A stretch of 64,000 nucleotides of DNA from contig NZ_FWEX01000006.1 in assembly GCF_900170025.1 (NCBI RefSeq), forward strand, positions 714,795 to 778,794, in the 5' to 3' direction. The notes under the pieces were generated by a model. That model was not told the origin of the DNA. It ran no database searches and saw only the letters and a program-made list of their open reading frames with translations. Source of the DNA: Nitrospira sp. ND1 (GTDB taxonomy: Bacteria; Nitrospirota; Nitrospiria; Nitrospirales; Nitrospiraceae). Positions 1-64,000 of this stretch are shown here, piece after piece. The position numbers and the translations under genes were made by a program. Numbering within the stretch: the stretch's first letter is position 1; each line of letters begins with the position of its first letter.

Positions 1-1
1 C

Positions 2-694
2 TCCCCGGTTGCCACCGGGCCGATCCAGGCCAATCCCGCTTCGCTGGCACTCACCAGCGCCAGCGCAGCCGGCACCTTGAGCCTGCGCAAAACAGGAACG
101 GACCAGCATATCTATTCGCTCAGCACCAGCCAGCCCTGGGTGTGGCTCAACCCACCGTATGGAAGCACTCAGACGATCTCCAGTGAAACAGATCAGATTG
201 TCGTGACAGCCAAGTCCACCGGCCTTGCAGCAGGAACCTACTCAGCGGTGGTGTATATCGTCGAGTCCGGCCCGAACAACTTCTCCAACACACTGCGCAT
301 CCCGGTGACGTTTACGGTTGCCGCAGGCCAGACGGCCGCTGCAGCACCGTCGGCGCCGACTCAATCGGCGGTCACCGCACCGCCTCCTCCGCCCCCCACT
401 CCGCCGTCGCCGCTCCCGGTGGCGACCACGCCTTCGTCGACGGCACCCAAGACTGCGAGTGCCACGGTCAGCTGGAATGCGAATACCGAGTCGGATCTGG
501 CAGGGTATCGGATCTACGTCGGGACGCGATCGGGCAGTTATGGATTTGCGGGGCCCTTCGAAGTCACCAACCGCACCAACTTCACGATCCAGAATCTACC
601 GGTCGGTGCGACCTATTTCTTTGCCGTATCGGCCTTCGACAAGTCTGGGAACGAAAGTGCCAAGTCTGCGGAGGTCAGCAAGAGCCTGTTCTAA
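2..694 (+). CDS. BACON/Ig-like and fibronectin type III domain protein, 5' partial
   Basis: The reading frame is open from base 2, so the gene starts upstream of the window. The N-terminal part (SLRKTGTDQHIYSLSTSQPW..., then an AGTYSAVVYI strand) looks like a BACON or Ig-like beta-sandwich of the kind that ends extracellular proteins. A Pro/Ala/Ser/Thr linker follows (codons around 310-465). After it comes a fibronectin type III domain: SWNANTESDLAGYRIYVGT, then a final strand ATYFFAVSAFDKSGNES. Such proteins are usually exported and bind carbohydrate or protein; no catalytic motif is visible. A TTG at 77 is not a credible start because the homologous fold continues upstream. Function is otherwise unknown. 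Confidence 0.8.
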   Translation, partial: SPVATGPIQANPASLALTSASAAGTLSLRKTGTDQHIYSLSTSQPWVWLNPPYGSTQTISSETDQIVVTAKSTGLAAGTYSAVVYIVESGPNNFSNTLRIPVTFTVAAGQTAAAAPSAPTQSAVTAPPPPPPTPPSPLPVATTPSSTAPKTASATVSWNANTESDLAGYRIYVGTRSGSYGFAGPFEVTNRTNFTIQNLPVGATYFFAVSAFDKSGNESAKSAEVSKSLF

Positions 695-725
695 GCGAAC
701 GCGAAATAGAGAAGAGCGAGAGACC

Positions 726-757
726 GTGAGCTGGCGCGCAGCAGGCGCCCAGCTTAC
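726..757. terminator. hairpin between convergent genes, likely bidirectional terminator
   Basis: GTGAGCTGGCGC at 726-737 pairs with GCGCCCAGCTTAC at 745-757 around a short loop, with one bulge. It lies between the end of the FN3 gene (694) and the TAA of the convergent gene (754-756), which it overlaps. There is no strong T-run. Confidence 0.45.
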
Positions 758-1590
758 GGGGAAGTGATCGGAAGGACCGCCCTGGCGCAGCGAAATCCCG
801 TATAGCTATTGCGAGTCTCCGGCGGCAACTTCGACCGACCGTAGGTCAGCAAGTACTTCGGCAAGTCCGACCAGGACCCGCCACGCACGACACGAAACGC
901 TCCCCGTTCCGGTCCGGCTGGATTCTTCGAAGCGCTGGTTTCGTAGTAATTGGCCCCGTACCAATCGGCAACCCATTCCCCGACATTCCCCGCCATCTGA
1001 TGCAGCCCATAGGGGCTGCGACCGGTATCGTACCGTTGAACTGGCGCAAGCACCTGGCTGTAGCTGAATCGGGCGCCAAGCCCGAAGTTCGCCACCTCAT
1101 CAGTCGGAGTCCGATTGCCCCAGGGAAACAATCGCCCATCACTCCCCCTTGCGGCCTTCTCCCACTCGGCTTCAGTCGGGAGCCGTGCACCCCGCCAGCG
1201 ACAATAGGCCTCCGCATCGAACCAACTAACGCCGATGACCGGGCGATCATGATGCCGGGCCGGATCCACCGCCTCCCATTGCCAGGGCTCAGCCCGGCTC
1301 GTCACCGAGAGAAATTCGGCATACCTCCGGGTCGTGACTTCGTACCGGTCGATCTCGAACCGGTCGACCCATACCCGGTGTTGCGGCCGCTCATCCTCCA
1401 GCGCATCCGTTCCGTCGGCCCCCATGAGAAAGTCTCCTTCAGGAATCGAGACCATGGGCGGGTCGGGAAGCGGCGCAGCTTCAACCTCTTTGTTTTTCCG
1501 CAGCCGCTCAAGCTGTGCGTACGCTGAATCGCCGGTTGCCAAACCGGTAATCGAGAGAGACAGGATGAGGAGACTCACAAGCAATCGCAT
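754..1590 (-). CDS. secreted SUMF1/FGE-sulfatase-domain protein lacking the catalytic cysteines
   Basis: The protein has a signal peptide (MRLLVSLLILSLSITGLATG) and a formylglycine-generating-enzyme fold. Visible family landmarks are IPEGDFLMG, DEVTTRRYAEF-like, PVIGVSWFDAEAYCRW, RLPTEAEWEKAARG, FPWGN, GNVGEWVADW, RGGSW and GFRCARA. True formylglycine-generating enzymes carry two catalytic cysteines in the stretch after GGSW. Here that stretch reads LPKYLLTYGRSKLPPE, with no cysteine. It is therefore probably not a sulfatase-activating enzyme but a periplasmic paralogue of unknown role. I chose the ATG at 1590 because a TATGCT hexamer lies 7 nt before it; ATG at 1602 is the alternative. Confidence 0.85.
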   Translation of the reverse strand: MRLLVSLLILSLSITGLATGDSAYAQLERLRKNKEVEAAPLPDPPMVSIPEGDFLMGADGTDALEDERPQHRVWVDRFEIDRYEVTTRRYAEFLSVTSRAEPWQWEAVDPARHHDRPVIGVSWFDAEAYCRWRGARLPTEAEWEKAARGSDGRLFPWGNRTPTDEVANFGLGARFSYSQVLAPVQRYDTGRSPYGLHQMAGNVGEWVADWYGANYYETSASKNPAGPERGAFRVVRGGSWSDLPKYLLTYGRSKLPPETRNSYTGFRCARAVLPITSP

Positions 1591-1719
1591 GCCGGGAAGC
1601 ATACACAAACAGCCCCCCAGGCGCGAGCGCTCTGCGAGAACCCTGAACGAGTCATGAGAAGAGCAGGGTGGTCAAAACGAGGTGAGAACGCCGTTGGAGC
1701 TCGTTTTCACCATGGCTGA

Positions 1720-2379
1720 TTAAAGAAGGATTCCACCGACGACCCAATGCCGGTCATCCGGCACGTCGATGAGGAGCCGGGAGAGGTTCATCTCGGCCAA
1801 TTGCGCCGCGACATCATCCTCGGTGAATGCGGCCAACAGCGAGTTGTAAAAATCGCGCTTCAAGATCGGATCTTCTTTGCCTGCATATTGATCCACTAGG
1901 GCCTGAGCCGCCTCAGGAGAGTCCGGCCGCAAAAGATCCATCACCAGAACACAAGCGCCGGGCTTAGCCAATTGCTTCAGGCGAAACCAGAACTGCAGCG
2001 GATTCGGGACATGGTGCAGGAGACTGTTCGACAACAGAGCATCGGCCTGTTCCGGCAGGTTGAGCGATTGAAACCGCTCACAACAGAGGGTGATGCGATT
2101 CGCCAGTCCCGAACGGGCGATCGCCTCCGCCGCCAAATCCAGCATGGGACGGCTGGCATCCACGGCCGTCACTCGGGCGTCCGGGAAAGAGCGGAGAAAA
2201 CGAATGGGAATATCTCCCGGTCCGCATCCCAGATCGACGACATGACCGCCGGCCCAATCGGGAAAGTATTCGCGAAAACGATCGACGAAACCCTGATTCT
2301 CCTCAGCGAAATCCGCCTTCGCATAGGCACGGGCCTGCGCCGCATCGTCCATCAGCTCCGGTTCCAGCACGCGCTTCAT
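1720..2379 (-). CDS. class I SAM-dependent methyltransferase
   Basis: The 219-residue protein has the SAM-binding motif I VVDLGCGPGDI (about residues 47-57), the acidic end of strand 2 (VTAVDAS) and the motif LSNSLLHHVPNP, typical of class I methyltransferases of the Methyltransf_25/11 type. The substrate cannot be deduced. Its ATG overlaps the stop of the upstream MOSC gene by 4 nt (2376-2379), so it is the third gene of a prmA-MOSC-methyltransferase operon and probably translationally coupled. Confidence 0.85.
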   Translation of the reverse strand: MKRVLEPELMDDAAQARAYAKADFAEENQGFVDRFREYFPDWAGGHVVDLGCGPGDIPIRFLRSFPDARVTAVDASRPMLDLAAEAIARSGLANRITLCCERFQSLNLPEQADALLSNSLLHHVPNPLQFWFRLKQLAKPGACVLVMDLLRPDSPEAAQALVDQYAGKEDPILKRDFYNSLLAAFTEDDVAAQLAEMNLSRLLIDVPDDRHWVVGGILL

Positions 2380-2879
2380 CGATCACCCCACCCGCTTAGG
2401 TCGTCCGATTCCAGCACAACAGGATCTCCCGGCCGCACCGTCCCTTCGTGAAGAACCCGCGCATAGAGCCGGCTCCATCCGGGATGCGTCTCCTGGGCAA
2501 TTCGTTCATAGTCCCCGTCCTTGAACCACTGCGCATTGTATCGACAGGGCGTCGTATAACTCGTCATCTCCAGCCGCACCTGCTCACCGATTCGAAGTCG
2601 ATCACCGGGCCGGATGAGTGACCAGTCGAGCCCCGCCAGAGTGAGATTCTCCCCGGACGAACCAGGACCGATCGAATGACCTTCAGCCCGAAGGGCGTCG
2701 ATCACCTCCAGGGAAAAGAGGCAGACCGCCCGATCCGGACCGCCGTGATATTTCCGGTTGCGCTGACGATCCCCGACCAATCCGTCACGCGTCACCTGCG
2801 CAGACAGTACCGCCGACTTCGGCACCCCGCCGTCAGACAGGCTCACCTGATGCACCTGTGGAATGACCGGTTGTGCCAT
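2376..2879 (-). CDS. MOSC domain-containing protein (YiiM-like)
   Basis: MOSC domains bind the molybdenum cofactor or sulfur carried on a cysteine. Landmarks are SSGENLTLAGLDW, then PGDRLRIGEQVRLEMT and TTPCRYN, whose cysteine corresponds to the conserved MOSC cysteine, and a closing VRPGDPVVL strand. YiiM-type proteins help reduce N-hydroxylated compounds. I start at the ATG at 2879 (MAQPVIPQVHQVS), just after the end of prmA at 2887. An upstream start at 2951 would overlap prmA by 65 nt and add an unconserved-looking tail. The 3' end overlaps the methyltransferase start (ATGA). Confidence 0.85.
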   Translation of the reverse strand: MAQPVIPQVHQVSLSDGGVPKSAVLSAQVTRDGLVGDRQRNRKYHGGPDRAVCLFSLEVIDALRAEGHSIGPGSSGENLTLAGLDWSLIRPGDRLRIGEQVRLEMTSYTTPCRYNAQWFKDGDYERIAQETHPGWSRLYARVLHEGTVRPGDPVVLESDDLSGWGDR

Positions 2880-2886
2880 CTCGGTA

Positions 2887-3822
2887 TCAGGAGCAGAGCC
2901 CGCCGTCACAGGATTCCATGCCGGTGGCCTCCAGGGCGACCCATCCGTCACGTTCTCTCGATGCCCTCACGTAGACTCCATGCCCGGCATAGGCGGCTTC
3001 GACCTCCGCCCGCTGATCGACCAGCAGACCGGACAGCAGCAGGCGCGCGCCGCCCGCCGCATATCCACAGAGCGTCTTCGCAGCGTTCAACAGGGTCTGC
3101 CGATCCAAATTCGCGAGGACCAGAGTGGGCTCGAATCCGTGGTGAGATTGCTGCGTCTGAGCATATTCCACCGCCAATGTCAGCCGCGCATCGAACTTGT
3201 TGACCTGAGCGTAGTCCCGCGCGCACTCAATCGCCACCGGATCGAAATCCTCCCCGACTGCCTCCGAGGCCCCGAGCCGCAACGCCACCATCGCCAACAC
3301 ACCGCTCCCGGTTCCTACATCCAGCACGCGATCGGTGGGCGTCACCACCTCTTGCAGCCATTCGATCAACAGCTGGGTGGTCGCATGGTGGCCGGTGCCG
3401 AACGCCTGCTTGGGATCGATGAGCAATTCGATGTCATCGGGATTCAGCGCCACCGCTTTCCAACTTGGCCTGATGACCACCCGCCCCACCCTGATCGGCT
3501 CCACCAGACGCGACCACTGGGCGTTCCAGTCACGGTCCGCCAGGCGGTTGATGGTAATCGCGCCGGCCGGGTCAGGATGATCAAGTCGGCTCAACGCAGA
3601 CCTCAGGCCCTGCCACGTATCCGGTCCGCAACGGGCCGCGGGCCAGTAGAGATGGATACAGTCCTGTTCCTGCCAGGCTCCCGTCACATCCGGCTCGTTC
3701 AGCACCCCCAGGAGTTCACCGGCATCGAGCGATGTCTGCACATCGACTTGAATCCAGTCGCCCGGACCGGGCGTGTCGGACACATCAGCGGTACAATCAT
3801 CTGTCTTCGAGGTTGACGCCAT
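2887..3822 (-). CDS. prmA: ribosomal protein L11 methyltransferase PrmA
   Basis: PrmA trimethylates ribosomal protein L11 in the cytoplasm using SAM. The 311-residue length is normal. The N-terminal half is the L11-recognition domain (WNAQWSRLVEPIRVG...), followed by the linker ALNPDDIELLIDPKQAFGTGHHATT, which is diagnostic for PrmA. The SAM motif RVLDVGTGSGVLAMVAL and the NLDR segment follow. It heads a three-gene operon and is divergent from the MutS-like gene at 3852, with only 29 bp between the two start codons. Confidence 0.93.
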   Translation of the reverse strand: MASTSKTDDCTADVSDTPGPGDWIQVDVQTSLDAGELLGVLNEPDVTGAWQEQDCIHLYWPAARCGPDTWQGLRSALSRLDHPDPAGAITINRLADRDWNAQWSRLVEPIRVGRVVIRPSWKAVALNPDDIELLIDPKQAFGTGHHATTQLLIEWLQEVVTPTDRVLDVGTGSGVLAMVALRLGASEAVGEDFDPVAIECARDYAQVNKFDARLTLAVEYAQTQQSHHGFEPTLVLANLDRQTLLNAAKTLCGYAAGGARLLLSGLLVDQRAEVEAAYAGHGVYVRASRERDGWVALEATGMESCDGGLCS

Positions 3823-3841
3823 CTCAGACTCCCAGTATCGT
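3813..3841 (+). promoter_or_regulatory. sigma70-type promoter for the MutS-like gene
   Basis: TTGACG (3813-3818), a 17-nt spacer and TATCGT (3836-3841). The start codon at 3852 is only 10 nt past the -10, so the leader would be about 4 nt. The -35 lies inside the start of prmA on the other strand. Confidence 0.55.
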
Positions 3842-3851
3842 CAGCGGTACG

Positions 3852-5744
3852 ATGAAACCTGATACAGAATTGACACCATCACGAAGGTCGCCCGCGCGGG
3901 AACACAGTCTGGTGCGAATGCTGCGCCGCGTGGCACAGCTGGAGACGAATGCCCGCCGGGCCAGCGCAAGGTTTACAACCTGGCGGCTCGCAATCTTTGC
4001 CGTCGGACTTTTCGGCTCTATCATTCCGCATAAACTGGGATGGACCCTGCTCGGCAACGCCACCCTCGCGTTCAGCTTCATGCTGTTCCTCATTGTGGCC
4101 TGGCATCATAACAGGCTCGAAGATCGCTTGCACCGGCTCCGCCGCTGGCAGGGCATCAAGCAGGTGCACCTCGCGCGCATGCGTCTGGGCTGGGCCGACA
4201 TTCCGTTTCGCCCGGTACCCGTGCCTGAACGACACGGGTACGCGACCGACCTCGACCTCGCCGGGCCCCATTCACTCCTGCACCTCATCAACAACACCGT
4301 CTCGTCGCAGGGCCAGGAACGGCTCGCTTCGTGGCTGTTCGATCAACCGCCCGAACCCGCGCAGTGGGCCGTCCGGCAGGCTCTCATCAGGGAATTGACG
4401 CCGCTTTCCCTGCTCAGGGACCGATTATCATTGGAAGCGCAGGCGGTTGAAGACGCCGATATCGACGGCCGGCGGCTCCTCGCAGTGCTGCAGAAGCGGG
4501 TCGACAGTCCCAGCTTCATGCCCATGCTACTGACCGAAACCTTCCTCGCCCTTGCCACGGCTGGGCTCATGCTGACGGATCTCGTGTACGGAATCGGCAA
4601 CTATTGGATGTTGTCGTTCGGTCTCTATGCATTCCTGTTTCTCTCCGTCCGCAGCCGCTCGGAAGAAATCTTCGACCATGCCCAATCACTGCACCGGCAA
4701 CTGGAGCGGCTCAGCGCCGTCATAGGTTATCTGGAACGACGATCGTACCGTGCCGCCCCCCGGTTGGCGGAACTCTGTCGGCCGCTCCTGCAACAGGACA
4801 CCAGCCCCTCCACCTCACTGAAACAGGCCGCCTCCGTGATGAACCGGCTCAGCGTTCGGGCCCATCCGCTGGTGCATTACCTCATCAACGCCTTCGGTCC
4901 CTGGGACCTCTACCACACCTATCGCCTCCAGCACCTACAAGATAGGATTGCCGCCGTCGCGCCGCAATGGTTCGAGCTGCTGGCCGAATTGGACGCCGCC
5001 GCCTCTCTGGCGACGTTCGCCTACCTGCACCCGGACTACCCCTGGCCCTCGCTGCAGCAGCCGGATGACGCCGCCCATCTCAACGGTGCCGGACCGATCC
5101 TCGATGCGCAGGGACTGGCGCACCCGCTCATCCCCGCGAAGGCCCGCGTGGCCAATCACATTGTGTTTCAGGAACGCGGGCGCATGTTCCTGGTGACCGG
5201 CTCCAACATGTCCGGCAAGAGCACCTTTCTCCGCACCATCGGCATCAACACCTGCCTTGCGCAGGCCGGGGGCCCGGTCTGTGCCGCCTCGTTCCGCTGG
5301 TCGCTGGTGCGCATCGGCAGCTGTATTCGGGTGGACGATTCCCTCGACGGCGGCCTCTCCTTTTTTTATGCCGAGGTGAAACGGCTCAAGAAAATTCTCG
5401 ACAGCACCAGGGACATGAACAGACCACCTGTGCTCTGGTTGATCGATGAAGTCTTCAAAGGCACCAACAACCGGGAGCGGCTCATCGGAGGACGCGCCAT
5501 CATTGCGGCCCTAGCAGGAGGAAACGGATTTGGCCTCGTCACCACCCATGACCTAGAACTGGCTGATTTGGAGCGCCAACTCCCTACCGTCACCAACGTG
5601 CATTTTCAGGAAACCGTGGCGGAAGGCGCACTGCACTTCGATTATCGATTGAAACCTGGTCCCTGCCCCACCACCAATGCGCTGCGGATCATGGCACTCG
5701 AAGGGCTGCCGGTGGAAAGTCCACCCTCGACGACATCACGATAG
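3852..5744 (+). CDS. membrane-anchored MutS-like ATPase
   Basis: The 630-residue protein ends in a MutS domain V ATPase. It has Walker A GSNMSGKSTFLRTIG, the signature-like DDSLDGGLSFFYAEVKRL, Walker B PVLWLIDEVFKGTNNRERL and THDLELADL. The mismatch-binding and connector domains of true MutS are absent. Instead two hydrophobic segments lie at about residues 42-62 and 65-82 (LAIFAVGLFGS..., TLAFSFMLFLIVAW) and another pair lies at about 220-265. This resembles the membrane-associated MutS-family ATPases seen scattered in bacteria, whose role is unknown; mismatch repair should not be assumed. The start at 3852 is supported by the promoter at 3813-3841. There is no Shine-Dalgarno. Confidence 0.85.
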   Translation: MKPDTELTPSRRSPAREHSLVRMLRRVAQLETNARRASARFTTWRLAIFAVGLFGSIIPHKLGWTLLGNATLAFSFMLFLIVAWHHNRLEDRLHRLRRWQGIKQVHLARMRLGWADIPFRPVPVPERHGYATDLDLAGPHSLLHLINNTVSSQGQERLASWLFDQPPEPAQWAVRQALIRELTPLSLLRDRLSLEAQAVEDADIDGRRLLAVLQKRVDSPSFMPMLLTETFLALATAGLMLTDLVYGIGNYWMLSFGLYAFLFLSVRSRSEEIFDHAQSLHRQLERLSAVIGYLERRSYRAAPRLAELCRPLLQQDTSPSTSLKQAASVMNRLSVRAHPLVHYLINAFGPWDLYHTYRLQHLQDRIAAVAPQWFELLAELDAAASLATFAYLHPDYPWPSLQQPDDAAHLNGAGPILDAQGLAHPLIPAKARVANHIVFQERGRMFLVTGSNMSGKSTFLRTIGINTCLAQAGGPVCAASFRWSLVRIGSCIRVDDSLDGGLSFFYAEVKRLKKILDSTRDMNRPPVLWLIDEVFKGTNNRERLIGGRAIIAALAGGNGFGLVTTHDLELADLERQLPTVTNVHFQETVAEGALHFDYRLKPGPCPTTNALRIMALEGLPVESPPSTTSR

Positions 5745-5816
5745 CGCATTGCATCAGTTCAATAATTTCGGCAGACTGATCCTCGATTCCGGACACGAAC
5801 GGCGGCACATAGACAC

Positions 5817-5830
5817 AGGAGGCACCCATC
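5817..5830 (+). promoter_or_regulatory. strong ribosome binding site before a possible ATC start codon
   Basis: AGGAGG at 5817-5822, a 5-nt spacer, then ATC at 5828-5830 in the frame of aas. No ATG, GTG or TTG occurs in frame between the upstream stop (5810-5812) and TTG at 5867. The site suggests initiation at the rare codon ATC. Confidence 0.5.
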
Positions 5831-8800
5831 GACCCCCAGCCCGACTCCTCATCGACCCGACTTCCCTTGCGCGGACTCCTGATCGCACAGTTCTGCGGCG
5901 CCTTCAACGACAACGCCTGGAAATTCATGGTCGCGCTTCTGGGCATCCGGGCAGCCACAGCCGCACTCGCGCCGGGCCAGGATCTGGAAACCGCATCTCA
6001 GACCCAGACGACCCTCGCCATGGTCGTGTTCACCCTGCCGCTGGTCCTAACGTCATTCGTGGCCGGATTTTTTGCCGACCGTATCAGCAAACGCACCGTC
6101 ATCATCACGATGAAGGCGGTGGAGGTGCTGCTGATGGCCGCCGCAACCCTCGCGCTGCTGTCGAACCCGACCGGAGGGCTCTGGGCACTCGTCGTGCTCG
6201 CCTGTATGGGCGTCCACAGCGCGATCTTCAGTCCGGCTAAATACGGCATTCTTCCCGAACTGCTCCCGCACGAACAACTCGCGCGAGGCAACAGTATCCT
6301 GGAGCTGTTCACCTTCCTGGCGATCCTCACCGGCACCACCGCCGGAGGTTTCTTACTGGCCGGGGCAGGAACACAACCCTGGCTGGCCCCCCTCGCGTTG
6401 ACCCTGCTGGCCTTGGGCGGATTCGCGGCAGCCTGGGCCGTACCGCCGGTGGCGCCGGCACGCGATGCGGGCGGATTGTTCGACACCTTGCGCGGAGCCT
6501 TGTCGGCATTGCAGGCGGACCGGCTGCTGCGTCTCGCCATTACCGGCGCGGTCTTCTTCTGGACCATCGCCAGCCTCGTCGTCCAGAACGTATTGGTGTA
6601 TGCGAAAGCGGTGCTGGGCCTCTCGGATGCCTTGGCGACCGTCCCCTCCGCCTTGATCTCGGTGGGTATCGGACTGGGCGCGCTCGTGGTCGGCCGCCTC
6701 TCCCGTTCCCGCGTGGAATACGGACTGGTGCCCCTGGGAGCGGCCGGCGTCGCCACTTTCCTCCTGATCCTCGGATGGTGGACGCCCCCGTTCGGCGGCA
6801 CGCTGGCGCTCATGATCGCGCTGGGTATGTCGAGTGCGCTCATCTTCATCCCCATCAATGCCCTGGTACAGTGGCGCGCACCCCACGACCGGCGGGGATC
6901 GGTCATCGCCCTCGAAAACATTTGTGTCTTCACCGGTATCCTGCTGGGGTCGTTGAGTGGCGGTATCCTGGCCAACGTAGGCCTTTCGACCGTCGGCATT
7001 TTCCTCGCGGCAGCCCTCGTCACGACCATTGGAACAGCCTGGGCCATGTGGCTCATGCCGGAAACCTTTCTGCGATTGGTTCTCGTGCTGCTGACCAATA
7101 CCATCTACCGGTTGCGCATCGTCGGACAGCAGCAGGTGCCGGTGACGGGCGGCGCCCTTCTGGTCCCCAATCACATCTCCTTCATCGACGGCTTTCTGCT
7201 GATCGCGAGCCTGGATCGTCCCATCCGGTTCGTTGTGGATGCCCAGTACGTCAATCACCGGCTCTTCAAGCCGTTCATGCGGGCGTTGCAGGTCATCCCG
7301 ATTTCATCGGCTGGCGGTCCCCGCGTGATTCTCCGCGCCCTGCGCGAGGCGGGTCATGCGCTTGATGCCGGTGACCTTGTCTGCATTTTCCCTGAAGGCC
7401 AAATTACCCGCACCGGAAACCTCCTCCCGTTTCGCCGCGGATTCGAACGGATCGTCAAAGGACGGGCGGTTCCGGTCCTACCGGTTCACCTGGATCGCGT
7501 CTGGGGCAGCATTTTCAGTTTTGTCGGGGGGCGATTCGTCACCAAATGGCCGGAGCGTGTTCCTTATCCGGTCACCGTTTCGTTCGGGACTCCGGTTCCC
7601 GCCGAGACGCCGGCGCACGAACTCCGTCGCCTCGTCCGCGAACTCGGTGAAGCTGCCTGGCAGTTACGGAAACCGACCCGGCGCCCCTTGCACCAGGCCT
7701 TCATCAGCACCATGCGGCGGCATCCCTTCCGCCTCGCAATGGCCGATGCGACGAAACCCCACGTGTCTTCGCTCCAGGCCTTGATCGGGGCGATCGCCCT
7801 GGCACGCGCCCTGAAAACCCACTGGCAGGGCCAACAGAATGTGGGCCTGCTGCTGCCGTCGACCGTGGCAGGAGCGCTGACGACAGTCGCCGCCACCCTC
7901 GCGGGCCGCACCTGCGTCAACCTCAACTACACCGTGGGCAAAGCCGGGCTGGAATCGGCCGTCCGCCAGGCGCACCTGCGCACTATCGTCACCAGCCGAA
8001 AGTTTATCGAGAAGGCCAAGCTCGAACTCCCGGAAGGCCCCACCATTCTCTGGCTGGAGGACATCGGCGCCACCATCGGCACGAGGGACAAACTCACCGC
8101 CGCAGCCCTCGCTGCACTGGCTCCGCTCCGTCTTCTGGAATCGGCCTGCGGACAGACCGGACGCGTCACCATGGATCACCTCGCCACCATCATCTTCAGC
8201 AGCGGCAGCACCGGCGAGCCGAAAGGCGTGATGTTGTCTCACTTCAGCATCGACGCGAATGTGCAGGCCGTCTCGCAGGTGCTCCCCCTTGCCGAGGATG
8301 ATCGAATCCTGGGCATTCTTCCCCTCTTCCACTCGTTCGGCTACCTCGTGTTCTGGTACGTCACGCTCAACGGCGCTGCGACCGTGTTTCATCCTTCACC
8401 GCTCGATGTGACGGCGATCGGTGAACTCTGTGCCAAACACCGCCTCACATTTCTGGTCTGCACCCCCACCTTTCTGCAGCTCTATCAACGGCGCTGCACC
8501 CCGGAACAGTTCAGCACGCTACGTGTCGTTCTCACGGGGGCGGAAAAATTGCCGCTTCGCCTTTGCGAATCGTTCCAAGACCGCTTCGGTATCGGCCCGA
8601 TCGAGGGCTATGGCGTGACCGAATGTGCGCCGGTCATCGCCGTGAACTGCCCGGATTTTCGCGCCGCAGGATTTTTCCAACCGGCCTCGCGGCGTGGCAC
8701 CGTCGGCCAACCGCTGCCCGGTGTCTCCACCCGCATCGTTGATCCGGAGACCTTTGCGATCCTTCCCCCCGGCACGGCAGGCATGCTGCTCGTCAAAGGG

Positions 8801-9271
8801 CCGAACGTGATGAACGGGTACCTGGGCCGCGAGGATTTGACGGCTCAGGCCATGCGCGACGGATGGTATATTACCGGTGACATTGCGACGCTCGACGACG
8901 ATGGGTTTTTGACCATCACCGATCGGCTCTCACGCTTTTCGAAGATCGGCGGTGAAATGGTGCCGCATCGACAGGTGGAAGAGGCGCTCCAACTGGCATC
9001 CGGCGAGGAACTGCAAATCTGCGCCGTCACCGGCGTACCGGATGAGCGTAAAGGTGAGCAGTTAGCTGTATTGCATACGCTTCCTGAAGAGAGGATCCCC
9101 CAGATCCTTGCCAAGGCCGCAGCCGGTGGCCTCCCAAATCTATTTCTGCCCTCCCGCACCCACTGCATTAAAGTCGAGGCACTCCCGATCCTGGGAACGG
9201 GCAAACTGGATCTCAGAGCCCTCAAGCGGATCGCGATGGAACGGCTGGGGGAGCGTGAAGGCTCATCGTGA
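5828..9271 (+). CDS. aas: Aas: MFS transporter - PlsC acyltransferase - acyl-ACP synthetase fusion
   Basis: This is a three-domain protein of about 1147 residues. An MFS-type lysophospholipid transporter comes first (LLIAQFCGAFNDNAWKF, about 12 membrane segments, to about residue 410). A PlsC acyltransferase follows with the HX4D box NHISFIDGF and FPEGQITRTGN. The C-terminal adenylating domain has the P-loop IFSSGSTGEPKGVM, then GYGVTECAPV and YITGDIATLDDDGF. It re-acylates 2-lyso-phosphatidylethanolamine at the inner membrane. The start is unusual. A perfect AGGAGG (5817-5822) is followed 5 nt later by ATC (5828), in frame after a TAG at 5810. The first conventional start is TTG at 5867, which has no Shine-Dalgarno and already lies in the first helix. 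Confidence 0.9.
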   Translation: MDPQPDSSSTRLPLRGLLIAQFCGAFNDNAWKFMVALLGIRAATAALAPGQDLETASQTQTTLAMVVFTLPLVLTSFVAGFFADRISKRTVIITMKAVEVLLMAAATLALLSNPTGGLWALVVLACMGVHSAIFSPAKYGILPELLPHEQLARGNSILELFTFLAILTGTTAGGFLLAGAGTQPWLAPLALTLLALGGFAAAWAVPPVAPARDAGGLFDTLRGALSALQADRLLRLAITGAVFFWTIASLVVQNVLVYAKAVLGLSDALATVPSALISVGIGLGALVVGRLSRSRVEYGLVPLGAAGVATFLLILGWWTPPFGGTLALMIALGMSSALIFIPINALVQWRAPHDRRGSVIALENICVFTGILLGSLSGGILANVGLSTVGIFLAAALVTTIGTAWAMWLMPETFLRLVLVLLTNTIYRLRIVGQQQVPVTGGALLVPNHISFIDGFLLIASLDRPIRFVVDAQYVNHRLFKPFMRALQVIPISSAGGPRVILRALREAGHALDAGDLVCIFPEGQITRTGNLLPFRRGFERIVKGRAVPVLPVHLDRVWGSIFSFVGGRFVTKWPERVPYPVTVSFGTPVPAETPAHELRRLVRELGEAAWQLRKPTRRPLHQAFISTMRRHPFRLAMADATKPHVSSLQALIGAIALARALKTHWQGQQNVGLLLPSTVAGALTTVAATLAGRTCVNLNYTVGKAGLESAVRQAHLRTIVTSRKFIEKAKLELPEGPTILWLEDIGATIGTRDKLTAAALAALAPLRLLESACGQTGRVTMDHLATIIFSSGSTGEPKGVMLSHFSIDANVQAVSQVLPLAEDDRILGILPLFHSFGYLVFWYVTLNGAATVFHPSPLDVTAIGELCAKHRLTFLVCTPTFLQLYQRRCTPEQFSTLRVVLTGAEKLPLRLCESFQDRFGIGPIEGYGVTECAPVIAVNCPDFRAAGFFQPASRRGTVGQPLPGVSTRIVDPETFAILPPGTAGMLLVKGPNVMNGYLGREDLTAQAMRDGWYITGDIATLDDDGFLTITDRLSRFSKIGGEMVPHRQVEEALQLASGEELQICAVTGVPDERKGEQLAVLHTLPEERIPQILAKAAAGGLPNLFLPSRTHCIKVEALPILGTGKLDLRALKRIAMERLGEREGSS

Positions 9272-10311
9272 TGCACGAAGAACGAGAGACGAACGACGAA
9301 CCACGAGATCCGCCCTCGAAGGCCACGCCGCAGGGAAAGACGCTGATCGACTGCCATGTCCATCTGGCCGCGCTGCCGGACAGCGACAACGGGTGCTATA
9401 TTTCACCCAAGACGCTGAAGAGCCCGCTGTTCCGGTTTCTGCTGTGGAAACACGGTCTCTCACCGGATAAGCCACGCGAGGCGAATCAGAAATATCTTGC
9501 CGACCTCCTGACGGAGCTGAAGGCCTCACGCCACGTCCACAAGGCCGTGCTGCTCGGCATGGACGGCACCTATGACCACAACGGGCGCTACAATCAGGCA
9601 CACACCGACTTTCTCATCGGCAACGACTATGTCCTCAAGACCGCGCAAGCCCATCCCACTGAATTCCTGGCGGGCGCCTCTATCAATCCGCAACGGCGGG
9701 ATGCCATCGACGAAGTTCATCGTTGCGCCGACGCGGGCGCAATTCTGGTCAAAGTCCTGCCCAACGCGCAACAGTTCGACCCGGCCGATCGGAAATACAC
9801 CCCCTTCTACCGCGCCCTGGCGGAGCGAAAGCTGCCGTTTCTCAGTCATGTCGGCTACGAATTCAGCCTCATCGGCAAGGACCAGTCCGTGGGCGAACCG
9901 GACCGGTTGCGCCTGGCGCTGGAGGAAGGCGCCACCGTCATCGCGGCCCACGCCTGCAGCTATGGCTTGATTCTCTACGAGAAATTTCTTCCGACCTTGC
10001 GCGACCTCGTGACGCGTTATCCGCATTTCTATGCGGATATTTCCGCCCTCACCTTGCCGAACCGAATGCGGATGCTTCTGCACTTGCGGCAGTATCCGGA
10101 GCTACATGAACGCCTGCTCTTCGGCACCGACTATCCGTTGTCGGTATTTCATATGGCAGCCTGGGGCCGGGTTGCACTCGGGACATTGCGCAAGATGATC
10201 GGAACCAAGAACCGCTTCGACCGGCAGGTCGAAGTCTGCAATGGCCTACAGCTCGGATTCCGCTCCCTCGGAGACCTACTTCCTCATTCATCAGGAATGG
10301 CGGGCCACTGA
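9271..10311 (+). CDS. amidohydrolase (metal-dependent TIM-barrel hydrolase)
   Basis: The protein belongs to the amidohydrolase 2 type. It has the metal-binding DCHVHL near residue 29, a barrel histidine in FLSHVGYEF, another in VIAAHACSYG, and the catalytic aspartate in LLFGTDYPLSVF. The substrate is unknown. The ATG overlaps the aas stop (TGATG at 9269-9273), so it is coupled to aas. The first 20 or so residues (HEERETNDEPRDPP) come from a stretch of degenerate ACGA-type repeats and probably are an unstructured, recently acquired extension. Confidence 0.82.
   Translation: MHEERETNDEPRDPPSKATPQGKTLIDCHVHLAALPDSDNGCYISPKTLKSPLFRFLLWKHGLSPDKPREANQKYLADLLTELKASRHVHKAVLLGMDGTYDHNGRYNQAHTDFLIGNDYVLKTAQAHPTEFLAGASINPQRRDAIDEVHRCADAGAILVKVLPNAQQFDPADRKYTPFYRALAERKLPFLSHVGYEFSLIGKDQSVGEPDRLRLALEEGATVIAAHACSYGLILYEKFLPTLRDLVTRYPHFYADISALTLPNRMRMLLHLRQYPELHERLLFGTDYPLSVFHMAAWGRVALGTLRKMIGTKNRFDRQVEVCNGLQLGFRSLGDLLPHSSGMAGH
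9275..9306. repeat. degenerate ACGA-rich short repeat inside the N-terminal codons of the amidohydrolase
   Basis: The sequence repeats ACGA-type units (ACGAAGAACGAGAGACGAAC, then GACGAACCACGAG). It sits at the junction of aas and the amidohydrolase and encodes a charged, low-complexity N-terminus. It resembles other short intergenic repeats in this window (see 10835-10863 and 22071-22102). Confidence 0.5.
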
Positions 10312-10322
10312 GTATTCTTGCC

Positions 10323-10820
10323 ATGACGCGAGACGAGATACTCACCAGCCTGCGCGAAAGGATTCTGGCCTTCGCGACATCACGTGTATCGAAGGATCTC
10401 GCCGAAGATCTCACGCAGGAGGTGTTGGTCCTGTTGCATGAAAAGTATGCCCGCGTCACCGAACTGACCGAACTGGTCCCCCTGGCCTTTCAGGTGCTCC
10501 GGTTCAAAATGCTGGATGCCCATCGCAAGTCACTGCGCCGGGGCGAATACAATCAGGAATCGGTCGATGAGCTGCCGTTGGCTAATCCCGGTGACGATCC
10601 GGCGACACTATTGGATCAGAAGCAGCGTGTCGATCGACTGTTAGCCGCCGTGGCTCAGCTCGGGGATCGCTGCCGCGACCTCCTCACATTGAAATTGGAA
10701 GGACACAGTTTCCCGGAGATTCAAACGCGCATGGGACAGCATTCGATCAACACCATTTACACCTGGGATCTCCGCTGCCGAAAACAGTTGTTGAGTTTGA
10801 TGGGCGGCACGTGGGAATGA
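10323..10820 (+). CDS. ECF-type RNA polymerase sigma factor
   Basis: The 165-residue protein has a sigma region 2 (SKDLAEDLTQEVLVLLHEKYARV, then PLAFQVLRFKMLDAHRK) and a region 4 helix-turn-helix (LGDRCRDLLTLKLEGHSFPEIQTRMG, then NTIYTWDLRCRKQL). It lacks regions 1 and 3, as expected for the extracytoplasmic function group. The next gene encodes a single-pass membrane protein on the same strand and is the likely anti-sigma factor. Which promoters it reads cannot be told from this window. The gene starts 11 nt after the amidohydrolase stop. A TATTCT lies 4 nt before the ATG, but I see no -35. Confidence 0.88.
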   Translation: MTRDEILTSLRERILAFATSRVSKDLAEDLTQEVLVLLHEKYARVTELTELVPLAFQVLRFKMLDAHRKSLRRGEYNQESVDELPLANPGDDPATLLDQKQRVDRLLAAVAQLGDRCRDLLTLKLEGHSFPEIQTRMGQHSINTIYTWDLRCRKQLLSLMGGTWE

Positions 10821-10834
10821 TGATGTCGGCCCTC

Positions 10835-10863
10835 ATTTCACGTCTTACGTTTCACGTATTACG
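10835..10863. repeat. short TTTCACGT-type degenerate tandem repeat between sigma and anti-sigma genes
   Basis: Three near-copies of a TTTCACGT/CTTACGT unit run in the 54-nt gap between the sigma factor and the membrane protein. A related GTGAAA-type stretch occurs at 22071-22102 inside lhr and at 33794-33806. The gap has no obvious Shine-Dalgarno for the downstream ATG at 10875. Confidence 0.5.
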
Positions 10864-10874
10864 CAGTAACAGAC

Positions 10875-12173
10875 ATGCCTGAACACGATCTCGAAAAATT
10901 GCTCGGTGGATTCGCAGCGAATACGCTGACGCCGGAGGAGCGCTCGCAACTCTACACAGCCTCCCTGCAGGATCAGCAATTATTCAACGCCCTGGCGGAT
11001 GAACAGGCGCTGAAAGAATTGCTGTCCGATCCCGCCGTGCGTCGGAAGCTGCTGGAGGCTCTGAAGCGGCCCAACACAGCCGAAGCCGGTGGATCGCTTC
11101 CCTGGTGGGCATGGTTCAAGCGACCGGCCGGGCTCGCCTTCGCGGGTGGTCTCGCCGCAGTGATCTTCGCGCTCGCATTCGGGACCAGAATCTATCAGGA
11201 GAGTCTCGATCGAGCCGCCCAATCGGTCACGACCGAAGACGCGAAGCAGGCCAGGCCGTCAGTCCAGGCTCCTCAATCGGCCGACTCACCCCAATCGCCC
11301 GATGCGAAATCACGGTTCAAAGCGAAAGCACCGGTCGAACCGACCAAGCGAGAACGATCCACGCCGACGACGGAGGAACAATACCCTGCCGCCAAAGCTG
11401 CACGCGACAATGCCGTGCCGCTACGCGAGCGAGATGAATCTCGGAAACAGGCCCACGCTCCCCTCACGGCAGCGGGCAAGATAGCGGAACCAGCGACCGC
11501 ATTGGCGGACAAGAAACTCTCGACCGGAGTTCAGGCCCCGCCTGCTACTCCAGCCCCAGCGGTAGCGCCGGCTGCAAGTGTCGCCGCCCCGAAGAAAAGT
11601 GCCCGCGCCCTCTTCTATGGCGAACCGTCCCCCCGTGCCGATACAGGCAGTCTCGCGCAAGAGAGCAAACAGGCCAAACAGCTCGGCCAAGTGAAGCCGC
11701 TGGGGTTGCGCTACAGCTTTGTGACAAGGGGGCCCGACGGGCAAAGCCAGGAAGTGAATGCAGCAACCGCCGGCGCAAGCAAAGAGCCGATGCGCATCAC
11801 GGTGGAGACCAGTCAGGATGCGTATCTGCAAATCCTTCAAAATCTCGGCTCTGCCGGTACCAGACTGTGGTGGCCACCACAGGAGACGGGCAAGATCTCT
11901 CTCAAGCTGCTGGCGGGGAAACGAAGCGAGATTCCATTGCCTCCCCCGGCGGAGAATGGCTTACTGGCGCTGACGATCCGTCTGTCACCGAAACCGTTCG
12001 GACCACTGACCATGCAGGAAGTCGGCATGCTGGACCGGTTCTCGGCGAACCTCATTATTGAATCGGTTTCTCCAGCCGACACGTCCGGTGCACAGGAGCA
12101 GGCGACCTACGTCGTGAACCCGGAAGCGTCACCCATGGCCCAGCTCGCCGTCGACATTCCGATTAGTCAGTAA
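10875..12173 (+). CDS. single-pass membrane protein, probable anti-sigma factor with DUF4384-like periplasmic domain
   Basis: The 432-residue protein starts with a helical cytoplasmic part (residues 1-70, LEKLLGGFAANTLTPEERSQLY). A membrane helix (about 84-105, GLAFAGGLAAVIFALAFG) follows, then a long Ala/Pro/Lys-rich linker (about 115-270). The periplasmic beta-rich domain (RITVETSQDAYLQILQN, then LWWPP and KRSEIPLPP) resembles DUF4384. Position directly after an ECF sigma gene and the inside-linker-outside topology suggest an anti-sigma role; no zinc-finger HXXXCXXC is present. This assignment is inferred from context. Confidence 0.7.
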   Translation: MPEHDLEKLLGGFAANTLTPEERSQLYTASLQDQQLFNALADEQALKELLSDPAVRRKLLEALKRPNTAEAGGSLPWWAWFKRPAGLAFAGGLAAVIFALAFGTRIYQESLDRAAQSVTTEDAKQARPSVQAPQSADSPQSPDAKSRFKAKAPVEPTKRERSTPTTEEQYPAAKAARDNAVPLRERDESRKQAHAPLTAAGKIAEPATALADKKLSTGVQAPPATPAPAVAPAASVAAPKKSARALFYGEPSPRADTGSLAQESKQAKQLGQVKPLGLRYSFVTRGPDGQSQEVNAATAGASKEPMRITVETSQDAYLQILQNLGSAGTRLWWPPQETGKISLKLLAGKRSEIPLPPPAENGLLALTIRLSPKPFGPLTMQEVGMLDRFSANLIIESVSPADTSGAQEQATYVVNPEASPMAQLAVDIPISQ

Positions 12174-12208
12174 CCCGAAAGAGCCCTCACCTCGGCGAGC
12201 CACCGCTA

Positions 12209-12571
12209 TCAGGGATAAAACCGGAGCACCAACAATCCTGAGATCGCCGCCACCCCTCCGGCAAGGCACAGAAAAAACCCTAGCGCACCCGCGATAAACC
12301 AGGGACGTACGCTCTGATATTCGTCAGGCGCCAGCAATGGATGCAACTCCACCGGCCTTCCCCACCAGCGACGCGGAAGCGCCATGCGTGCGGTCAATGT
12401 CCGGTAGAGCACGACGTGATACCACCAGCCGGTCGGGATACCGATGAAGAGCCCGGCAGCCAGCCCCCACAATCCCAGTTCGACCATGAGCGGTGGTGTC
12501 ATCGCGACCGTCACCAGGCCGATCAGTGCGATGCCGATGACAGTCGCGAGGACAAGGAGCAACTCAAGCAT
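12209..12571 (-). CDS. small integral membrane protein of unknown function
   Basis: The 120-residue protein has three hydrophobic segments: residues 1-24 (LLLVLATVIGIALIGLVTVAM), 30-50 (LGLWGLAAGLFIGIPTGWWY) and 90-115 (FIAGALGFFLCLAGGVAAISGLLVL). A soluble loop with WWGRPVELHPLL lies between the second and third. I do not recognise the family. A perfect TATAAT sits 7 nt before the ATG and there is no Shine-Dalgarno, so the message is probably leaderless. It is convergent with the anti-sigma gene. Confidence 0.7.
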   Translation of the reverse strand: MLELLLVLATVIGIALIGLVTVAMTPPLMVELGLWGLAAGLFIGIPTGWWYHVVLYRTLTARMALPRRWWGRPVELHPLLAPDEYQSVRPWFIAGALGFFLCLAGGVAAISGLLVLRFYP

Positions 12572-12578
12572 GGGATGG

Positions 12579-12584
12579 ATTATA
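12579..12584 (-). promoter_or_regulatory. TATAAT -10 element abutting the start at 12571
   Basis: On the minus strand TATAAT is followed by 7 nt and then ATG. No good -35 is visible at 16-18 nt. A transcription start about 7 nt downstream would fall on the start codon. Confidence 0.45.
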
Positions 12585-12612
12585 CGGCCGTCTCCCGGCC
12601 CAGGGATCCAGA

Positions 12613-13608
12613 TCAGGCCTTGGACCTCGATCGGGGTAATTCCAAAATACTCGACTTCCTGGACTCATCGTTCGGAAACACTCGGCCGGTCAGGACCGTT
12701 TCAAAGATATGGTCGAACACCACGCCGGGCTGACCTTTTCTCCTTCCGGATCTGAAATACGAATGGCCTTTCGGGGGATCGTACACCGTGTTGACGTCAT
12801 CGCAGTCGATGGCATAGACGTTCTTGGGTGTCAGATCCATGTCTTCCGGGCCGGTGTGCCCGAGACGGCGAGAGGCTTCGGCGTTCTTGAGATTCGAGAC
12901 CTTGCTTGCCCGAAGCGCCAGGTCGTCCGAGGCGTAATAGACCACCACGTTGCGCGAGGCATGACTGATCGGCTCGCCAGCCTCGCCCTTGTGCAGAGAC
13001 TCGTTCAAGATATCCGCGGCGATCAGAAAGGTATTTCGAAACAGGAGCGGCAATCCCCCCGGTTGATCGTACTTCTGCCAGAGGCTTAACGTCTGACGAA
13101 GTACGCGATTGCCCATGGAGTGCGCCAGGACATTGATCCGCTTGAGGCAGGGATCCTCGTCGGGATTCGCGTCGGATGAATTCCTCCACTCCATGAATTT
13201 CTGAAACATGCGGGCGAAGGCAAAGGCGCTTTGATCCGCCGCCTTCTGATCGTCCCAATAGTCTTTGACGAGGCCCAGATCGTTATCGCAAGGCCAGATG
13301 ATGGGGACCACGAGCAACTCCCCGTTCTTCTCCTTGTTGCAAAGGGATTGAAACTCCTCTGCGTCGTTGAAGACATCCTCGGGAAGATTCGAGAAGCCGT
13401 GGATATAGATGATCACCTGACGATATTGGGACTCTTTGATGGCCGTCAAAAAATTCTTGCTGCCGATTTCTTCAATCGCGCCGTTCTTGTTCCTGTTGCA
13501 GCAGAAGAATCCACGACTCGACGAATTGTTTCGAAGATCGAAGACGAAGTTCGGATTCAGTTCAGGCTCGGTGTTGACCGTCGGCATTCGACTAGTGATG
13601 AAGAGCAT
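12613..13608 (-). CDS. alpha/beta hydrolase, DUF900 (esterase/lipase-like)
   Basis: The 331-residue protein has the DUF900 hydrolase pattern. A beta strand and oxyanion loop (RQVIIYIHGFSN, about residues 63-74) are followed by the nucleophile elbow VLAHSMGNR, with catalytic serine near residue 163. A late histidine in GHSYFRS or in the FDHIF segment would complete the triad. No signal peptide is seen, so it is probably cytoplasmic. The start at 13608 has a good AAGGAG 8 nt upstream; an ATG 33 nt earlier lacks one. It lies next to an IS256-family element, in a stretch that looks accessory. Confidence 0.8.
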   Translation of the reverse strand: MLFITSRMPTVNTEPELNPNFVFDLRNNSSSRGFFCCNRNKNGAIEEIGSKNFLTAIKESQYRQVIIYIHGFSNLPEDVFNDAEEFQSLCNKEKNGELLVVPIIWPCDNDLGLVKDYWDDQKAADQSAFAFARMFQKFMEWRNSSDANPDEDPCLKRINVLAHSMGNRVLRQTLSLWQKYDQPGGLPLLFRNTFLIAADILNESLHKGEAGEPISHASRNVVVYYASDDLALRASKVSNLKNAEASRRLGHTGPEDMDLTPKNVYAIDCDDVNTVYDPPKGHSYFRSGRRKGQPGVVFDHIFETVLTGRVFPNDESRKSSILELPRSRSKA

Positions 13609-13828
13609 GGTGAGGTCTCCTTGGTGAACGGTGATCGGCATAGCCTGATGCGCAAGCTACCGTCGGGCAGCCGCCGCTGATGTCGGCCTGCAGCATTCTG
13701 AGTAGTACAGTTCTATCGCCGGCAGCGCACGTTACAGATTGCGCCGCACATGGGAATCAAACCTGTCATCGGCGCGGGGATTCTAGCAGGACGGATGAAA
13801 TAGGCAAGGCAGGGAAAACTCGGTAGAT

Positions 13829-13857
13829 GGGCCTGTCAGATTTTCTGTGTGTGAGGC
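13829..13857 (+). repeat. left terminal inverted repeat of the IS256-family element
   Basis: 29 bp from GGGCCTGTCA to GTGTGAGGC, matched by the reverse complement of 15142-15170 at 23 positions. Confidence 0.85.
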
Positions 13858-13866
13858 GGGTTAGTT

Positions 13867-15117
13867 TCACGCCACACTCGGATTGAACCGCTCTGCATAC
13901 AGGATGGCGAATTGATTCATCGCCGCCTTCCAGTCCCGCGTCGCCCGGCTCCAGCCGGCCGTAATATTGCGCAGCGCCAGCCACAGCAATTTGGTCGCCG
14001 CTTCGTCGGTCGGGAAGTGACCGCGCGTCTTGATGATCTTGCGCAGCCGCATGTGCACCGACTCAATGGCATTGGTCGTGTAGAGGATCCGCCGCACCTC
14101 CGGGGGGAACGCAAAGAAGGGCGTCACGTGGTTCCAGGCCCGTCGCCACAGGCCGCGAATGGGCGCATACTTGGTCCCCCACGGACCGGCCTCGAACGCG
14201 TCCAGCGCGGCGTGAGCCGCCGCCTCGGTCGGCGCGGTGTAGATCGGCCGGATTGCGGCGGCCACCGCCTGGCGGTCCTTCCAGCTCACGTAGTCCAGTG
14301 AATTGCGGATCAGGTGCACGATGCAGGTTTGCACGGTGGTCTGTGGAAACACCGTGCCAATCGCCTCGGCGAGCCCCTTTAAACCATCCACCACCGCGAT
14401 GAGCACGTCCATGACCCCACGGGTGCGCAGCTCGTTGAACACCTTCAGCCAGAACTTTGCCCCTTCGGTCTGCTCGATCCACAGCCCCAGGATCTCCCGC
14501 GTCCCATCGGCGCGCACGCCCAGCGCGAGATACACCGCCTTGTTCCGCACCACCGCGTCTTCACGGATCTTCACCCGCAACGCATCGAAGAACACGACGG
14601 GGTACAGCGGCTCCAGGGGCCGACTCTGCCAGGCCGTCACCTCGGCCAGCACGGCCTCGCTCACGGTGCTGATGAAGTCGGGCGAGACCTCCACCGCATA
14701 CATCTCGGACAGGTAGCCCTGGATCTCCCGGACGGTCATCCCCCGAGCATACAAGGCGATGATCTTGTCATCAAAGCCCGTGAAGCGCCGCTCGTGTTTG
14801 CCGATTAACTGCGGCTCGAAGGTCCCGCTCCGATCCCGCGGCACCTCGAGCCGCACTGCCCCCTCGTCGGTGAGTACGGTCTTCGGCGTCGTGCCGTTGC
14901 GGTGGTTGCCACGGGGCGCGCCGGGGGCCTGCTCCGTCCCCAGGTGATGCGTCAGCTCCGCCCCCAGGGCACGCTCCAGCACCGCCTTCTTCAGGCCCCG
15001 GAACAGAGTCTCAAATTGTGCCGGCGTCAGCGGCCCAGGCACCAACTGGTCCAACAATTCCTGGCTTACCGGCAGCGCCGGGGCGAGGTCCTTCGTCGTG
15101 TTCGTCTTGCGAGGCAT
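13867..15117 (-). CDS. IS256-family transposase
   Basis: The 416-residue protein is a mutator-type (Transposase_mut) DDE enzyme that cuts and joins the ends of its own element. The catalytic residues are visible. The first aspartate is in VVFFDALRVKIR, the second in LIAVVDGLKGL, and the glutamate in TTNAIESVHMRLR. A CIVHLIRNS segment, typical of the family, lies between. The frame is intact from MPRKTNTTKDL, so the enzyme could be active. I prefer the ATG at 15117; 15138 is possible. Confidence 0.95.
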   Translation of the reverse strand: MPRKTNTTKDLAPALPVSQELLDQLVPGPLTPAQFETLFRGLKKAVLERALGAELTHHLGTEQAPGAPRGNHRNGTTPKTVLTDEGAVRLEVPRDRSGTFEPQLIGKHERRFTGFDDKIIALYARGMTVREIQGYLSEMYAVEVSPDFISTVSEAVLAEVTAWQSRPLEPLYPVVFFDALRVKIREDAVVRNKAVYLALGVRADGTREILGLWIEQTEGAKFWLKVFNELRTRGVMDVLIAVVDGLKGLAEAIGTVFPQTTVQTCIVHLIRNSLDYVSWKDRQAVAAAIRPIYTAPTEAAAHAALDAFEAGPWGTKYAPIRGLWRRAWNHVTPFFAFPPEVRRILYTTNAIESVHMRLRKIIKTRGHFPTDEAATKLLWLALRNITAGWSRATRDWKAAMNQFAILYAERFNPSVA

Positions 15118-15141
15118 CGAGGCTCCTTTCAGCCACACTAT

Positions 15142-15170
15142 GCCTCACACACAAAATTTCGGACAAGTCC
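15142..15170 (-). repeat. right terminal inverted repeat of the IS256-family element
   Basis: Read on the minus strand it runs GGACTTGTCC to GTGTGAGGC, matching the left end. The transposase ATG lies 25 bp inside it. Confidence 0.85.
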
Positions 15171-15273
15171 CCCGCTATTCGTCAACCGTGGCCGCTGTGG
15201 CAGTGCCCAGGCCCGCCCTGTTCTTGCCACTTTGTCCCATTCGTGATACTCAAAGATGAGGAACGAACCAACC

Positions 15274-15693
15274 ATGAAGTCTACTGAGCCACAACCATTG
15301 GGCGATATCGACCTGAAGCTGAAGGACATCTTGTCCAGGCATCCCTCCGTTGAAATGGCCTTCCTGTTTGGTTCGCTCGCAGCCGGGCAGGGACGAATGG
15401 GGAGCGACCTCGATCTCGCAGTAGCAACCGTCACTCCGCTCACCCCACAAACCAAAATTGAACTCATCGAAGATCTCGCCGTCGCAATCGGTCGTCCGGT
15501 CGATCTCATCGACCTCGCTCAGGCACACGGACCCTTGTTGCAACAGATTGTGACGAGGGGGCGCATGGTTCTGTGTAAGAACCGGACGCTCTATGCCGAA
15601 CTGTTGCGGCGCGTGGCCTATGACGAGGCCGACGTCATGCCCTACTATCGCCGAATCCTCTCGGAGAGAAGGCAGGCATGGATCGGAATATAG
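15274..15693 (+). CDS. mntA: MntA-type antitoxin, MNT-domain nucleotidyltransferase
   Basis: The 139-residue protein carries the minimal nucleotidyltransferase motif GSX10DXD (AFLFGSLAAGQGRMGSDLDLAV, metal-binding aspartates at the end). In characterised MntA-HepT systems the MNT protein neutralises the HEPN toxin by adding AMP groups to a tyrosine. Its 3' end overlaps the next gene, the HEPN partner, by 16 nt (15678-15693). It begins about 100 bp from the right end of the IS256-family element, in an accessory region. An ATG at 15256 would add six residues. Confidence 0.88.
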   Translation: MKSTEPQPLGDIDLKLKDILSRHPSVEMAFLFGSLAAGQGRMGSDLDLAVATVTPLTPQTKIELIEDLAVAIGRPVDLIDLAQAHGPLLQQIVTRGRMVLCKNRTLYAELLRRVAYDEADVMPYYRRILSERRQAWIGI

Positions 15694-16097
15694 TCGAGGC
15701 CAAACTCGAATCGCTGCGGCGTTGCGTTGACCGAATCGCCGAGAAAACGCCGGCGTCCGCCGACCAGTTGATCCACGATCCAGACTTGCAGGACATCATC
15801 GCGCTCAATCTTCAGCGCGCGGTTCAAACCTCTGTCGACCTAGCGGCCCACCTGATCGCCGAGTCCGACGCCCCTGCTCCCTCCACAATGGCGGAGCACT
15901 TTGAGATTCTCGACCATCTACAGATCATCAGCCCTGCCCTGGCCCAACGCCTCAAGAAAGCCGTTGGATTCAGAAACATCGCTGTGCATAGCTATCAGGC
16001 GATCGACTGGAGCATCGTGTTCCAAATTTCCCGACATCACCTCGACGACTTCAAGCAATTCGCTCAAGCAGTCGCCAAGCGCCTTTCTGCGTCATAG
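15678..16097 (+). CDS. hepT: HepT-type toxin, HEPN/DUF86 ribonuclease
   Basis: The 139-residue all-helical protein has the HEPN active-site motif RX4HXY (VGFRNIAVHSYQ), which cleaves RNA; the tyrosine is the target of AMPylation by MntA in studied pairs. The acidic and helical N-terminal half (LESLRRCVDRIAEK, then LNLQRAVQTSVDLA) is also typical. It overlaps mntA by 16 nt, so the two are translated together. All motif residues are intact, so it should be active unless restrained. Confidence 0.9.
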   Translation: MDRNIVEAKLESLRRCVDRIAEKTPASADQLIHDPDLQDIIALNLQRAVQTSVDLAAHLIAESDAPAPSTMAEHFEILDHLQIISPALAQRLKKAVGFRNIAVHSYQAIDWSIVFQISRHHLDDFKQFAQAVAKRLSAS

Positions 16098-16226
16098 CCT
16101 CTCGATCTTTCCTCACTGAATCTCCGATCAACGCCCGCCCTCCCCAGCTTGCCTGGAAGAGATGGGCACGCAGCCAAACGGTCCCTGAAAAGGCTATTCG
16201 AGGTAGTGGCCAGGTGGCCCTGCACT

Positions 16227-16242
16227 GCGCGTTCTGCGAGCA
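16227..16242 (+). repeat. copy 1 of GCGCGTTCYGCGAGCA motif
   Basis: A 16-bp motif repeated at 16353-16368 with one mismatch. Function unknown. Confidence 0.5.
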
Positions 16243-16352
16243 AGAAAGACAGCAGACTGCTCCAATCCTTACGACCTTCCCCCAGCTCCCAGCTCCCGCG
16301 AGGTGGCGGGCCTAGGTCTACTGCGCGCGTCGAGCGAGGTCCTTCCTAGGGC

Positions 16353-16368
16353 GCGCGTTCCGCGAGCA
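16353..16368 (+). repeat. copy 2 of GCGCGTTCYGCGAGCA motif
   Basis: Matches 16227-16242 at 15 of 16 positions. Confidence 0.5.
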
Positions 16369-16451
16369 CAGAGCCTGGGTCCGCCGCCTCGCCCCTCCCC
16401 TCTGAAAGGATTCCTCCCTTCGCCCCATATCCTCCTGTGAAGGGAGGACAC

Positions 16452-18731
16452 ATGGAGCACACCGAAAGCAGATTCCAATCGAACCCATCGGCGAACCGGC
16501 GCGATCCCCGCCTCTATCACATCGCCAGTCTGGGAACGTTGCTGGCGTACGGTCTCTTCTGGCTCCACTTCGACCTGAGCCTCTGGCAGATCGCCGTCAC
16601 GATCGGAACAGCGTTGCTCACTCAATATGCCGGGACGCGTTACGCCAAGCTTCCATGCTTTGATCCTAAGAGCGCCCTCATCTCTTCCCTGTCGCTCTGC
16701 ATCCTCCTCCGCACCGATCACCTCGCGATCGCAGCATTGGCCTCAGTCGTAGCCATCGGCAGCAAGTTCGTGTTCCGCTGGAACGACAAACATCTGGTCA
16801 ATCCGACCAACCTGGCGTTGGCCATCGCGCTCGCGAGCGGGATGGGCTGGATCTCACCTGGACAATGGGGCCAGGTCGCCTGGTTCGGTTTTCTCATCGC
16901 CTGCCTCGGCAGTCTCGTCGTGACCCGGGCGGCGCGGGCGGATGTGACCTTCGCCTTTCTCGCCGTCTACGTCAGTCTCCTCTTTGCACGGGCCCTGTGG
17001 CTCGGCGATCCACTCACGATTCCGTTTCACCAAATCGAAAGCGGCGCGCTGCTGATCTTTGCCTTCTTCATGATCTCCGATCCCAAAACCACACCCGACT
17101 CCCGCGCCGGGCGAATCGTCTATGCCCTCTGCGTTGCCCTCGCCACGCTTTACGTCCAGTTCGGATTGTTCCGCCCGAATGGGCCGCTGTGGGGGCTGAT
17201 CGCCTGCACACCACTCGTCCCACTACTCGACCATCTGTTTCCCGGTGCTCGTTACGTTTGGACCAGGCCATCGACTGGTAGCGCGTCACCAAACTCGTCG
17301 TTACACATTAATGCCCAACCGCCAGCCGCTACTCGTCACCAGTCTGTTCCCGTGCCTCTCGTGTCACCAACCAAGGAGGTTCTTATGAGACGTACCATCG
17401 TGCCTTCATTGTTATTCGCCCTCGGCCTGCTCGCATGGAGCGGCGAGGCCTCGGCCTTTTGCGGTTTCTACGTCGGCAAGGCCGACACCAGCCTGTTCAA
17501 CAAGGCCTCTGAAGTGGCCATCGCCCGCCACGACAACAAAACCGTGATCACCATGGCGAACGATTTCAAAGGAGATGTGAAGGAGTTTGCGCTGGTGGTT
17601 CCGGTGCCGACCATCCTGGAGAAGGAGCAGATCCATGTCGGCGATCCGGCGGTACTGAAACATCTGGCCGACTACTCGGCGCCGAGACTGGTCGAATACT
17701 TCGACGAGAACCCCTGCCTGCGTTATGAACTCATGGAGCGTAGGAGCATGGATGCGATGAAGAGCATGGCCCCGGCTGCAGCACCGGCCCGTGAGCGTGA
17801 CAAGGCCTTAGGGGTCACGGTCGAAGCTCAATACACGGTCGGGGAGTACGACATCCTGATTCTCTCGGCCAAGGAGAGCAACGGGCTCGAAAGCTGGCTG
17901 ACCGAGAACGGCTATCGCATCCCGAACGGAGCGTCGGCCGTCCTCAATAGCTATCTCAAACAGGGCATGAAATTTTTCGTCGCCAAGGTGAATCTGGGCG
18001 AGCAGACGAAGCTCGGCTTGACGCACCTCCGACCGCTTCAGATTGCATTCGAATCGCGGAAGTTCATGTTGCCGATCCGGCTCGGCACGGTGAACGCCGA
18101 TGGCGCACAAGAGCTGTTTATCTATTTCCTGACGAAGCAGGGCCGGGTAGAGACGACGAACTACCGAACCGTGCGACTCCCTGAGGCACAGGAAATTCCG
18201 CTCTACGTGAAAGACAAGTTCGGCGACTTCTATCGCGACCTGTTCACGCAACAGGTCAAACGGGAAAACGAGCGCGGCCTGTTCATGGAGTATGCCTGGG
18301 ATATGAACTGGTGCGACCCCTGCGCGGCCAATCCGCTCAGCGCCGATGAACTCCGCAGTGTGGGCGTCTTCTGGCAGGATGGACACGGGCGGATGGGCAA
18401 GGGCATACCGATGGCCCAGAACGTGTTCCTCACCCGGCTGCACGTGCGCTACGATGCCGCGCATTTCCCTGAAGACCTGATGTTCCAGGAGACCTCGGGT
18501 CACAGTAATTTTCAAGCGCGTTATATCCTGCGCCATCCCTGGACTGGAACCGATGAATGCGCCGCCGCCACGGCGTACCGGCATCAACTGCGGGAGCGAT
18601 ATGAGCGGGAGGCGCAAACGCTGGCGTCACTGACGGGTTGGAACATCGGTGACATTCGCAAAACGATGAACATCGCCTCGGTGCCTGCCGGCGAGGAGAA
18701 GAAATGGTATCAGCGCTTGTGGACGAACTAG
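16452..18731 (+). CDS. RnfD-like membrane protein reading through into a DUF2330 protein
   Basis: Residues 1 to about 285 form an NQR2/RnfD-type membrane protein. It has about eight hydrophobic segments and the landmarks FDPKSALISSLSLC, KHLVNPTNLALAIAL and FFMISDPKTTPDSRAGR. RnfD/NqrB proteins hold covalent flavin in ion-pumping redox complexes; no other Rnf gene is nearby. The frame then continues without a stop through low-complexity codons (17270-17384) into a second protein with its own signal peptide. I suspect the natural stop was lost or lies in a shifted frame (a TAG occurs at 17279 in another frame). The start at 16452 has AGGGAGG at 16441-16447. Confidence 0.75.
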   Translation: MEHTESRFQSNPSANRRDPRLYHIASLGTLLAYGLFWLHFDLSLWQIAVTIGTALLTQYAGTRYAKLPCFDPKSALISSLSLCILLRTDHLAIAALASVVAIGSKFVFRWNDKHLVNPTNLALAIALASGMGWISPGQWGQVAWFGFLIACLGSLVVTRAARADVTFAFLAVYVSLLFARALWLGDPLTIPFHQIESGALLIFAFFMISDPKTTPDSRAGRIVYALCVALATLYVQFGLFRPNGPLWGLIACTPLVPLLDHLFPGARYVWTRPSTGSASPNSSLHINAQPPAATRHQSVPVPLVSPTKEVLMRRTIVPSLLFALGLLAWSGEASAFCGFYVGKADTSLFNKASEVAIARHDNKTVITMANDFKGDVKEFALVVPVPTILEKEQIHVGDPAVLKHLADYSAPRLVEYFDENPCLRYELMERRSMDAMKSMAPAAAPARERDKALGVTVEAQYTVGEYDILILSAKESNGLESWLTENGYRIPNGASAVLNSYLKQGMKFFVAKVNLGEQTKLGLTHLRPLQIAFESRKFMLPIRLGTVNADGAQELFIYFLTKQGRVETTNYRTVRLPEAQEIPLYVKDKFGDFYRDLFTQQVKRENERGLFMEYAWDMNWCDPCAANPLSADELRSVGVFWQDGHGRMGKGIPMAQNVFLTRLHVRYDAAHFPEDLMFQETSGHSNFQARYILRHPWTGTDECAAATAYRHQLRERYEREAQTLASLTGWNIGDIRKTMNIASVPAGEEKKWYQRLWTN
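17385..18731 (+). CDS. DUF2330 domain-containing secreted protein (internal start)
   Basis: An AGGAGG (17374-17379) lies 5 nt before an ATG at 17385. From there a clean signal peptide begins (MRRTIVPSLLFALGLLAWSGEASAFC), followed by a 448-residue DUF2330 protein. Its landmarks are FCGFYVGKAD, EFALVVPVPT and YTVGEYDILILSA, then WLTENGYRIP. DUF2330 proteins are exported proteins of unknown function. A signal peptide would not work inside a fused protein in this way, so independent translation from 17385 is the more likely product. Confidence 0.8.
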   Translation: MRRTIVPSLLFALGLLAWSGEASAFCGFYVGKADTSLFNKASEVAIARHDNKTVITMANDFKGDVKEFALVVPVPTILEKEQIHVGDPAVLKHLADYSAPRLVEYFDENPCLRYELMERRSMDAMKSMAPAAAPARERDKALGVTVEAQYTVGEYDILILSAKESNGLESWLTENGYRIPNGASAVLNSYLKQGMKFFVAKVNLGEQTKLGLTHLRPLQIAFESRKFMLPIRLGTVNADGAQELFIYFLTKQGRVETTNYRTVRLPEAQEIPLYVKDKFGDFYRDLFTQQVKRENERGLFMEYAWDMNWCDPCAANPLSADELRSVGVFWQDGHGRMGKGIPMAQNVFLTRLHVRYDAAHFPEDLMFQETSGHSNFQARYILRHPWTGTDECAAATAYRHQLRERYEREAQTLASLTGWNIGDIRKTMNIASVPAGEEKKWYQRLWTN

Positions 18732-18750
18732 CGGGAAGAGGCGAAACGCA

Positions 18751-18774
18751 GGAGGCCGGGACAACCCGGCCTCC
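18751..18774. terminator. strong hairpin between convergent genes
   Basis: GGAGGCCGGG (18751-18760), loop ACAA, CCCGGCCTCC (18765-18774): a perfect 10-bp GC-rich stem between the DUF2330 gene and the convergent DUF3617 gene. No T-run follows on either strand. Confidence 0.65.
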
Positions 18775-18819
18775 GCATCGACAGGCATATCGTAGCTTCT
18801 ACGCGCAACCTGAACGGCA

Positions 18820-19266
18820 TCACTTGCCGGGACAATCCCCGGTTCGTTTCGCGTCGACTTTCATGGTCACCGACAGCGCATGATCGCCCTTGGGCGTCGC
18901 TTTGCGGACCACGGAAAACCCGGTGGGAGACACCGTCCCCTCCACGCGAGTGACCGCGTAGACGCCTTCGATATCGTAACTGACCTTCCCGCCGTGCATC
19001 GACACATTCACCACCTTGCTGGACGGGTTGGGCTGAAACCCGTTCAAGGCATAGTAATTAAAGACGGCATCCGGATTGGCGAGATGCTCCTCCCTCACAC
19101 AGCGAGTGCGGGTGTCCGGTTTCCCTGCCTCGCCGTTGCTGGCATCCGTCACCGCCGTCACTTGATATTCGCCTGGCTTCATCGGAACCGACTCCGCCCG
19201 CACCGGCGCAACACCGAGGGTGACGCCGACAAGCCCATACAGCAACACGCGTGTCTTCATCTTCAA
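18820..19266 (-). CDS. DUF3617 domain-containing periplasmic protein
   Basis: The 148-residue protein has a signal peptide (MKMKTRVLLYGLVGVTLGVAPVRAES). It shows the DUF3617 pattern MKPGEYQVTAVTD, then TRTRCVREEHLANPD, and a late CPGK. Members are small exported proteins of unknown function whose cysteine pair probably forms a disulfide. A GGAGG lies about 7 nt before the ATG. Confidence 0.8.
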   Translation of the reverse strand: MKMKTRVLLYGLVGVTLGVAPVRAESVPMKPGEYQVTAVTDASNGEAGKPDTRTRCVREEHLANPDAVFNYYALNGFQPNPSSKVVNVSMHGGKVSYDIEGVYAVTRVEGTVSPTGFSVVRKATPKGDHALSVTMKVDAKRTGDCPGK

Positions 19267-19512
19267 GCCTCCTCATCTTCCCGGGGTGCGCCGGCCCCTG
19301 AGTCCGCTGTTCCCCCCAGACCGCCTCGCCCGAAGTTCTGCCCCATCAAGGCCTTGACGATTGTGCTCATGCTCCGCGTTATTGTCAACGGTGACGGCCC
19401 GCGAACGATCCGGACTTGCACGAGCATACCCGATCTCTCACCTGCTCAATTTGGCCTCCACTATGATATAGTCGCGACACGATTCTGTTCGCCTCCCGAA
19501 AGGAGTCTACGC

Positions 19513-19908
19513 ATGATTGCCAATCATCGCCCGATCGTCGCCGCATTCGGAGGGCTCGCTCTCGTCTTGCTGCTCTCGGCCTGCTCCTTCAAAGCCACCT
19601 TCAAGGAAACGACGGACACGACCTCGAACATTACCGGGACCACATCCGGACGCATCTGGTGGAACGAAGACGGCCTGCTGAAACCCGAACACAAGGTTGC
19701 GGCTTTCACCGCCTACAATGCGGACAATCTTCAATCCGACGCGGCCCGCGGACAGGGCGAGTACCTGGCCTCGCTGGACCGCCTCATGGGCGCCTCCGAC
19801 GCCTCGGTATTTCAACCGTTCGCGCAAGACTCATTCAGCCGCTGGAGCCGAACCGGAAGCACCTCGACCACCGACTTGGTGAACGATCTGCAATCCGCGC
19901 TGCGCTAG
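19513..19908 (+). CDS. small lipoprotein, DUF3015-like
   Basis: The 131-residue protein has a lipoprotein signal: positive N-terminus, a hydrophobic stretch and the lipobox LLSAC. The mature part (FKATFKETTDTTSNITGTTSG, then IWWNEDGLLKPEHKVAAF) resembles short lipoproteins that I recall as DUF3015-like; that family label is uncertain. The start at 19513 has AAAGGAG (19498-19504) upstream and an AT-rich TATGATATAGT at 19462-19472 that could hold a -10 element. Frame-open sequence upstream to 18880 is antisense to DUF3617 and not coding. Confidence 0.72.
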   Translation: MIANHRPIVAAFGGLALVLLLSACSFKATFKETTDTTSNITGTTSGRIWWNEDGLLKPEHKVAAFTAYNADNLQSDAARGQGEYLASLDRLMGASDASVFQPFAQDSFSRWSRTGSTSTTDLVNDLQSALR

Positions 19909-19976
19909 CCGTTCCCGCCGGGCGGCGAGCCGGCAGCAGTGACGATCACAGCACCTCACTGGAGTTCGACATCGAC

Positions 19977-20831
19977 ATGAATGCGTTGCACCCCCCGTTC
20001 ACGATTCATCGGATCTTCCACCCCACAGATTTTTCGCAGGACAGCCAGGTGGCCTTCGCCCATGCACTCAAGCTGGCGCTGGTGTTTCGTGCCGAGCTGA
20101 CGATCATGCATGTGGACCCGGCCGTCTCTCCGGAGGGATTCGAAGACTTCCCCCGTATTCGCCCGACCCTGGCTCAGTGGGGACTGCTGCCGGAATCCAG
20201 CTCCAAGGGCGATGTGACCAAACTGGGCATCCGGATCAGGAAAGTGCGCGCCTTGGCCTCCGATGCCAAACAGGCTATCATTCATCATCTGACGGCATCG
20301 CCGACGGATCTGATGGTGCTGGCCACGCATCAGCACGAGGGATTCGCCCGGTGGGTGCATCACGCGCTCGCGGAACCGGTCTCCCGTGAAATGCAGGTGA
20401 AGACGCTGTTTGTCCCGTCACACGTGGAAGGATTTGTTTCCAGGGAGACAGGCCAGACCTCGCTCCAGCGCCTGCTCCTGCCCATTTCCATCCAGCCGCC
20501 TTCCCAGCCCGCCATCGATGCCGCAAGCGCGCTGATCTCGGAACTGAGCGCCCCACCCGTCACGCTGACCCTGGTTCATGCGGGGAAAGAACCGGACGTC
20601 AACGCGCTGGAACTGCCTCAAAAAGCAGACTGGTCCTGGAATCAGTTATTCGGCAAAGGCGATCCGGTGGAATGGATTCTGGCGGCAGGCGCGGAGTTCG
20701 ACGTGGACTTGATTGTCATGGCGACAAAGGCACAGGACAGCCTCCTGGACATGCTGCGCGGCAGCACCACGGAACGCGTGCTCCGCGGCGCGCGCTGCCC
20801 GCTCCTGGCGATTCCGGCCAAGCTCATCTGA
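19977..20831 (+). CDS. tandem-domain universal stress protein
   Basis: The 284-residue protein contains two UspA folds, residues about 8-140 (IHRIFHPTDFSQDSQVAFAHALKLA) and about 150-284 (LQRLLLPIS...). The usual ATP-binding pattern G-2x-G-9x-G(S/T) is degenerate in both. The second keeps only the closing GSTTERVLR, and the first lacks the glycines, so it may not bind ATP. Usp proteins act in the cytoplasm in stress survival. The ATG at 19977 follows TGGAG with suitable spacing. Confidence 0.85.
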   Translation: MNALHPPFTIHRIFHPTDFSQDSQVAFAHALKLALVFRAELTIMHVDPAVSPEGFEDFPRIRPTLAQWGLLPESSSKGDVTKLGIRIRKVRALASDAKQAIIHHLTASPTDLMVLATHQHEGFARWVHHALAEPVSREMQVKTLFVPSHVEGFVSRETGQTSLQRLLLPISIQPPSQPAIDAASALISELSAPPVTLTLVHAGKEPDVNALELPQKADWSWNQLFGKGDPVEWILAAGAEFDVDLIVMATKAQDSLLDMLRGSTTERVLRGARCPLLAIPAKLI

Positions 20832-20860
20832 TCCGGACCGCACGAAACAGGGTCTGCGTC

Positions 20861-23800
20861 CTATCCACCGACTCGACCGACCTCGACGACCGGCGACACC
20901 TGCCGGTCGTTCGTCTCGCGGCCCGTCACCGTACGAACGACCATCCCGTCTCGAAAGACCACGAAGTTCGACGGCACCGCGGCAATGCGGGGCCCCGGCA
21001 GAATGAGCCCCGCGAGGTTCAACGGATCGGCGGCGGAAATTTTGATGTCCTGCTGGGTCGCAGCACCAGGCCGCTTCTTGAGCGCCCGCAGCGCTTCCAA
21101 TGCACCGGGCAACGCAAACTGTTCGCCTGTAAAGCCACTCACGAATCGCCCCCCGCGAATTTCCCCCATCAATTCGAGCCGCCGGTAACAGACCAACAGA
21201 TCGCGCCAGGATGAAACCATCGACTCCCGCCCCAACAGATCCCGAAACACCACGCCATACCGCTGTAACAATTGCCGCGCCAGGTGCTCCGTAGCCGGTG
21301 CGGAGTTCGACTGCTGAGAGCTGTCGGATGATGGCTGATGGTTTTCCATCGGTCGCAGCAACGACCATCGTCCACCCACATGGCGCGGCCGGCGACTTCG
21401 ATCCGACGCCTCCGCGCACCGCCGCTTCGGATCGATCAGCGAACGCAGATTGTCGAACCCGTCGGCGGTCACCAGGCCGGCCGCGACCAGTTCCCACAAC
21501 CCGTTTTCCACTTCGGAGGCCAGCAACCGCGTCCCATGCAACAGCTCGCTGAAAAAACTCGCGCCCCGCGCCTGCAGGCAACCTCGAATGGCCTGTGCCG
21601 AGCCACTCAAACGGGCGGAAAGATCCAGACGCGCCAACTCCTCACCGGCGGCCGCCAGCAAGACCGGCCCATCTTCGCGCGCAAAGATGCCGACGGGTGC
21701 GACCCGGGTCGGAATCACGCGACGTCCCTGGACAGGATTCAGTTCCTGCATCAGGCGGGGATGCGGCGTCAGACGACCCCACATCAGCGCCCCACTCAAA
21801 CAGAGCCGATCGAGCCACTCGGGCTGATACTTGGCCATGCGAACGCGCAGGATCTGTGATTCCCAGGCCGAGGCGGCTGCCTCGAATCCACCGAGTTGTT
21901 TGACGACTTCAAGAAGCCCGGCTTCTCCGTGCAGGCGCGCGCCGGGCGCCGCATGTTGCCACTGAAACAGGAAACGCATGAACTCGGCGGCCGTGACAGG
22001 CTCGATTTCTTTGCGCAACCGCCCGATCGTCAAGCGATGAATCCGGGCGAGCAGGCGGCGATGACAAAACTCGTGAGAAGTGAAGGGTGAAAGGTGAAAC
22101 GATGGATCTTTCGTTTCAGATCTCGCACTCAGTGCCTGACGGAATTGGCCACGGAGCAGATGGCCCTGGGACTCGAGTTGCAGAAACGTGGACTGAACGT
22201 CCGACTCGGACAGATGCAGCGTCTGCGACAGTTCCCCGGCCGTCGTTGGCCCGATACTCTCCATCCATCCCAGCACCACCCGGTTCAAGACCTCTTCCTG
22301 CTCAACCTGTTCCGTCGGATCAACCGGGCCGGTCGCCGGATCGATCCGCGCATCGGGAAACAGCAACCCGGCGTAATGGCGATACTCCGCTGCCAGCCAC
22401 CCCAGCTTCGTCTCACCCTGCCAGAGCGTGGCGACACGCCCTGCCGCCGCCAGCTTCGGCACCAGCACATCCCAGCCGGGCATGCGCGCACAGGGCACCC
22501 AGCCCAGCGACAACAGCGCATCGTGGAATTCCTCCGCGTCCCGCACCACCGGCCAGGACTCCTCACTGACCTGATCGATGGCCGATTGATCCAGCGCGCC
22601 CATGCCACCCGCCAGTTCAGGCGGCAAACTGCGCCGCATATCCACCGCACGGGCCCGGCGTTCCTCCAACGGCGCATCATCGAGGAAGGCATAAGGATTG
22701 GCGTTCAAAATTTCGTGGCAAAAGGCCGAGGGCATCGGGGTGTCGACCGCCAGACAGGCGATCGCGCCGCGCTCGATCTTCTCCAGCACGGCGATCAAGC
22801 CGTCGAGATCCATCGCTTCCGTCAGACAATCGCGGATCGTCTCCTGCGCCAACGGATGGTCCGGAATCTGCCGGATCGTTCGCGCACCCTGGAAATTATC
22901 CTGACAGGCAATCGCATCGGGAAACACCGCCGCAAGGAGATCTTCGGCGCGCATTCGCTGAATCTGCGGGGGCACCCGCTTCCCTCCGACAAACCGGAGC
23001 AAGGCCAGGGCCCGCGAAGCGTTCCACCGCCACCGTGTCATGAACATCGGCGCTTGCAGCACCGCCTGGGTGAGCACCTCCCGCAACGTGTTGACGTTCA
23101 GGAACGCAAACACCGTCTCGAGCGGAAAGCTGTGCTTCTCCCCCAACGACAGGACAATGCCTTCATCCGTGGCGGCGGCCTGCAACTCAAAGTCGAAGGT
23201 CACACAAAACCGCTTCCGCAAGGCCAATCCCCAGGCCCGATTGATCCGACCGCCGAACGGCGCATGGATGACCAGCTGCATCCCGCCGCTTTCATCGAAA
23301 AACCGCTCCGCCACGATGGTCTGCTGCGTCGGGACCGTCCCCAGCACCGCCTTGCCAGCCAGGATATATTCGACCGCCTGTTGCGCCCCCCGCTGGTCGA
23401 GACCACATTCCTGCCTGAGCCACTGCACGGGCGGTGCAGAAGCCATGGAGAGCGCCTGGTCGGTAGTCAGTCGATGATCGATGTCGGCCTTGAGACGCGC
23501 CACTTCCGCCGACAGTTCCGCCGTACGCGCCGGCGCCTCCCCGCGCCAGAACGGAATCGTCGGCGGAGCGCCCTGCGCATCCTCGACCCGCATCTTGCCG
23601 GTCCCCACGCCTTTGATCCGCCAGGACGTGTTACCCAGCAGGATGATGTCTCCGGCCAGACTCTCGACGGCGAAATCCTCGTCGACGGACCCCACCACCG
23701 TGCCGTCCGGCTCCGCAATCACGGCGTAGTTAGCCGTGTCGGAGATCGCACCGCCTGAGGTGATGGCCGCCAGGCGAGCGCCGCGACGGCCCCGAATGTG

Positions 23801-25297
23801 GTGATTGATGCGATCGTGATGGAGGTAGGCCCGCCCCCGGCCTCGACTGGTCACGTAACCATCGGCAAGCATCGTCACAACAGCATCGAAGGTCGACCGA
23901 TCCAGATCGCGATAAGGCATGGCGCGCCGGCACAGATCGTAGAGCTCCGCCTCATCCCACGACTGTGTCGCCGCGGCGGCCACGATCTGCTGCGCTAACA
24001 CATCCAGCGGCGCAGGCGGCACCTCGATGCGGTCCAGCACTCCGGCCCTGATCGCCCGGATCAAGGCGGCACATTCGATCAATTCGTCACGCGTGGTGGC
24101 AAAGAGACGGCCCTTGGGAATGGCATGAATCCAATGGCCCGCCCTACCGATCCGCTGGAGTCCGGTGGCGATCGAGCGGGGGGACCCGATCTGGCACACG
24201 AGATCGACGGTTCCGACATCGATGCCGAGTTCCAACGATGCCGTGGCCACCACCACACGCACCGCGCCCGTTTTCAATCGATCTTCGGCCGACAGGCGGA
24301 TCGTTCGCGACAGACTGCCGTGATGCGCCGCCACCACCTCGTCCCCAAGATGCCGCAACCGCTCTTCCAAATAATGCGAGACCCGCTCAGCCAGCCGCCG
24401 CGTATTCACAAAGACCAGGGTGGAGCGATGCGCCTCGACCAGCGCGGCGACACGATCATAGATATCGCTCCAGATCGCATTCGTCGCGACGGCCCCGAGT
24501 TCATCCTTCGGCACTTCAACGGCCAGATCCATATCGCGGCGATGGCCCACGTCGATGATCGTGCACGGCGCAGAGCTGATGGCTAATGGCTTACGACTGA
24601 CGGCTTCGCATGACGTGTGACCATTGACGATTGACGGGTTTCTATTTCCCACCAAAAACTTCGCAATGGTTTCGATGGGTCGCTGCGTCGCCGACAGGCC
24701 GATGCGTTGTACCTCGACGCCGGTGAGCGATGCCACCCGCTCCAGCGACAGGGCCAGATGCGCCCCTCGTTTATTGGGCGCCACGGCATGAATTTCATCC
24801 ACGATGACCGTGCGCACGGTCATCAACATCGCCCGGCTTTTTTCCGCCGTCAGCAGGATGAAGAGGGATTCGGGAGTCGTGATCAGAATATGCGGCGGAC
24901 GCCGAAGCATCTGTTGCCGCTCGGTCATGGGCGTGTCGCCGGTACGCACGACCACCCGCAGTTCCGGTAGCAACATGCCGGAAGCCAACGCGGCCTGCCC
25001 GATCTCGCTGAGCGGCTGTTGCAGATTTTTCTGCACATCGTTGCTCAGCGCTTTCAGCGGCGAGACATAGAGCACCTGCGTCTCATCCCGCAGCTCACAG
25101 CGTACCGCCTGCTGAAAGAGAGTATCGATGCAGGAGAGAAAGGCCGCGAGGGTCTTCCCCGATCCCGTCGGCGCTGAGATCAGCACGTCACGACCGGATT
25201 GAATTGCAGGCCAGGCCTGCATCTGGACATTCGTCGCAGAGGCGAATCGGGTCGTGAACCACTCGGCAACGATGGGATGAAACGGCAGGGCAGACAT
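20861..25297 (-). CDS. lhr: Lhr-family DEAD/DEAH box helicase, full length
   Basis: The 1478-residue protein is a large superfamily 2 ATP-dependent helicase. RecA-like domains 1-2 carry APTGSGKT, VRTGDTPM, TTPESLF, VDEIHAV, LSATQRP, NTRR and QRIGRAGH. A winged-helix region and the long Lhr C-terminal domain (about residues 600-1478) follow. Lhr unwinds DNA or DNA:RNA hybrids and is tied to repair. Three stretches look inserted: residues encoded at about 24574-24645, 22071-22102 and 21309-21347. Their DNA resembles short intergenic repeats, yet they keep the frame (each a charged, low-complexity loop). The start at 25297 is at MSALPFHPIVAEWF. Confidence 0.92.
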   Translation of the reverse strand: MSALPFHPIVAEWFTTRFASATNVQMQAWPAIQSGRDVLISAPTGSGKTLAAFLSCIDTLFQQAVRCELRDETQVLYVSPLKALSNDVQKNLQQPLSEIGQAALASGMLLPELRVVVRTGDTPMTERQQMLRRPPHILITTPESLFILLTAEKSRAMLMTVRTVIVDEIHAVAPNKRGAHLALSLERVASLTGVEVQRIGLSATQRPIETIAKFLVGNRNPSIVNGHTSCEAVSRKPLAISSAPCTIIDVGHRRDMDLAVEVPKDELGAVATNAIWSDIYDRVAALVEAHRSTLVFVNTRRLAERVSHYLEERLRHLGDEVVAAHHGSLSRTIRLSAEDRLKTGAVRVVVATASLELGIDVGTVDLVCQIGSPRSIATGLQRIGRAGHWIHAIPKGRLFATTRDELIECAALIRAIRAGVLDRIEVPPAPLDVLAQQIVAAAATQSWDEAELYDLCRRAMPYRDLDRSTFDAVVTMLADGYVTSRGRGRAYLHHDRINHHIRGRRGARLAAITSGGAISDTANYAVIAEPDGTVVGSVDEDFAVESLAGDIILLGNTSWRIKGVGTGKMRVEDAQGAPPTIPFWRGEAPARTAELSAEVARLKADIDHRLTTDQALSMASAPPVQWLRQECGLDQRGAQQAVEYILAGKAVLGTVPTQQTIVAERFFDESGGMQLVIHAPFGGRINRAWGLALRKRFCVTFDFELQAAATDEGIVLSLGEKHSFPLETVFAFLNVNTLREVLTQAVLQAPMFMTRWRWNASRALALLRFVGGKRVPPQIQRMRAEDLLAAVFPDAIACQDNFQGARTIRQIPDHPLAQETIRDCLTEAMDLDGLIAVLEKIERGAIACLAVDTPMPSAFCHEILNANPYAFLDDAPLEERRARAVDMRRSLPPELAGGMGALDQSAIDQVSEESWPVVRDAEEFHDALLSLGWVPCARMPGWDVLVPKLAAAGRVATLWQGETKLGWLAAEYRHYAGLLFPDARIDPATGPVDPTEQVEQEEVLNRVVLGWMESIGPTTAGELSQTLHLSESDVQSTFLQLESQGHLLRGQFRQALSARSETKDPSFHLSPFTSHEFCHRRLLARIHRLTIGRLRKEIEPVTAAEFMRFLFQWQHAAPGARLHGEAGLLEVVKQLGGFEAAASAWESQILRVRMAKYQPEWLDRLCLSGALMWGRLTPHPRLMQELNPVQGRRVIPTRVAPVGIFAREDGPVLLAAAGEELARLDLSARLSGSAQAIRGCLQARGASFFSELLHGTRLLASEVENGLWELVAAGLVTADGFDNLRSLIDPKRRCAEASDRSRRPRHVGGRWSLLRPMENHQPSSDSSQQSNSAPATEHLARQLLQRYGVVFRDLLGRESMVSSWRDLLVCYRRLELMGEIRGGRFVSGFTGEQFALPGALEALRALKKRPGAATQQDIKISAADPLNLAGLILPGPRIAAVPSNFVVFRDGMVVRTVTGRETNDRQVSPVVEVGRVGG
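21309..21347. repeat. short GATGGCTGATGG-type repeat in frame inside lhr
   Basis: The stretch CTGTCGGATGATGGCTGATG matches the style of 24574-24645 (GCTGATGGCTAATGGC). On the minus strand it encodes ENHQPSSDSSQQSNS, a polar low-complexity loop. Confidence 0.4.
22071..22102. repeat. GTGAAA-type short repeat in frame inside lhr
   Basis: GTGAGAAGTGAAGGGTGAAA, then GGTGAAAC, is a degenerate tandem repeat. On the minus strand it encodes SFHLSPFTSHE between otherwise conserved-looking Lhr sequence. A related stretch occurs in the sigma/anti-sigma gap (10835-10863). Confidence 0.5.
24574..24645. repeat. insertion-like intergenic repeat in frame inside lhr
   Basis: The sequence GCTGATGGCTAATGGCTTAC and the following TGACG-rich stretch (GACGTGTGACCATTGACG) look like a typical intergenic tandem repeat, not helicase coding DNA. 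It adds about 24 residues (NPSIVNGHTSCEAVSRKPLA) between helicase motifs III and IV without shifting the frame. Confidence 0.5.
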
Positions 25298-25514
25298 CAG
25301 AGAATCATCGTAGCACAACAGGAAACGACAACACATCGCGCAGGCCGCCACGGATGCGGATTAAGGAAATGGAAGGCGAGGCAGCGGAGATCCCGACAAT
25401 GGGGATGTTCAGAACAGAGAAACCGGGACGATCAGGACTGGTGGGATACGACGCGACCGATAATGCTCACTAGACGCTTCGGAGGGAATGTTTCGAGCGA
25501 TGACTTTGCCCCCA

Positions 25515-25715
25515 TTACCCCCCGTAGGTCTTCAAAATATCGTAGGAGAGCCGGCACTCACTGCAGTAGTCCCTTGAAAACCGCACCTGAGAGGGCGGCA
25601 CGACATGTCGCGCCAGGTAACTGGGAAAATCGACCCAGCTGTTGGTCCCCCAGGTCGAGGCCCCCTCATCACGAACCCGGCGGCACAACTCACACATCGG
25701 TACGACTCGAACCAT
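25515..25715 (-). CDS. small CxxC/CxxC protein next to a response regulator
   Basis: The 66-residue protein (MVRVVPMCELCRRVRDEGA) has two CxxC pairs, CELC near residues 8-11 and CSEC near 51-54. These are placed to bind one zinc as a treble-clef or ribbon. A perfect AAGGAG lies 7 nt before the ATG at 25715, which decides the start; the longer open frame upstream overlaps the response regulator gene. The gene starts 49 nt after that regulator on the same strand, so the two are probably co-transcribed. I do not recognise the family. Confidence 0.75.
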   Translation of the reverse strand: MVRVVPMCELCRRVRDEGASTWGTNSWVDFPSYLARHVVPPSQVRFSRDYCSECRLSYDILKTYGG

Positions 25716-25764
25716 CGTCGGTCTCCTTTTGCGCGAATCCATCGCATGGCCGGACAGCAAGCGG

Positions 25765-26184
25765 TCAGGTGTCTTTCGTGCGAGCCACCCGCGTGTGAAG
25801 ACCATCCGGACAGCAGACCCGTTCACCTTGCAGCACCCGGCCGAGATAATGCCCGAGATCGACCGTGAGATGCTTGACGAGATATCCCCTAGCGCCTGCC
25901 TCGAACGCGGCCGTGACGTAGACAGGGTCTTCATGCGAAGAGAAAAACACGACTTTGCTGTTCGGCATCGTCTCATACAGCTGCCGGGCAACCCCAAGTC
26001 CTTCGAGAAACGAGAGGGAGAAATCCAGAATGACCAACTCCGGTGCGATATTTCTTGCAATCAATACAATGGCTTCTGCCTCAGTTTCAGAAGACACAAC
26101 CTCGAATTGAGGTTCCAGCAGAATCTCCAGAAAGGCCAGCATAGCCCGCGATGAATCGCCGATGAGGACACGTGGACGTGACAT
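25765..26184 (-). CDS. stand-alone response regulator receiver protein
   Basis: The 139-residue protein is a single REC domain with no output domain. The phosphoacceptor is D54 (VILDFS), the switch residues are in FFSSHED, and the lysine is in GYLVKHL. The usual second acidic residue of the DD pair at the N-terminus is serine (LIGDSSRA), which may alter metal binding. It could act through the neighbouring small CxxC protein or on another kinase. No histidine kinase is adjacent on this side; the nearest two-component pair lies 170 bp upstream. The start at MSRPRVL is preferred over an ATG 27 nt earlier. Confidence 0.87.
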   Translation of the reverse strand: MSRPRVLIGDSSRAMLAFLEILLEPQFEVVSSETEAEAIVLIARNIAPELVILDFSLSFLEGLGVARQLYETMPNSKVVFFSSHEDPVYVTAAFEAGARGYLVKHLTVDLGHYLGRVLQGERVCCPDGLHTRVARTKDT

Positions 26185-26350
26185 CTTCCTTCTCATATTC
26201 CTACGAGTCACTGCTTAGTGAAGGGAGGCGTATACTAGGCAAGTGAAGGAAAAACCACACGCGTAATAACGCTGGTCGTCTCAGCTAAAAAATACCTGGA
26301 TTCTGACTAGTAACTCAAGAGAGGAAGGGGAGACACCGGTAGGAAGCCAA

Positions 26351-26995
26351 CTATGCCTGGCTGGTTAAGCCCTGGGCTAAGGCATATTTGACGAGTTCGA
26401 CGGTAGTGTGAAGGTTGAGCTGTTCCATGATCTGGCCTTTATGGAACTCAACGGTGCGCGGGGAGATTTTGAGCGTGCCGGCTATATCCTTCACCGTATG
26501 GCCTTCGGCCAGCAATTGCAGCACTTCGCGCTGACGGGTGGTGAGTTCAGGACCGGACGGCGCCCCGCCGTCGATCCCGCGCAACATACTTTCCACCACA
26601 TCCTTAGTCACCAGAGGGGTCACATAAAAGTTCCCGCTCCGCACAGCCCGGATCGCCTGCCCCAGTTCTTCGCCCACGCAGCGTTTGAGCAGGTAGGCGG
26701 AGGCGCCGGCCTCGAAGGCCGCCCGCACATAGGCCGGATCGGCATGCATCGTGATAAAGACTACTTTGACCTGAGGAAACTTGACCTTCAGGACACGGGC
26801 CGCATCGATCCCGTTCAGCACCGGCATCGAGATGTCGAGAATCACGATATCCGGCTTCAACTCCGGAATAGCCTCCAGTAGGGCACGCCCGTCCCCGACA
26901 GTCCCGACCAGTTCACACTGGTCATCCAGCAGCCGCCGAAACCCTTCCAACACCAGGGTGTGATCATCCGCCAGCAGCACGCGCGGCAGGGTCAT
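26351..26995 (-). CDS. NarL/FixJ-type LuxR response regulator
   Basis: The 214-residue protein has a receiver domain (DD at residues 10-11, phosphoacceptor D54 in VILDISMP, lysine in AYLLKRC). It ends in a LuxR-type helix-turn-helix at about residues 150-205 (LTTRQREVLQLLAEGHTVKD, SPRTVEFHKGQIM). It binds DNA when phosphorylated by the kinase encoded directly upstream, whose stop it overlaps by 4 nt (ATGA at 26992-26995). Target genes are not visible. Confidence 0.93.
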   Translation of the reverse strand: MTLPRVLLADDHTLVLEGFRRLLDDQCELVGTVGDGRALLEAIPELKPDIVILDISMPVLNGIDAARVLKVKFPQVKVVFITMHADPAYVRAAFEAGASAYLLKRCVGEELGQAIRAVRSGNFYVTPLVTKDVVESMLRGIDGGAPSGPELTTRQREVLQLLAEGHTVKDIAGTLKISPRTVEFHKGQIMEQLNLHTTVELVKYALAQGLTSQA

Positions 26996-28134
26996 GTCGC
27001 CACCCGCACCAACGGCACATACATCGACACCGTCGTTCCCCGTCCCGGATTAGATTCCACCTCGCAGGATCCCTGCACCGCCAGCAAACGTTCTCGCATG
27101 TTCAACAACCCCAAGCCGCCTTCCGCCCGATCGATCGCCCGCTGATCGAACCCTCTGCCGTCGTCACGCACCACCACGACCAACCCCTCGTCTTCGACCG
27201 TCACCTCCACCTCCACCCGGGGGGCCTTGGCATGTCGCGCGATATTCGACAGGCTTTCCTGGATCACCCGGTACACGGCGGTCGATGTGGTTTTGTCGAG
27301 TTGGTGATCGAGCGGTTGGTGCACAAACAGCGCCTTCACCCCTGTGCGGCTCGAAAAGTCATCCAGCAACCGCTGCAAGGCCGCTTTCAACCCCAGATCG
27401 TCCAGGATGGAGGGATGGAATCGATACGCCATAAACCGCACATCGTCCGACAACTCCTCCAGCCCCTTCAGAGCGTTGCGGATACCATCCTGAGCTTCTG
27501 CCGGAGCGGATCCGATCTGCCGGTCGACTGCCTGCAAATCCAACATCAGCAAGGCGAGCCGTTGATTGACGTCATCATGTAAATCCTGCGCGATCCGCCG
27601 GCGCTCCTCTTCCTGCGCCGTCAGAATCCGACCGGTCAACGTATGCAGCTGTTCTTCGCTTCGCTCCAAGGCCAGACGGCTCGCGGCCAGGTCCGCTGTG
27701 CGCGCCTCCACGCCTTGCTCAAGCCGCTCGTTGACTTCCTTCAGCAATAACTCCGTGCGCCGTCGCTGATAGATAAACATGACCGGAGTCCAGATGCCGA
27801 ACAGACTGAACAGGTGATTGCCCCACTCAAACCATGCCGGAAGGCCCGGCACACGGGGGCTGAACGGAGCGGCCATGATGGTCAACAGCGAGCAAGTGAT
27901 GGCTGTGCCGATCGGCAGCCATCGGTACTGACTGGCCGCAGACAGAAAGACGACGGCGCTGTACAGCACCGCGTTCGCCACTCCGAGCGGCAACTGGAGA
28001 TCCAGAATGAAAAAGAGACACGCCAGCAGGCCCGCCGCCCCAACCATGAGACGTTGTCGCCGATGCGACGGGTCATCGGCCGATTGCCTGCTCGATTCCC
28101 TCGTCTCCTCCTGCCTGGCGCTGAAGGGTCCCAT
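26992..28134 (-). CDS. membrane-bound HisKA_3 histidine kinase
   Basis: The 380-residue protein has four hydrophobic segments (about residues 30-48, 52-66, 70-90 and 103-122). A coiled-coil signalling helix follows (LLLKEVNERLEQGVEARTADLA). The HisKA_3 dimerisation box is RRIAQDLHDDVNQRLALL with phospho-histidine near residue 188. The HATPase domain has NIARHAKA, VRDDGRGF and GGLGLLNMRERL. It signals to the LuxR-type regulator with which it overlaps. The sensed cue is unknown, but there is no large periplasmic domain. A TAAGAT lies 9 nt before the start. Confidence 0.93.
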   Translation of the reverse strand: MGPFSARQEETRESSRQSADDPSHRRQRLMVGAAGLLACLFFILDLQLPLGVANAVLYSAVVFLSAASQYRWLPIGTAITCSLLTIMAAPFSPRVPGLPAWFEWGNHLFSLFGIWTPVMFIYQRRRTELLLKEVNERLEQGVEARTADLAASRLALERSEEQLHTLTGRILTAQEEERRRIAQDLHDDVNQRLALLMLDLQAVDRQIGSAPAEAQDGIRNALKGLEELSDDVRFMAYRFHPSILDDLGLKAALQRLLDDFSSRTGVKALFVHQPLDHQLDKTTSTAVYRVIQESLSNIARHAKAPRVEVEVTVEDEGLVVVVRDDGRGFDQRAIDRAEGGLGLLNMRERLLAVQGSCEVESNPGRGTTVSMYVPLVRVAT

Positions 28135-28223
28135 AGGGGCAGGATCTTAGCATGCGTCGCTCGCCGGAGACCAGAACCAGAATAAGCCGGAGTCGACCGC
28201 AGCAAACCGATCAGCCGTTCAGG

Positions 28224-28229
28224 TATGAT
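28224..28229 (+). promoter_or_regulatory. TATGAT -10 element abutting the epimerase start
   Basis: TATGAT is followed by 6 nt and ATG at 28236, with no Shine-Dalgarno. It lies between divergent genes. No convincing -35 is visible at the expected distance. Confidence 0.4.
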
Positions 28230-28235
28230 GCGCCG

Positions 28236-29054
28236 ATGACCACGCCGCGCTCTCTCGTCATTCTGGGATCCGGGTATACCGGCCGCTGGATTTACAAGTT
28301 GGCCGTGCAACAATCCTTGCCCATCCTGGCCAGCAGCCGTCACCCCGATCGCCATTTGAGTGATGTCGAGCCGGCAAGACGCATTCGATTCGACCTGGCG
28401 GAGCCGAGCACCTGGTCCGCACTTCCTCCTGACGCAGACTTAATCTGGACATTTCCCGCCACACCGCTCGAACAGGTCCAGGCATTTGCCCGACACTCTT
28501 GTCGCCCTCCCGGAAGGCTGGTGGTGCTGGGCAGCACCTCTGCGTATGACCGGGAAGGCGGCCCCATGGATGACCTTCCTCCTTGGATCGACGAAGCCCA
28601 TCCCATCAATACCAGCCTTCCCCGCGTGCAGGGCGAGGAATACCTGCGTACGCATCACGGAGCGATGATTCTACGCGTCGCCGGCATCTACGGCCCGAAT
28701 CGAAACCCCGTGGAATGGATCCGGCAAGGACGCGTCGGTCCGACGAACAAGTTCGTCAACCTCATCCATGTCGAGGATCTGGCGCACCTCTGTCTCCTGA
28801 CGCTGCAACGAGCACAGGCCGGAGACACCTATAATGTGAGCGATGGACACCCGCGCCGCTGGGCGGACATTTGCGCGGAAGTCTCCGGCAGGTGGGGAGT
28901 GGTGAGTGCTCGACAGGCGGATCGCAGCGAATCAGGCAAACGCATCCGGAATCACAAGATCCTGACACACGTGGGTTATACGCTCCGGCACCCGGAATTC
29001 TATGACGCGCTCCAGTCGATCGAAGCGGACAGCCGGCCCCCGATCAGGCTGTGA
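28236..29054 (+). CDS. NAD-dependent epimerase/dehydratase-like protein (YeeZ-like)
   Basis: The 272-residue protein is a short-chain dehydrogenase-like Rossmann enzyme. It has the nucleotide-binding start SLVILGSGYTGRWIYK, then a strand PPGRLVVLGSTSAYD, which holds a serine of the active site, and LRVAGIYGP. The usual YXXXK catalytic pair is not clear, as in YeeZ/SDR5-type proteins. The substrate is unknown. It is divergent from the kinase gene. The 28236 start is supported by a -10-like hexamer 6 nt upstream; the longer frame upstream has no signal. Confidence 0.82.
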   Translation: MTTPRSLVILGSGYTGRWIYKLAVQQSLPILASSRHPDRHLSDVEPARRIRFDLAEPSTWSALPPDADLIWTFPATPLEQVQAFARHSCRPPGRLVVLGSTSAYDREGGPMDDLPPWIDEAHPINTSLPRVQGEEYLRTHHGAMILRVAGIYGPNRNPVEWIRQGRVGPTNKFVNLIHVEDLAHLCLLTLQRAQAGDTYNVSDGHPRRWADICAEVSGRWGVVSARQADRSESGKRIRNHKILTHVGYTLRHPEFYDALQSIEADSRPPIRL

Positions 29055-29073
29055 GGCTTAGGACCACCGGTAC

Positions 29074-30567
29074 TCAGGCCCGTAACAAGGCCATCACACT
29101 CAGACAAACCAGCAGATTGTTAATGGCATGCCCGATCATCCCCGGCCAGAGACTGCCGGTCCGTTCATAGGCCCAGGCCCAAATCACCCCGCTCCAGAAG
29201 ACGCTGAGGAATCCGATCAACCCATACCCATGGGCGAGCGCAAACAACGCCGCGCTCAGCATGGCGGCCACCCCCCACTGAAACCGGCGACGGAATACAC
29301 CGAACAACAAGCCGCGGAAGGCCAGTTCTTCAAAGACGGGCGCAAAGAACACGTATTCCATCAGGCTGACCATGAGGGTCGGTGACGATCCCCACACGAG
29401 ATCCGCATCGAACCACTCGGTCCAGTGACTGATCAAATTCAACGGTTCCGCAATCCTGCCCAGCACCCATTCGCCCACGAGGCCAGCCGCTACCACCGCC
29501 AACACCGCCAGCCCCAATTGTCCCAAGTGTCGCGGTTCGATGCGTAGCCCGAAGCCTCGCCAGAACGTCTGCCGCTGAGGCCGAAGCAGATGGTAGTAGG
29601 CCAAGGCCAGCAGGGGCAGATTCGACAACGGCACCGCGACGACCCGCAACGATGGATAATCGCCGGCGACATAGAGAAACGCCACGGTCAACAACGCACC
29701 GACGGCACCACCGCGCAGCAACACCCCCGCGCCCAATCGACCGGCCCAGAGGGGCGGAAGCTCCGCGGAGCCCACGCGAAACATCGCCGTGCCTTGCCCC
29801 CGCCGGACCCACAACACCAGCACGAACAGCCCCACGATCATGAGCGTCAATTCGAGCAGGGCAAACGCCCTGGAGCGCCACAACAATGCTTCCACCCGCT
29901 GCTGCAACGAGGTCTCAATCGTCACCAGCAAGGGCCGGTCTCCTGCTCGTTCGGCAATTCGAGTGGCCAGGCGGCTGTAGAACCAGCCCGACACGGACTG
30001 CTCCGCCAGATAAGCCTGCAGCTCGAAGCCCGAGGCGGGAGGCACGCGAGGATCCACGTACCCGGCCTGCAGGAGCCTGGCAAAGGTCGGGTACGGTTCG
30101 CCCTGCCGAACCCATCGAGCCATTTTCTGCTGCACAGCCGGAAGGTACCCCGACTCGGCCTCCAGGATCGCCAGGTGCAAATCGACAGAGGGGTCGGATG
30201 ATTCCTCAGCCAGTTCGCGATACCATTCAATCGCCTGCTCACGATCGTTCGCGTCACTGCCCATCGTAGCTTCATAGAGAAACTGTTCCCAGACCGGCAG
30301 GGTCTTGAGCCCGTCTTCCTGATCCATCAAGCGCCCGACCATATGACTGAGCGCTCGCTCGGCATCCGGCACCCGATCCACACGCGGCACATCGAACGAT
30401 AACCAGGCGACCACCGCAATTGACGCACTGAGAACGACCGCCGACAACCAGGTGATGGCACGGGAAAAGCCGGGATCGTAAGCATGCGGGGGAGGAGGCG
30501 CCCCGACGCAGGGCAACGGAGCCGCGGGCGTCTGCGATGTCGGTCCGGTTGATTCGTCTGCGTCCAC
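29074..30567 (-). CDS. CPBP family intramembrane metalloprotease with long extracytoplasmic N-terminal region
   Basis: The 497-residue protein ends in a CPBP/CAAX-type domain with about seven helices. The glutamate pair and arginine are in VFEELAFRGLLFG, the histidines in LFALAHGYG and GMIGHAINN. An N-terminal helix near residues 40-60 is followed by about 170 residues of soluble alpha-helical sequence (EQAIEWYRELAEE), probably outside the membrane. A second helix at about 245-265 follows. The start is a GTG at 30567 after a good GGAGG. The ATG 66 nt upstream lacks a Shine-Dalgarno. The protease substrate is unknown. Confidence 0.85.
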   Translation of the reverse strand: MDADESTGPTSQTPAAPLPCVGAPPPPHAYDPGFSRAITWLSAVVLSASIAVVAWLSFDVPRVDRVPDAERALSHMVGRLMDQEDGLKTLPVWEQFLYEATMGSDANDREQAIEWYRELAEESSDPSVDLHLAILEAESGYLPAVQQKMARWVRQGEPYPTFARLLQAGYVDPRVPPASGFELQAYLAEQSVSGWFYSRLATRIAERAGDRPLLVTIETSLQQRVEALLWRSRAFALLELTLMIVGLFVLVLWVRRGQGTAMFRVGSAELPPLWAGRLGAGVLLRGGAVGALLTVAFLYVAGDYPSLRVVAVPLSNLPLLALAYYHLLRPQRQTFWRGFGLRIEPRHLGQLGLAVLAVVAAGLVGEWVLGRIAEPLNLISHWTEWFDADLVWGSSPTLMVSLMEYVFFAPVFEELAFRGLLFGVFRRRFQWGVAAMLSAALFALAHGYGLIGFLSVFWSGVIWAWAYERTGSLWPGMIGHAINNLLVCLSVMALLRA

Positions 30568-30696
30568 AGGTCCTCCGGGGCGTGATCGGCGCCGGAGTAT
30601 ACCACCGGCTTTCAAGAGGTGAAACTGGCGCAACGCAGTGTAGATCGCAGGCGGGAGCCGCGGACAATCCCATGGCTGAATCCCCTTCGGTTTCGT

Positions 30697-30702
30697 TATA
30701 CT
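30697..30702 (+). promoter_or_regulatory. TATACT -10 element upstream of the aminotransferase operon
   Basis: TATACT lies in the AT-rich stretch TTTCGTTATACTACG, 75 nt upstream of the ATG at 30777. A weak GCTGAA -35-like element lies about 16-18 nt upstream. Confidence 0.35.
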
Positions 30703-30776
30703 ACGCCCCTCTGAGGAACAGACCGTGAACTACACGGTGATACCCCCGAGACCAACAACGACAACCGGCACCGACG

Positions 30777-31994
30777 ATGACTACGGATTCCCAGTATCAG
30801 GACTTTGTTCCGCCGCATCGGCTGCTCATGGGCCCGGGCCCGAGCATGGTCCATCCCCGGGTGTTGCAGGCCCTGTCACAGCCGTTGCTCGGACACCTCG
30901 ACCCGGTCTTTCTCACTCTGATGAACGACATTCAAGCCTTGCTCCGCGCCACCTTCCATACCCAAAACGAGTTTACGATTGCCTTGTCCGGAACCGGATC
31001 GGCAGGCATGGAAGCAGTGATCGCCAATCTCATCGAACCCGGCGATCGTGCGATTGTGGGAGTCAACGGCGTGTTCGGCACCAGGCTGGCGACCATGATC
31101 GAACGAAGCGGCGGCCTCCCGATCCGCATCGAAGCGCCCTGGGGAGCGACGATTCCCATCGAGGCGCTGGAACAGGAACTGGCGCGGTCTGCTCCGGTCA
31201 AAGCCCTGGTCCTGGTCCATGCGGAAACGTCAACCGGCGCCCTCCAACCCCTTGAGGACGTGGGGGCGCTGTGCCGCGCGCACGATGCATTATTGATCGT
31301 CGACGCCGTCACCTCCCTGGGAGGCATCCCGGTCGAGGTCGATACCTGGGGAATCGACGCCTGCTACAGCGGCACGCAGAAGTGCTTGAGCTGTCCCCCA
31401 GGCCTGGCCCCGCTCACCGTCAGCCCGCGAGGCATGGGCGTCATCCGGCAGCGACGTGCTCCCTGCCACAGCTGGTACCTTGATCTGTCGCTCATCGCCG
31501 ACTATTGGAACGACCACAGCCGTGCCTATCACCACACCGCCCCGATCTCGATGCTCTACGGGCTTCGGGAAGCCCTGCGGCTGGTGCACGAAGAGGGACT
31601 CCCGGCGCGTGCCGCGCGACATCAGGTAAACAGTGATGCATTGATGTCCGGGCTCCGAACTCTGGGCCTGAGTCCCCTGCCTCCGCCGGGCCATCGACTC
31701 CCGATGCTCAACTGTGTCACGCTACCCGACGGAATCGACGAAGCGATGATGAGGACGCAACTGCTGCAACAGTACGGCATCGAAATCGGCGGCGGACTGG
31801 GACCGTTACGGGGGCGGGTCTGGCGCATCGGCCTCATGGGCGAATCGTGCCGACAGGCGCACGTGCTGACGCTGCTCAACGCCCTGGAAGAAATCTTCGC
31901 AGGCCAGGGACGGCTGACGCAGCCGGGCCGCGCCGTCCAGGCAGCGACAGAAACCTATACCCATTCACTAGGATCGGCGAGGAGGGGTGCATGA
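30777..31994 (+). CDS. class V PLP-dependent aminotransferase (alanine-glyoxylate type)
   Basis: The 405-residue protein has the serine/alanine-glyoxylate aminotransferase pattern: LLMGPGPSMVHPRVL, then SGTGSAGMEAVIAN, and the internal-aldimine lysine in SGTQKCLSCPPGL. The GIEIGGGLGPLRGRVWRIGLMG segment is typical. It converts an amino acid and glyoxylate or another oxo-acid. It lies at the head of a three-gene operon with a DUF3365 heme-binding protein and an amidohydrolase; the stop overlaps the next start by 4 nt. Confidence 0.88.
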   Translation: MTTDSQYQDFVPPHRLLMGPGPSMVHPRVLQALSQPLLGHLDPVFLTLMNDIQALLRATFHTQNEFTIALSGTGSAGMEAVIANLIEPGDRAIVGVNGVFGTRLATMIERSGGLPIRIEAPWGATIPIEALEQELARSAPVKALVLVHAETSTGALQPLEDVGALCRAHDALLIVDAVTSLGGIPVEVDTWGIDACYSGTQKCLSCPPGLAPLTVSPRGMGVIRQRRAPCHSWYLDLSLIADYWNDHSRAYHHTAPISMLYGLREALRLVHEEGLPARAARHQVNSDALMSGLRTLGLSPLPPPGHRLPMLNCVTLPDGIDEAMMRTQLLQQYGIEIGGGLGPLRGRVWRIGLMGESCRQAHVLTLLNALEEIFAGQGRLTQPGRAVQAATETYTHSLGSARRGA

Positions 31995-32593
31995 GTCGAA
32001 ACGGGTTATGGATCGTGGCGGCAGGAGTGGCCGGTTTCGTGGCAGCCATCACCTACTGGGTCATTGCCCTCGCGGTCGCAGAATCACACAAGACGGAGAT
32101 GGTCCCCCCCGAGCGTGTGACCAGCTTCATTCATGCGGTCATCGACGCGAATCGTGCCAACTACACACAGAACGTCGTGGACAAGCTCCATAACCAGGGC
32201 GTCGTCGAGGCGCTCGAACATTGGAAAGAAGAGAAGGGCCTCCCGCTCCCGGCCCAATTCCTCCTCGAATCCGGGCGCCTGGTGGCGCAAAAGGATATGA
32301 AACTCAGTTTCCGTCTGGCCAGCCTCACCCCGATATATGTGTGGAACGGACCGAACAGCGAGTTCGAACGACGCGGGCTTGAGGTCGTGATGAAGGCACC
32401 CGAGAAACCCTTCACCGGATTCTACCAACAGGCGGGCGTCCGCTACTTCCAAGGCATCTACGCAGACCGGGCGGTGTCCGAAAGCTGTGTCACCTGCCAC
32501 AATGCCCACGCGAACAGCCCCCGGCGGGACTACAAACTCAACGACATCATGGGCGGCGTCATCGTCACCATTCCGATCAGTGAGGCGCCATGA
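31991..32593 (+). CDS. DUF3365 (Tll0287-like) heme-binding membrane-anchored protein
   Basis: The 200-residue protein starts with a membrane anchor or signal helix (about residues 5-27, LWIVAAGVAGFVAAITYWVIALAV). The body is Tll0287-like, a PAS-like fold with one c-type heme. The heme motif CVTCH is in SESCVTCHNAHANSPR. It is probably periplasmic and may sense redox or gases or carry electrons. A GGAGGGG lies immediately before the ATG at 31991. The 3' end overlaps the amidohydrolase start (ATGA at 32590-32593). Confidence 0.88.
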   Translation: MSRNGLWIVAAGVAGFVAAITYWVIALAVAESHKTEMVPPERVTSFIHAVIDANRANYTQNVVDKLHNQGVVEALEHWKEEKGLPLPAQFLLESGRLVAQKDMKLSFRLASLTPIYVWNGPNSEFERRGLEVVMKAPEKPFTGFYQQAGVRYFQGIYADRAVSESCVTCHNAHANSPRRDYKLNDIMGGVIVTIPISEAP

Positions 32594-33798
32594 CCATCGC
32601 CATCCGTCAAATCCGCATTCTGGACGGCCTCGGTCACCGGATTGAGCGAGGCACCCTCCTCATCGAGGGCACCCGCATCCAGGCCGTCGGGCCCGAACGG
32701 GATGTTCGGCTCCCCAAGGGCGCGCAACGAATCGACGGCCGCGGCCTGACCGTCCTTCCCGGCCTGATCGATTGCCACGTTCACTTTTGTTTGGGAGCGG
32801 AGGCGGATGTCGTGGCTGCGGTGGAGGGAGAATCTTCGTCCGTCACCCTGCTCAAAGCCGCCGAGCTGGCGCGCCGCACTCTCCACGCCGGGTTCACCAC
32901 TGTCCGGGATGTGGGATTCAGGGACCATGCGGTGTTCGCCCTGAAACAGGCCATCGAGTCCGGACTGACGCCGGGGCCACGTATTCTTGCCGCCGGTCTC
33001 GCGATCTGCATGCCCGGCGGACATGCGCGCTTCATCGGCCGCGAAGCCGACGGAGTCGAGGCCGTCCGCGCAGCCGTCTTGGATCAACTCAATGCCGGCG
33101 CCGAAGTCATCAAAGTCATTGCCTCCGGCGGCGTGCTCACCCCCGGCACCTCTCCGGACGACGCGCAGATGACCGTGGCAGAACTGTCCGCTGCCGTCGA
33201 AGTGGCCGTCGCCCACGGGCGACATGTGGCCGCCCATGCCCACGGCGCATCCGGGATGAAGAACGCCCTCCGCGCGGGCGTCCACTCCATCGAACATGCC
33301 ACCCTCATGGACGACGACGCGGCGGAGATGATGACCCAGCGCCACGTCTATATGGTACCTACGCTGTCGGCCCTCGCCACCACAGCGGCCTGCCCGACCG
33401 GCTGCGGCATTCCTGACAGCGCCCGCTCCAAGGCGAGGAACATGGTGAAACAGCACGAGAGAAGTTTCCGCGCCGCCCTCCGCCGGGGTGTTCCGATTGC
33501 CATGGGCACGGATGCCGGAACGCCGTTCAACTATCATGGGGACAATGCTCAGGAATTGGAACGGATGGTCGCACTGGGCATGACACCGATGGAAGCGATC
33601 ATGACCAGCACCTCCGCCGCCGCGCGGTTACTGGGCCTGATTCAAGACATCGGATCCATCGCGGCGGGAAAACAGGCGGACCTGCTGGTCGTGGAAGGCA
33701 ATCCTCTCAGAAATATCGGAGTACTGCTGAAACGAGAGCGGATTGCGGGAGTGATGCAACGCGGTCGGTTCGTCGCGGGTCCGCTCTCAGGAGCGTGA
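32590..33798 (+). CDS. amidohydrolase, imidazolonepropionase-like
   Basis: The 402-residue protein belongs to the amidohydrolase superfamily of the dipeptidase/imidazolonepropionase group. The metal sites are DCHVHFCL (first strand), KVIASGGV (lysine after strand 4), AAHAHGASG, HSIEHATLMDD and the catalytic GTDAGTPF. It removes an amide or lactam from an unknown substrate. It overlaps the DUF3365 gene (ATGA) and closes a three-gene operon with the aminotransferase. Confidence 0.88.
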   Translation: MTIAIRQIRILDGLGHRIERGTLLIEGTRIQAVGPERDVRLPKGAQRIDGRGLTVLPGLIDCHVHFCLGAEADVVAAVEGESSSVTLLKAAELARRTLHAGFTTVRDVGFRDHAVFALKQAIESGLTPGPRILAAGLAICMPGGHARFIGREADGVEAVRAAVLDQLNAGAEVIKVIASGGVLTPGTSPDDAQMTVAELSAAVEVAVAHGRHVAAHAHGASGMKNALRAGVHSIEHATLMDDDAAEMMTQRHVYMVPTLSALATTAACPTGCGIPDSARSKARNMVKQHERSFRAALRRGVPIAMGTDAGTPFNYHGDNAQELERMVALGMTPMEAIMTSTSAAARLLGLIQDIGSIAAGKQADLLVVEGNPLRNIGVLLKRERIAGVMQRGRFVAGPLSGA

Positions 33799-33809
33799 AA
33801 CGTGACACA

Positions 33810-33834
33810 AAAGACGTGGGTCGTTACCGTCTTT
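33810..33834. terminator. weak hairpin between convergent genes
   Basis: AAAGACG (33810-33816) pairs with CGTCTTT (33828-33834) between the amidohydrolase stop and the convergent DnaJ gene, whose last codons it overlaps. The short GTGAAACGTGACAC (33794-33806) before it is related to the dispersed short repeats. Confidence 0.35.
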
Positions 33835-34462
33835 CATACAGTAATTCCAAGGCCGTCGCGAAGCCGTTGATCCGGCCCTTGCGGAACATTTCCTCTAACC
33901 GGCCGCGAAGCGCACGAATCCCGCCCTCGTCTCCCTTCGCGACCACCGCCTGCGACACCATCATCTGCACCGCGACCTCAAGCAAGCGCTGTTTCCGTTG
34001 CTCCATGTCGGGAGTCACGAACTCATCCAGGACTTCCGCCCCGCGCGCTTCCACGATGGACTCCTTGAAGGTGTCATACCCCTGATGCGCCACCGTGCGT
34101 TCACGAATGAGGGCCAGTTCCGATTTGATCCGTGGCACCATCTTCATCAGGACGGCGAAGACTTCCTTCCGCCCTTCGTCGAAGAGCTTTTTCTCCATCT
34201 CCTCAAGGATCAGGAACGGATCCACCGTCTCGGCCCGCACCTCTTCTCCCCAATGCAGGCGATCGTAGGTTCTCCGGCTCTCGGGATCGCCCAGGACCTC
34301 ATAGGCGGAGTTGATCTCGCGGATCTTCTCCTCTGCCTGCTTGTTGTGGGGATTGCGGTCGGGATGGTGCTCGAAAACGAGCTTCCGGTAAGCTTTTTTG
34401 ATGTCGTCGTCGGAAATGTCGCGCGACACACCGAGGACACGATAATAATCCAGGCGAGGCAT
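33824..34462 (-). CDS. DnaJ domain-containing protein
   Basis: The 212-residue protein begins with a J domain ([23 protein letters not shown] motif in EHHPDRN, residues about 3-65) that stimulates an Hsp70 ATPase. The remaining 140 residues are helical ([20 protein letters not shown]) and do not show the zinc-finger or C-terminal domains of DnaJ, so it is a specialised J-protein. The start at 34462 is 10 nt after a TATAGT; the longer open frame upstream is antisense to the promoter of the MFS gene. Confidence 0.88.
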
Positions 34463-34472
34463 ACAGGCCGAG

Positions 34473-34478
34473 ACTATA
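34473..34478 (-). promoter_or_regulatory. TATAGT -10 element before the DnaJ-domain gene
   Basis: On the minus strand TATAGT is 10 nt before the ATG, giving a leader of about 3 nt; there is no Shine-Dalgarno. Confidence 0.4.
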
Positions 34479-34502
34479 CCATGCCGCTTCGCCGGCTTCA
34501 CC

Positions 34503-34531
34503 TTGACAGCGTCGGAACTCCCCCGTAGCCT
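34503..34531 (+). promoter_or_regulatory. sigma70-type promoter for the MFS-pxp operon
   Basis: TTGACA (34503-34508), 17-nt spacer, TAGCCT (34526-34531), then 39 nt with GGGGAGGGAG to the ATG at 34571. The -35 is a perfect match. Confidence 0.6.
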
Positions 34532-34570
34532 GGCGCAGAGGCAGCCTGTTCGCAGGGGAGGGAGTTCGGC

Positions 34571-35851
34571 ATGGCGTGGGCACAAGGCGTCACGAGGTAT
34601 CAATGGCTGGTCCTGTTCGTCGCCTGGCTGGGTTGGGTATTCGACGCCATGGACGCAACGATCTACGCGATCGTGCTGCATCCTGCCTTACATGAGCTTC
34701 TGCAAGCCGGGGCCGCCGGCGGAGCCGTCACGGACGAACAGATCGGGTGGTACGGCGGCATGGTGTTTTCTATTTTCCTGATCGGGTGGGCCATCGGAGG
34801 AATCGGCTTCGGGATGGCCGCGGACTATTTCGGCCGGACCAAGACGTTGATCATCACGATTTTGATATATGCCGTCTTCACCGGCCTCGCCGCGTTTGCT
34901 CAAGAATGGTGGCATCTGGCCATCTATCGCTTTCTGACCGCGCTTGGCATCGGCGGCGAATGGGCCGCCGGCGCGGCCATTGTGGCCGAGACCTGGTCTG
35001 AAGACAAACGTGCCCGGGCAGCCGGGATTCTACAGTCCGCATGGGCCGCCGGATTTTTCCTGGCCGCCGGCTTCAACCTGCTCCTGAGCGACTACGGATG
35101 GCGACTCCTCTTCCTCGTGGGCATCCTGCCCGCCTTTGTGGCCTTACTCGTCCGTTGGTGGGTGAAAGAACCGGAGCGATGGGTGCAGGCCCACGAACAG
35201 GAGGCACAATCCGTTCGCAACAGCTTCATGCACCTCGCCGAGTTGTTTCAACCGGCATTACGCCGCAACACCTGGGTCGGCTCAACCCTGGCGTTCGTGG
35301 CGGTCTTCGGCCTGTGGGGCGCGACCAATTGGGCCCCCACCTTGATCCGGGCCATGCCGGACCTCCAGGGGCAGGATGCCGCCACGCTGACACGGAAGGT
35401 CAGTTACGCGATCATGGCGCTCAATGCGGGCTCGTTGTTCGGGTATCTGGGATTCGGGCCGCTGGCCGAACGGTTCGGCCGCCTGCCCGTATTCGGCTTG
35501 ATGTGCCTCGGCAGCTTCATCATGCTGCCGGCGACCTATTTTGTCCCGCACAGTTATGCAGAAGTGTTGTTATTACTCCCGCTGCTGGGATTCTTCAACA
35601 ATGGCATTTTCAGCGGCTTTCCGATTTACTTGCCTGAGCTCTATCCGACACGACTCCGTGCAACCGGCTCAGGATTTTGCTTCAACGCAGGCCGCGTGCT
35701 CGCCTCGGCCGCGCCCTTCGTCACCGGGTGGCTCGTCACCCTGCTGGGATCGTTCAACAACGCGGCGAGCACCATCGCGCTGATCTATCTGTTGGGATTG
35801 GCCGTACTGCCCTTCGCGACCGAGACGAATGGAAAGCCGTTACCGGAGTGA
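34571..35851 (+). CDS. MFS transporter, likely 5-oxoproline or organic acid permease
   Basis: The 426-residue protein has about 12 membrane helices and MFS signatures: the loop DYFGRTKTL (about residue 95), the [13 protein letters not shown] helix typical of the sugar/organic acid symporter branch, and a closing [16 protein letters not shown] loop. It has its own promoter at 34503-34531. The gene lies directly before pxpB-pxpA-pxpC on the same strand, so import of 5-oxoproline (pyroglutamate) is a reasonable inference from context. The substrate is not proven by sequence. Confidence 0.85.
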
Positions 35852-35879
35852 CATCTCGCGGACCGACTGCCCGGCCATT

Positions 35880-36584
35880 ATGAAACAACCTGAGACTGCG
35901 CTCCCGCGCATCGTGCCACTGAGTGAGTCCGCCCTGACCATTGAATTCGGGGAGACCATTGACCCGCACACGAATGAGTCGGTCCTGGCCTTCGCCACCG
36001 CCGTGGAACGGGCCGGGCTCCCGGGCATTCTGGAGGTGGTGCCGACCTACCGTTCCGCCACGGTCTATTTCGATCCGTTCCGTACCGATGTATCCATGAT
36101 GACCGGGCATTTCCGTGCCTTGATGACGGCAACGAACACACCCCCGCCACGTGCCCCCACGACTCATACCATTCCCGTGTGGTATGGAGGTAGCGCAGGA
36201 CCCGATCTGGGCGACGTGGCCAAACGAGCGGCACTCATGCCCGAGCAGGTGGCGGCCCTGCATGCTTCCGTGCTGTACCGCGTCTACATGCTGGGATTCA
36301 GCCCGGGCTTTCCCTATCTAGGGACCGTGCCGGATCGCATCGCGACGCCGCGACTCCCGACGCCTCGAAAACAAGTCGCAGCAGGATCGGTCGGAATCGC
36401 CGGCACACAAACCGGCATCTACCCGCATGCCAGCCCTGGCGGCTGGCGCATTATCGGTCGCACTCCGGTACCGCTGTTCAGCCTGACCAGACCCACGCCA
36501 TTTTTGCTGGCACCGGGCGACCAGGTGCAATTCGTGCCGATCGAGGAAACAGAATTCCATGCGCTGTTCGAGAACCACACATGA
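35880..36584 (+). CDS. pxpB: 5-oxoprolinase subunit PxpB
   Basis: The 234-residue protein is the KipI/allophanate-hydrolase-subunit-1-like part of the ATP-dependent 5-oxoprolinase PxpABC, which opens 5-oxoproline to glutamate. Family marks are SALTIEFGETID near the start, YRVYMLGFSPGFPYLGTV (residues about 133-150), RLPTPRKQVAAGSVGIAGTQTGIYP and PGGWRIIGRTP. The stop overlaps the pxpA start (ATGA at 36581-36584). I start at 35880 (MKQPETALPRIV). The frame is open to 35829, overlapping the MFS gene, with no clear Shine-Dalgarno for either start. Confidence 0.92.
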   Translation: MKQPETALPRIVPLSESALTIEFGETIDPHTNESVLAFATAVERAGLPGILEVVPTYRSATVYFDPFRTDVSMMTGHFRALMTATNTPPPRAPTTHTIPVWYGGSAGPDLGDVAKRAALMPEQVAALHASVLYRVYMLGFSPGFPYLGTVPDRIATPRLPTPRKQVAAGSVGIAGTQTGIYPHASPGGWRIIGRTPVPLFSLTRPTPFLLAPGDQVQFVPIEETEFHALFENHT

Positions 36585-37357
36585 ACAAGGAACGTAGCAT
36601 CGACCTCAATTGCGACCTGGGAGAAGCCGCGACACCGGAGCAACTGGATGTGGAAGCCCGGATCATGCCCTACGTCACATCGGTGAATATCGCGTGCGGG
36701 GTGCATGCAGGCGATGCGGCCTTAATGCGAAGCACCGTGCAGCTGGCTCGACAGCATGATCTGGCGATCGGAGCGCACCCCGGATTGCCGGATCGGGACT
36801 CCGGCGGCCGCCGTGAACAACCGCTCTCCCGTTCGCTCGTACAGGACTTGATCCTGTCCCAAGTGGGTGAGCTGATGGCCATCAGTCAGGCCGAAGGTCT
36901 TCGGCTCTCGCATGTGAAACCACACGGGGCGCTCTACAACATGTCTGCTCGCGACCCCGCGCTGGCCGACGCCATCGCCGAAGCGGTCGCACACATTGAT
37001 CCGCGATTGATCCTCGTGGGATTGGCCGGATCGGAGCTCCTCGTCGCCGGCAAGGCCCGCGGGCTCCCGGTTGCCGCCGAAGGATTTGCCGATCGAGCCT
37101 ATCAGGCCGACGGCCGTTTAGTACCTCGAGGGCAGGAAGGCGCGCTCATCCACGATGAATCGACCGTGGTCTCGCGCACACACTCGCTGATTCACGACGA
37201 CACCATCGCGGCCATCGACGGTTCCTCGCTTCATCTACATATCGACACGCTTTGTGTCCACGCCGACACTCCTGGCGCGGTCCGACTGGCTCATGCGCTA
37301 CGGACGATGTTCGACGATGGAGGGATTTCCGCAGTCCGTATCGATCATGCCTCTTAA
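36581..37357 (+). CDS. pxpA: 5-oxoprolinase subunit PxpA (LamB/YcsF family)
   Basis: The 258-residue protein has the LamB/YcsF fold. Landmarks are SIDLNCDLGEA (residues 6-16), YVTSVNIACGVHAGD with metal-binding residues, HPGLPDRDSGGRR, HVKPHGALYN and EGFADRAYQADGRLVPR. With PxpB and PxpC it forms the cytoplasmic 5-oxoprolinase. The gene overlaps pxpB by 4 nt and pxpC by 11 nt, so all three are translationally linked. Confidence 0.95.
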   Translation: MNKERSIDLNCDLGEAATPEQLDVEARIMPYVTSVNIACGVHAGDAALMRSTVQLARQHDLAIGAHPGLPDRDSGGRREQPLSRSLVQDLILSQVGELMAISQAEGLRLSHVKPHGALYNMSARDPALADAIAEAVAHIDPRLILVGLAGSELLVAGKARGLPVAAEGFADRAYQADGRLVPRGQEGALIHDESTVVSRTHSLIHDDTIAAIDGSSLHLHIDTLCVHADTPGAVRLAHALRTMFDDGGISAVRIDHAS

Positions 37358-38312
37358 GCAGCCGACCATCCACGTCGTACGTCCCGGACTCTTCACGACC
37401 ATTCAGGATCTCGGTCGTTTTGGATACCAACGGTTCGGCGTGTCGGTGAGCGGCGCGATGGATCCCTGGGCGCTCACGGTCGGGAACCGTCTCCTCGGCA
37501 ATCCCGACCGGGCCGCCGGCCTGGAGGTCACCATCCAAGGACCGGAACTGTTGTTCGAGGACGCACTCTCCATCGTCATCACCGGGGCAGACCTCTCTCC
37601 CACCAGCAACGGCGTCGCACTGCCCATGTGGACCGTCGTCCGCATACCCGCTGGGAGTCGCCTTGAGTTTGGAATACGCCGACAAGGCACTCGTGCCTAC
37701 CTCACCGTGGCCGGCGGCATCGACGGGCCTTTGATGCTCGGCAGCCGATCGACCCATGTGCGCAGTGGATTGGGAGGCGTCGCAGGCCGCGCGCTGAGGA
37801 AGTGGGATCGACTCGATGTCGGACCGGCACGAGCTGCAGGCAAACCATGCGTAGGACGAGCACTGCCTGAGGCACAACGCCCCCGGTATCAATCCACCGC
37901 CACGATACGGGTGATACCGGGGCCACAGGCCGATCGTTTCACGGACGATGCGCTGGAGAGACTCGCGAGCCAACCGTACCGACTCGCCTCCGAATCAGAC
38001 CGGATGGGCTATCGGTTACAAGGATTGGCGTTGCCGCATCGCACCTCGGCCGACATCGTGTCCGATGCCGTGAGTGCCGGGAACATTCAAGTGCCGGCGG
38101 ATCGACAGCCGATTCTACTCATGGCCGACTGCCAGACGACGGGGGGGTATGCCAAACTCGCGACGATGATCGCGGCCGATCGCGCTCTCGCGGCTCAACT
38201 ATCGCCGGGAGACAGACTCTCGTTCGTAGTGGTCACGCACCAGACAGCATCGACACTGCTTCGGTCGGCTCACGCCGAACTTGACCGGCTCTTGCCGCCG
38301 CACCGTGCTTGA
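37347..38312 (+). CDS. pxpC: 5-oxoprolinase subunit PxpC (KipA-like)
   Basis: The 321-residue protein is the biotin-dependent-carboxylase-like subunit 2 domain found in allophanate hydrolase and PxpC. Marks are VVRPGLFTTIQDLGRFGYQR, GVSVSGAMDPWAL, NPDRAAGLEVT, RAYLTVAGGI and IRVIPGPQADRF, then LMADCQTTGGY near the end. It closes the pxpBAC cluster; the ATG at 37347 sits 11 nt inside the pxpA end. An upstream start at 37254 would overlap pxpA by over 100 nt. Confidence 0.93.
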   Translation: MPLKQPTIHVVRPGLFTTIQDLGRFGYQRFGVSVSGAMDPWALTVGNRLLGNPDRAAGLEVTIQGPELLFEDALSIVITGADLSPTSNGVALPMWTVVRIPAGSRLEFGIRRQGTRAYLTVAGGIDGPLMLGSRSTHVRSGLGGVAGRALRKWDRLDVGPARAAGKPCVGRALPEAQRPRYQSTATIRVIPGPQADRFTDDALERLASQPYRLASESDRMGYRLQGLALPHRTSADIVSDAVSAGNIQVPADRQPILLMADCQTTGGYAKLATMIAADRALAAQLSPGDRLSFVVVTHQTASTLLRSAHAELDRLLPPHRA

Positions 38313-38410
38313 GGAGATTCCCTTAGTCCGGACGCTTCAGGCCATGCATGCCGCAGCACTCGAAAGCAATGCCCGCTAAACAACGGGGGTTCTGCCATTC
38401 CGTTGAGTCC

Positions 38411-38438
38411 TTGACATTGCCCTGAAGCGATCTATTAT
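38411..38438 (+). promoter_or_regulatory. sigma70-type promoter of a leaderless small gene
   Basis: TTGACA (38411-38416), a 16-nt spacer and TATTAT (38433-38438) are followed by only 7 nt and then ATG at 38446, with no Shine-Dalgarno. Transcription would start at or next to the A of the start codon. Confidence 0.7.
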
Positions 38439-38445
38439 TATTCGT

Positions 38446-38646
38446 ATGGACACCACACTGACTCCTCGACAAATTACTCACGATGAGAAAAAGGCGGCCG
38501 AAGCCGCTTTCGCTGGTCGCCCATTCAATCCTAAATGGTCGGACGCGGCTCGCATCGTTTATGACGGCCTCCTCGCCGCAATGGGAAAAGATGCTCGGAC
38601 CGTCGACATGCACGACGAACTCGAGCCGGTTGAGCCGTTGGCTTAA
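38446..38646 (+). CDS. small conserved-looking hypothetical protein, leaderless
   Basis: The 66-residue protein (MDTTLTPRQITHDEKKAAEA) is hydrophilic with a helical N-terminus and ends in an acidic VDMHDELEPVEPLA tail. It has no signal peptide or recognisable motif. A strong promoter lies directly upstream and leaves no leader. It stands alone, 133 nt after pxpC, and is convergent with the nucleotidyltransferase gene. Function is unknown; the strong promoter argues it is a real gene. Confidence 0.65.
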   Translation: MDTTLTPRQITHDEKKAAEAAFAGRPFNPKWSDAARIVYDGLLAAMGKDARTVDMHDELEPVEPLA

Positions 38647-38757
38647 CCTCCCCGCGTCGTATCATCGGGCACGGGAGGCGTTCAGCACGACCTCTCGAGG
38701 TTGTCCGCGCTCTGCGGCGCCGCCGATGTGGCTTGATACCTCCCCGCATGCGGGAAG

Positions 38758-41427
38758 CTAGTCTCTCGCTCTCCCCCGGCCTTGATCAGAAAATGTTTTC
38801 ACGAGCTCCCGCTCCTCCGCTTCAGTCTTCACGTCGCCATCCAACCTTGCCTCGGTCAGACGCTCGAGAATCGTGCGATAGAGTGGACCTGGTCTGAGTC
38901 CAAGCGCCTGGAGGGATTTCCCGGTCAGGGCGGGTTTCACGTCGCGATACGTCGTCAGATACAGAGACAGGTGCCGCTTGGCCGATGCCGAGCCGTTCTT
39001 CGCCAGCAGAAACACGAGCGTTTCGTCCGCCAGACCGGCCAGCAGAGCCACCGTTTCCGAAGGCCTGAGCGGCACGCGCCGGCTCAGAGCCCGGCACACC
39101 GGCTGCGTAAGGAACCGAGCCGCCGTGATAGCCTCTCGTTCCGCTTCCGTGAAGGGAAATCGTTCGATCATCTCGCGTACGGCTTGATCCGGCATCGCCT
39201 CGGTAAGTGCCATGGCATACACCAGCCATCCGCTGATCTGCCGATCCAGACAGGACAGTTTGTACCAATCCAGCGCCGCTTCCACTTCGCTCAGCCGACG
39301 ATCCAGTCGATTCGACCACGTCAGTGTCGGATGAATGAACCGCAGAAGATCCAGGTCCGCCAACCGGCGAACGGCATGGCGTGGGGTGCGCTCAGAAAAT
39401 AAGTACCGCAGTTCATCCAACAACCGCTGGCCGGACAGTCGATGGAACAACTCCATCTTCACCGCGCCTTTAATCAGCGCCAGCGTCTCCTTGCTCAAAT
39501 GAAAATCGAAACGCAGCTCGAAGCGAATCGCGCGAAAGACCCTCGTCGGATCCTCCACAAAACTCAAGCTATGTAGTACCCGGATGAGGCGTTCTTTGAG
39601 ATCGCGTTGTCCGCCGTAAAAATCGATCAGTTGGCCGAACGCGCGGGGATTGAGGCGTACAGCCAACGTGTTGATGGTGAAATCCCGACGGTAGAGGTCC
39701 TTCTTAATGGAGCTCTGCTCGACCGTCGGCAACGCCGTCGGATATTCGTAATACTCCGTGCGGGCCGTAGCCACATCCACCTTGAACCCGTCCGGCAGGA
39801 GCACAACAGCCGTCCCGAATCGCTCGTGGACCTTCACCCGGCCTGCCCGCTCCTTCGCCAGGGCGCGTGCAAACGCGATCCCGTCGCCCTCCACCACAAA
39901 ATCGACATCGAGGTTGTCGATGCCGAGCAGCAGGTCACGCACAAATCCACCGACCACATATGCTGAGTAGCCAAGGCGCTCGCCCAAGTCGCCTGCCGTC
40001 TGTAGCAGGTCATGCACTTCACGCGGCAAGCGGTCCCGCAGGAGTCCCCCGACATCGCGTCGGCGCACTGCTCCGGAGGACTCCAGGTCCATCAACGATT
40101 TGGCTTTCCCTCGCGCAGACGCAATCACGTCTTCATGGAGACTGCGGAGCAGATCGGTTCGGGTAATCACGCCCACCGTTTTGCCGCCGGACAGCACCGG
40201 CACAAACCGCTGATTCAATTCGATCATCCGCATTTCGATATCGTGAAAGGGGGTCTCCGGCTCTGCGCTGTACTGATCGTGTCTGGCCAGATCCTCGACT
40301 CGTTGCGCTCCGAGTCGATGAAACAATGCTTTCTGAACGACCTCACGTGAAATCGTCCCGACATAGCGGTCCTTCTGATCGACGACCGGGAGAACGTTGA
40401 CCCCGTAAGTAGTCATGGAGCGTTCGGCCTCCGCCACGGTCGCATCCGCGACGATCGTTTTGACCGGCTGTGTCATGACATCCCGAGCCACCAGGGTCGG
40501 GCGATAGCGTTCCGTCAGGAGACGCGTCAGCCGTTCCTGCACTTCGATGAGCGTTCGGCCCTTCACGCTGGCCGCTGCCGCCACGGCATGTCCGCCGCCG
40601 CCGAATTCGCGCGCAAGCCACGCCACGTCGATCTCGGGGCGCCGGCTCCGGCCAATCACCTCAACCTTCTCATCCAGTGCAATGGCAACGATGACGGCAT
40701 CGAATCCCTGTAATTCCGCCAACCGGTGGACGGCCTCCGCGAGATCGCCCTTGTAACGGTCATACGTGCTGGAGGCCACAAGAATTTTGCGGCCCTCCAG
40801 ATAATAGATTGATCCGGACTGCAACAGATCGTTCAGCAGGGCGATCAGATCGGGATCCAGCGGATGCCGCAAGACCTCCGCCACGACGTTCAAATCCGCG
40901 CCGGCGCGCAGCACAACTGCCGCAGCCTCCAGATCGCGCGGAGTCGTCGACGGATAGGCCAATGACCCTGTCTCCTCGTACAGACCAAGCGCCAACACCG
41001 TCGCCTCGGCAGCCGTGAGGATAATCTGCTGCGCCTTCAGGCGTTCGACCAGCAGCGTGGTCGTGGCGCCGACCGGTTCGATGTGCCGTTCAGCGAGATG
41101 AGGCCACTGAGGTCGAGTCTGCGGCTCATCGTCGGCTCCATGGTGATCGAAAACATGCACCTCCACGTCTGCGCGTGAACTGAGGGTCTTCAATGGACCC
41201 AACCGCTCCGGCTCCTGGACGTCCACGAGAATCAACCGTCGCACCCGTTCCAGGGCCACGTCCTTGAGGCGAGAGATGTCCAGATGGTGCGTCGCCAGAA
41301 AACCTCGCACCGACTCCTGCGCACCGCCAGGCAATACCAGGACCGCCCCCGGATAGAGCTTCCGGGCGGCCACCATCGAGGCCAGTCCATCGAAGTCTGC
41401 ATTCAGATGTGTCGTGATCAGATCCAT
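38758..41427 (-). CDS. DHH - CBS - tRNA nucleotidyltransferase (A-adding type) fusion
   Basis: The 889-residue protein combines three modules. A DHH/DHHA1 phosphoesterase comes first (residues about 1-300: NADFDGLASMV, VDVQEPE, VFDHHGADD, FGGGGHAVAAAAS). Two CBS domains follow (about 310-425, ARDVMTQPVKTIVAD, then VPVLSGGKTVGVITRTDLL). The C-terminal half is a class II nucleotidyltransferase with head YVVGGFVRDLLLGIDNLDVD and RRDFTINTLAV. This architecture is known for A-adding enzymes that work with a separate CC-adding enzyme at tRNA 3' ends, though full CCA addition cannot be excluded. A TAGAAT 6 nt before the ATG suggests a leaderless message. Confidence 0.9.
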   Translation of the reverse strand: MDLITTHLNADFDGLASMVAARKLYPGAVLVLPGGAQESVRGFLATHHLDISRLKDVALERVRRLILVDVQEPERLGPLKTLSSRADVEVHVFDHHGADDEPQTRPQWPHLAERHIEPVGATTTLLVERLKAQQIILTAAEATVLALGLYEETGSLAYPSTTPRDLEAAAVVLRAGADLNVVAEVLRHPLDPDLIALLNDLLQSGSIYYLEGRKILVASSTYDRYKGDLAEAVHRLAELQGFDAVIVAIALDEKVEVIGRSRRPEIDVAWLAREFGGGGHAVAAAASVKGRTLIEVQERLTRLLTERYRPTLVARDVMTQPVKTIVADATVAEAERSMTTYGVNVLPVVDQKDRYVGTISREVVQKALFHRLGAQRVEDLARHDQYSAEPETPFHDIEMRMIELNQRFVPVLSGGKTVGVITRTDLLRSLHEDVIASARGKAKSLMDLESSGAVRRRDVGGLLRDRLPREVHDLLQTAGDLGERLGYSAYVVGGFVRDLLLGIDNLDVDFVVEGDGIAFARALAKERAGRVKVHERFGTAVVLLPDGFKVDVATARTEYYEYPTALPTVEQSSIKKDLYRRDFTINTLAVRLNPRAFGQLIDFYGGQRDLKERLIRVLHSLSFVEDPTRVFRAIRFELRFDFHLSKETLALIKGAVKMELFHRLSGQRLLDELRYLFSERTPRHAVRRLADLDLLRFIHPTLTWSNRLDRRLSEVEAALDWYKLSCLDRQISGWLVYAMALTEAMPDQAVREMIERFPFTEAEREAITAARFLTQPVCRALSRRVPLRPSETVALLAGLADETLVFLLAKNGSASAKRHLSLYLTTYRDVKPALTGKSLQALGLRPGPLYRTILERLTEARLDGDVKTEAEERELVKTFSDQGRGRARD

Positions 41428-41433
41428 GCCGGC

Positions 41434-41439
41434 ATTCTA
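41434..41439 (-). promoter_or_regulatory. TAGAAT -10 element abutting the nucleotidyltransferase start
   Basis: On the minus strand TAGAAT is followed by GCCGGC and ATG (6 nt). A CTGAAT-like -35 lies 18 nt upstream. Confidence 0.45.
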
Positions 41440-41528
41440 ACAGGATCGAGCGAATCGATTCAGTCCCGCAGTGGAGACAGAGGAGAAGGAAGATTGTGCA
41501 CAAAGCGAGAGCATTGGCTGGAGAGGAA

Positions 41529-41563
41529 CCATGCCGTCCACACAAGAAGTGCGGACGGCATGG
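41529..41563 (-). terminator. perfect 11-bp hairpin between a small secreted gene and the nucleotidyltransferase gene
   Basis: CCATGCCGTCC (41529-41539) pairs exactly with GGACGGCATGG (41553-41563) around a 13-nt loop. It lies downstream of the secreted coiled-coil gene, which is on the minus strand. There is no long T-run, so it may be a terminator or an RNA structure. Confidence 0.5.
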
Positions 41564-41649
41564 GGTTACTCGACAGAATGAGCGAGCGCGGATGCCTGGC
41601 TGGGTCGAACCGGTCGCTCGACCGCTCACCACGACATCTGTGACACCGT

Positions 41650-41967
41650 CTACCGCTGCTGGCGGTCGTGCTTCTGGCGAGCAATATGACGCGACGTGCG
41701 ATCCTGTGCGTGGTTGATCCGGGCCCGCTCTTTCTTCGTCACCACGCCGTCCGATTTCGCCTTGTCCTCCAGCTTGTTGACGTGTTCTTGCTGGTTGTTC
41801 AAGCGAGTGGCTTCACGCTCGTTCAACTGACCGCTGGCAATCCCCTGGTCGATCCGTTTCTCCTGATTGGCCTGCCGCTGATCGATCCTCGGCGTCTCCG
41901 CCTGCGCAAACACCAACGACGTGGCACAGACCGATAACAACGCTGCGCCCCACATCACCTGCTTCAT
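41650..41967 (-). CDS. small secreted coiled-coil protein
   Basis: The 105-residue protein has a signal peptide (MKQVMWGAALLSVCATSLVFAQ) and an all-helical mature part (RQANQEKRIDQGIASGQLNE) with two related segments in which NQEKRIDQGI-like and NQQEHVNKLEDKAK-like stretches repeat. Charged and glutamine-rich helices suggest a periplasmic coiled-coil. The start at 41967 follows a perfect AGGAGG (5-nt spacing). Function is unknown. Confidence 0.8.
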   Translation of the reverse strand: MKQVMWGAALLSVCATSLVFAQAETPRIDQRQANQEKRIDQGIASGQLNEREATRLNNQQEHVNKLEDKAKSDGVVTKKERARINHAQDRTSRHIARQKHDRQQR

Positions 41968-42107
41968 ACATCCTCCTTTGGTTGCCCGCTGTACTGTCAT
42001 CCGTTCCAACGTACAAGGACGCTGGCTGGTTGACAATCGAAATGACGGTTTGCAAGGAAGCGAGGAGAACCAATGTCACGGACAGACCACGCGAGATGGA
42101 GATGAAA

Positions 42108-42806
42108 TCAGCGAATGTCCTGAAAAAAGGCGCGTGGGAGATACGGCAGCTTGAACTCCACATGCAAAATGATCAGCAAGACGCGAAGAAAACTCCGCCA
42201 GATTCCCATTTTGAGAAACTTGCGGGCATCCGTGACAACTGGCGGTGAGAGAAGAATCGGCGTCGTGACTTTCAGTAAATTCTCACCGAACGCCACATCT
42301 TCCAGAATGGGCCGATCCGGAAATCCACCAAGCCGCTCGAACAACGCCCTCCGCACGAATACGGCTTGATCGCCGTAAATGATATGACTCCTGACACAGC
42401 GAAAATTGTCGAGCCATGAGATCATCCGGAGCCGCCAGTCCGACCCTGAGAATCGGTGTCGGAATCCGCCGGCCTGGATAGTAAGATTCCGCTCCAACGC
42501 ATTGATCCGACTCAGCGCATCGACGGGTAACAGCGTATCGGCATGGAGAAAGAGCAACCACTCGCCCCGCGCCAGCTTCGCGCCGGCATTCATCTGGGAC
42601 GCTCGTCCTTTTGGCGCCGTCACGAGCGTGAGCGGGGCCGGCAATCGACTATTGATCGGCCAGCGCCGAACGATTTCGCAGGTTCGATCGTGGCTTCCCC
42701 CATCAACCACGATCACTTCATACGACCCGGCTTGTTCGAACAACTGTCGGAGTGTGGCTGGCAGCGCTCGCTCTTCATTGTAGGCGGGAATGACGACGGA
42801 GATCAT
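42108..42806 (-). CDS. family 2 glycosyltransferase, TIGR04283-like
   Basis: The 232-residue protein has the GT2 fold: ISVVIPAYNEERALPATLRQ, VIVVDGGSHDRTCEIV, GRASQMNAGAKLARGEWLLFLHADT and GGFPDRPILEDVAFGENL. It matches the type annotated as rSAM/selenodomain-associated transferase 2. It is the last gene of a four-gene operon starting with a radical SAM enzyme, and its ATG overlaps the ferritin-like gene by 4 nt. The glycosyl donor and acceptor are unknown. The C-terminal hydrophobic stretch (about 205-222) may contact the membrane. Confidence 0.85.
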   Translation of the reverse strand: MISVVIPAYNEERALPATLRQLFEQAGSYEVIVVDGGSHDRTCEIVRRWPINSRLPAPLTLVTAPKGRASQMNAGAKLARGEWLLFLHADTLLPVDALSRINALERNLTIQAGGFRHRFSGSDWRLRMISWLDNFRCVRSHIIYGDQAVFVRRALFERLGGFPDRPILEDVAFGENLLKVTTPILLSPPVVTDARKFLKMGIWRSFLRVLLIILHVEFKLPYLPRAFFQDIR

Positions 42807-43438
42807 GCCGTCAACCACATGGGCAGGAAGGTACGTACATCGGCGGCCCATGCAGACGCGTCCTCGTCGATCGTCTCGAAGAGATCGCAGAGCGTCAACA
42901 CCATTGAGTCGGTCAAAGCCAGATAGTCCTGCGTGCGCAAACGAAGCGACTCCAACTCCCTGTGCCCATCCACCATCGCTCGCTCCAACACACGCCGCCC
43001 GAAGTCATGATGAGCCTCTTCCTGGTGCAGCAGCACTCGGCGCAACCGGCGGAACGGCGCCTGCCGCTTTTCAAGGCCGCCCTCAATCCGGGTCAAAATC
43101 GCCTCCCCCAATCCTTCCAGGATCACCTGTTCAGCCAGAATACTCTCCAGCCAATCGCCACGTTCAAGCGCCTCAGTGAGAAGCCGGCGATAGTCTTCGA
43201 GTGCCGGCAGAAAGGGCGCGTCACCGAGATGACGCGGTGCAAGCCACGCAATTGCGCCGCGGAAGACCACGGCATGCATCGCCTCCTGCCTGGCTTGGGT
43301 CGTCAAGAAACGACGCGCCTTCGGGTCGGGAGCCAGTGTGGCTTGGCGCTGCGCACACCCATGCGCCATTCGTTCGCCATGTTCAAGAAACGTCAGCAGC
43401 CGGGCAATGGGAACTCGTTCACTAGGCAATACGACCAT
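42803..43438 (-). CDS. ferritin-like diiron-type protein
   Basis: The 211-residue all-helical protein looks like a ferritin-like carboxylate oxidase or oxygenase. Candidate metal ligands are an ExxH in QEAMHAVV and a second set in LHQEEAHHDF, with helical glutamates at LEHGERMAHG and AEQVILEGLG. Such folds bind two irons and oxidise or hydroxylate substrates. The start at 43438 has AAGGAG upstream; a longer frame to 43612 overlaps the DUF547 gene and is not credible. It is the third gene of the radical SAM operon. Confidence 0.75.
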   Translation of the reverse strand: MVVLPSERVPIARLLTFLEHGERMAHGCAQRQATLAPDPKARRFLTTQARQEAMHAVVFRGAIAWLAPRHLGDAPFLPALEDYRRLLTEALERGDWLESILAEQVILEGLGEAILTRIEGGLEKRQAPFRRLRRVLLHQEEAHHDFGRRVLERAMVDGHRELESLRLRTQDYLALTDSMVLTLCDLFETIDEDASAWAADVRTFLPMWLTA

Positions 43439-43449
43439 GTACAACTCCT

Positions 43450-44226
43450 TCAGTACTGCGGGGAAGGACCATTCAAATGCCAATCGTAGTCGAGAAACTC
43501 CACGGTGTAGTCGCCGGCCAGAAGGTCCTGCTTGAGCGACGGATCTTGTACATACTCCCCGACATACCCCAGGATTGATCCTGAACGAGCCTCGAAATCG
43601 TTGGCAAACCATTTAAAAATCATCGACAACGAGGCCACTTTTCTCGATCGGTCGAAACGATTGCGCGAAGGATCGTTCACGAACTGGATCGCGACGTGAT
43701 TCAGTTGTTCATCTAGCTGGCGCCCATCAAACGCCCAGGACTGGAGTTTCGGGCAGGAGGCGGAAGCGCAGACGATAGCAAAATGTACACGTGGTTCGTG
43801 AAACTGGGCGATAAGAATCTCTCGCTCCAGATTGTAGAGATTCACCGGCTGTCCACCAATAGAGTATTCCCGCGCGATGAAGTACCGGTATCGGCCGAAC
43901 AACGTGTCCGGAGAATACCCATCCAGAATGCCCGTGACGGCGAAGGCATTATACGCATTGATCCAGAACGCCAGACGGTCTCCCGCCGACAAGCGGCCCG
44001 GATCTACTCGATTCAACAACGCGACATAGGATGGAAGCCGCCCCTGACGGCGAATGGCCGGGTAATCAACGACGCCATCACGGACATCGGTGCTCAGTAG
44101 TTCCTGCCACAACCGATGAGACACTTGCTCCGGCGGGAGCGAGTCTGAGAGGGTGAAAGAGGTCGGTACGGTCGAACAGCCTCCCAGCACGATCATCAGC
44201 GCTCCGATCAGGAAATTTCGCATCAC
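43450..44226 (-). CDS. DUF547 domain-containing lipoprotein
   Basis: The 258-residue protein starts with a lipoprotein signal (FLIGALMIVLGGCSTV). It carries a DUF547 domain: RLAFWINAYNAFAVTGIL, VNLYNLEREILIAQF, VHFAIVCASASCPKLQSWAF and a closing IFKWFANDFE. DUF547 proteins have a transglutaminase-like cysteine-histidine arrangement; the CASASCP segment could hold the active cysteine. No function is established. It lies 13 nt after the radical SAM gene and 11 nt before the ferritin-like gene. Confidence 0.85.
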   Translation of the reverse strand: MMRNFLIGALMIVLGGCSTVPTSFTLSDSLPPEQVSHRLWQELLSTDVRDGVVDYPAIRRQGRLPSYVALLNRVDPGRLSAGDRLAFWINAYNAFAVTGILDGYSPDTLFGRYRYFIAREYSIGGQPVNLYNLEREILIAQFHEPRVHFAIVCASASCPKLQSWAFDGRQLDEQLNHVAIQFVNDPSRNRFDRSRKVASLSMIFKWFANDFEARSGSILGYVGEYVQDPSLKQDLLAGDYTVEFLDYDWHLNGPSPQY

Positions 44227-44239
44227 AATTTTTCTCCTA

Positions 44240-45238
44240 TTAGAACCGCACCGGAGTTCGCCATGCTGTGATCGGATGTCTCAGGATCGTCCCAACCACG
44301 CGCCCATCGAGACGGTTGCAGGAAGACCCATCTGAACAGGCTTGAACCTGGCTCCGGTCGAAGCGACTGAGGATCTCTCGGTAGGGCACCTCGCGCAGGT
44401 TCCCCACCGCCGGCATCGCCAAGCAGGCTGAGACCTGGCCAGACGCATCGATGGCAATGCTATACCGGCCCGCGTCACAGGGCTCGAGCCGTTCTCCCCG
44501 CAACCAGACGGCGCTGTCCTTGACGAAATGTCGAAAATACCCGGCAGGGATCAGGTCGTCCTTCAACAGCTGTTCGAACACACGGATCGCGGCCGAACGA
44601 TCGTACATCAACACAGAGTCCTCTTTGCCGTAAAGGCCCACGTTCCAGTGGTAGGCTCCCACCACGGGAATGAAACCGTGCCGTCGTGCGAATCGCACGA
44701 CCTCCGGCACCTCGTCGCGATTGGCTTCGCTCACAATGCAGGTGAGGAATTTAGGAAAGGGATACCGTGCCAGGAGATTGAGTCCGGACAGGACTTGAGG
44801 CAACTGATCGGCCCCGCGTATCTGTCGGTAGCGAGCACGATCGAGCGTGTCCAGACTGATCGATACCGGTAAGCGCAACGAAGCACAGTGCGCAACAAGG
44901 TCGGGAGTGAGCCTGGTCCCATTGGTGATCACGGTCACTTGCAACCCCAGCGAGGAGAGGTCCGCCAGGATGTCGACGAGGTCCGTGCGTAGGAGCGGCT
45001 CACCCCCCTGAACAAGCACGAACCTGATACCTTCGGTATAGAGCTGTCCAAAGATGCCCCGGATCTCCTCTCGCGTCAGTTCATATCGTCCCTGGTTCAG
45101 AGGAAGGTCGCAGTAGCCACAGGCTGAGTTGCAACGCAGGGTCACCTGAAACGTGGCGAGGACCGGCCGCCCCCGTAAGAGATTTGCCACCGGCCGGGCA
45201 CAGTCGGCAAACATGGCCAGCGAGGACTTCCTCGTCAT
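44240..45238 (-). CDS. radical SAM protein with SPASM-like C-terminus
   Basis: The 332-residue protein has the radical SAM cluster motif CX3CX2C (LRCNSACGYCDLPLN, residues about 37-44), GGEPLLR, and a VSISLDTLDRARYRQIRG segment. A C-terminal cysteine set is EPCDAGRY, SACLAMP and CSDGSSC, similar to SPASM/twitch proteins that bind an auxiliary Fe-S cluster. It uses SAM to make a radical for an unknown substrate, cofactor or peptide. It heads an operon with DUF547, ferritin-like and glycosyltransferase genes. Start chosen at 45238 (MTRKSSL). Confidence 0.9.
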   Translation of the reverse strand: MTRKSSLAMFADCARPVANLLRGRPVLATFQVTLRCNSACGYCDLPLNQGRYELTREEIRGIFGQLYTEGIRFVLVQGGEPLLRTDLVDILADLSSLGLQVTVITNGTRLTPDLVAHCASLRLPVSISLDTLDRARYRQIRGADQLPQVLSGLNLLARYPFPKFLTCIVSEANRDEVPEVVRFARRHGFIPVVGAYHWNVGLYGKEDSVLMYDRSAAIRVFEQLLKDDLIPAGYFRHFVKDSAVWLRGERLEPCDAGRYSIAIDASGQVSACLAMPAVGNLREVPYREILSRFDRSQVQACSDGSSCNRLDGRVVGTILRHPITAWRTPVRF

Positions 45239-45438
45239 CGTGGATTCCCCGGTCGGCCTGAGCATATTTGAACACCTGTTGCCATTTCCATCCGGCCCCG
45301 CCGCCCCCGGTTCAGCACAACGCGACACAATCGGCACAAATCCAGGTGATTCTGCACTGCAGGCAACCGGTTTCCTGGCATACGGTTTGCTGAATCACTC
45401 TCTACACTGCAGCCTGACTCATCCCAGGGAGGATCGTT

Positions 45439-45852
45439 ATGAACACCAAGCTCCAGGCCTCGATACTCACCATCGCCGCGGCTAGCCTTGCAACCGTCGC
45501 TTTTGTCGTGGCGCCGGCATCGGCAAAGGACAAGGAGAAGGCCGGCAAACATTCGAACCATGCGACCACCACCTCGGCAGCCGCGGCCTCCTCACTTCTG
45601 GGATCAGTCCCTGAGCAACTCCCGGCACCGAAACCCGGACAACATGACTCCAAACCCGGAGTCGCCTGGAAGGCCGTGGGCGGCACCGTCAAAGAAATTC
45701 ACGGCGAGACGTACACAGTCGAAGACTTCGATGGCAGCCAAATGAAGGTGCATGTCGGACAGGGAACCAAGCACCTCCGGGGCAACAAAAAAGTGGGCGA
45801 CACCATTCGGGCTGAAATTACCCACGGTGGCTTCGCAAATTCAATTCAATAA
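45439..45852 (+). CDS. small secreted protein, OB-like C-terminal domain
   Basis: The 137-residue protein has a signal peptide (LQASILTIAAASLATVAFVVAPASAK). A charged and Ala/Thr-rich linker follows, then a beta-rich C-terminal half (about residues 75-137, VGGTVKEIHGETYTVEDFDG, VHVGQGTKHLRGNKKVGD) like an OB-type periplasmic domain. A GGGAGG lies upstream of the ATG. It is divergent from the radical SAM operon and followed by a good hairpin. Function is unknown. Confidence 0.75.
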   Translation: MNTKLQASILTIAAASLATVAFVVAPASAKDKEKAGKHSNHATTTSAAAASSLLGSVPEQLPAPKPGQHDSKPGVAWKAVGGTVKEIHGETYTVEDFDGSQMKVHVGQGTKHLRGNKKVGDTIRAEITHGGFANSIQ

Positions 45853-45896
45853 CCCCCTGACTCTGCGAACCCACATCAGCTCGCCGGTGTCCTGGA

Positions 45897-45923
45897 GAGG
45901 CCGACCCTGCACAGGTCGGCCTC
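45897..45923 (+). terminator. hairpin terminator between convergent genes
   Basis: GAGGCCGACC (45897-45906), loop CTGCACA, GGTCGGCCTC (45914-45923): a perfect 10-bp stem, followed by CCCGCCTTTCTC. It separates the secreted gene from the DUF3047 gene. Confidence 0.7.
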
Positions 45924-45959
45924 CCCGCCTTTCTCAGTTCCGGCAGTTCCCCAGCCCCG

Positions 45960-46709
45960 TCACTTCAACGCCCTGACGAAAACGATGTCACCGTAATAGG
46001 CCACGGACCGCTCCTTGGTGTTATCCGTATCGCTCATAATCGCGACGCCGCTGATCGCCGGCGGCTCTTCGCCGAAGGCCAGTCGATAATCCTCATACAC
46101 ATTGCGCTCTTCCTCCACCCACGTGCCGATGCGCTGCGGCCCGCTCTCCACCACGATCATCTTCGCAAAGTCGGTAAAGGCATTGTCCACCACCGTCCCG
46201 ACCGGGCTCTTGCCGTCCCAAATGTAATTCAATGCGCCGATCGGAATATCACCGAACAGCATCCGACCGGCCTGATACTTCAATTTCCGTCCGAAACTCA
46301 CCTTTGCCGGTTCATAAGCAAAGGTAATATAGAGGCGCGCGGGATAGTCATCACCGTCCTTGCGGTTCACATTGCCCTTCTGCAGCAGATTCTCTACCTT
46401 CCATCGCCAGCGCACGATCGGATACTCATGCGGGTCAATCGCCACGGCCTTGGTCAGGCCTGAGGCGGACACCTCGCTCACAGCTTTCACCACGGAAACC
46501 GGCCCGTCCTTCACCACCTCGTATGTCGTGTGCCGTTCGATCTTCTTGAACGTCAGCGGTGCCCACCCATCGGGCAATACGGCGCCTTCAGCCGCGACCG
46601 AAAAGTGTCCGACCTCCAGCTTCGCAGAGCCCTGCGCATGTGCGACCATCGCAGCACCCGACAAGCACATGAGCAGGACAATCCCGCGCCGCATCATGTG
46701 TCCCCTCAT
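45960..46709 (-). CDS. DUF3047 domain-containing secreted protein
   Basis: The 249-residue protein has a signal peptide (GIVLLMCLSGAAMVAHAQ) and the DUF3047 domain: PDGWAPLTFKKIERHTTYEV, IVRWRWKVENLL, DYPARLYITFAY, NYIWD and a final YYGDIVFVRA strand. DUF3047 is a beta-sandwich family of unknown function, predicted exported. It is the last gene of a three-gene minus-strand operon after TVP38 and the oxidoreductase, with which it shares ATGA at 46706-46709. Downstream in-frame ATGs (four and five codons in) are alternatives. Confidence 0.85.
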   Translation of the reverse strand: MRGHMMRRGIVLLMCLSGAAMVAHAQGSAKLEVGHFSVAAEGAVLPDGWAPLTFKKIERHTTYEVVKDGPVSVVKAVSEVSASGLTKAVAIDPHEYPIVRWRWKVENLLQKGNVNRKDGDDYPARLYITFAYEPAKVSFGRKLKYQAGRMLFGDIPIGALNYIWDGKSPVGTVVDNAFTDFAKMIVVESGPQRIGTWVEEERNVYEDYRLAFGEEPPAISGVAIMSDTDNTKERSVAYYGDIVFVRALK

Positions 46710-48259
46710 CGCCTCAACCAGGCAAAGAGTCTCGTTAACAGCATCTTAGTCCGCGCCGTAAAGTGCGCCTTGCGCCAGAGGTTGACGACCTTCTTGTTGA
46801 CTTCCACCCGGGTGGGATAAGGATGGATTGTGGCGGCGATCGTTTTCGCACCGGCACCGGCCTTCATCGCCACAGAAAACTCACTGATCAAGTCACCGGC
46901 ATGCGCCGCCACGATCGTGGCCCCGAGAATTTTGTCGGTGCCTTTCTGAATATGGATGCGGGCAAACCCTTCTTGCTCACCATCCAGGATGGCTCGATCC
47001 ACCTCACCGAGTTTGTAGGTATAGGTTTCGATCTCCAAGCCTTTCTTTTTGGCATCCGCTTCGTAGAGGCCGACATGAGCGATCTCGGGCTCGGTAAACG
47101 TGCACCAGGGCATGATCAGCGACTCCATGCTGGCATACCCCAGCCCGAAGGGATGCGGGAACAATGCATTTTGAATGACGATCTGCGCCATCGCATCCGC
47201 GGCATGGGTGAATTTATACCGGGAACAAATGTCGCCGGCGGCGTAGATACGCGAGTTCGTTGTCTGGAGGCGATCGTTCACTTTCACGCCGGTTTTGTCG
47301 TACTCAACCCCGATCGTCTCCAACCCCAGCCCCTCGACATTCGGGCTACGCCCGACGCCAACCAGAATTTCGTCCACCGTGACATCGTAGTGCTGGCCGT
47401 GGGAATCAACCAGCAACCGCTTCCCGGTGGCCGTTCGTTCCACTCTCAGATCCTTCCCGCAACAGAGCAGCCTGACACCGTCCCGCATTATGGACTGCTG
47501 CACCACCTCCGCTGCGTCCCGATCCTCATTCGGCATGATGCCGTGCATCGCTTCAATGAGTGACACCTCGCTCCCGAAGCGAGCGAAGGCCTGCGCCAGT
47601 TCGCACCCGATCGGGCCCGCGCCGATCACGGCGAGACGCGCCGGCAACTCCGTCAGCGAAAACACCGTTTCATTGGTGAGATATCCCGCCTCTGCCAACC
47701 CCGGGATGGCCGGCGCCGAAGCCCTTGCCCCGGTACAGACTGCCGCGTTGACGAAGGTCAGCGTCCGATTTCCAGATGGGCCCTCCACCGACACTGCATC
47801 CCGGCCGGTGAAGCGAGCCTGCCCGATATAGACATCGACCCCCAGCGACTTGTAGCGATGAGCGGAATCCACATGGCTGATCCCGGCACGCAATTTTCGC
47901 ATCCTGGTCATTACCGCACCGAAGTCACGAGTCACCCCCGGCGGGATATGCAGCCCGAAAGCCGAGGCATCCCGCAACTGCGCCCAAGCATTGGCCGCAC
48001 GAATCAGCGCCTTGGAGGGCACGCATCCGACGTTCAGACAATCGCCTCCCATCAGATGGCGTTCGATCAACGCGACCTTTGCGCCCAATCCCGCCGCCAC
48101 CACCGCCGTGATCAGCCCCGCGGTGCCGGCACCGACCACAACCATGTTGTAGCGACCGGCAGGCTCGGGATTCAGCCAGTCCGGCGGATGCACATTTGCG
48201 ACCAACATCCGGTTGTGTTCGTCATCCGGCAGGACCAAGCTTTGGACAGAAGCGCTCAT
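46706..48259 (-). CDS. mercuric-reductase-like pyridine nucleotide-disulfide oxidoreductase
   Basis: The 517-residue FAD/NAD(P)H enzyme has the disulfide active site GGDCLNVGCVPSKALI near residue 65. FAD and NAD motifs are VVVGAGTAGLI and LAVIGAGPIGCELA, then VGVGRSPN and YAAGDIC. It lacks the N-terminal HMA domain and the C-terminal cysteine pair of true MerA: the end (VVNLWRKAHFTART...) has no CC. So mercury reduction is doubtful; a role with the neighbouring TVP38 membrane protein is more likely. Start at 48259. Confidence 0.88.
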   Translation of the reverse strand: MSASVQSLVLPDDEHNRMLVANVHPPDWLNPEPAGRYNMVVVGAGTAGLITAVVAAGLGAKVALIERHLMGGDCLNVGCVPSKALIRAANAWAQLRDASAFGLHIPPGVTRDFGAVMTRMRKLRAGISHVDSAHRYKSLGVDVYIGQARFTGRDAVSVEGPSGNRTLTFVNAAVCTGARASAPAIPGLAEAGYLTNETVFSLTELPARLAVIGAGPIGCELAQAFARFGSEVSLIEAMHGIMPNEDRDAAEVVQQSIMRDGVRLLCCGKDLRVERTATGKRLLVDSHGQHYDVTVDEILVGVGRSPNVEGLGLETIGVEYDKTGVKVNDRLQTTNSRIYAAGDICSRYKFTHAADAMAQIVIQNALFPHPFGLGYASMESLIMPWCTFTEPEIAHVGLYEADAKKKGLEIETYTYKLGEVDRAILDGEQEGFARIHIQKGTDKILGATIVAAHAGDLISEFSVAMKAGAGAKTIAATIHPYPTRVEVNKKVVNLWRKAHFTARTKMLLTRLFAWLRR

Positions 48260-48316
48260 TGAAGTCGGATTCTCCCTCTGGTGAATAACCATGGACGCGG
48301 TCTTTCGCCCTGACCG

Positions 48317-49063
48317 CTATGGATGTCGACGAGAACCATCCTGCAGTGAGACCGGCTTACCGGCCAGCTTCCTATAGAGAATAGGCACCAGCGCTAACAG
48401 ACCGAGTAACGTGAATGCGAGCAACACATTGGGCGAGGCGATTTCCTTGAGTGAACTGATCGTGCCGAGTTGGCGGCCGGCATACGCAAAGACAAAACTG
48501 CCGGGAATGATGCCCAAGGAGGTCGCCGCCATGTAGGTCCCCACATTGACCCTGGTCAGCCCCGAGACCATATTGACCAGAAAAAACGGGAACAGCGGGA
48601 TCAACCGCAGCGTCATCAGATAACTGAACGCATTCCTGGCAAATCCCTGCTGAATCGCATCCAACCGGCTGCCGAATTTCTGCTCCACCCATTCCCTGAG
48701 CAGATAGCGAGCCACCAAAAACGCCAGCGTCGCACCCACGGTCGCACCGACATTGACGTAGAGCGTGCCCAACAGGCTGCCGAAGAGAAATCCTCCGGCC
48801 AACGTCATGATCGCTCCACCGGGCAGCGAGAGCCCGACCACCACACAGTAGCCGAGCACGAACATGGCCACCGCGACCGGATAATTGGCTTCTGTAAACG
48901 CGAGCAGACGAGCCCGGTTGGATTTGAGCCCATCCAGCGAGAGGTACTGTCCGAGATCAAAGTAGAAAAATGCGGCGAGGCTCAGCCCGACAAAAATCCC
49001 CAGCATCAGTTTGCCGAGCCCGGCGCGTTTCGAAGATGAGGGCGATGCTACAGATGTGGTCAT
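48317..49063 (-). CDS. TVP38/TMEM64 (VTT domain) membrane protein
   Basis: The 248-residue protein has about six hydrophobic segments. The VTT signature is GLSLPGGAIMTLAGGFLFGSLLGTLYVN, with GATLAFLVARYLLR and SYLMTLRLIPLFPFFLVN. The family is linked to lipid scrambling and membrane homeostasis. It precedes the FAD oxidoreductase by 57 nt on the same strand, a common pairing. The ATG at 49063 has AAGGTG upstream; 49084 is possible. Confidence 0.88.
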   Translation of the reverse strand: MTTSVASPSSSKRAGLGKLMLGIFVGLSLAAFFYFDLGQYLSLDGLKSNRARLLAFTEANYPVAVAMFVLGYCVVVGLSLPGGAIMTLAGGFLFGSLLGTLYVNVGATVGATLAFLVARYLLREWVEQKFGSRLDAIQQGFARNAFSYLMTLRLIPLFPFFLVNMVSGLTRVNVGTYMAATSLGIIPGSFVFAYAGRQLGTISSLKEIASPNVLLAFTLLGLLALVPILYRKLAGKPVSLQDGSRRHP

Positions 49064-49333
49064 GGCACCTTGGGGCGGTATCATCCTGCCTCCTCACTCA
49101 TGTGTCAATCGTGGACTCACCTGCGCGGACAAGACACCGCTCGTGGCTGAAAGAATGTCAGCAACCTTACAGAGGAAGGAACCTGCTTGTCACCACATTG
49201 CACTCTATACGGATGGCGAATCTAATTAGATTGCCCGCCTGCACGATGATGACCCACGACGGGACCAGTGGCCCTCAAGTCCCCGCCTTGTCCCTCCGAA
49301 AGAACTCTTGAAGACAGGGTGCCAGTGGAGGTA

Positions 49334-49540
49334 ATGTCTCAGATGCATGCGCTGATTGAACTCTTGGACTCGGCTATGCTGACAACACACGCGGTCTCAC
49401 AGCAGTCCCAGAACTCGCACCCCGTCTATGAGACGACTTCACATGTGTGGATGCGCCCCTGCCCTCACTGCTCCTCGCGCCTAAGAAAGAAATCACCTGA
49501 AGAATCATGGCGTTGCGGATGCGGTTGGCACGCAGAGTGA
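49334..49540 (+). CDS. small zinc-ribbon-type protein
   Basis: The protein (68 residues from the ATG at 49334) ends in a Cys pattern CPHCSSRLRKKSPEESWRCGCGW that fits a zinc ribbon with two pairs of cysteines. The N-terminal half is helical (MHALIELLDSAMLTTHAVSQ). A GGAGG at 49327-49331 is close to this ATG (2 nt) and better spaced for the next ATG (49343). An upstream GTG at 49268 lacks a Shine-Dalgarno. The true start is uncertain. Function is unknown. Confidence 0.55.
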   Translation: MSQMHALIELLDSAMLTTHAVSQQSQNSHPVYETTSHVWMRPCPHCSSRLRKKSPEESWRCGCGWHAE

Positions 49541-49551
49541 AGTGGTACAAT
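49525..49551 (+). promoter_or_regulatory. candidate promoter of the small membrane gene
   Basis: TTGGCA (49525-49530), a 15-nt spacer and TACAAT (49546-49551). The spacer is shorter than usual. It overlaps the end of the zinc-ribbon gene and precedes the ATG at 49577 by 25 nt. Confidence 0.4.
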
Positions 49552-49576
49552 TAGATCATTGTAAGGGGGTGACGTC

Positions 49577-49726
49577 ATGGGACCGCTCTCGGTGCACGAC
49601 ATGAAAAGTGGATTTTTCCTCTTCGCAAGCTTCCTGCTCCTGGCAACGATCTGCGCCATCGCGGCCTTGGGCACGTTGATGCGTCCGCAGCGCTGGTCCG
49701 AACGAGAGACCAGACTGCACGTCTGA
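49577..49726 (+). CDS. 49-residue single-pass membrane protein
   Basis: The protein reads MGPLSVHDMKSGFFLFASFL and continues through one hydrophobic helix (about residues 12-35) to a charged tail (RPQRWSERETRLHV). AAGGGGG (49563-49569) lies 7 nt before the ATG, and a candidate promoter overlaps the end of the gene before it. It is too short to name. The good Shine-Dalgarno and clean membrane helix argue it is real. Confidence 0.55.
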   Translation: MGPLSVHDMKSGFFLFASFLLLATICAIAALGTLMRPQRWSERETRLHV

Positions 49727-49975
49727 TCCTCGCCAAGAGAACCAACGGCCATGCTATACGCAGGCCGGGGGTGTACCTGCGCCGTCCGATCACTCGAATC
49801 ACTCTCTCCTGACCATCCGCCTCTTCACACTCAATCCGAAGGCCGAACTCCCCGACAATATTGGGCTCTTCATTTCTTAGTGGGCAGGTCACGAAGCACC
49901 CGCACCACCCGATCGAAAGTACCGGCCTTGTAAGATCCTGGCCTCTTGCCCTACTCTGTCTCCAGGAGGCTGGGT

Positions 49976-50620
49976 ATGGATCAGAATGACCGTTTCATCA
50001 AGACCAAGGAAAATTGGGCCAAGGCCCGACGCGGCGGGGAAGAACGCGAGGTCTTTTACGAAGGAGATGATCGGCTCCCTCCAGGCCAACATCTCGTGGA
50101 AACCTGGCCGGTACTCGACCTGGGCCAAAAGCCCGATATTCCCCTGTCGGAATGGACGTTGACCATCGGAGGTGCGGTGACCACGCCTGCCACTTGGACC
50201 TGGGCGGACTTCCTTGCGCAACCGCAATTCAAGAACGTATCGGACTTCCATTGCGTGACGTCCTGGAGTCGTTACGACAATGAGTGGGAAGGGGTCAGCT
50301 TCAAACAGCTGATGGCTGTCGTCCAGCCGCTCCCGTCGGCCAAATTCATCCTCTTCAAATCGTACGACGACTACACCACGAATTTACCGCTCGTCGCCTG
50401 TCAGGACGACGACGTGCTCCTTACGTACAAATGGAACGGCCGGCCGCTCACCAAAGAACACGGCGGTCCGGTTCGCATGATCATCCCGAAACGGTATGCC
50501 TGGAAAGGCGCCAAGTGGATCAAGGAAATCACCTTCTCCGACCACGACGAGAAGGGGTTCTGGGAAGTGCGGGGCTATTCGAACAGCGCCTTCCCCTGGC
50601 AGAATGACCGGTACGGATGA
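49976..50620 (+). CDS. sulfite-oxidase-like molybdopterin oxidoreductase
   Basis: The 214-residue protein matches the catalytic molybdenum-cofactor domain of sulfite oxidases (YuiH/MsrP-like). The cofactor cysteine is in FHCVTSWSRYDNEWEGVSF. Other marks are PLSEWTLTIGGAV and GGPVRMIIPKRYAWKGAKWI, and a closing YSNSAFPW. There is no signal peptide, so it is probably cytoplasmic; electron partners are unknown. The ATG at 49976 has AGGAGG upstream. It overlaps the epimerase gene (ATGA at 50617-50620). Confidence 0.9.
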   Translation: MDQNDRFIKTKENWAKARRGGEEREVFYEGDDRLPPGQHLVETWPVLDLGQKPDIPLSEWTLTIGGAVTTPATWTWADFLAQPQFKNVSDFHCVTSWSRYDNEWEGVSFKQLMAVVQPLPSAKFILFKSYDDYTTNLPLVACQDDDVLLTYKWNGRPLTKEHGGPVRMIIPKRYAWKGAKWIKEITFSDHDEKGFWEVRGYSNSAFPWQNDRYG

Positions 50621-51738
50621 ACGAACACAATTCTCCGGTGAACGCACCCATCATACAGCGTATCGAAATCTGGCCGGTCGATATTCCGATCACGGATCCG
50701 TTCGTGGTCGCCACGGGGGCACGGGTGACGGCGCAAAACCTGTTCATGCGAGTCACCTTGCGGAATGGAACTCAGGGTGTGGGAGAAGCCGCGCCCTTTC
50801 CCGAGGTCGGAGGTGAAGATCGGGCAACCTGCTTCGCCGCAGCCACGGAACTGGCGAAGACTATGATCGGCCAATCGGTCGGGGACTACGAGTCCCTGGC
50901 AGACCGGCTCAACGAACAGGCCACACTCCACCCTGCCGCTCGTTGCGGCTTGGAAACGGCGATGCTCGACGCCTATTGTCGATCACGGCGCATCCCGCTC
51001 TGGCAATTGTGGGGAGCCGCTGACGTCCGCGAGCGGGAAACCGACATCACCATCCCGATCTGCAGTCCGGAAAAGACGCTGGAACTCGCACGTGGCTGGT
51101 ACGCCAGGGGATTCCGCCTCTTTAAGATGAAAGTCGGGACGGATGTGGAACAGGACATTCGCCGATTACAGGCCGTGCACAACGCGCTCCCCGAGATCGG
51201 ATTTATCGGCGACGGGAATCAGGGATTCTCCCGTGAGGACTGTCTCCGCTTTGTCCATGGAGTGAAGCAGTTCGGCGGGCGGCTGGTCTTGCTCGAGCAA
51301 CCGGTCGTGCGCGATGATCTCGAAGGACTACAGGCGATTCGGCACCTGACGGGCATTCCCGTGGCGGCTGATGAGTCCGTCCGGTCGCTGGACGACGCGC
51401 GCGAGGTCGTCCGGATGCAGGCCGCCGACTATATCAACATCAAGATCATGAAAACCGGCGTGATAGACGCGTGGCGAATCGCCGCCTTCACCCGCTCCGC
51501 CGGCCTGCGTCTCATGGTCGGCGGCATGCTGGAAACCCGTATCGCCATGGGCTGCTCATTCAGTCTCGTGCTGGGCCTCGGCGGCTTCGATGTGCTGGAT
51601 CTGGACACACCGCTCCTCCTCTCAACCGACCCGGTGACCGGAGGGTATCGATATAGCGGCCCGCGTCTCCAGCCCTGGTCTGAAGGCGGACTCGATATGC
51701 AGATCCCTTGTCCCGCAGACCGCATCACCGTCCAGTAG
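50617..51738 (+). CDS. dipeptide epimerase (enolase superfamily)
   Basis: The 373-residue protein has the enolase-superfamily residues of the muconate lactonizing/L-Ala-D/L-Glu epimerase group: KMKVG (catalytic lysine pair), metal ligands in GDGNQGF, LLEQPV and AADES, second-side lysine in INIKIMKTG, and VLDLDTPLLL. Such enzymes invert the acidic or other residue of dipeptides, for example in murein peptide recycling. It is coupled to the molybdopterin enzyme. The exact specificity cannot be read from sequence. Confidence 0.9.
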   Translation: MNEHNSPVNAPIIQRIEIWPVDIPITDPFVVATGARVTAQNLFMRVTLRNGTQGVGEAAPFPEVGGEDRATCFAAATELAKTMIGQSVGDYESLADRLNEQATLHPAARCGLETAMLDAYCRSRRIPLWQLWGAADVRERETDITIPICSPEKTLELARGWYARGFRLFKMKVGTDVEQDIRRLQAVHNALPEIGFIGDGNQGFSREDCLRFVHGVKQFGGRLVLLEQPVVRDDLEGLQAIRHLTGIPVAADESVRSLDDAREVVRMQAADYINIKIMKTGVIDAWRIAAFTRSAGLRLMVGGMLETRIAMGCSFSLVLGLGGFDVLDLDTPLLLSTDPVTGGYRYSGPRLQPWSEGGLDMQIPCPADRITVQ

Positions 51739-51929
51739 CACGGATCCGGACCTCCTCACGCAACCTGTTTGCTCTCTGATTCTCACCCCCGACAACGCAC
51801 TGCAGGTTTCCCGAAATATTTTGCCGTTTTTCCACTTTTCTGAAAAATTAACCTCAGGCACAGCGGCTTCGCACAGGCGGAGCACCGATCGCAACGACTG
51901 GCACCGTACGTACCCGGGAGGAAGGTCCC

Positions 51930-52733
51930 ATGCAAGTAATCACTCCGCGCCCGATACTCGCGACCGCGTCTCCTCGCAACATCCGTCCCATCGCACTCTT
52001 CTGGATGCTTGGAGTCGGTACCTTGATGCTGGGAGGCTGTGTTTCGCAACAAACCTATGAGACAGCCAGGCATGAGGTAAAAACGCGGGCCACTGAACTC
52101 GCCCAGACTCAGGCGGACATCCAGAGCCTCGAACAACAACGAGAAGAGACTCACCTCGCCAATCAGCGTGAGGAACGCTCTCTTGCCACTCTCAAGGGCG
52201 AACTGAAAAAGATCCAGCTCGCCTACGAGCAGCTTCACAAGAGCAACCAGGCCAAACTCGCGGCCCTCGAGTACAGCATCGTGGCATTACGCGCCCGGCA
52301 TCAGGCCATGTTGAAGGAAATCAGCGAGACCAAACGGATCGAGAAACGGCTGGAAGCGCTCACGGCCCAACACGAACACACGATGGCGACAACACCATCC
52401 GGCCCGGAGGCCCGTGTGACCACGGTGGACGGAAGCCCGCAGGAGCCGCACCTGGTCGCGGTCATCACCCCGCAAACGCCACAGATTGATTCCACGCCGA
52501 CCGCATCGCAGGCGCCCCCAGCCGCCACCAGTGCCGACACGACACCGGCGGTGCCTCAGCCCGCACCGGTCGTCGCAACCCCGCCTTCACCCAGTACTCC
52601 TGCAAAGGCCGCGCAGGCACCCGCTGCGCCACAAGCCCCGCGACCCGCGACCGCAGCAGCCCCTCAGGACGAATCCTGGTTCTCAAGTGTGACGGGATGG
52701 TTCACGTCCCTCTTCGACTGGATCTGGGCCTAG
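51930..52733 (+). CDS. coiled-coil lipoprotein with Pro/Ala-rich tail
   Basis: The 267-residue protein has a lipoprotein signal ending in LGGCVS near residue 37. A coiled coil spans about residues 45-155 (ARHEVKTRATELAQTQADIQ). A proline/alanine/threonine-rich linker (about 160-245) follows. It ends in an aromatic motif WFSSVTGWFTSLFDWIWA that may bind membrane or a partner. The coiled coil suggests an envelope scaffolding role. The function is unknown. Confidence 0.7.
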   Translation: MQVITPRPILATASPRNIRPIALFWMLGVGTLMLGGCVSQQTYETARHEVKTRATELAQTQADIQSLEQQREETHLANQREERSLATLKGELKKIQLAYEQLHKSNQAKLAALEYSIVALRARHQAMLKEISETKRIEKRLEALTAQHEHTMATTPSGPEARVTTVDGSPQEPHLVAVITPQTPQIDSTPTASQAPPAATSADTTPAVPQPAPVVATPPSPSTPAKAAQAPAAPQAPRPATAAAPQDESWFSSVTGWFTSLFDWIWA

Positions 52734-52793
52734 AGATCGTCCTCAACGCCTCTCTCCATCAATTCTGATCCAGGCGTGTCATCGCCTTATCAG

Positions 52794-52829
52794 CCCCACC
52801 GGAGCCCTCAAGACTGAGCCCCGGTGGGG
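52794..52829. terminator. hairpin between convergent genes
   Basis: CCCCACCGG (52794-52802) pairs with CCGGTGGGG (52821-52829). The right arm overlaps the 3' end of the DUF3565 gene. Probably a shared terminator for the lipoprotein gene and DUF3565. Confidence 0.5.
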
Positions 52830-53029
52830 TCGAACCCGTCGCCCCCTTCTTCACACTTTTTACAATTCAACTCCGTCCCGAGGAACGCTCGCCGCCCCTC
52901 CTCCGTCAATACCCACGGACGACTCGTCATAGGCGGCTGATGTCGCACATGTTGGCCATGACCGCAGCGAAGGTCGGCCACCCAATGGCCTTCGTCGTCC
53001 TGGTGATACCCGATAATCGCCTGTTGCAT
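52808..53029 (-). CDS. DUF3565 domain-containing protein
   Basis: The 73-residue protein shows the family pattern QAIIGYHQDDEGHWVADLRC, GHGQHVRH, RPWVLTEEGRRAFLG and C-terminal LNCKKCEE. The cysteine and histidine residues may bind a metal. DUF3565 proteins are short cytoplasmic proteins of unknown function. Confidence 0.9.
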   Translation of the reverse strand: MQQAIIGYHQDDEGHWVADLRCGHGQHVRHQPPMTSRPWVLTEEGRRAFLGTELNCKKCEEGGDGFDPTGAQS

Positions 53030-53170
53030 ACCGGACTCCCCGTGTTTCGTGCCGCTGTTTTGAATTGACGCACTCCCCTGACAGAACCGGACGCGTGGAT
53101 ACCTGCATCCAAAGGGACTGTGGTAGACTTCCGCGCCCGGCAGAGTAGCATGTTTTCCAGGAGGTTGCGG

Positions 53171-54070
53171 ATGGCACAGTCAGAATTTCGAATCGGCATC
53201 GTGGGAATAGGACGGATGGGGGCCAACATGGCTCGGCGGCTACACGACCTCCACTATGCGATCGTGGCGGTCTATGACACCGACACGGAACGCGCGGGGG
53301 CGCTCGCGAAGGAACTCGCGTGCACGGCGGTCACGACTCCGGCGCGTGTGGCTGAGTTGGCCGATACGGTGCTGACGGTGGTGTCGGACGATGCCGCCAT
53401 GCGCCAAATCTATTCACTCGGCGGGCCAGACAGTTTGCTACGCCACGCCGCCAATCGCCTGTTCATCAATTGCGCCACCCTGTCACCTGAGCTCCAAAGA
53501 GAAGTCCATGCGTTGGTCGAGCAACAGGGCGGCCGAAGCCTGGAAGCCTGCATGGCCAGCAGCATCACACAAGCGCGCCAGGGCACGCTCTATTTAATGT
53601 GCGGCGGACGACCGGAGGTGTTCGAGCGGGCGAAGCCGCTCTTGCAGGATCTGAGCGCACACCTGCGGTATATCGGGCCTGCGGGCGAAGCCGCCAAGGT
53701 GAAGGCCCTGGTAAACATGGTCATGAACGCCAACACCGCCGCGCTGGCTGAAGGACTCGGACTGGGGTCGGCCCTCGGCCTGGACCTCACGATGCTTCGA
53801 GAAGTCTTTTCACAGACCGGCGCCAACTCCCGCGTGCTCGAAACCGACGGTGAGGACATGCAACAGCGGGCTCACGACTGCTACTTCTCAGCCGCCCACG
53901 CGGCAAAAGACTCGGGGATCGCCTGCGCATTGGCCCAACAGGCAGGCTTGGACCTGCCCCTGGCCAAAGCCACCTACGATCAATATCGACGTCTCATCGA
54001 CCATGGTAAGGGAGAATTAGATAAATCTGCCGTCGCTGAGCTGACCTTCAAAGACCGGCTGAATCATTGA
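53171..54070 (+). CDS. 3-hydroxyisobutyrate-dehydrogenase-like NAD(P) oxidoreductase
   Basis: The 299-residue protein starts with the Rossmann motif GIVGIGRMGANMARRL and has YDTDTERAG, INCATLSPE and the catalytic lysine in AAKVKALVNMVMNA. The C-terminal helical domain dimerises. Related enzymes reduce tartronate semialdehyde, succinic semialdehyde or glyoxylate, or oxidise beta-hydroxyacids. The substrate is not known. AGGAGG lies upstream of the ATG at 53171; an earlier frame to 53120 is not needed. Confidence 0.87.
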   Translation: MAQSEFRIGIVGIGRMGANMARRLHDLHYAIVAVYDTDTERAGALAKELACTAVTTPARVAELADTVLTVVSDDAAMRQIYSLGGPDSLLRHAANRLFINCATLSPELQREVHALVEQQGGRSLEACMASSITQARQGTLYLMCGGRPEVFERAKPLLQDLSAHLRYIGPAGEAAKVKALVNMVMNANTAALAEGLGLGSALGLDLTMLREVFSQTGANSRVLETDGEDMQQRAHDCYFSAAHAAKDSGIACALAQQAGLDLPLAKATYDQYRRLIDHGKGELDKSAVAELTFKDRLNH

Positions 54071-54179
54071 CGATCTGACGCCCCACACATTCTACCGATG
54101 GAAGCAGCGCCCCGGTCACAGCCGCACCGACCACCCTCGCAGTAGTTCACGAAGCCCGCGCTCGCCGGTCCGCTCCGGG

Positions 54180-54644
54180 CTAATGCTTTTCGAACGACCG
54201 CTCCGGTCGCACGGACGCATCAAGAAATCGCCACCGCTTCTGGGCATCGACATCGAACGCGCCAAGAAATGTGGCCTGGCCGACCAGCGATTGAAACTCC
54301 ACCAGGCGAAGGCTGCAGTTGGCCGGATCGAACACCCGCGCATCGTACTGCCCCAAGACCGTGATGACGCCCGACGGCTGTTGGTAGACATTCCGCCGCC
54401 CGGCATACCCCGTGTCGGGAAACAATTCCGACGTGACTGAGCAGCCGCGCGGCCCTTCAATGCGAAGGGTCAATCGATAGCGGGAGAGAAAGGGGTGCGT
54501 GGCGAGGCGAGTCAGATTCAACCGAAGCCCGGCCGAGGGAAGATCGAACTCGGCCGGCTCAGGGCGATCACTATTGCAGGCCGACAGGAGGAGGACCAGA
54601 CCGATCAGAGCCCAGCCCGGTCCTCTCCCTCGTCCCCTCATCAT
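54180..54644 (-). CDS. hypothetical lipoprotein
   Basis: The 154-residue protein has a lipobox (WALIGLVLLLSACNSD). The mature part is beta-rich (LTLRIEGPRGCSVTSELF) with cysteines in GPRGCS and PANCSL that could form a disulfide. I do not recognise the family. It overlaps the upstream heme-binding-like gene by ATGA (54641-54644), so the two form an operon. Confidence 0.65.
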   Translation of the reverse strand: MMRGRGRGPGWALIGLVLLLSACNSDRPEPAEFDLPSAGLRLNLTRLATHPFLSRYRLTLRIEGPRGCSVTSELFPDTGYAGRRNVYQQPSGVITVLGQYDARVFDPANCSLRLVEFQSLVGQATFLGAFDVDAQKRWRFLDASVRPERSFEKH

Positions 54645-55195
54645 TTGGCCGTAGGCATCTTCGAGGCCGCTCCGATTGCATCAAGGCCCGCTTCGGCGCA
54701 GGCATCGTCCAGATGCGTACCAGGCGCGCCCCCGACACCGATCGCCCCGACCACCTCGCCGGCGATTTCGATGGGTAACCCGCCACCGACCATCAGAATA
54801 CTCTCATTCATCTCTCGCAATGCTTGCAATGCGGGCTGCTTGGCAATCATGTCGGCCAAGTCGCTCGTCGCGCGCCGCAAGCTGGCAGCGGTATAGGCCT
54901 TCTTTCTGCTGCTATCGACGGTATGTGGACCAGCCCCGTCGGCCCGCATCATGGCCCGCAAGACCCCTGCGCGATCTACGACCGACGCACTGACCCGATA
55001 GCCGTCCTTCTTGCAGAAATCGAGCGCCGCTTGCGCAGCTTTACCCGCTAATGCCGCCGGCAACACAGCCTCTTTGGGTAATTCATCCGCCGCCGACGCC
55101 ACCACAGGCCACCCGCCGGCCAGGAACAGAACCCCCGCCATCATGCCGACACGCCCCAGGCCCCGTTTCAACGATTGTATCGTCCCCACCATCAC
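54641..55195 (-). CDS. GlcG/HbpS-type heme-binding protein (DUF336)
   Basis: The 184-residue protein has a signal peptide (MAGVLFLAGGWPVVASAADEL) and the GlcG/DUF336 fold: ALDFCKKDGYRVSASVVDRAG, RADGAGPHTVDSSRKKAYTAAS, GGLPIEIAGEVVGAIGVGGAPG and a closing DDACAEAGLDAI. Such proteins bind heme or act in two-component sensing, and are secreted here. It overlaps the following lipoprotein gene. Confidence 0.85.
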   Translation of the reverse strand: MMVGTIQSLKRGLGRVGMMAGVLFLAGGWPVVASAADELPKEAVLPAALAGKAAQAALDFCKKDGYRVSASVVDRAGVLRAMMRADGAGPHTVDSSRKKAYTAASLRRATSDLADMIAKQPALQALREMNESILMVGGGLPIEIAGEVVGAIGVGGAPGTHLDDACAEAGLDAIGAASKMPTAK

Positions 55196-55335
55196 AGGCC
55201 TCCTTCGTTCTCTATCCCCTGCGTAGTCAACCGAACACCCCTATCCGTATTCCGACGTGCGAGGGTACGGCCATCAAACCGCTCTGTCAATACTCAGCGC
55301 TCAAGCTTTCAGATATGCGAACAGGTACCGGCGTG

Positions 55336-56322
55336 CTAGGAATACAGGGCGAACTTCGCGGCAGGGGACAACTGTTCGTGGCCGACCGATCGAGGGAGGG
55401 AATAACGGGCCGCATCGAGTCCGGCATTGGAGGTGTAGACACCCACCAGGACGATTCGCGGATGCGTAAGCGACCGACCTCCTCGGTGCAGCCCACTCGC
55501 ATCACACAGGATGACACTGCCCGCCGGCCCGACGCAGGAGACAGACGGCAACGGCGTATCGTTGATGAGTTGGTCGAGCACATCCTGTTTCGGGTACCGA
55601 CCGGTCGGGGGAATGGCAGGAAAGAGCGATCCGTACTCACCGCCCACCTGAGAACGCTTCACATAAGTGAACGGCCCCATCGTCCCATCGACATCGCTCA
55701 ACAATACAAAGACCTTGATGATGCGCTTATCTTCATGGTCGCGATGCCAGAGCTCCGCAGAGATCGGCGGCTCACCCTCACACACCGGGATGTTATGCCA
55801 GACGTCCATGTAGTTGAGACGGACCTGCAGCCCGAGATAAGTACTGGCGATACTCAGCAACTGCGGATGGAGAAAGAACCGGATGAAAGACGAGGGAATG
55901 GGCGGTCGTTTCGCGCGACGTCCGATCGCCCGCACCACGTACCATTTCGCATCGTTCGGATTGTATCGCTGCCTGATCTTCCGTTGGACATCCTGCCCGG
56001 CGAGCATCATCCCGGCATCCCGAGCCAGATCCCGGAACAAAGCCGGATCTTGCGCCAGAGTTTCGACGGAGGTGCGAAAGATCCCGTCGGTGTCGAGGGC
56101 GCGAACCGCCTCGACACCATGCGGACCAAGCACCTGCGGAATCGAGCGGAACACCCGCCGGGATCGGCGATTGATCGCCCCATAAAGAGGCGGGGACCAG
56201 CGAAGTCGATAGAAGAGCCGCCCGAGGATCGACAAGGGCCAGACATAGACCATCAAGCTGCGCACCAGCTGCAGACAGGTTTTTCCACGCCACAGTGTGT
56301 GCCACCCTCCGACTCGTTTCAC
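55336..56322 (-). CDS. phytanoyl-CoA dioxygenase family protein (PhyH)
   Basis: The 328-residue protein has the Fe(II)/2-oxoglutarate PhyH fold. The iron ligands are HxD in ELWHRDHED (about residue 190) and a distal histidine in ASGLHRGGRS; a following arginine could bind 2-oxoglutarate. An N-terminal hydrophobic stretch (LQLVRSLMVYVWPLSILG) could be a membrane contact. The start is GTG at 56322. The substrate is unknown; PhyH enzymes hydroxylate lipids, amino acids or natural products. Confidence 0.82.
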   Translation of the reverse strand: MKRVGGWHTLWRGKTCLQLVRSLMVYVWPLSILGRLFYRLRWSPPLYGAINRRSRRVFRSIPQVLGPHGVEAVRALDTDGIFRTSVETLAQDPALFRDLARDAGMMLAGQDVQRKIRQRYNPNDAKWYVVRAIGRRAKRPPIPSSFIRFFLHPQLLSIASTYLGLQVRLNYMDVWHNIPVCEGEPPISAELWHRDHEDKRIIKVFVLLSDVDGTMGPFTYVKRSQVGGEYGSLFPAIPPTGRYPKQDVLDQLINDTPLPSVSCVGPAGSVILCDASGLHRGGRSLTHPRIVLVGVYTSNAGLDAARYSLPRSVGHEQLSPAAKFALYS

Positions 56323-56542
56323 GCCACCCCCGCTTGCCGCTCAAGCACGGACAACAAGAAGGCTTCCGGTCGTCTGCGACAGGAGACCGGTTTTCCAGCA
56401 TCCCCCTGCAGCTCCGGGACATCGGGGCTCATAAGAGATCCGAGCCGCAATGGCCTGCGCATCAGACAACCACTCCGTGATGATTGAGGGACTCAGTTCA
56501 ACACTGCTGACTGAGTGAGACACGGGCGAGGTCAACAGCCAG
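56323..56542. other. intergenic DNA before the MITE-like repeat
   Basis: No credible gene is seen in these 220 bp. A minus-strand open frame over 56341-56535 (MTSPVSHSVSSVELSPSIIT) has no Shine-Dalgarno or known motif, and could be a decayed fragment. The MITE-like repeat follows. Confidence 0.3.
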
Positions 56543-56751
56543 CTAGCAGGTTGTCGGTTCAGCGCCGCCGCTCTTGTATTTTTTTGAATCGGCTGCGATC
56601 AGGTATTCCAGGCGCACCGCCTGCAGGCGGTTCAAAAAGGCCGTCCAGCAAGGCCGCAGCGAATGAAGGGCCAAGGCGTACCCTCTGCGGTACGTTGAGA
56701 CTCTGAATGGAGCGAGAACGCCGGCGGCGGACTTTTTCAACGGCCTGCTAG
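56543..56751. repeat. 209-bp MITE-like repeat with CTAGCAGG ends
   Basis: The element is bounded by perfect inverted CTAGCAGG (56543-56550) and CCTGCTAG (56744-56751). Inside are a second imperfect inverted pair, 56623-56646 (GCAGGCGGTTCAAAAAGGCC) and 56726-56748, and a perfect palindrome CCGCCTGCAGGCGG at 56617-56630. There is no transposase. A shorter, diverged relative lies at 62164-62210. Its right end supplies the TAG stop (56748-56750) of the lipoprotein gene to its right. Confidence 0.65.
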
Positions 56752-57254
56752 AAGGTGGAGATGGGATGGATAACAGCATCCAGCGTGCCGGGACGATGCA
56801 ACTCCTCGATCCAGACCCTTGCTTGCGCGACGTAAAAGGTATAGTCGCTCTCCGGATAACTCAGCACCACGGCGTAGAGCAGCTGCTCGGCTTCCTGCTC
56901 ACGTCCGGCGCTCAGGCTCGTCCGGGCCGCCTGCAAGGTGCACGAAGCGGCCAGCGCTTTGGGATCAACAGTCGTGCGAACCGGCTGTCGCGTGACAAAC
57001 CGGTCAAGGCTCTTGGGAACATCCGGAGCGGGAACCACATGCGTATCAGCGGACTGCTGCAGCTGTTTCGCTGCCGACAAGACCGTCTCGACATCGCCGC
57101 TCGATTGGCAATGCCGGTACAATTCCCACATCGACATCACGGAAGCCGAGCGAGGTGCCGGCTGACGCGTTGAGGAATCGAAGAGCTGACAGCCGGTCAG
57201 GAACAACCCGGCGGACAGGAGTGCGACAATTGTGACGGATGTGTGCTGACGCAT
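56748..57254 (-). CDS. hypothetical lipoprotein ending inside a MITE-like repeat
   Basis: The 168-residue protein has a lipobox (TIVALLSAGLFLTGCQLF). It is helical, with a tetratricopeptide-like feel (MSMWELYRHCQSSGDVETVL, then AARTSLSAGREQEAEQLLYAV). The last codons (HPISTF, TAG) come from the edge of the repeat at 56543-56751, so an insertion probably created the stop and may have trimmed the tail. The start at 57254 has AAGGA-type sequence upstream. Family and function unknown. Confidence 0.65.
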   Translation of the reverse strand: MRQHTSVTIVALLSAGLFLTGCQLFDSSTRQPAPRSASVMSMWELYRHCQSSGDVETVLSAAKQLQQSADTHVVPAPDVPKSLDRFVTRQPVRTTVDPKALAASCTLQAARTSLSAGREQEAEQLLYAVVLSYPESDYTFYVAQARVWIEELHRPGTLDAVIHPISTF

Positions 57255-57396
57255 CTTCCTTATCCTTACCGGATCGCTTCTTTGGCTGTCAAGATTTCCG
57301 GAGCAGAATCTGGAAGGAACGTGACAAGACAGGAGCACTCACGCGCTCATGTCAGCATGGAACCGGCAATTGTTGAAGGAACCGCAACGTCACTGT

Positions 57397-59382
57397 TCAG
57401 CGCAGGCTCGATGATCGCTCATGAACCGCGCCGAGATCTTCAATGAGCGCGCGCAAGGGTTCGGCCACGGACCAGGCCTGCGCCACGCAGCCACGCGCTC
57501 GATGCGGGTGTTGACCGTCGAAGATCTCCGACACGTGGCCCAGGCAGGCTTCGTGTAAATGTTCGTGCAACCCGTCGAGAAACATGCGCGCATCCCGCCG
57601 CACCGCCGGACTATCGCCATAGGTGTTCACCCACGCTGTCACGAACGGGCCGAGCAGAAACGGCCATACGGTGCCTTGATGGTACGCGCCATCCCGCTCG
57701 GAGACCCCGCCCTCGTACGAAGCACAGAATCGGATGTCCTCCGGCGCCAACGTGCGTAAGCCCAGCGGCGTGAGCAATCGCTCTCTCACGAGCTGCAAGA
57801 TGTGTTTCGCCTGTGCCTCCGTCACCAGCCGATCATCCAACGCCAGGGCATAAATCTGGTTCGGACGGAGCGAGGCGTCGTCTCCCATCGGCCCGTCCAC
57901 CACATCGAAGAGATAGCCCCCGGTCCGGTACCAGAAGCGGGCCCGGAACGACTCGGTGGCCCTGGCACGATCCTGCCGGCATTGTGCCGCGTACGCCGGT
58001 TCCCCGAATTGCGCCGCCAGTTCGGCAGCCGCCGCCAATGCCCGCACCCAGAGCGCTTGAATCTCGACCGGTTTCCCGTGCCGGGGAGTCACCACCCAAT
58101 CGCCGATTTTGACATCCATCCATGTGAGCTGAACGCCCTCCTCGCCGCCGGTAATCATCCCGTCGTCGTCCATGTGAATGCCGAACCGCGTGCCTCGACG
58201 ATACCCCTCCACAATCTGTTTGATCGCGGGCCAGGCGGTCCGACGCACTCCGTCGAGGTCGCGGCTATAGTGAAGATAGCGGTCCACGGCATGAATAAAC
58301 CATAAGGACGCATCGATCGTGTTGTACTCAGGCTGTTCGCCGATGTCGGGAAATCGATTCGGCACCATCCCTTGCGACACATGAGACGCAAACGCCTCGA
58401 TGACCTGCCGGGCCACGTCGTAACGACCCGTCACGAGGCAGAGCCCCGGCAAGGCGATAAATGTGTCTCGCCCCCAATCGGCAAACCAGGGATACCCGGC
58501 GATCACCGTCTGCCCGTTTCCCCGCCGGACAAGATACGCGCCGCTCGCAACCCAGAGTTCCTGCGCCAACGCATCGTCGGTCGGCGCCGATACCGGACAC
58601 TCTGCGCGCCGCCGCCGCTCCGCCGCTACAACCTGCGCGACATCGACGGACTCAAGCTGTTCGGTCGTGAACAGAAGTTCCGCCACCGATCCCGGAGTGA
58701 GCGTGAACTCACATTCGCCCGGCGACCACCAGTCCTCCGTATGGTCCAGGCCGCGTTCGCGCTCGATCCGATAGTGAATGTGGCGGTACCAATCCGGCCC
58801 ATGGTGGTACTCCCCGTTGTGGAACGCCAGCACGGCAGGTAGCGCATCGTAGGGTTGCCACGTGACACGGCCCTCGTGAACCGTGGCCTGACTGCGCACC
58901 CCGGCGTTCTCCTGATGCAGCGCATGGAAGTCGCGACCCGAGAGCATCGGCCTGACCCGCAGCACCACAGCAGACGGTGCGTCGCCAAGCAACCGCCATC
59001 GCACGACGACCATATCGCGGCCATCCGGACAGAGCAGTTCACGCTCCAAGCGGATTCCATGGGAGGCGTAACGCCAGGTCGGCCATGGCAGGGCGGAGAA
59101 CCCGTCGCAATACCGATACCCTTCCGGATGAACCGCGCCGCTATACAGATTTGTCGAGAGCGGAAAGGATTGGCCGCCGACTTCCACCGATTCTTCGAGA
59201 TGATTCACCAGGACCACACGATCGACCGGCGGGCGTCTGGCCACCAGCAGCAACGCATGGTAGCGTCGCGTATTCGCGCCGGCGACGGTGCCCGAAGCAT
59301 ACCCGCCCCGCCCGTTCGTCTCCAGCCATTCCAGACTGAGTGCCCGGTCAAGGTCCTGACAGCGTCTCGAATCGATGGTCAT
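57397..59382 (-). CDS. GH133 glycogen debranching enzyme (amylo-alpha-1,6-glucosidase type)
   Basis: The 661-residue protein has an N-terminal beta-sandwich (LEWLETNGRGGYASGTVAGANTRRYH, residues about 17-45) and an (alpha/alpha)6 barrel with GYPWFADWGRDTFIALPGL, NTIDASLWFIHAVDRY, VQLTWMDVKI and SERDGAYHQGTVWP. It hydrolyses alpha-1,6 branch points in glycogen-like glucan in the cytoplasm. A GGAGG precedes the ATG. It lies 14 nt after the GH63 gene on the same strand and is probably co-expressed. Confidence 0.92.
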   Translation of the reverse strand: MTIDSRRCQDLDRALSLEWLETNGRGGYASGTVAGANTRRYHALLLVARRPPVDRVVLVNHLEESVEVGGQSFPLSTNLYSGAVHPEGYRYCDGFSALPWPTWRYASHGIRLERELLCPDGRDMVVVRWRLLGDAPSAVVLRVRPMLSGRDFHALHQENAGVRSQATVHEGRVTWQPYDALPAVLAFHNGEYHHGPDWYRHIHYRIERERGLDHTEDWWSPGECEFTLTPGSVAELLFTTEQLESVDVAQVVAAERRRRAECPVSAPTDDALAQELWVASGAYLVRRGNGQTVIAGYPWFADWGRDTFIALPGLCLVTGRYDVARQVIEAFASHVSQGMVPNRFPDIGEQPEYNTIDASLWFIHAVDRYLHYSRDLDGVRRTAWPAIKQIVEGYRRGTRFGIHMDDDGMITGGEEGVQLTWMDVKIGDWVVTPRHGKPVEIQALWVRALAAAAELAAQFGEPAYAAQCRQDRARATESFRARFWYRTGGYLFDVVDGPMGDDASLRPNQIYALALDDRLVTEAQAKHILQLVRERLLTPLGLRTLAPEDIRFCASYEGGVSERDGAYHQGTVWPFLLGPFVTAWVNTYGDSPAVRRDARMFLDGLHEHLHEACLGHVSEIFDGQHPHRARGCVAQAWSVAEPLRALIEDLGAVHERSSSLR

Positions 59383-59396
59383 CCCGTGCCTCCGGC

Positions 59397-62072
59397 TTAC
59401 TCGCCCGACTGCTGAATCAACTTGGCCACCAGCCCGGTCCAGCCTGTTTGATGGCTCGCGCCGATCCCGGCGCCGTTGTCGCCATGGAAATATTCATAGA
59501 ACAAGATGAGATCGCGCCAGTGCGGATCCTGCTGAAACTTTTCCGCACCGCCGTAGACGGGACGCCGACCATCGGGCCCGCGCAGAAAGGTATGCGTGAG
59601 CCGTCGGGACAGCTCAGCCGCAACGTCGGCGAGAGTGCGCTTCTGTCCCGACCCCGTCGGGTACTCGACCGTGAAGCCGTCGCCCAAATAATAGTGAAAC
59701 TTCTGAAGAGATTCGATCAGGAGGTAGTTCACGGGAAACCAGACCGGCCCCCGCCAATTGGAATTTCCCCCGAAGAGACCGTTGGTGGATTCCGCCGGTT
59801 GATATTCGACGCTTTGGCTCGTGCCCATCATCGAGAACACGTAGGGATGGTCCTTGTGATAACGGGACAGAGCCCGCACGCCATACGGCGACAAAAACTC
59901 CTGCTCATCCAACATGTACCGCAGGACCTTGGGCAGCCGGTGACGGTTGACGAGCGATAAGAACCGGCGCACCTCCCCGTCCTGCGACTGGGTTTCAATG
60001 TGCAGACTGAAATCCGGCCGGTTTTCGATGAACCATTGCATCCGGTGCTTAAAACGGGGCAACCGGTCGATGAGCTCGGAATCCAGCGTCTCCACCGCAA
60101 ACAACGGAATCAAGCCGACCATCGACCGCACCTTCATCGGAAACTTCTTCCCGTCCGGCAGGTGCAGCACGTCGTAGAAGAAGCCGTCGGCCTTGTTCCA
60201 GAGTTCGATCTTCGCATCGCCGATGTTGTTCATCGCCCGGCAGATGTAGACAAAATGCTCGAAGAACTTGCTGGCGACATCTTCATAGGCCCGGTCTTCC
60301 CGGGCCAATTCCAACGCGATGGACAACATGTTCAGGCAATACATCCCCATCCAGCTGGTTGCGTCGGATTGCTCGATGTGTCCGCCGGTGGGCAACGGCT
60401 TGCTGCGATCGAACACCCCGATGTTGTCCAACCCCAGAAATCCGCCCTGAAAAATATTCTTCCCCTCGGCATCCTTCCGATTCACCCACCAGGTAAAATT
60501 CAGCAGGAGCTTGTGGAACACCCGCTCCAGAAAGATGCGGTCGCCGACGCCCTTCCGCTTCTTCTCGATCTTATACACCCGCCAAGCCGCCCAGGCATGC
60601 ACCGGCGGATTCACGTCGCCCAAGGCCCATTCATAGGCGGGAATCTGCCCGTTGGGATGCATGTACCATTCGCGCAACATGAGGACGAGCTGATCCTTGG
60701 CAAAACGCGGATCGACAAGCGCGATCGGCAGGCAGTGAAACGCCAAGTCCCAGGCCGCATACCAGGGATATTCCCACTTATCCGGCATGGAAATGACATC
60801 GGCATTGTAGAGATGCGTCCAGTCGGCGTTCCTGCCATGCAGCCGCTCTTTAGGAGGTTCCGGTCCCGCCGGGTCGCCCTTCAGCCAGCGATCGACGTCG
60901 TAGTGATAAAACTGCTTGCTCCACAAGAGCCCGGCGAAGGCTTGCCGCTGCACCATTCGCGCATCTTCAGACACGTTCGCGGGGGCCAGTGCGGCATAAA
61001 ACTCATCCGCTTCCTTGAGACGGGCGGCAAAGACCGCATCGAATGCCTGCGGATCGACAGCCCCTTCGGCGGACTCGTTCGTGAACCGCAACCGAATCGT
61101 CACAGGCCGATCAGGCAACGCGGTCACCACATAGTGCGCGGACGCCTTCGACCCGATCTGGTCGGGATTGACCGCGCCCTTGTCGCCCTGCACGACGTAG
61201 TCATTGATCCCGTCTTTCACATGCCGTGCGCCATCCACATCGCCGTAGAGACGCCGGGTATTGGTTTCGTTTTCGGTGAACAACAGATCCGGCCCACCCT
61301 CGCAGAGCAACCGTCGCGGCCCGTAATACTCATGGTCGAACTCCACAATACCGACCGACGACGTCGATTCGCCTTTCCGCATCCGCGGGCGGCGCACATC
61401 GAGTCCCCACGACCAGGTGTTGCGGAACCAGATGGTCGGCAGCACTGTCAGCTGCGCCGGATCCGGACCGCGATTGACGATCTGGATCCGCATGAGCAAA
61501 TCCTCCGGCGAGGCCTTGGCATATTCGACGCCGACATCGAAGTAACGATCGCCGGCGAACACCCCCGTGTCGAGCAGCTCGAATTCCGGATCGGACCGGC
61601 CGCGACGACGGTTTTCTTCAATGAGTTGTGCATACGGAAACGCCGCCTGTGGATACTTATAGAGAAACTTCATGTAGGAATGCGTAGGCGTGGAGTCGAG
61701 ATAGAAATAATATTCTTTGGGATCCTCCCCGTGATTGCCCTCGTTCCCCGTGAGGCCGAACATCCGTTCTTTGAGAATCGGGTCCCGTCCGTTCCAAAGC
61801 GCCAGCGCGAGACAGACGAACTGGTGCCGATCACAAATGCCGGCCAATCCGTCTTCATTCCAACGGTAGGCTTTCGAGCGGGCATGGTCGTGGGGAACCG
61901 ATTCCCAGGCCGTCCCATACGGGCTATAGTCTTCGCGGACCGTTCCCCAAGCCCGTTCGCTGACATAGGGCCCCCAGCGTTTCCAGTGTTTCCTGCGCAG
62001 ATCGTCCTCATCCAGGCGCTGCTGCTCAGCGGACCCCGGACGAACAGCCTCCTCTCCCGGCGATGTCGACAT
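59397..62072 (-). CDS. GH63 family glucosidase
   Basis: The 891-residue cytoplasmic protein has an (alpha/alpha)6 barrel typical of GH63/MGH-type enzymes. Marks are [20 protein letters not shown] near residue 47, [30 protein letters not shown] (about 430-448), [25 protein letters not shown], and [15 protein letters not shown] near the end. It cleaves alpha-glucosides (for example glucosylglycerate or kojibiose-type links in relatives). It sits directly before the GH133 gene. GGAGA precedes the ATG. Confidence 0.9.
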
Positions 62073-62394
62073 AGCACGAGGTCTCCTACCAGTGTGTTGA
62101 CGTACTACATACTCCGAGCAGAAGTGCGGAAACCAGCAGAGCCGTCGACGTTCCCAGAATCCGCTACAGGCTGTTGAGAAAGGCGGTCCAGCAAGGTCGC
62201 AGCAGGGGCCAGCATGCGCCGGGCTCGAAAAAGATTCAACCGAGATTCGAGGGCGTCAGGATAGGAAACAAGTCAGCGTCCACCGCGCACGACAGGAGTC
62301 GAGTCAGCAAACCGATCTTTGCGAGGTCCGGCGAAAGAAAATATGGGTGGTGACAGGGGACTGGGAAGGAACACTCAGCAGGAAGACACAGGCC
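62073..62394. other. 322-bp intergenic region with a diverged repeat copy
   Basis: No gene is seen. A diverged copy of the MITE-like repeat (CTACAGGCTGTTGAGAAAGG to GCAGGGGCC) lies at 62164-62210 and looks cut short. The rest has no motif I can name. Confidence 0.45.
62164..62210. repeat. truncated relative of the 56543-56751 repeat
   Basis: CTACAGGCTGTTGAGAAAGG then CGGTCCAGCAAGGTCGCAGC matches one half of the 56.6-kb element (GGCGGTTCAAAAAGGCCGTC... CCAGCAAGGCCGCAGC). The opposite end is missing, so only one half is present here. Confidence 0.5.
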
Positions 62395-62580
62395 CTAGCT
62401 CCAAACAACGCCTTCTTGGTTCATGAGGTAGTCGATGACTTCGATGCTGTCCCGTAACTGAAGTTGCGCCTGCTCGGACATCGGCAGTATCGCCCCAAGC
62501 AATTTGCCGGATTCCAGTTCCGCCAGGTTGGGAATCCCGTCGGTACTCCGCTTTTCCAGGTCGAATCTGAAACTGGCCAC
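62395..62580 (-). CDS. 61-residue small protein with GTG start
   Basis: The protein (VASFRFDLEKRSTDGIPNLA...) is hydrophilic and helical in its second half (MSEQAQLQLRDSIEVIDYLM), with an acidic face. The start is GTG at 62580 after a perfect GGAGG with 7-nt spacing, which fixes it. It has no signal peptide or known motif. It stands 322 bp upstream of the GH63 gene, probably as its own unit. Confidence 0.6.
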   Translation of the reverse strand: MASFRFDLEKRSTDGIPNLAELESGKLLGAILPMSEQAQLQLRDSIEVIDYLMNQEGVVWS

Positions 62581-62737
62581 TTGTTACCTCCAATCCCTTG
62601 TCGGTCGTAGTGCAGCAATTCTTGAGCCACACCGGAGAAACCTGGATGCCATGCGTACACTGAAGCATAGCACAAGGACTCTTTCGACTGGATCAGAGGG
62701 CTAACCTCTTAATTTGTTATCGATTTACTGACGGCAG

Positions 62738-63778
62738 TCAGTGCGATCCGGCTAGAGGGGGCAAGGCACCAAGGTAGGGAAACTCACCGATTTTCACCAG
62801 CGCGGTATCCGCACGAAGCCTGAAATCATCCCGGGCAGTGTCAACGAATCGTGGATCCACCGTCAAATCAGAATCAGGCTTCAGTTCTGGAGCCGGTTGG
62901 TTGGGGGTTCCGGACCGAAGATAGTTGGACCCGGAGTTTTGCATGGCATTGTAGGAGAACAGCACCCGGCTGGAGGGGGCTACGACGAACCCATAGGCGT
63001 TGAGGCTCACAATATTGCCGGAGGCTTCATTCTGCGAGGTGCCTAAAAACGCCGCCCCGCCACCGTTTTTCACAAAGGTATTGCCGAGTAAGGTCGCCTT
63101 CGCTTGATCGTTGACGATGACCGCCTCGAACAGGCTCCTGGTAATGACGTTTCGTTCGAGTCGTACCGTGGATTTGCCTGCGACGCTGACACCATGATCA
63201 TTGTCATGGATGAAATTGCTCCGCATGACCGCCTGAGAATTTGCGAATTGAACGCCGGTGGTTTCACTGCCGCCGATAATACAGTCCTCGATGCGCACAT
63301 CTTCCACCTGCTGCGTAAACAACATCCCTTTGACCCGCACATGGTGGAGCACGATGCCGCGGCCGTTGAACATCCCCATCGCGTGCCCGCCATGTTCGTT
63401 GATCGTGATGCCGGAGATCTCGATGTTGGTCGCGCCATAGGGCCACTTTCCGACATGGAACACCCCGACCCGCTCACGGCCCAAGATCGTCACCTGATCC
63501 ATTCCTGCTCCGATCAGGCGAACGTTCTCCTTGCTGTGAATGGTCACATCCTCGGCATAGGCGCCGGGCCTGATGAGCACGGTGTCACCCTTCTTTGCGG
63601 CATCCACCGCTTCCTGAATGGATAGGAACTGACCCGAGCCGTCCAACGCCACCACCAGCGGCTGTCGTTCAACGGACGCCGGCTCTTCAGCCTGAGCGAT
63701 GGGTAGGCTCAAGACCTGGGCCGAGGCCGATAGACACACAAAGAGGACGGCGAATAGACAATTTTTCATGTTCTTCAT
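62738..63778 (-). CDS. secreted right-handed beta-helix protein
   Basis: The 346-residue protein has a signal peptide ([26 protein letters not shown]) and repeated turns of a parallel beta-helix. These include [20 protein letters not shown] and [16 protein letters not shown], then [40 protein letters not shown] and [11 protein letters not shown]. This is the NosD/pectate-lyase-3 architecture, often in polysaccharide- or surface-associated proteins. The start at 63778 (MKNMKN) precedes a clear signal; an ATG 24 nt upstream is possible. Confidence 0.85.
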
Positions 63779-63825
63779 ACAAATGGTCATACCGCCGGGC
63801 ATGGCGAGAAGTCAATCGAGCGTCA

Positions 63826-63854
63826 TTGCGGGCCCTCGCCCCCCATGGTATCTT
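63826..63854 (+). promoter_or_regulatory. promoter for a leaderless coaE
   Basis: TTGCGG (63826-63831), a 17-nt spacer and TATCTT (63849-63854), followed by 8 nt and ATG at 63863. There is no Shine-Dalgarno. Confidence 0.45.
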
Positions 63855-63862
63855 CCCGCCCC

Positions 63863-64000
63863 ATGATCCTTGTGGGCCTCACCGGCGGTGTCGCGACCGG
63901 CAAGAGCACGGTAGCGAAGATGTTCGAGCGATGCGGGGCGCTCGTCATCGACGCCGATGCGCTGGCCCATCAGGTGGTGGAACCGGGCAAGCCGGCCTGG
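63863..64000 (+). CDS. coaE: dephospho-CoA kinase CoaE, 3' partial
   Basis: The first 46 residues carry the P-loop [20 protein letters not shown] and the following [16 protein letters not shown], where the DAD acidic pair and the substrate-binding part sit. This is diagnostic for dephospho-CoA kinase, which phosphorylates dephospho-CoA in the last step of CoA synthesis. The gene continues past the window. A promoter-like pair lies at 63826-63854, so the message may be leaderless. Confidence 0.95.

Follow-up and report, generated by a model that had tools for sequence, protein, structure and literature searches.

A four-gene operon of the Nitrospirales encoding a radical SAM enzyme and a predicted ADO-like diiron-type protein, with a possible link to metal(loid) stress

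Which pathway is encoded by four closely packed genes of Nitrospira sp. ND1, and does it belong to arsenosugar synthesis or to some other chemistry? The genes lie in a window of 64,000 nt, the whole stretch of DNA that was analysed, where the first-pass annotation had placed four minus-strand open reading frames separated by 13 nt, 11 nt and a 4-nt overlap. All four were recovered at those positions. The radical SAM (rSAM) gene stops at 44240, and the DUF547 gene that follows starts at GTG 44226 or ATG 44223, leaving a gap of 13 or 16 nt. The DUF547 stop at 43450 is separated by 11 nt from the ATG of the ferritin-like protein (FLP) at 43438. The FLP gene stops at 42803 and overlaps by 4 nt the glycosyltransferase (GT) gene, which runs from 42806 to a stop at 42108. 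The annotated presence and stop of the rSAM gene stand, but its start at 45238 should probably be moved: an in-frame ATG upstream, at 45265, is the likelier candidate because it is kept in relatives and is preceded by AACAGGTG. The four-gene unit itself contains no gene for metal resistance. The unit and its upstream neighbours are as follows:

44240 to 45265, minus strand: rSAM enzyme, 341 aa from ATG 45265 or 332 aa from ATG 45238
43450 to 44226, minus strand: DUF547 lipoprotein, with a PF04784 match and the lipobox LGGC
42803 to 43438, minus strand: FLP, diiron-type, with a predicted ADO fold (AF2 model and invariant ligands)
42108 to 42806, minus strand: GT2 glycosyltransferase of the TIGR04283 family, scoring above the curated cut-off
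45439 to 45852, plus strand: divergent small secreted protein of 137 aa, sharing its intergenic region with the rSAM gene
45960 to 46709, minus strand: DUF3047 protein (PF11249, E 3e-78), at the end of a co-oriented upstream operon
46706 to 48292, minus strand: MerA-like FAD-containing oxidoreductase (NF004991, 774 bits against a cut-off of 620)
48317 to 49084, minus strand: TVP38/TMEM64 (VTT-domain) membrane protein (PF09335, E 5.5e-27)

In genomes across the Nitrospirales the same four-gene operon is found again, far more often than chance would allow. Among the 44 Nitrospira-type loci with complete flanks, the FLP gene is accompanied by rSAM in 39, by DUF547 in 43 and by GT in 43, and each of the four genes is present in 8 to 12 of the 12 sister-lineage loci counted in the same way; these loci come from related genomes of one order, so their independence is limited. 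Matches to the rSAM model occur in 20 of 198 genomes of the phylum, and all 20 are FLP-positive. Additionally, pairwise distances among the four proteins correlate at 0.71-0.89, and the genes are co-inherited in one operon. The rSAM step nevertheless seems optional, since N. moscoviensis and others keep the DUF547, FLP and GT genes without it. The first-pass annotation had named recurrence of the same gene order in distant genomes as support for its reading. The order recurs across the Nitrospirales, but FLP and the cluster rSAM were found only there, the coverage outside Nitrospirota being one FLP scan of genome contigs together with plasmids. Two sets of candidate relatives were set aside: homologues of FLP from other classes of Nitrospirota (L145-L150, L155; 25-32% identity) have no other cluster gene nearby, and neither does a weak FLP-like match (29%) on a Tistrella plasmid. 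Plasmids yielded just general rSAM similarity, below about 30%.

The rSAM protein matches PF04055 (Radical_SAM, E 9.7e-22) and, weakly and at threshold, the SPASM family PF13186. In the numbering from 45238, its CX3CX2C motif corresponds to C36, C40 and C43, and the C-terminal cysteines C254, C272, C301 and C307 are likewise invariant in 61 orthologues. The motif had been read correctly, and the C-terminal set described as SPASM-like does contain four invariant cysteines. Four is too few, however, for a full SPASM domain, with two auxiliary clusters and seven or eight C-terminal cysteines. The pattern is instead compatible with a one-cluster twitch or partial-SPASM arrangement. The protein reaches none of the curated family cut-offs. 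The first-pass annotation had asked whether it might be an ordinary enzyme of a pathway such as arsenosugar synthesis; it is not an ordinary ArsS, as the genome's true ArsS lies elsewhere. The mycofactocin system (MftC rSAM, MftF GT) resembles the locus in that an rSAM gene and a gene for an MftF-like GT2 are found together here. In contrast to that system, no precursor peptide gene was seen at the Nitrospira locus. Mycofactocin was rejected on score, with 59.1 bits for rSAM against the TIGR03962 (MftC-type) cut-off of 265 and 37 against 280 bits for GT.

No Pfam family matches the FLP above threshold. Its residues E22, E52xxH55, E103, E108 and E140xxH143 are invariant in 40 sequences, so that both of the ExxH-type sites noted earlier are retained and the 4-Glu/2-His dimetal ligand pattern is complete, with E103 and E108 as alternative candidates for one of the ligands. 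The first-pass annotation had proposed structure prediction for this protein. In an AF2 model (pLDDT 86) it is predicted to adopt a diiron-type fold, that of the aldehyde-deformylating oxygenase (ADO), with eight helices and the size of ADO. The model aligns with ADO at Z 23.0 (rmsd 2.6, 201 of 211 residues) and with the R2-like ligand-binding oxidase (R2lox) at Z 19.9. Cyanobacterial ADO (PF11266) is of near-equal length and has the same E/ExxH/E/ExxH pattern and predicted fold. However, identity to the FLP is 17-20%, the cyanobacterial alkane context is absent, and PF11266 itself is not matched by the window protein at E 0.1 and only weakly (E 0.0027) by 1 of 40 members. R2lox and ribonucleotide reductase R2 share the superfamily and metal-ligand pattern (Z 19-20), and the FLP is weakly similar to PF00268. 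In contrast to these proteins, the FLP is shorter by about 60-100 residues, and ADO fits the model better by about 3 Z units.

The DUF547 protein can likewise be assigned to its family, as annotated, by PF04784 (E 6.9e-25) and the lipobox LGGC, and C16 of the lipobox, H147, C152 and C157 are invariant. This lipoprotein is inferred to lie on the periplasmic or outer-membrane side. Its AF2 model has a pLDDT of 89, and the best fold-search hit, at Z 4.7, gave no clear PDB fold match. Foldseek returned no match to the model at E 0.001, and sequence search found no related solved structure. The literature searched gave no bacterial function for DUF547 and nothing relevant on DUF547 or TIGR04283 with these partner genes. 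The GT, as annotated, belongs to TIGR04283 (216.7 bits against a cut-off of 182). The cluster GTs form one clade on a long branch with support of 100/98, so by phylogeny this is a dedicated, cluster-specific paralogue. A different TIGR04283 GT, the third of the ND1 genome, is situated in an efflux island with CzcA and a heavy-metal ATPase.

Taken together, these proteins might build an envelope lipid or hydrocarbon with no link to metals: the substrate of the FLP would be a fatty acyl or aldehyde chain, rSAM would modify the chain or headgroup, and the GT would form a glycolipid with DUF547 as carrier or anchor. The ADO and R2lox families bind long acyl chains, and these are the top fold matches of the FLP model. 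The C-terminus of the GT is hydrophobic in sequence, DUF547 is a lipoprotein, and some sister-lineage loci additionally encode a methyltransferase of class I and one more secreted protein. Yet the recurrent neighbours that were identified include no acyl-ACP reductase, acyltransferase or lipid-carrier gene, and a lipid pathway does not account for why ArsS, bufferin and metal-efflux genes are repeatedly neighbours of the partner families. This reading is regarded as possible but rather unlikely.

Those neighbours call for comparison with the arsenosugar loci, which combine ArsM, ArsS (TIGR04167), TIGR04282 and TIGR04283 genes. The window shares with them the TIGR04283 GT, one rSAM per locus, and the accessory set of VTT, MerA-like, DUF547 and TIGR04283 genes, all four of which it contains. 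Of the operon and its neighbours, this set is the only part that recurs in other phyla. It accompanies ArsS in Burkholderia (Burkholderia glumae) and Cupriavidus, while Hymenobacter has ArsS with DUF547 and TIGR04283 but without VTT and MerA. MerA-like homologues adjoin DUF547/GT in Burkholderia, Cupriavidus and Roseomonas, with VTT homologues in the same neighbourhoods. The MerA-like protein itself scores below the mercury(II) reductase cut-off (TIGR02053, 375.5 against 454.45 bits), NF004991 fitting instead. Closer to the operon, the DUF3047 gene and the small secreted protein, the latter of no Pfam or NCBIfam family, are each found near FLP in 39 of 44 Nitrospira-type loci, and the small secreted protein in 0 of 12 sister-lineage loci.

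Despite these likenesses, the operon is not an arsenosugar locus, because the ND1 genome has a separate ArsM, ArsS and TIGR04282/04283 pair 1.7-1.9 Mb away, with the true ArsS at C6:2496341 and ArsM homologues beside it. The window rSAM scores 26 bits against the ArsS cut-off of 300, which rules out that identity. The earlier statement that ArsM and ArsS are missing here extends to the family of loci: no ArsM-like, ArsS or TIGR04282 gene lies in the flanks (up to 8 kb) of 80 operon loci, and a search of these loci with the 395-aa ArsM-like protein of the ND1 genome gave no match at E 1e-15. The operon also differs in the subfamily of its rSAM, which appears to be twitch-bearing, and in the added ADO-like diiron-type protein. 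No known pathway claims the four-gene set, and the operon is undescribed.

ArsM and ArsS products made elsewhere in the genome might still feed the operon, giving another arsenosugar or an arsenolipid. The cluster GT is paralogous to the one of arsenosugar type, members of the partner families are found beside ArsS in other phyla, and in one genome (G167) a VTT-DUF3047 module abuts ArsS-GT. ArsS is present in every cluster-bearing genome, but because it is almost universal (55 of 56 genomes sampled, two families) its presence is uninformative. Many ArsS genomes lack the operon, and the flanks of the 80 operon loci lack both genes. Such a late branch is considered unlikely.

The sister lineage provides a second metal context. 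In 7-8 of its 12 complete loci, BufA2, BufB and BufC are interleaved with the operon and share its strand, with BufA2 and BufB above their curated cut-offs. In seven loci (L098, L102, L103, L104, L109, L110, L114) they stand among rSAM, DUF547, FLP and GT; L099 has BufB/BufC with FLP-GT. A separate locus, L154, has a VTT-MerA-DUF3047-BufA2-BufB-BufC run. The rSAM and FLP could act on the BufA2 peptide itself or on its site for copper, with GT and DUF547 finishing or anchoring a copper RiPP. As a general function this is disfavoured because the Nitrospira operons, in contrast to bufferin (MNIO RiPP) clusters, lack the BufA2-BufB-BufC module: BufA2 occurs in 0 of 44 Nitrospira-type loci, all three genes are absent from the window operon, and no BufB of the ND1 genome exceeds the cut-off. 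The operon gaps are too short for a peptide gene, and in Burkholderia the bufferin genes, ArsS and DUF547 merely adjoin. Of 46 genomes of the family, 23 are FLP-positive and 9 BufB-positive, and the 5 with both are about the number expected by chance. Bufferin tailoring appears quite improbable. A 2025 MNIO survey gives the bufferin-cluster core as precursor, MNIO, DUF2063 and DoxX, and its main text does not mention DUF547, ferritin or glycosyltransferase (PMC12452194).

Our preferred reading, held tentatively and with somewhat less than even confidence, is that the operon is an accessory metal(loid)-stress biosynthetic pathway of the Nitrospirales. Its layout would resemble that of an arsenosugar locus while its chemistry differs, and its link to metals is by gene neighbourhood only. 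The gene set proposed in the first-pass annotation holds, but that annotation missed this context, namely the arsenosugar-type neighbours upstream and the bufferin genes inside the sister-lineage operon. Since the genes that partner it elsewhere serve in the handling of arsenic and copper, the operon probably makes a protective, sugar-bearing compound. Through 5'-deoxyadenosyl radical chemistry, the rSAM enzyme would form or modify a small precursor molecule. A hydrophobic portion of this precursor would be oxidised or shortened by the ADO-like FLP, with O2 reacting at the dimetal site, and the GT would attach a sugar. The DUF547 lipoprotein may receive or process the product at the envelope, and VTT and the MerA-like reductase could contribute transport and redox functions. 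Against a soft metal or metalloid, for instance copper or arsenic, the product may act by binding it, masking it or repairing the damage it causes. A bolder proposal, to which only a low probability is given, is a new metabolite class: a glycosylated, lipid-like molecule, metal(loid)-binding or metalloid-containing. It would be built by a new rSAM subfamily and an ADO-like diiron enzyme when nitrite oxidisers face copper or arsenic stress, with coupling to bufferin copper peptides in some lineages.

Nitrospira are the main nitrite oxidisers in water treatment and many soils, and include the comammox strains; metals such as copper affect nitrification. Arsenosugar-type partner genes and bufferin genes are found in shared neighbourhoods in Nitrospirota and Pseudomonadota, two unrelated phyla. 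This points to a broader part in metal stress for some of the partner proteins whose names usually come from arsenosugar. A conserved operon with a testable oxygenase and a radical enzyme would offer concrete access to a new metabolite, and also to what the widespread DUF547 family does.

The four genes lie on the minus strand in tight succession, in the positions and order of the first-pass annotation, and family scans recovered the families that it had named for three of them:

Stop 44240, probable start ATG 45265, minus strand: radical SAM enzyme (rSAM); Radical_SAM by family scan, with a marginal SPASM match
43450-44223/6, minus strand: DUF547 lipoprotein, by family scan
42803-43438, minus strand: ferritin-like protein (FLP); no family over threshold in the Pfam scan
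42108-42806, minus strand: glycosyltransferase (GT); TIGR04283, over cut-off

The spacing is 13 or 16 nt between rSAM and DUF547 and 11 nt between DUF547 and FLP, while FLP and GT overlap by 4 nt. Translation of rSAM probably begins nine codons upstream of the start proposed earlier, because the frame is open between the two and ATG 45265 is conserved in close relatives behind AACAGGTG. Opposite the operon, a conserved divergent secreted protein of 137 aa without known family (45439-45852, plus strand) is encoded in 39 of 44 Nitrospira-type loci. A NosD-like right-handed beta-helix protein (62738-63802, minus strand) lies close to the window edge.

The source genome is Nitrospira-type (4.45 Mb), and related records carry the name Nitrospira. 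Of the 198 Nitrospirota genomes sampled, 25 have a relative of FLP with at least 47% identity; these all belong to one order, and the remaining matches are weak. The rSAM profile matched strongly in 20 of the 198, and all 20 were also FLP-positive. A contig profile search with the FLP alignment gave 80 loci. Practically all of them are labelled Nitrospira, Nitrospirales or Nitrospirota, and the few under other taxon labels may be binning or naming errors. Neighbors were counted only at FLP loci with complete flanks. The four families do recur as a cluster, both in Nitrospira-type loci (rSAM 39/44, DUF547 43/44, GT 43/44) and in a sister lineage within the Nitrospirales (8/12, 11/12 and 12/12, respectively). 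For pairwise distance, the correlations between the four proteins range from 0.71 to 0.89, in keeping with co-inheritance. Since rSAM is missing from N. moscoviensis and eight other complete loci, its step appears to be optional. In one Nitrospira genome the FLP gene is apparently split in two (G018:C81:25195-25715). Some sister-lineage genomes add a class I methyltransferase (L095, L098, L109, L110), accompanied in L098 and L110 by another conserved secreted protein without known family.

The rSAM possesses seven cysteines invariant in 61 orthologues. These include the CX3CX2C site noted previously and, for the SPASM-like C-terminal set, C254, C272, C301 and C307. The spacing C-x12-G-x4-C is typical of SPASM/twitch domains. 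Because the first two auxiliary cysteines fit it, the enzyme likely carries one auxiliary cluster. Its best curated family is MoaA, below cut-off (84 vs. 284), and its best solved relative is cytosylglucuronate decarboxylase, with the likeness confined to the core domain. The DUF547 protein has a lipobox and invariant H147, C152 and C157. Its confident model (pLDDT 89) gave no clear match in a PDB fold search, and a literature search found no function for bacterial DUF547.

By sequence, FLP shows only weak similarity to R2, COQ7, phenol hydroxylase and aldehyde-deformylating oxygenase (ADO). Its AlphaFold2 model (pLDDT 86, from 40 sequences) matches cyanobacterial ADO over its full length (Z 23.0, rmsd 2.6, 201/211 residues), ahead of R2-like ligand-binding oxidase (Z 19.9). 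The invariant residues E22, E52xxH55, E103, E108 and E140xxH143, among them both ExxH sites seen at first pass, form the metal-ligand pattern of the ferritin-like superfamily. FLP has a predicted ADO fold, and the fold alone is no proof of ADO activity. A metal-independent glycolipid or hydrocarbon pathway would suit such a fold but is rather unlikely.

The operon GT belongs to the same family as that of arsenosugar loci, and the arrangement is similar, but the new rSAM and the ADO-like diiron-type enzyme set the operon apart. In the source genome a true ArsS (450 bits vs. a cut-off of 300) is encoded at C6:2.49 Mb next to methyltransferases of the ArsM type, and a TIGR04282/TIGR04283 pair is found at C6:2.62 Mb, whereas the window lies at C6:0.71-0.78 Mb. 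As first noted for this stretch, ArsS and ArsM-like proteins are absent, as is TIGR04282, from the fetched stretches of all 80 operon loci. The operon is therefore not an arsenosugar locus. A late branch of arsenosugar metabolism is distinctly improbable. ArsS is present in 55/56 sampled genomes of the two families. The operon GTs form a single long-branched clade (support 100/98) separate from all other sampled Nitrospirota TIGR04283 proteins and a Burkholderia one. A third TIGR04283 gene of the source genome (L221, G000:C5:594000-611000) is part of a metal-efflux island that also carries a CzcA-type RND pump, a heavy-metal P-type ATPase and a MerR-type regulator.

In seven complete sister-lineage loci, genes of the copper-RiPP bufferin system (BufA2 and BufB, assigned over NCBIfam cut-offs, and BufC) stand among the four operon genes on the same strand, in three different orders. 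Such persistence of the grouping despite rearrangement speaks for a common role or joint regulation. No such link exists in Nitrospira, where bufferin genes occur independently of the operon; tailoring of bufferins by the operon enzymes is very unlikely. DUF547, ferritin and glycosyltransferases all go unmentioned in the main text of a 2025 survey of MNIO clusters (PMC12452194).

Upstream of the operon, in the same orientation, are genes for a TVP38/TMEM64-type membrane protein (VTT), a MerA-like protein and DUF3047. In one Nitrospirota genome VTT-MerA-DUF3047 adjoins BufA2-BufB-BufC (L154), and in another only a short remnant of MerA separates an ArsS-TIGR04283 operon from VTT-DUF3047 (L222, G167). 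A single 30-kb region of Burkholderia glumae plasmids (L156/L160; NZ_CP100267, 42.7-71.8 kb) holds ArsS, TIGR04283, TIGR04282, DUF547, a VTT/MerA-like fusion and two bufferin clusters, with DUF547 adjoining a different rSAM. Cupriavidus has ArsS, MerA-like, VTT, TIGR04283, TIGR04282 and DUF547 within 8 kb; Hymenobacter combines ArsS, TIGR04283 and DUF547; and Roseomonas combines VTT, MerA-like, DUF547 and GT2. On a Roseomonas haemaphysalidis plasmid (L158/L161), a phosphonate-type ABC transporter set follows directly on TIGR04282, DUF547 and two genes for radical SAM proteins. Any order of steps, substrate or product proposed for the pathway would be our inference. The most economical reading, held tentatively, is that these Nitrospirales possess an accessory biosynthetic operon for metal(loid) stress, the metal link being suggested by gene neighborhoods.
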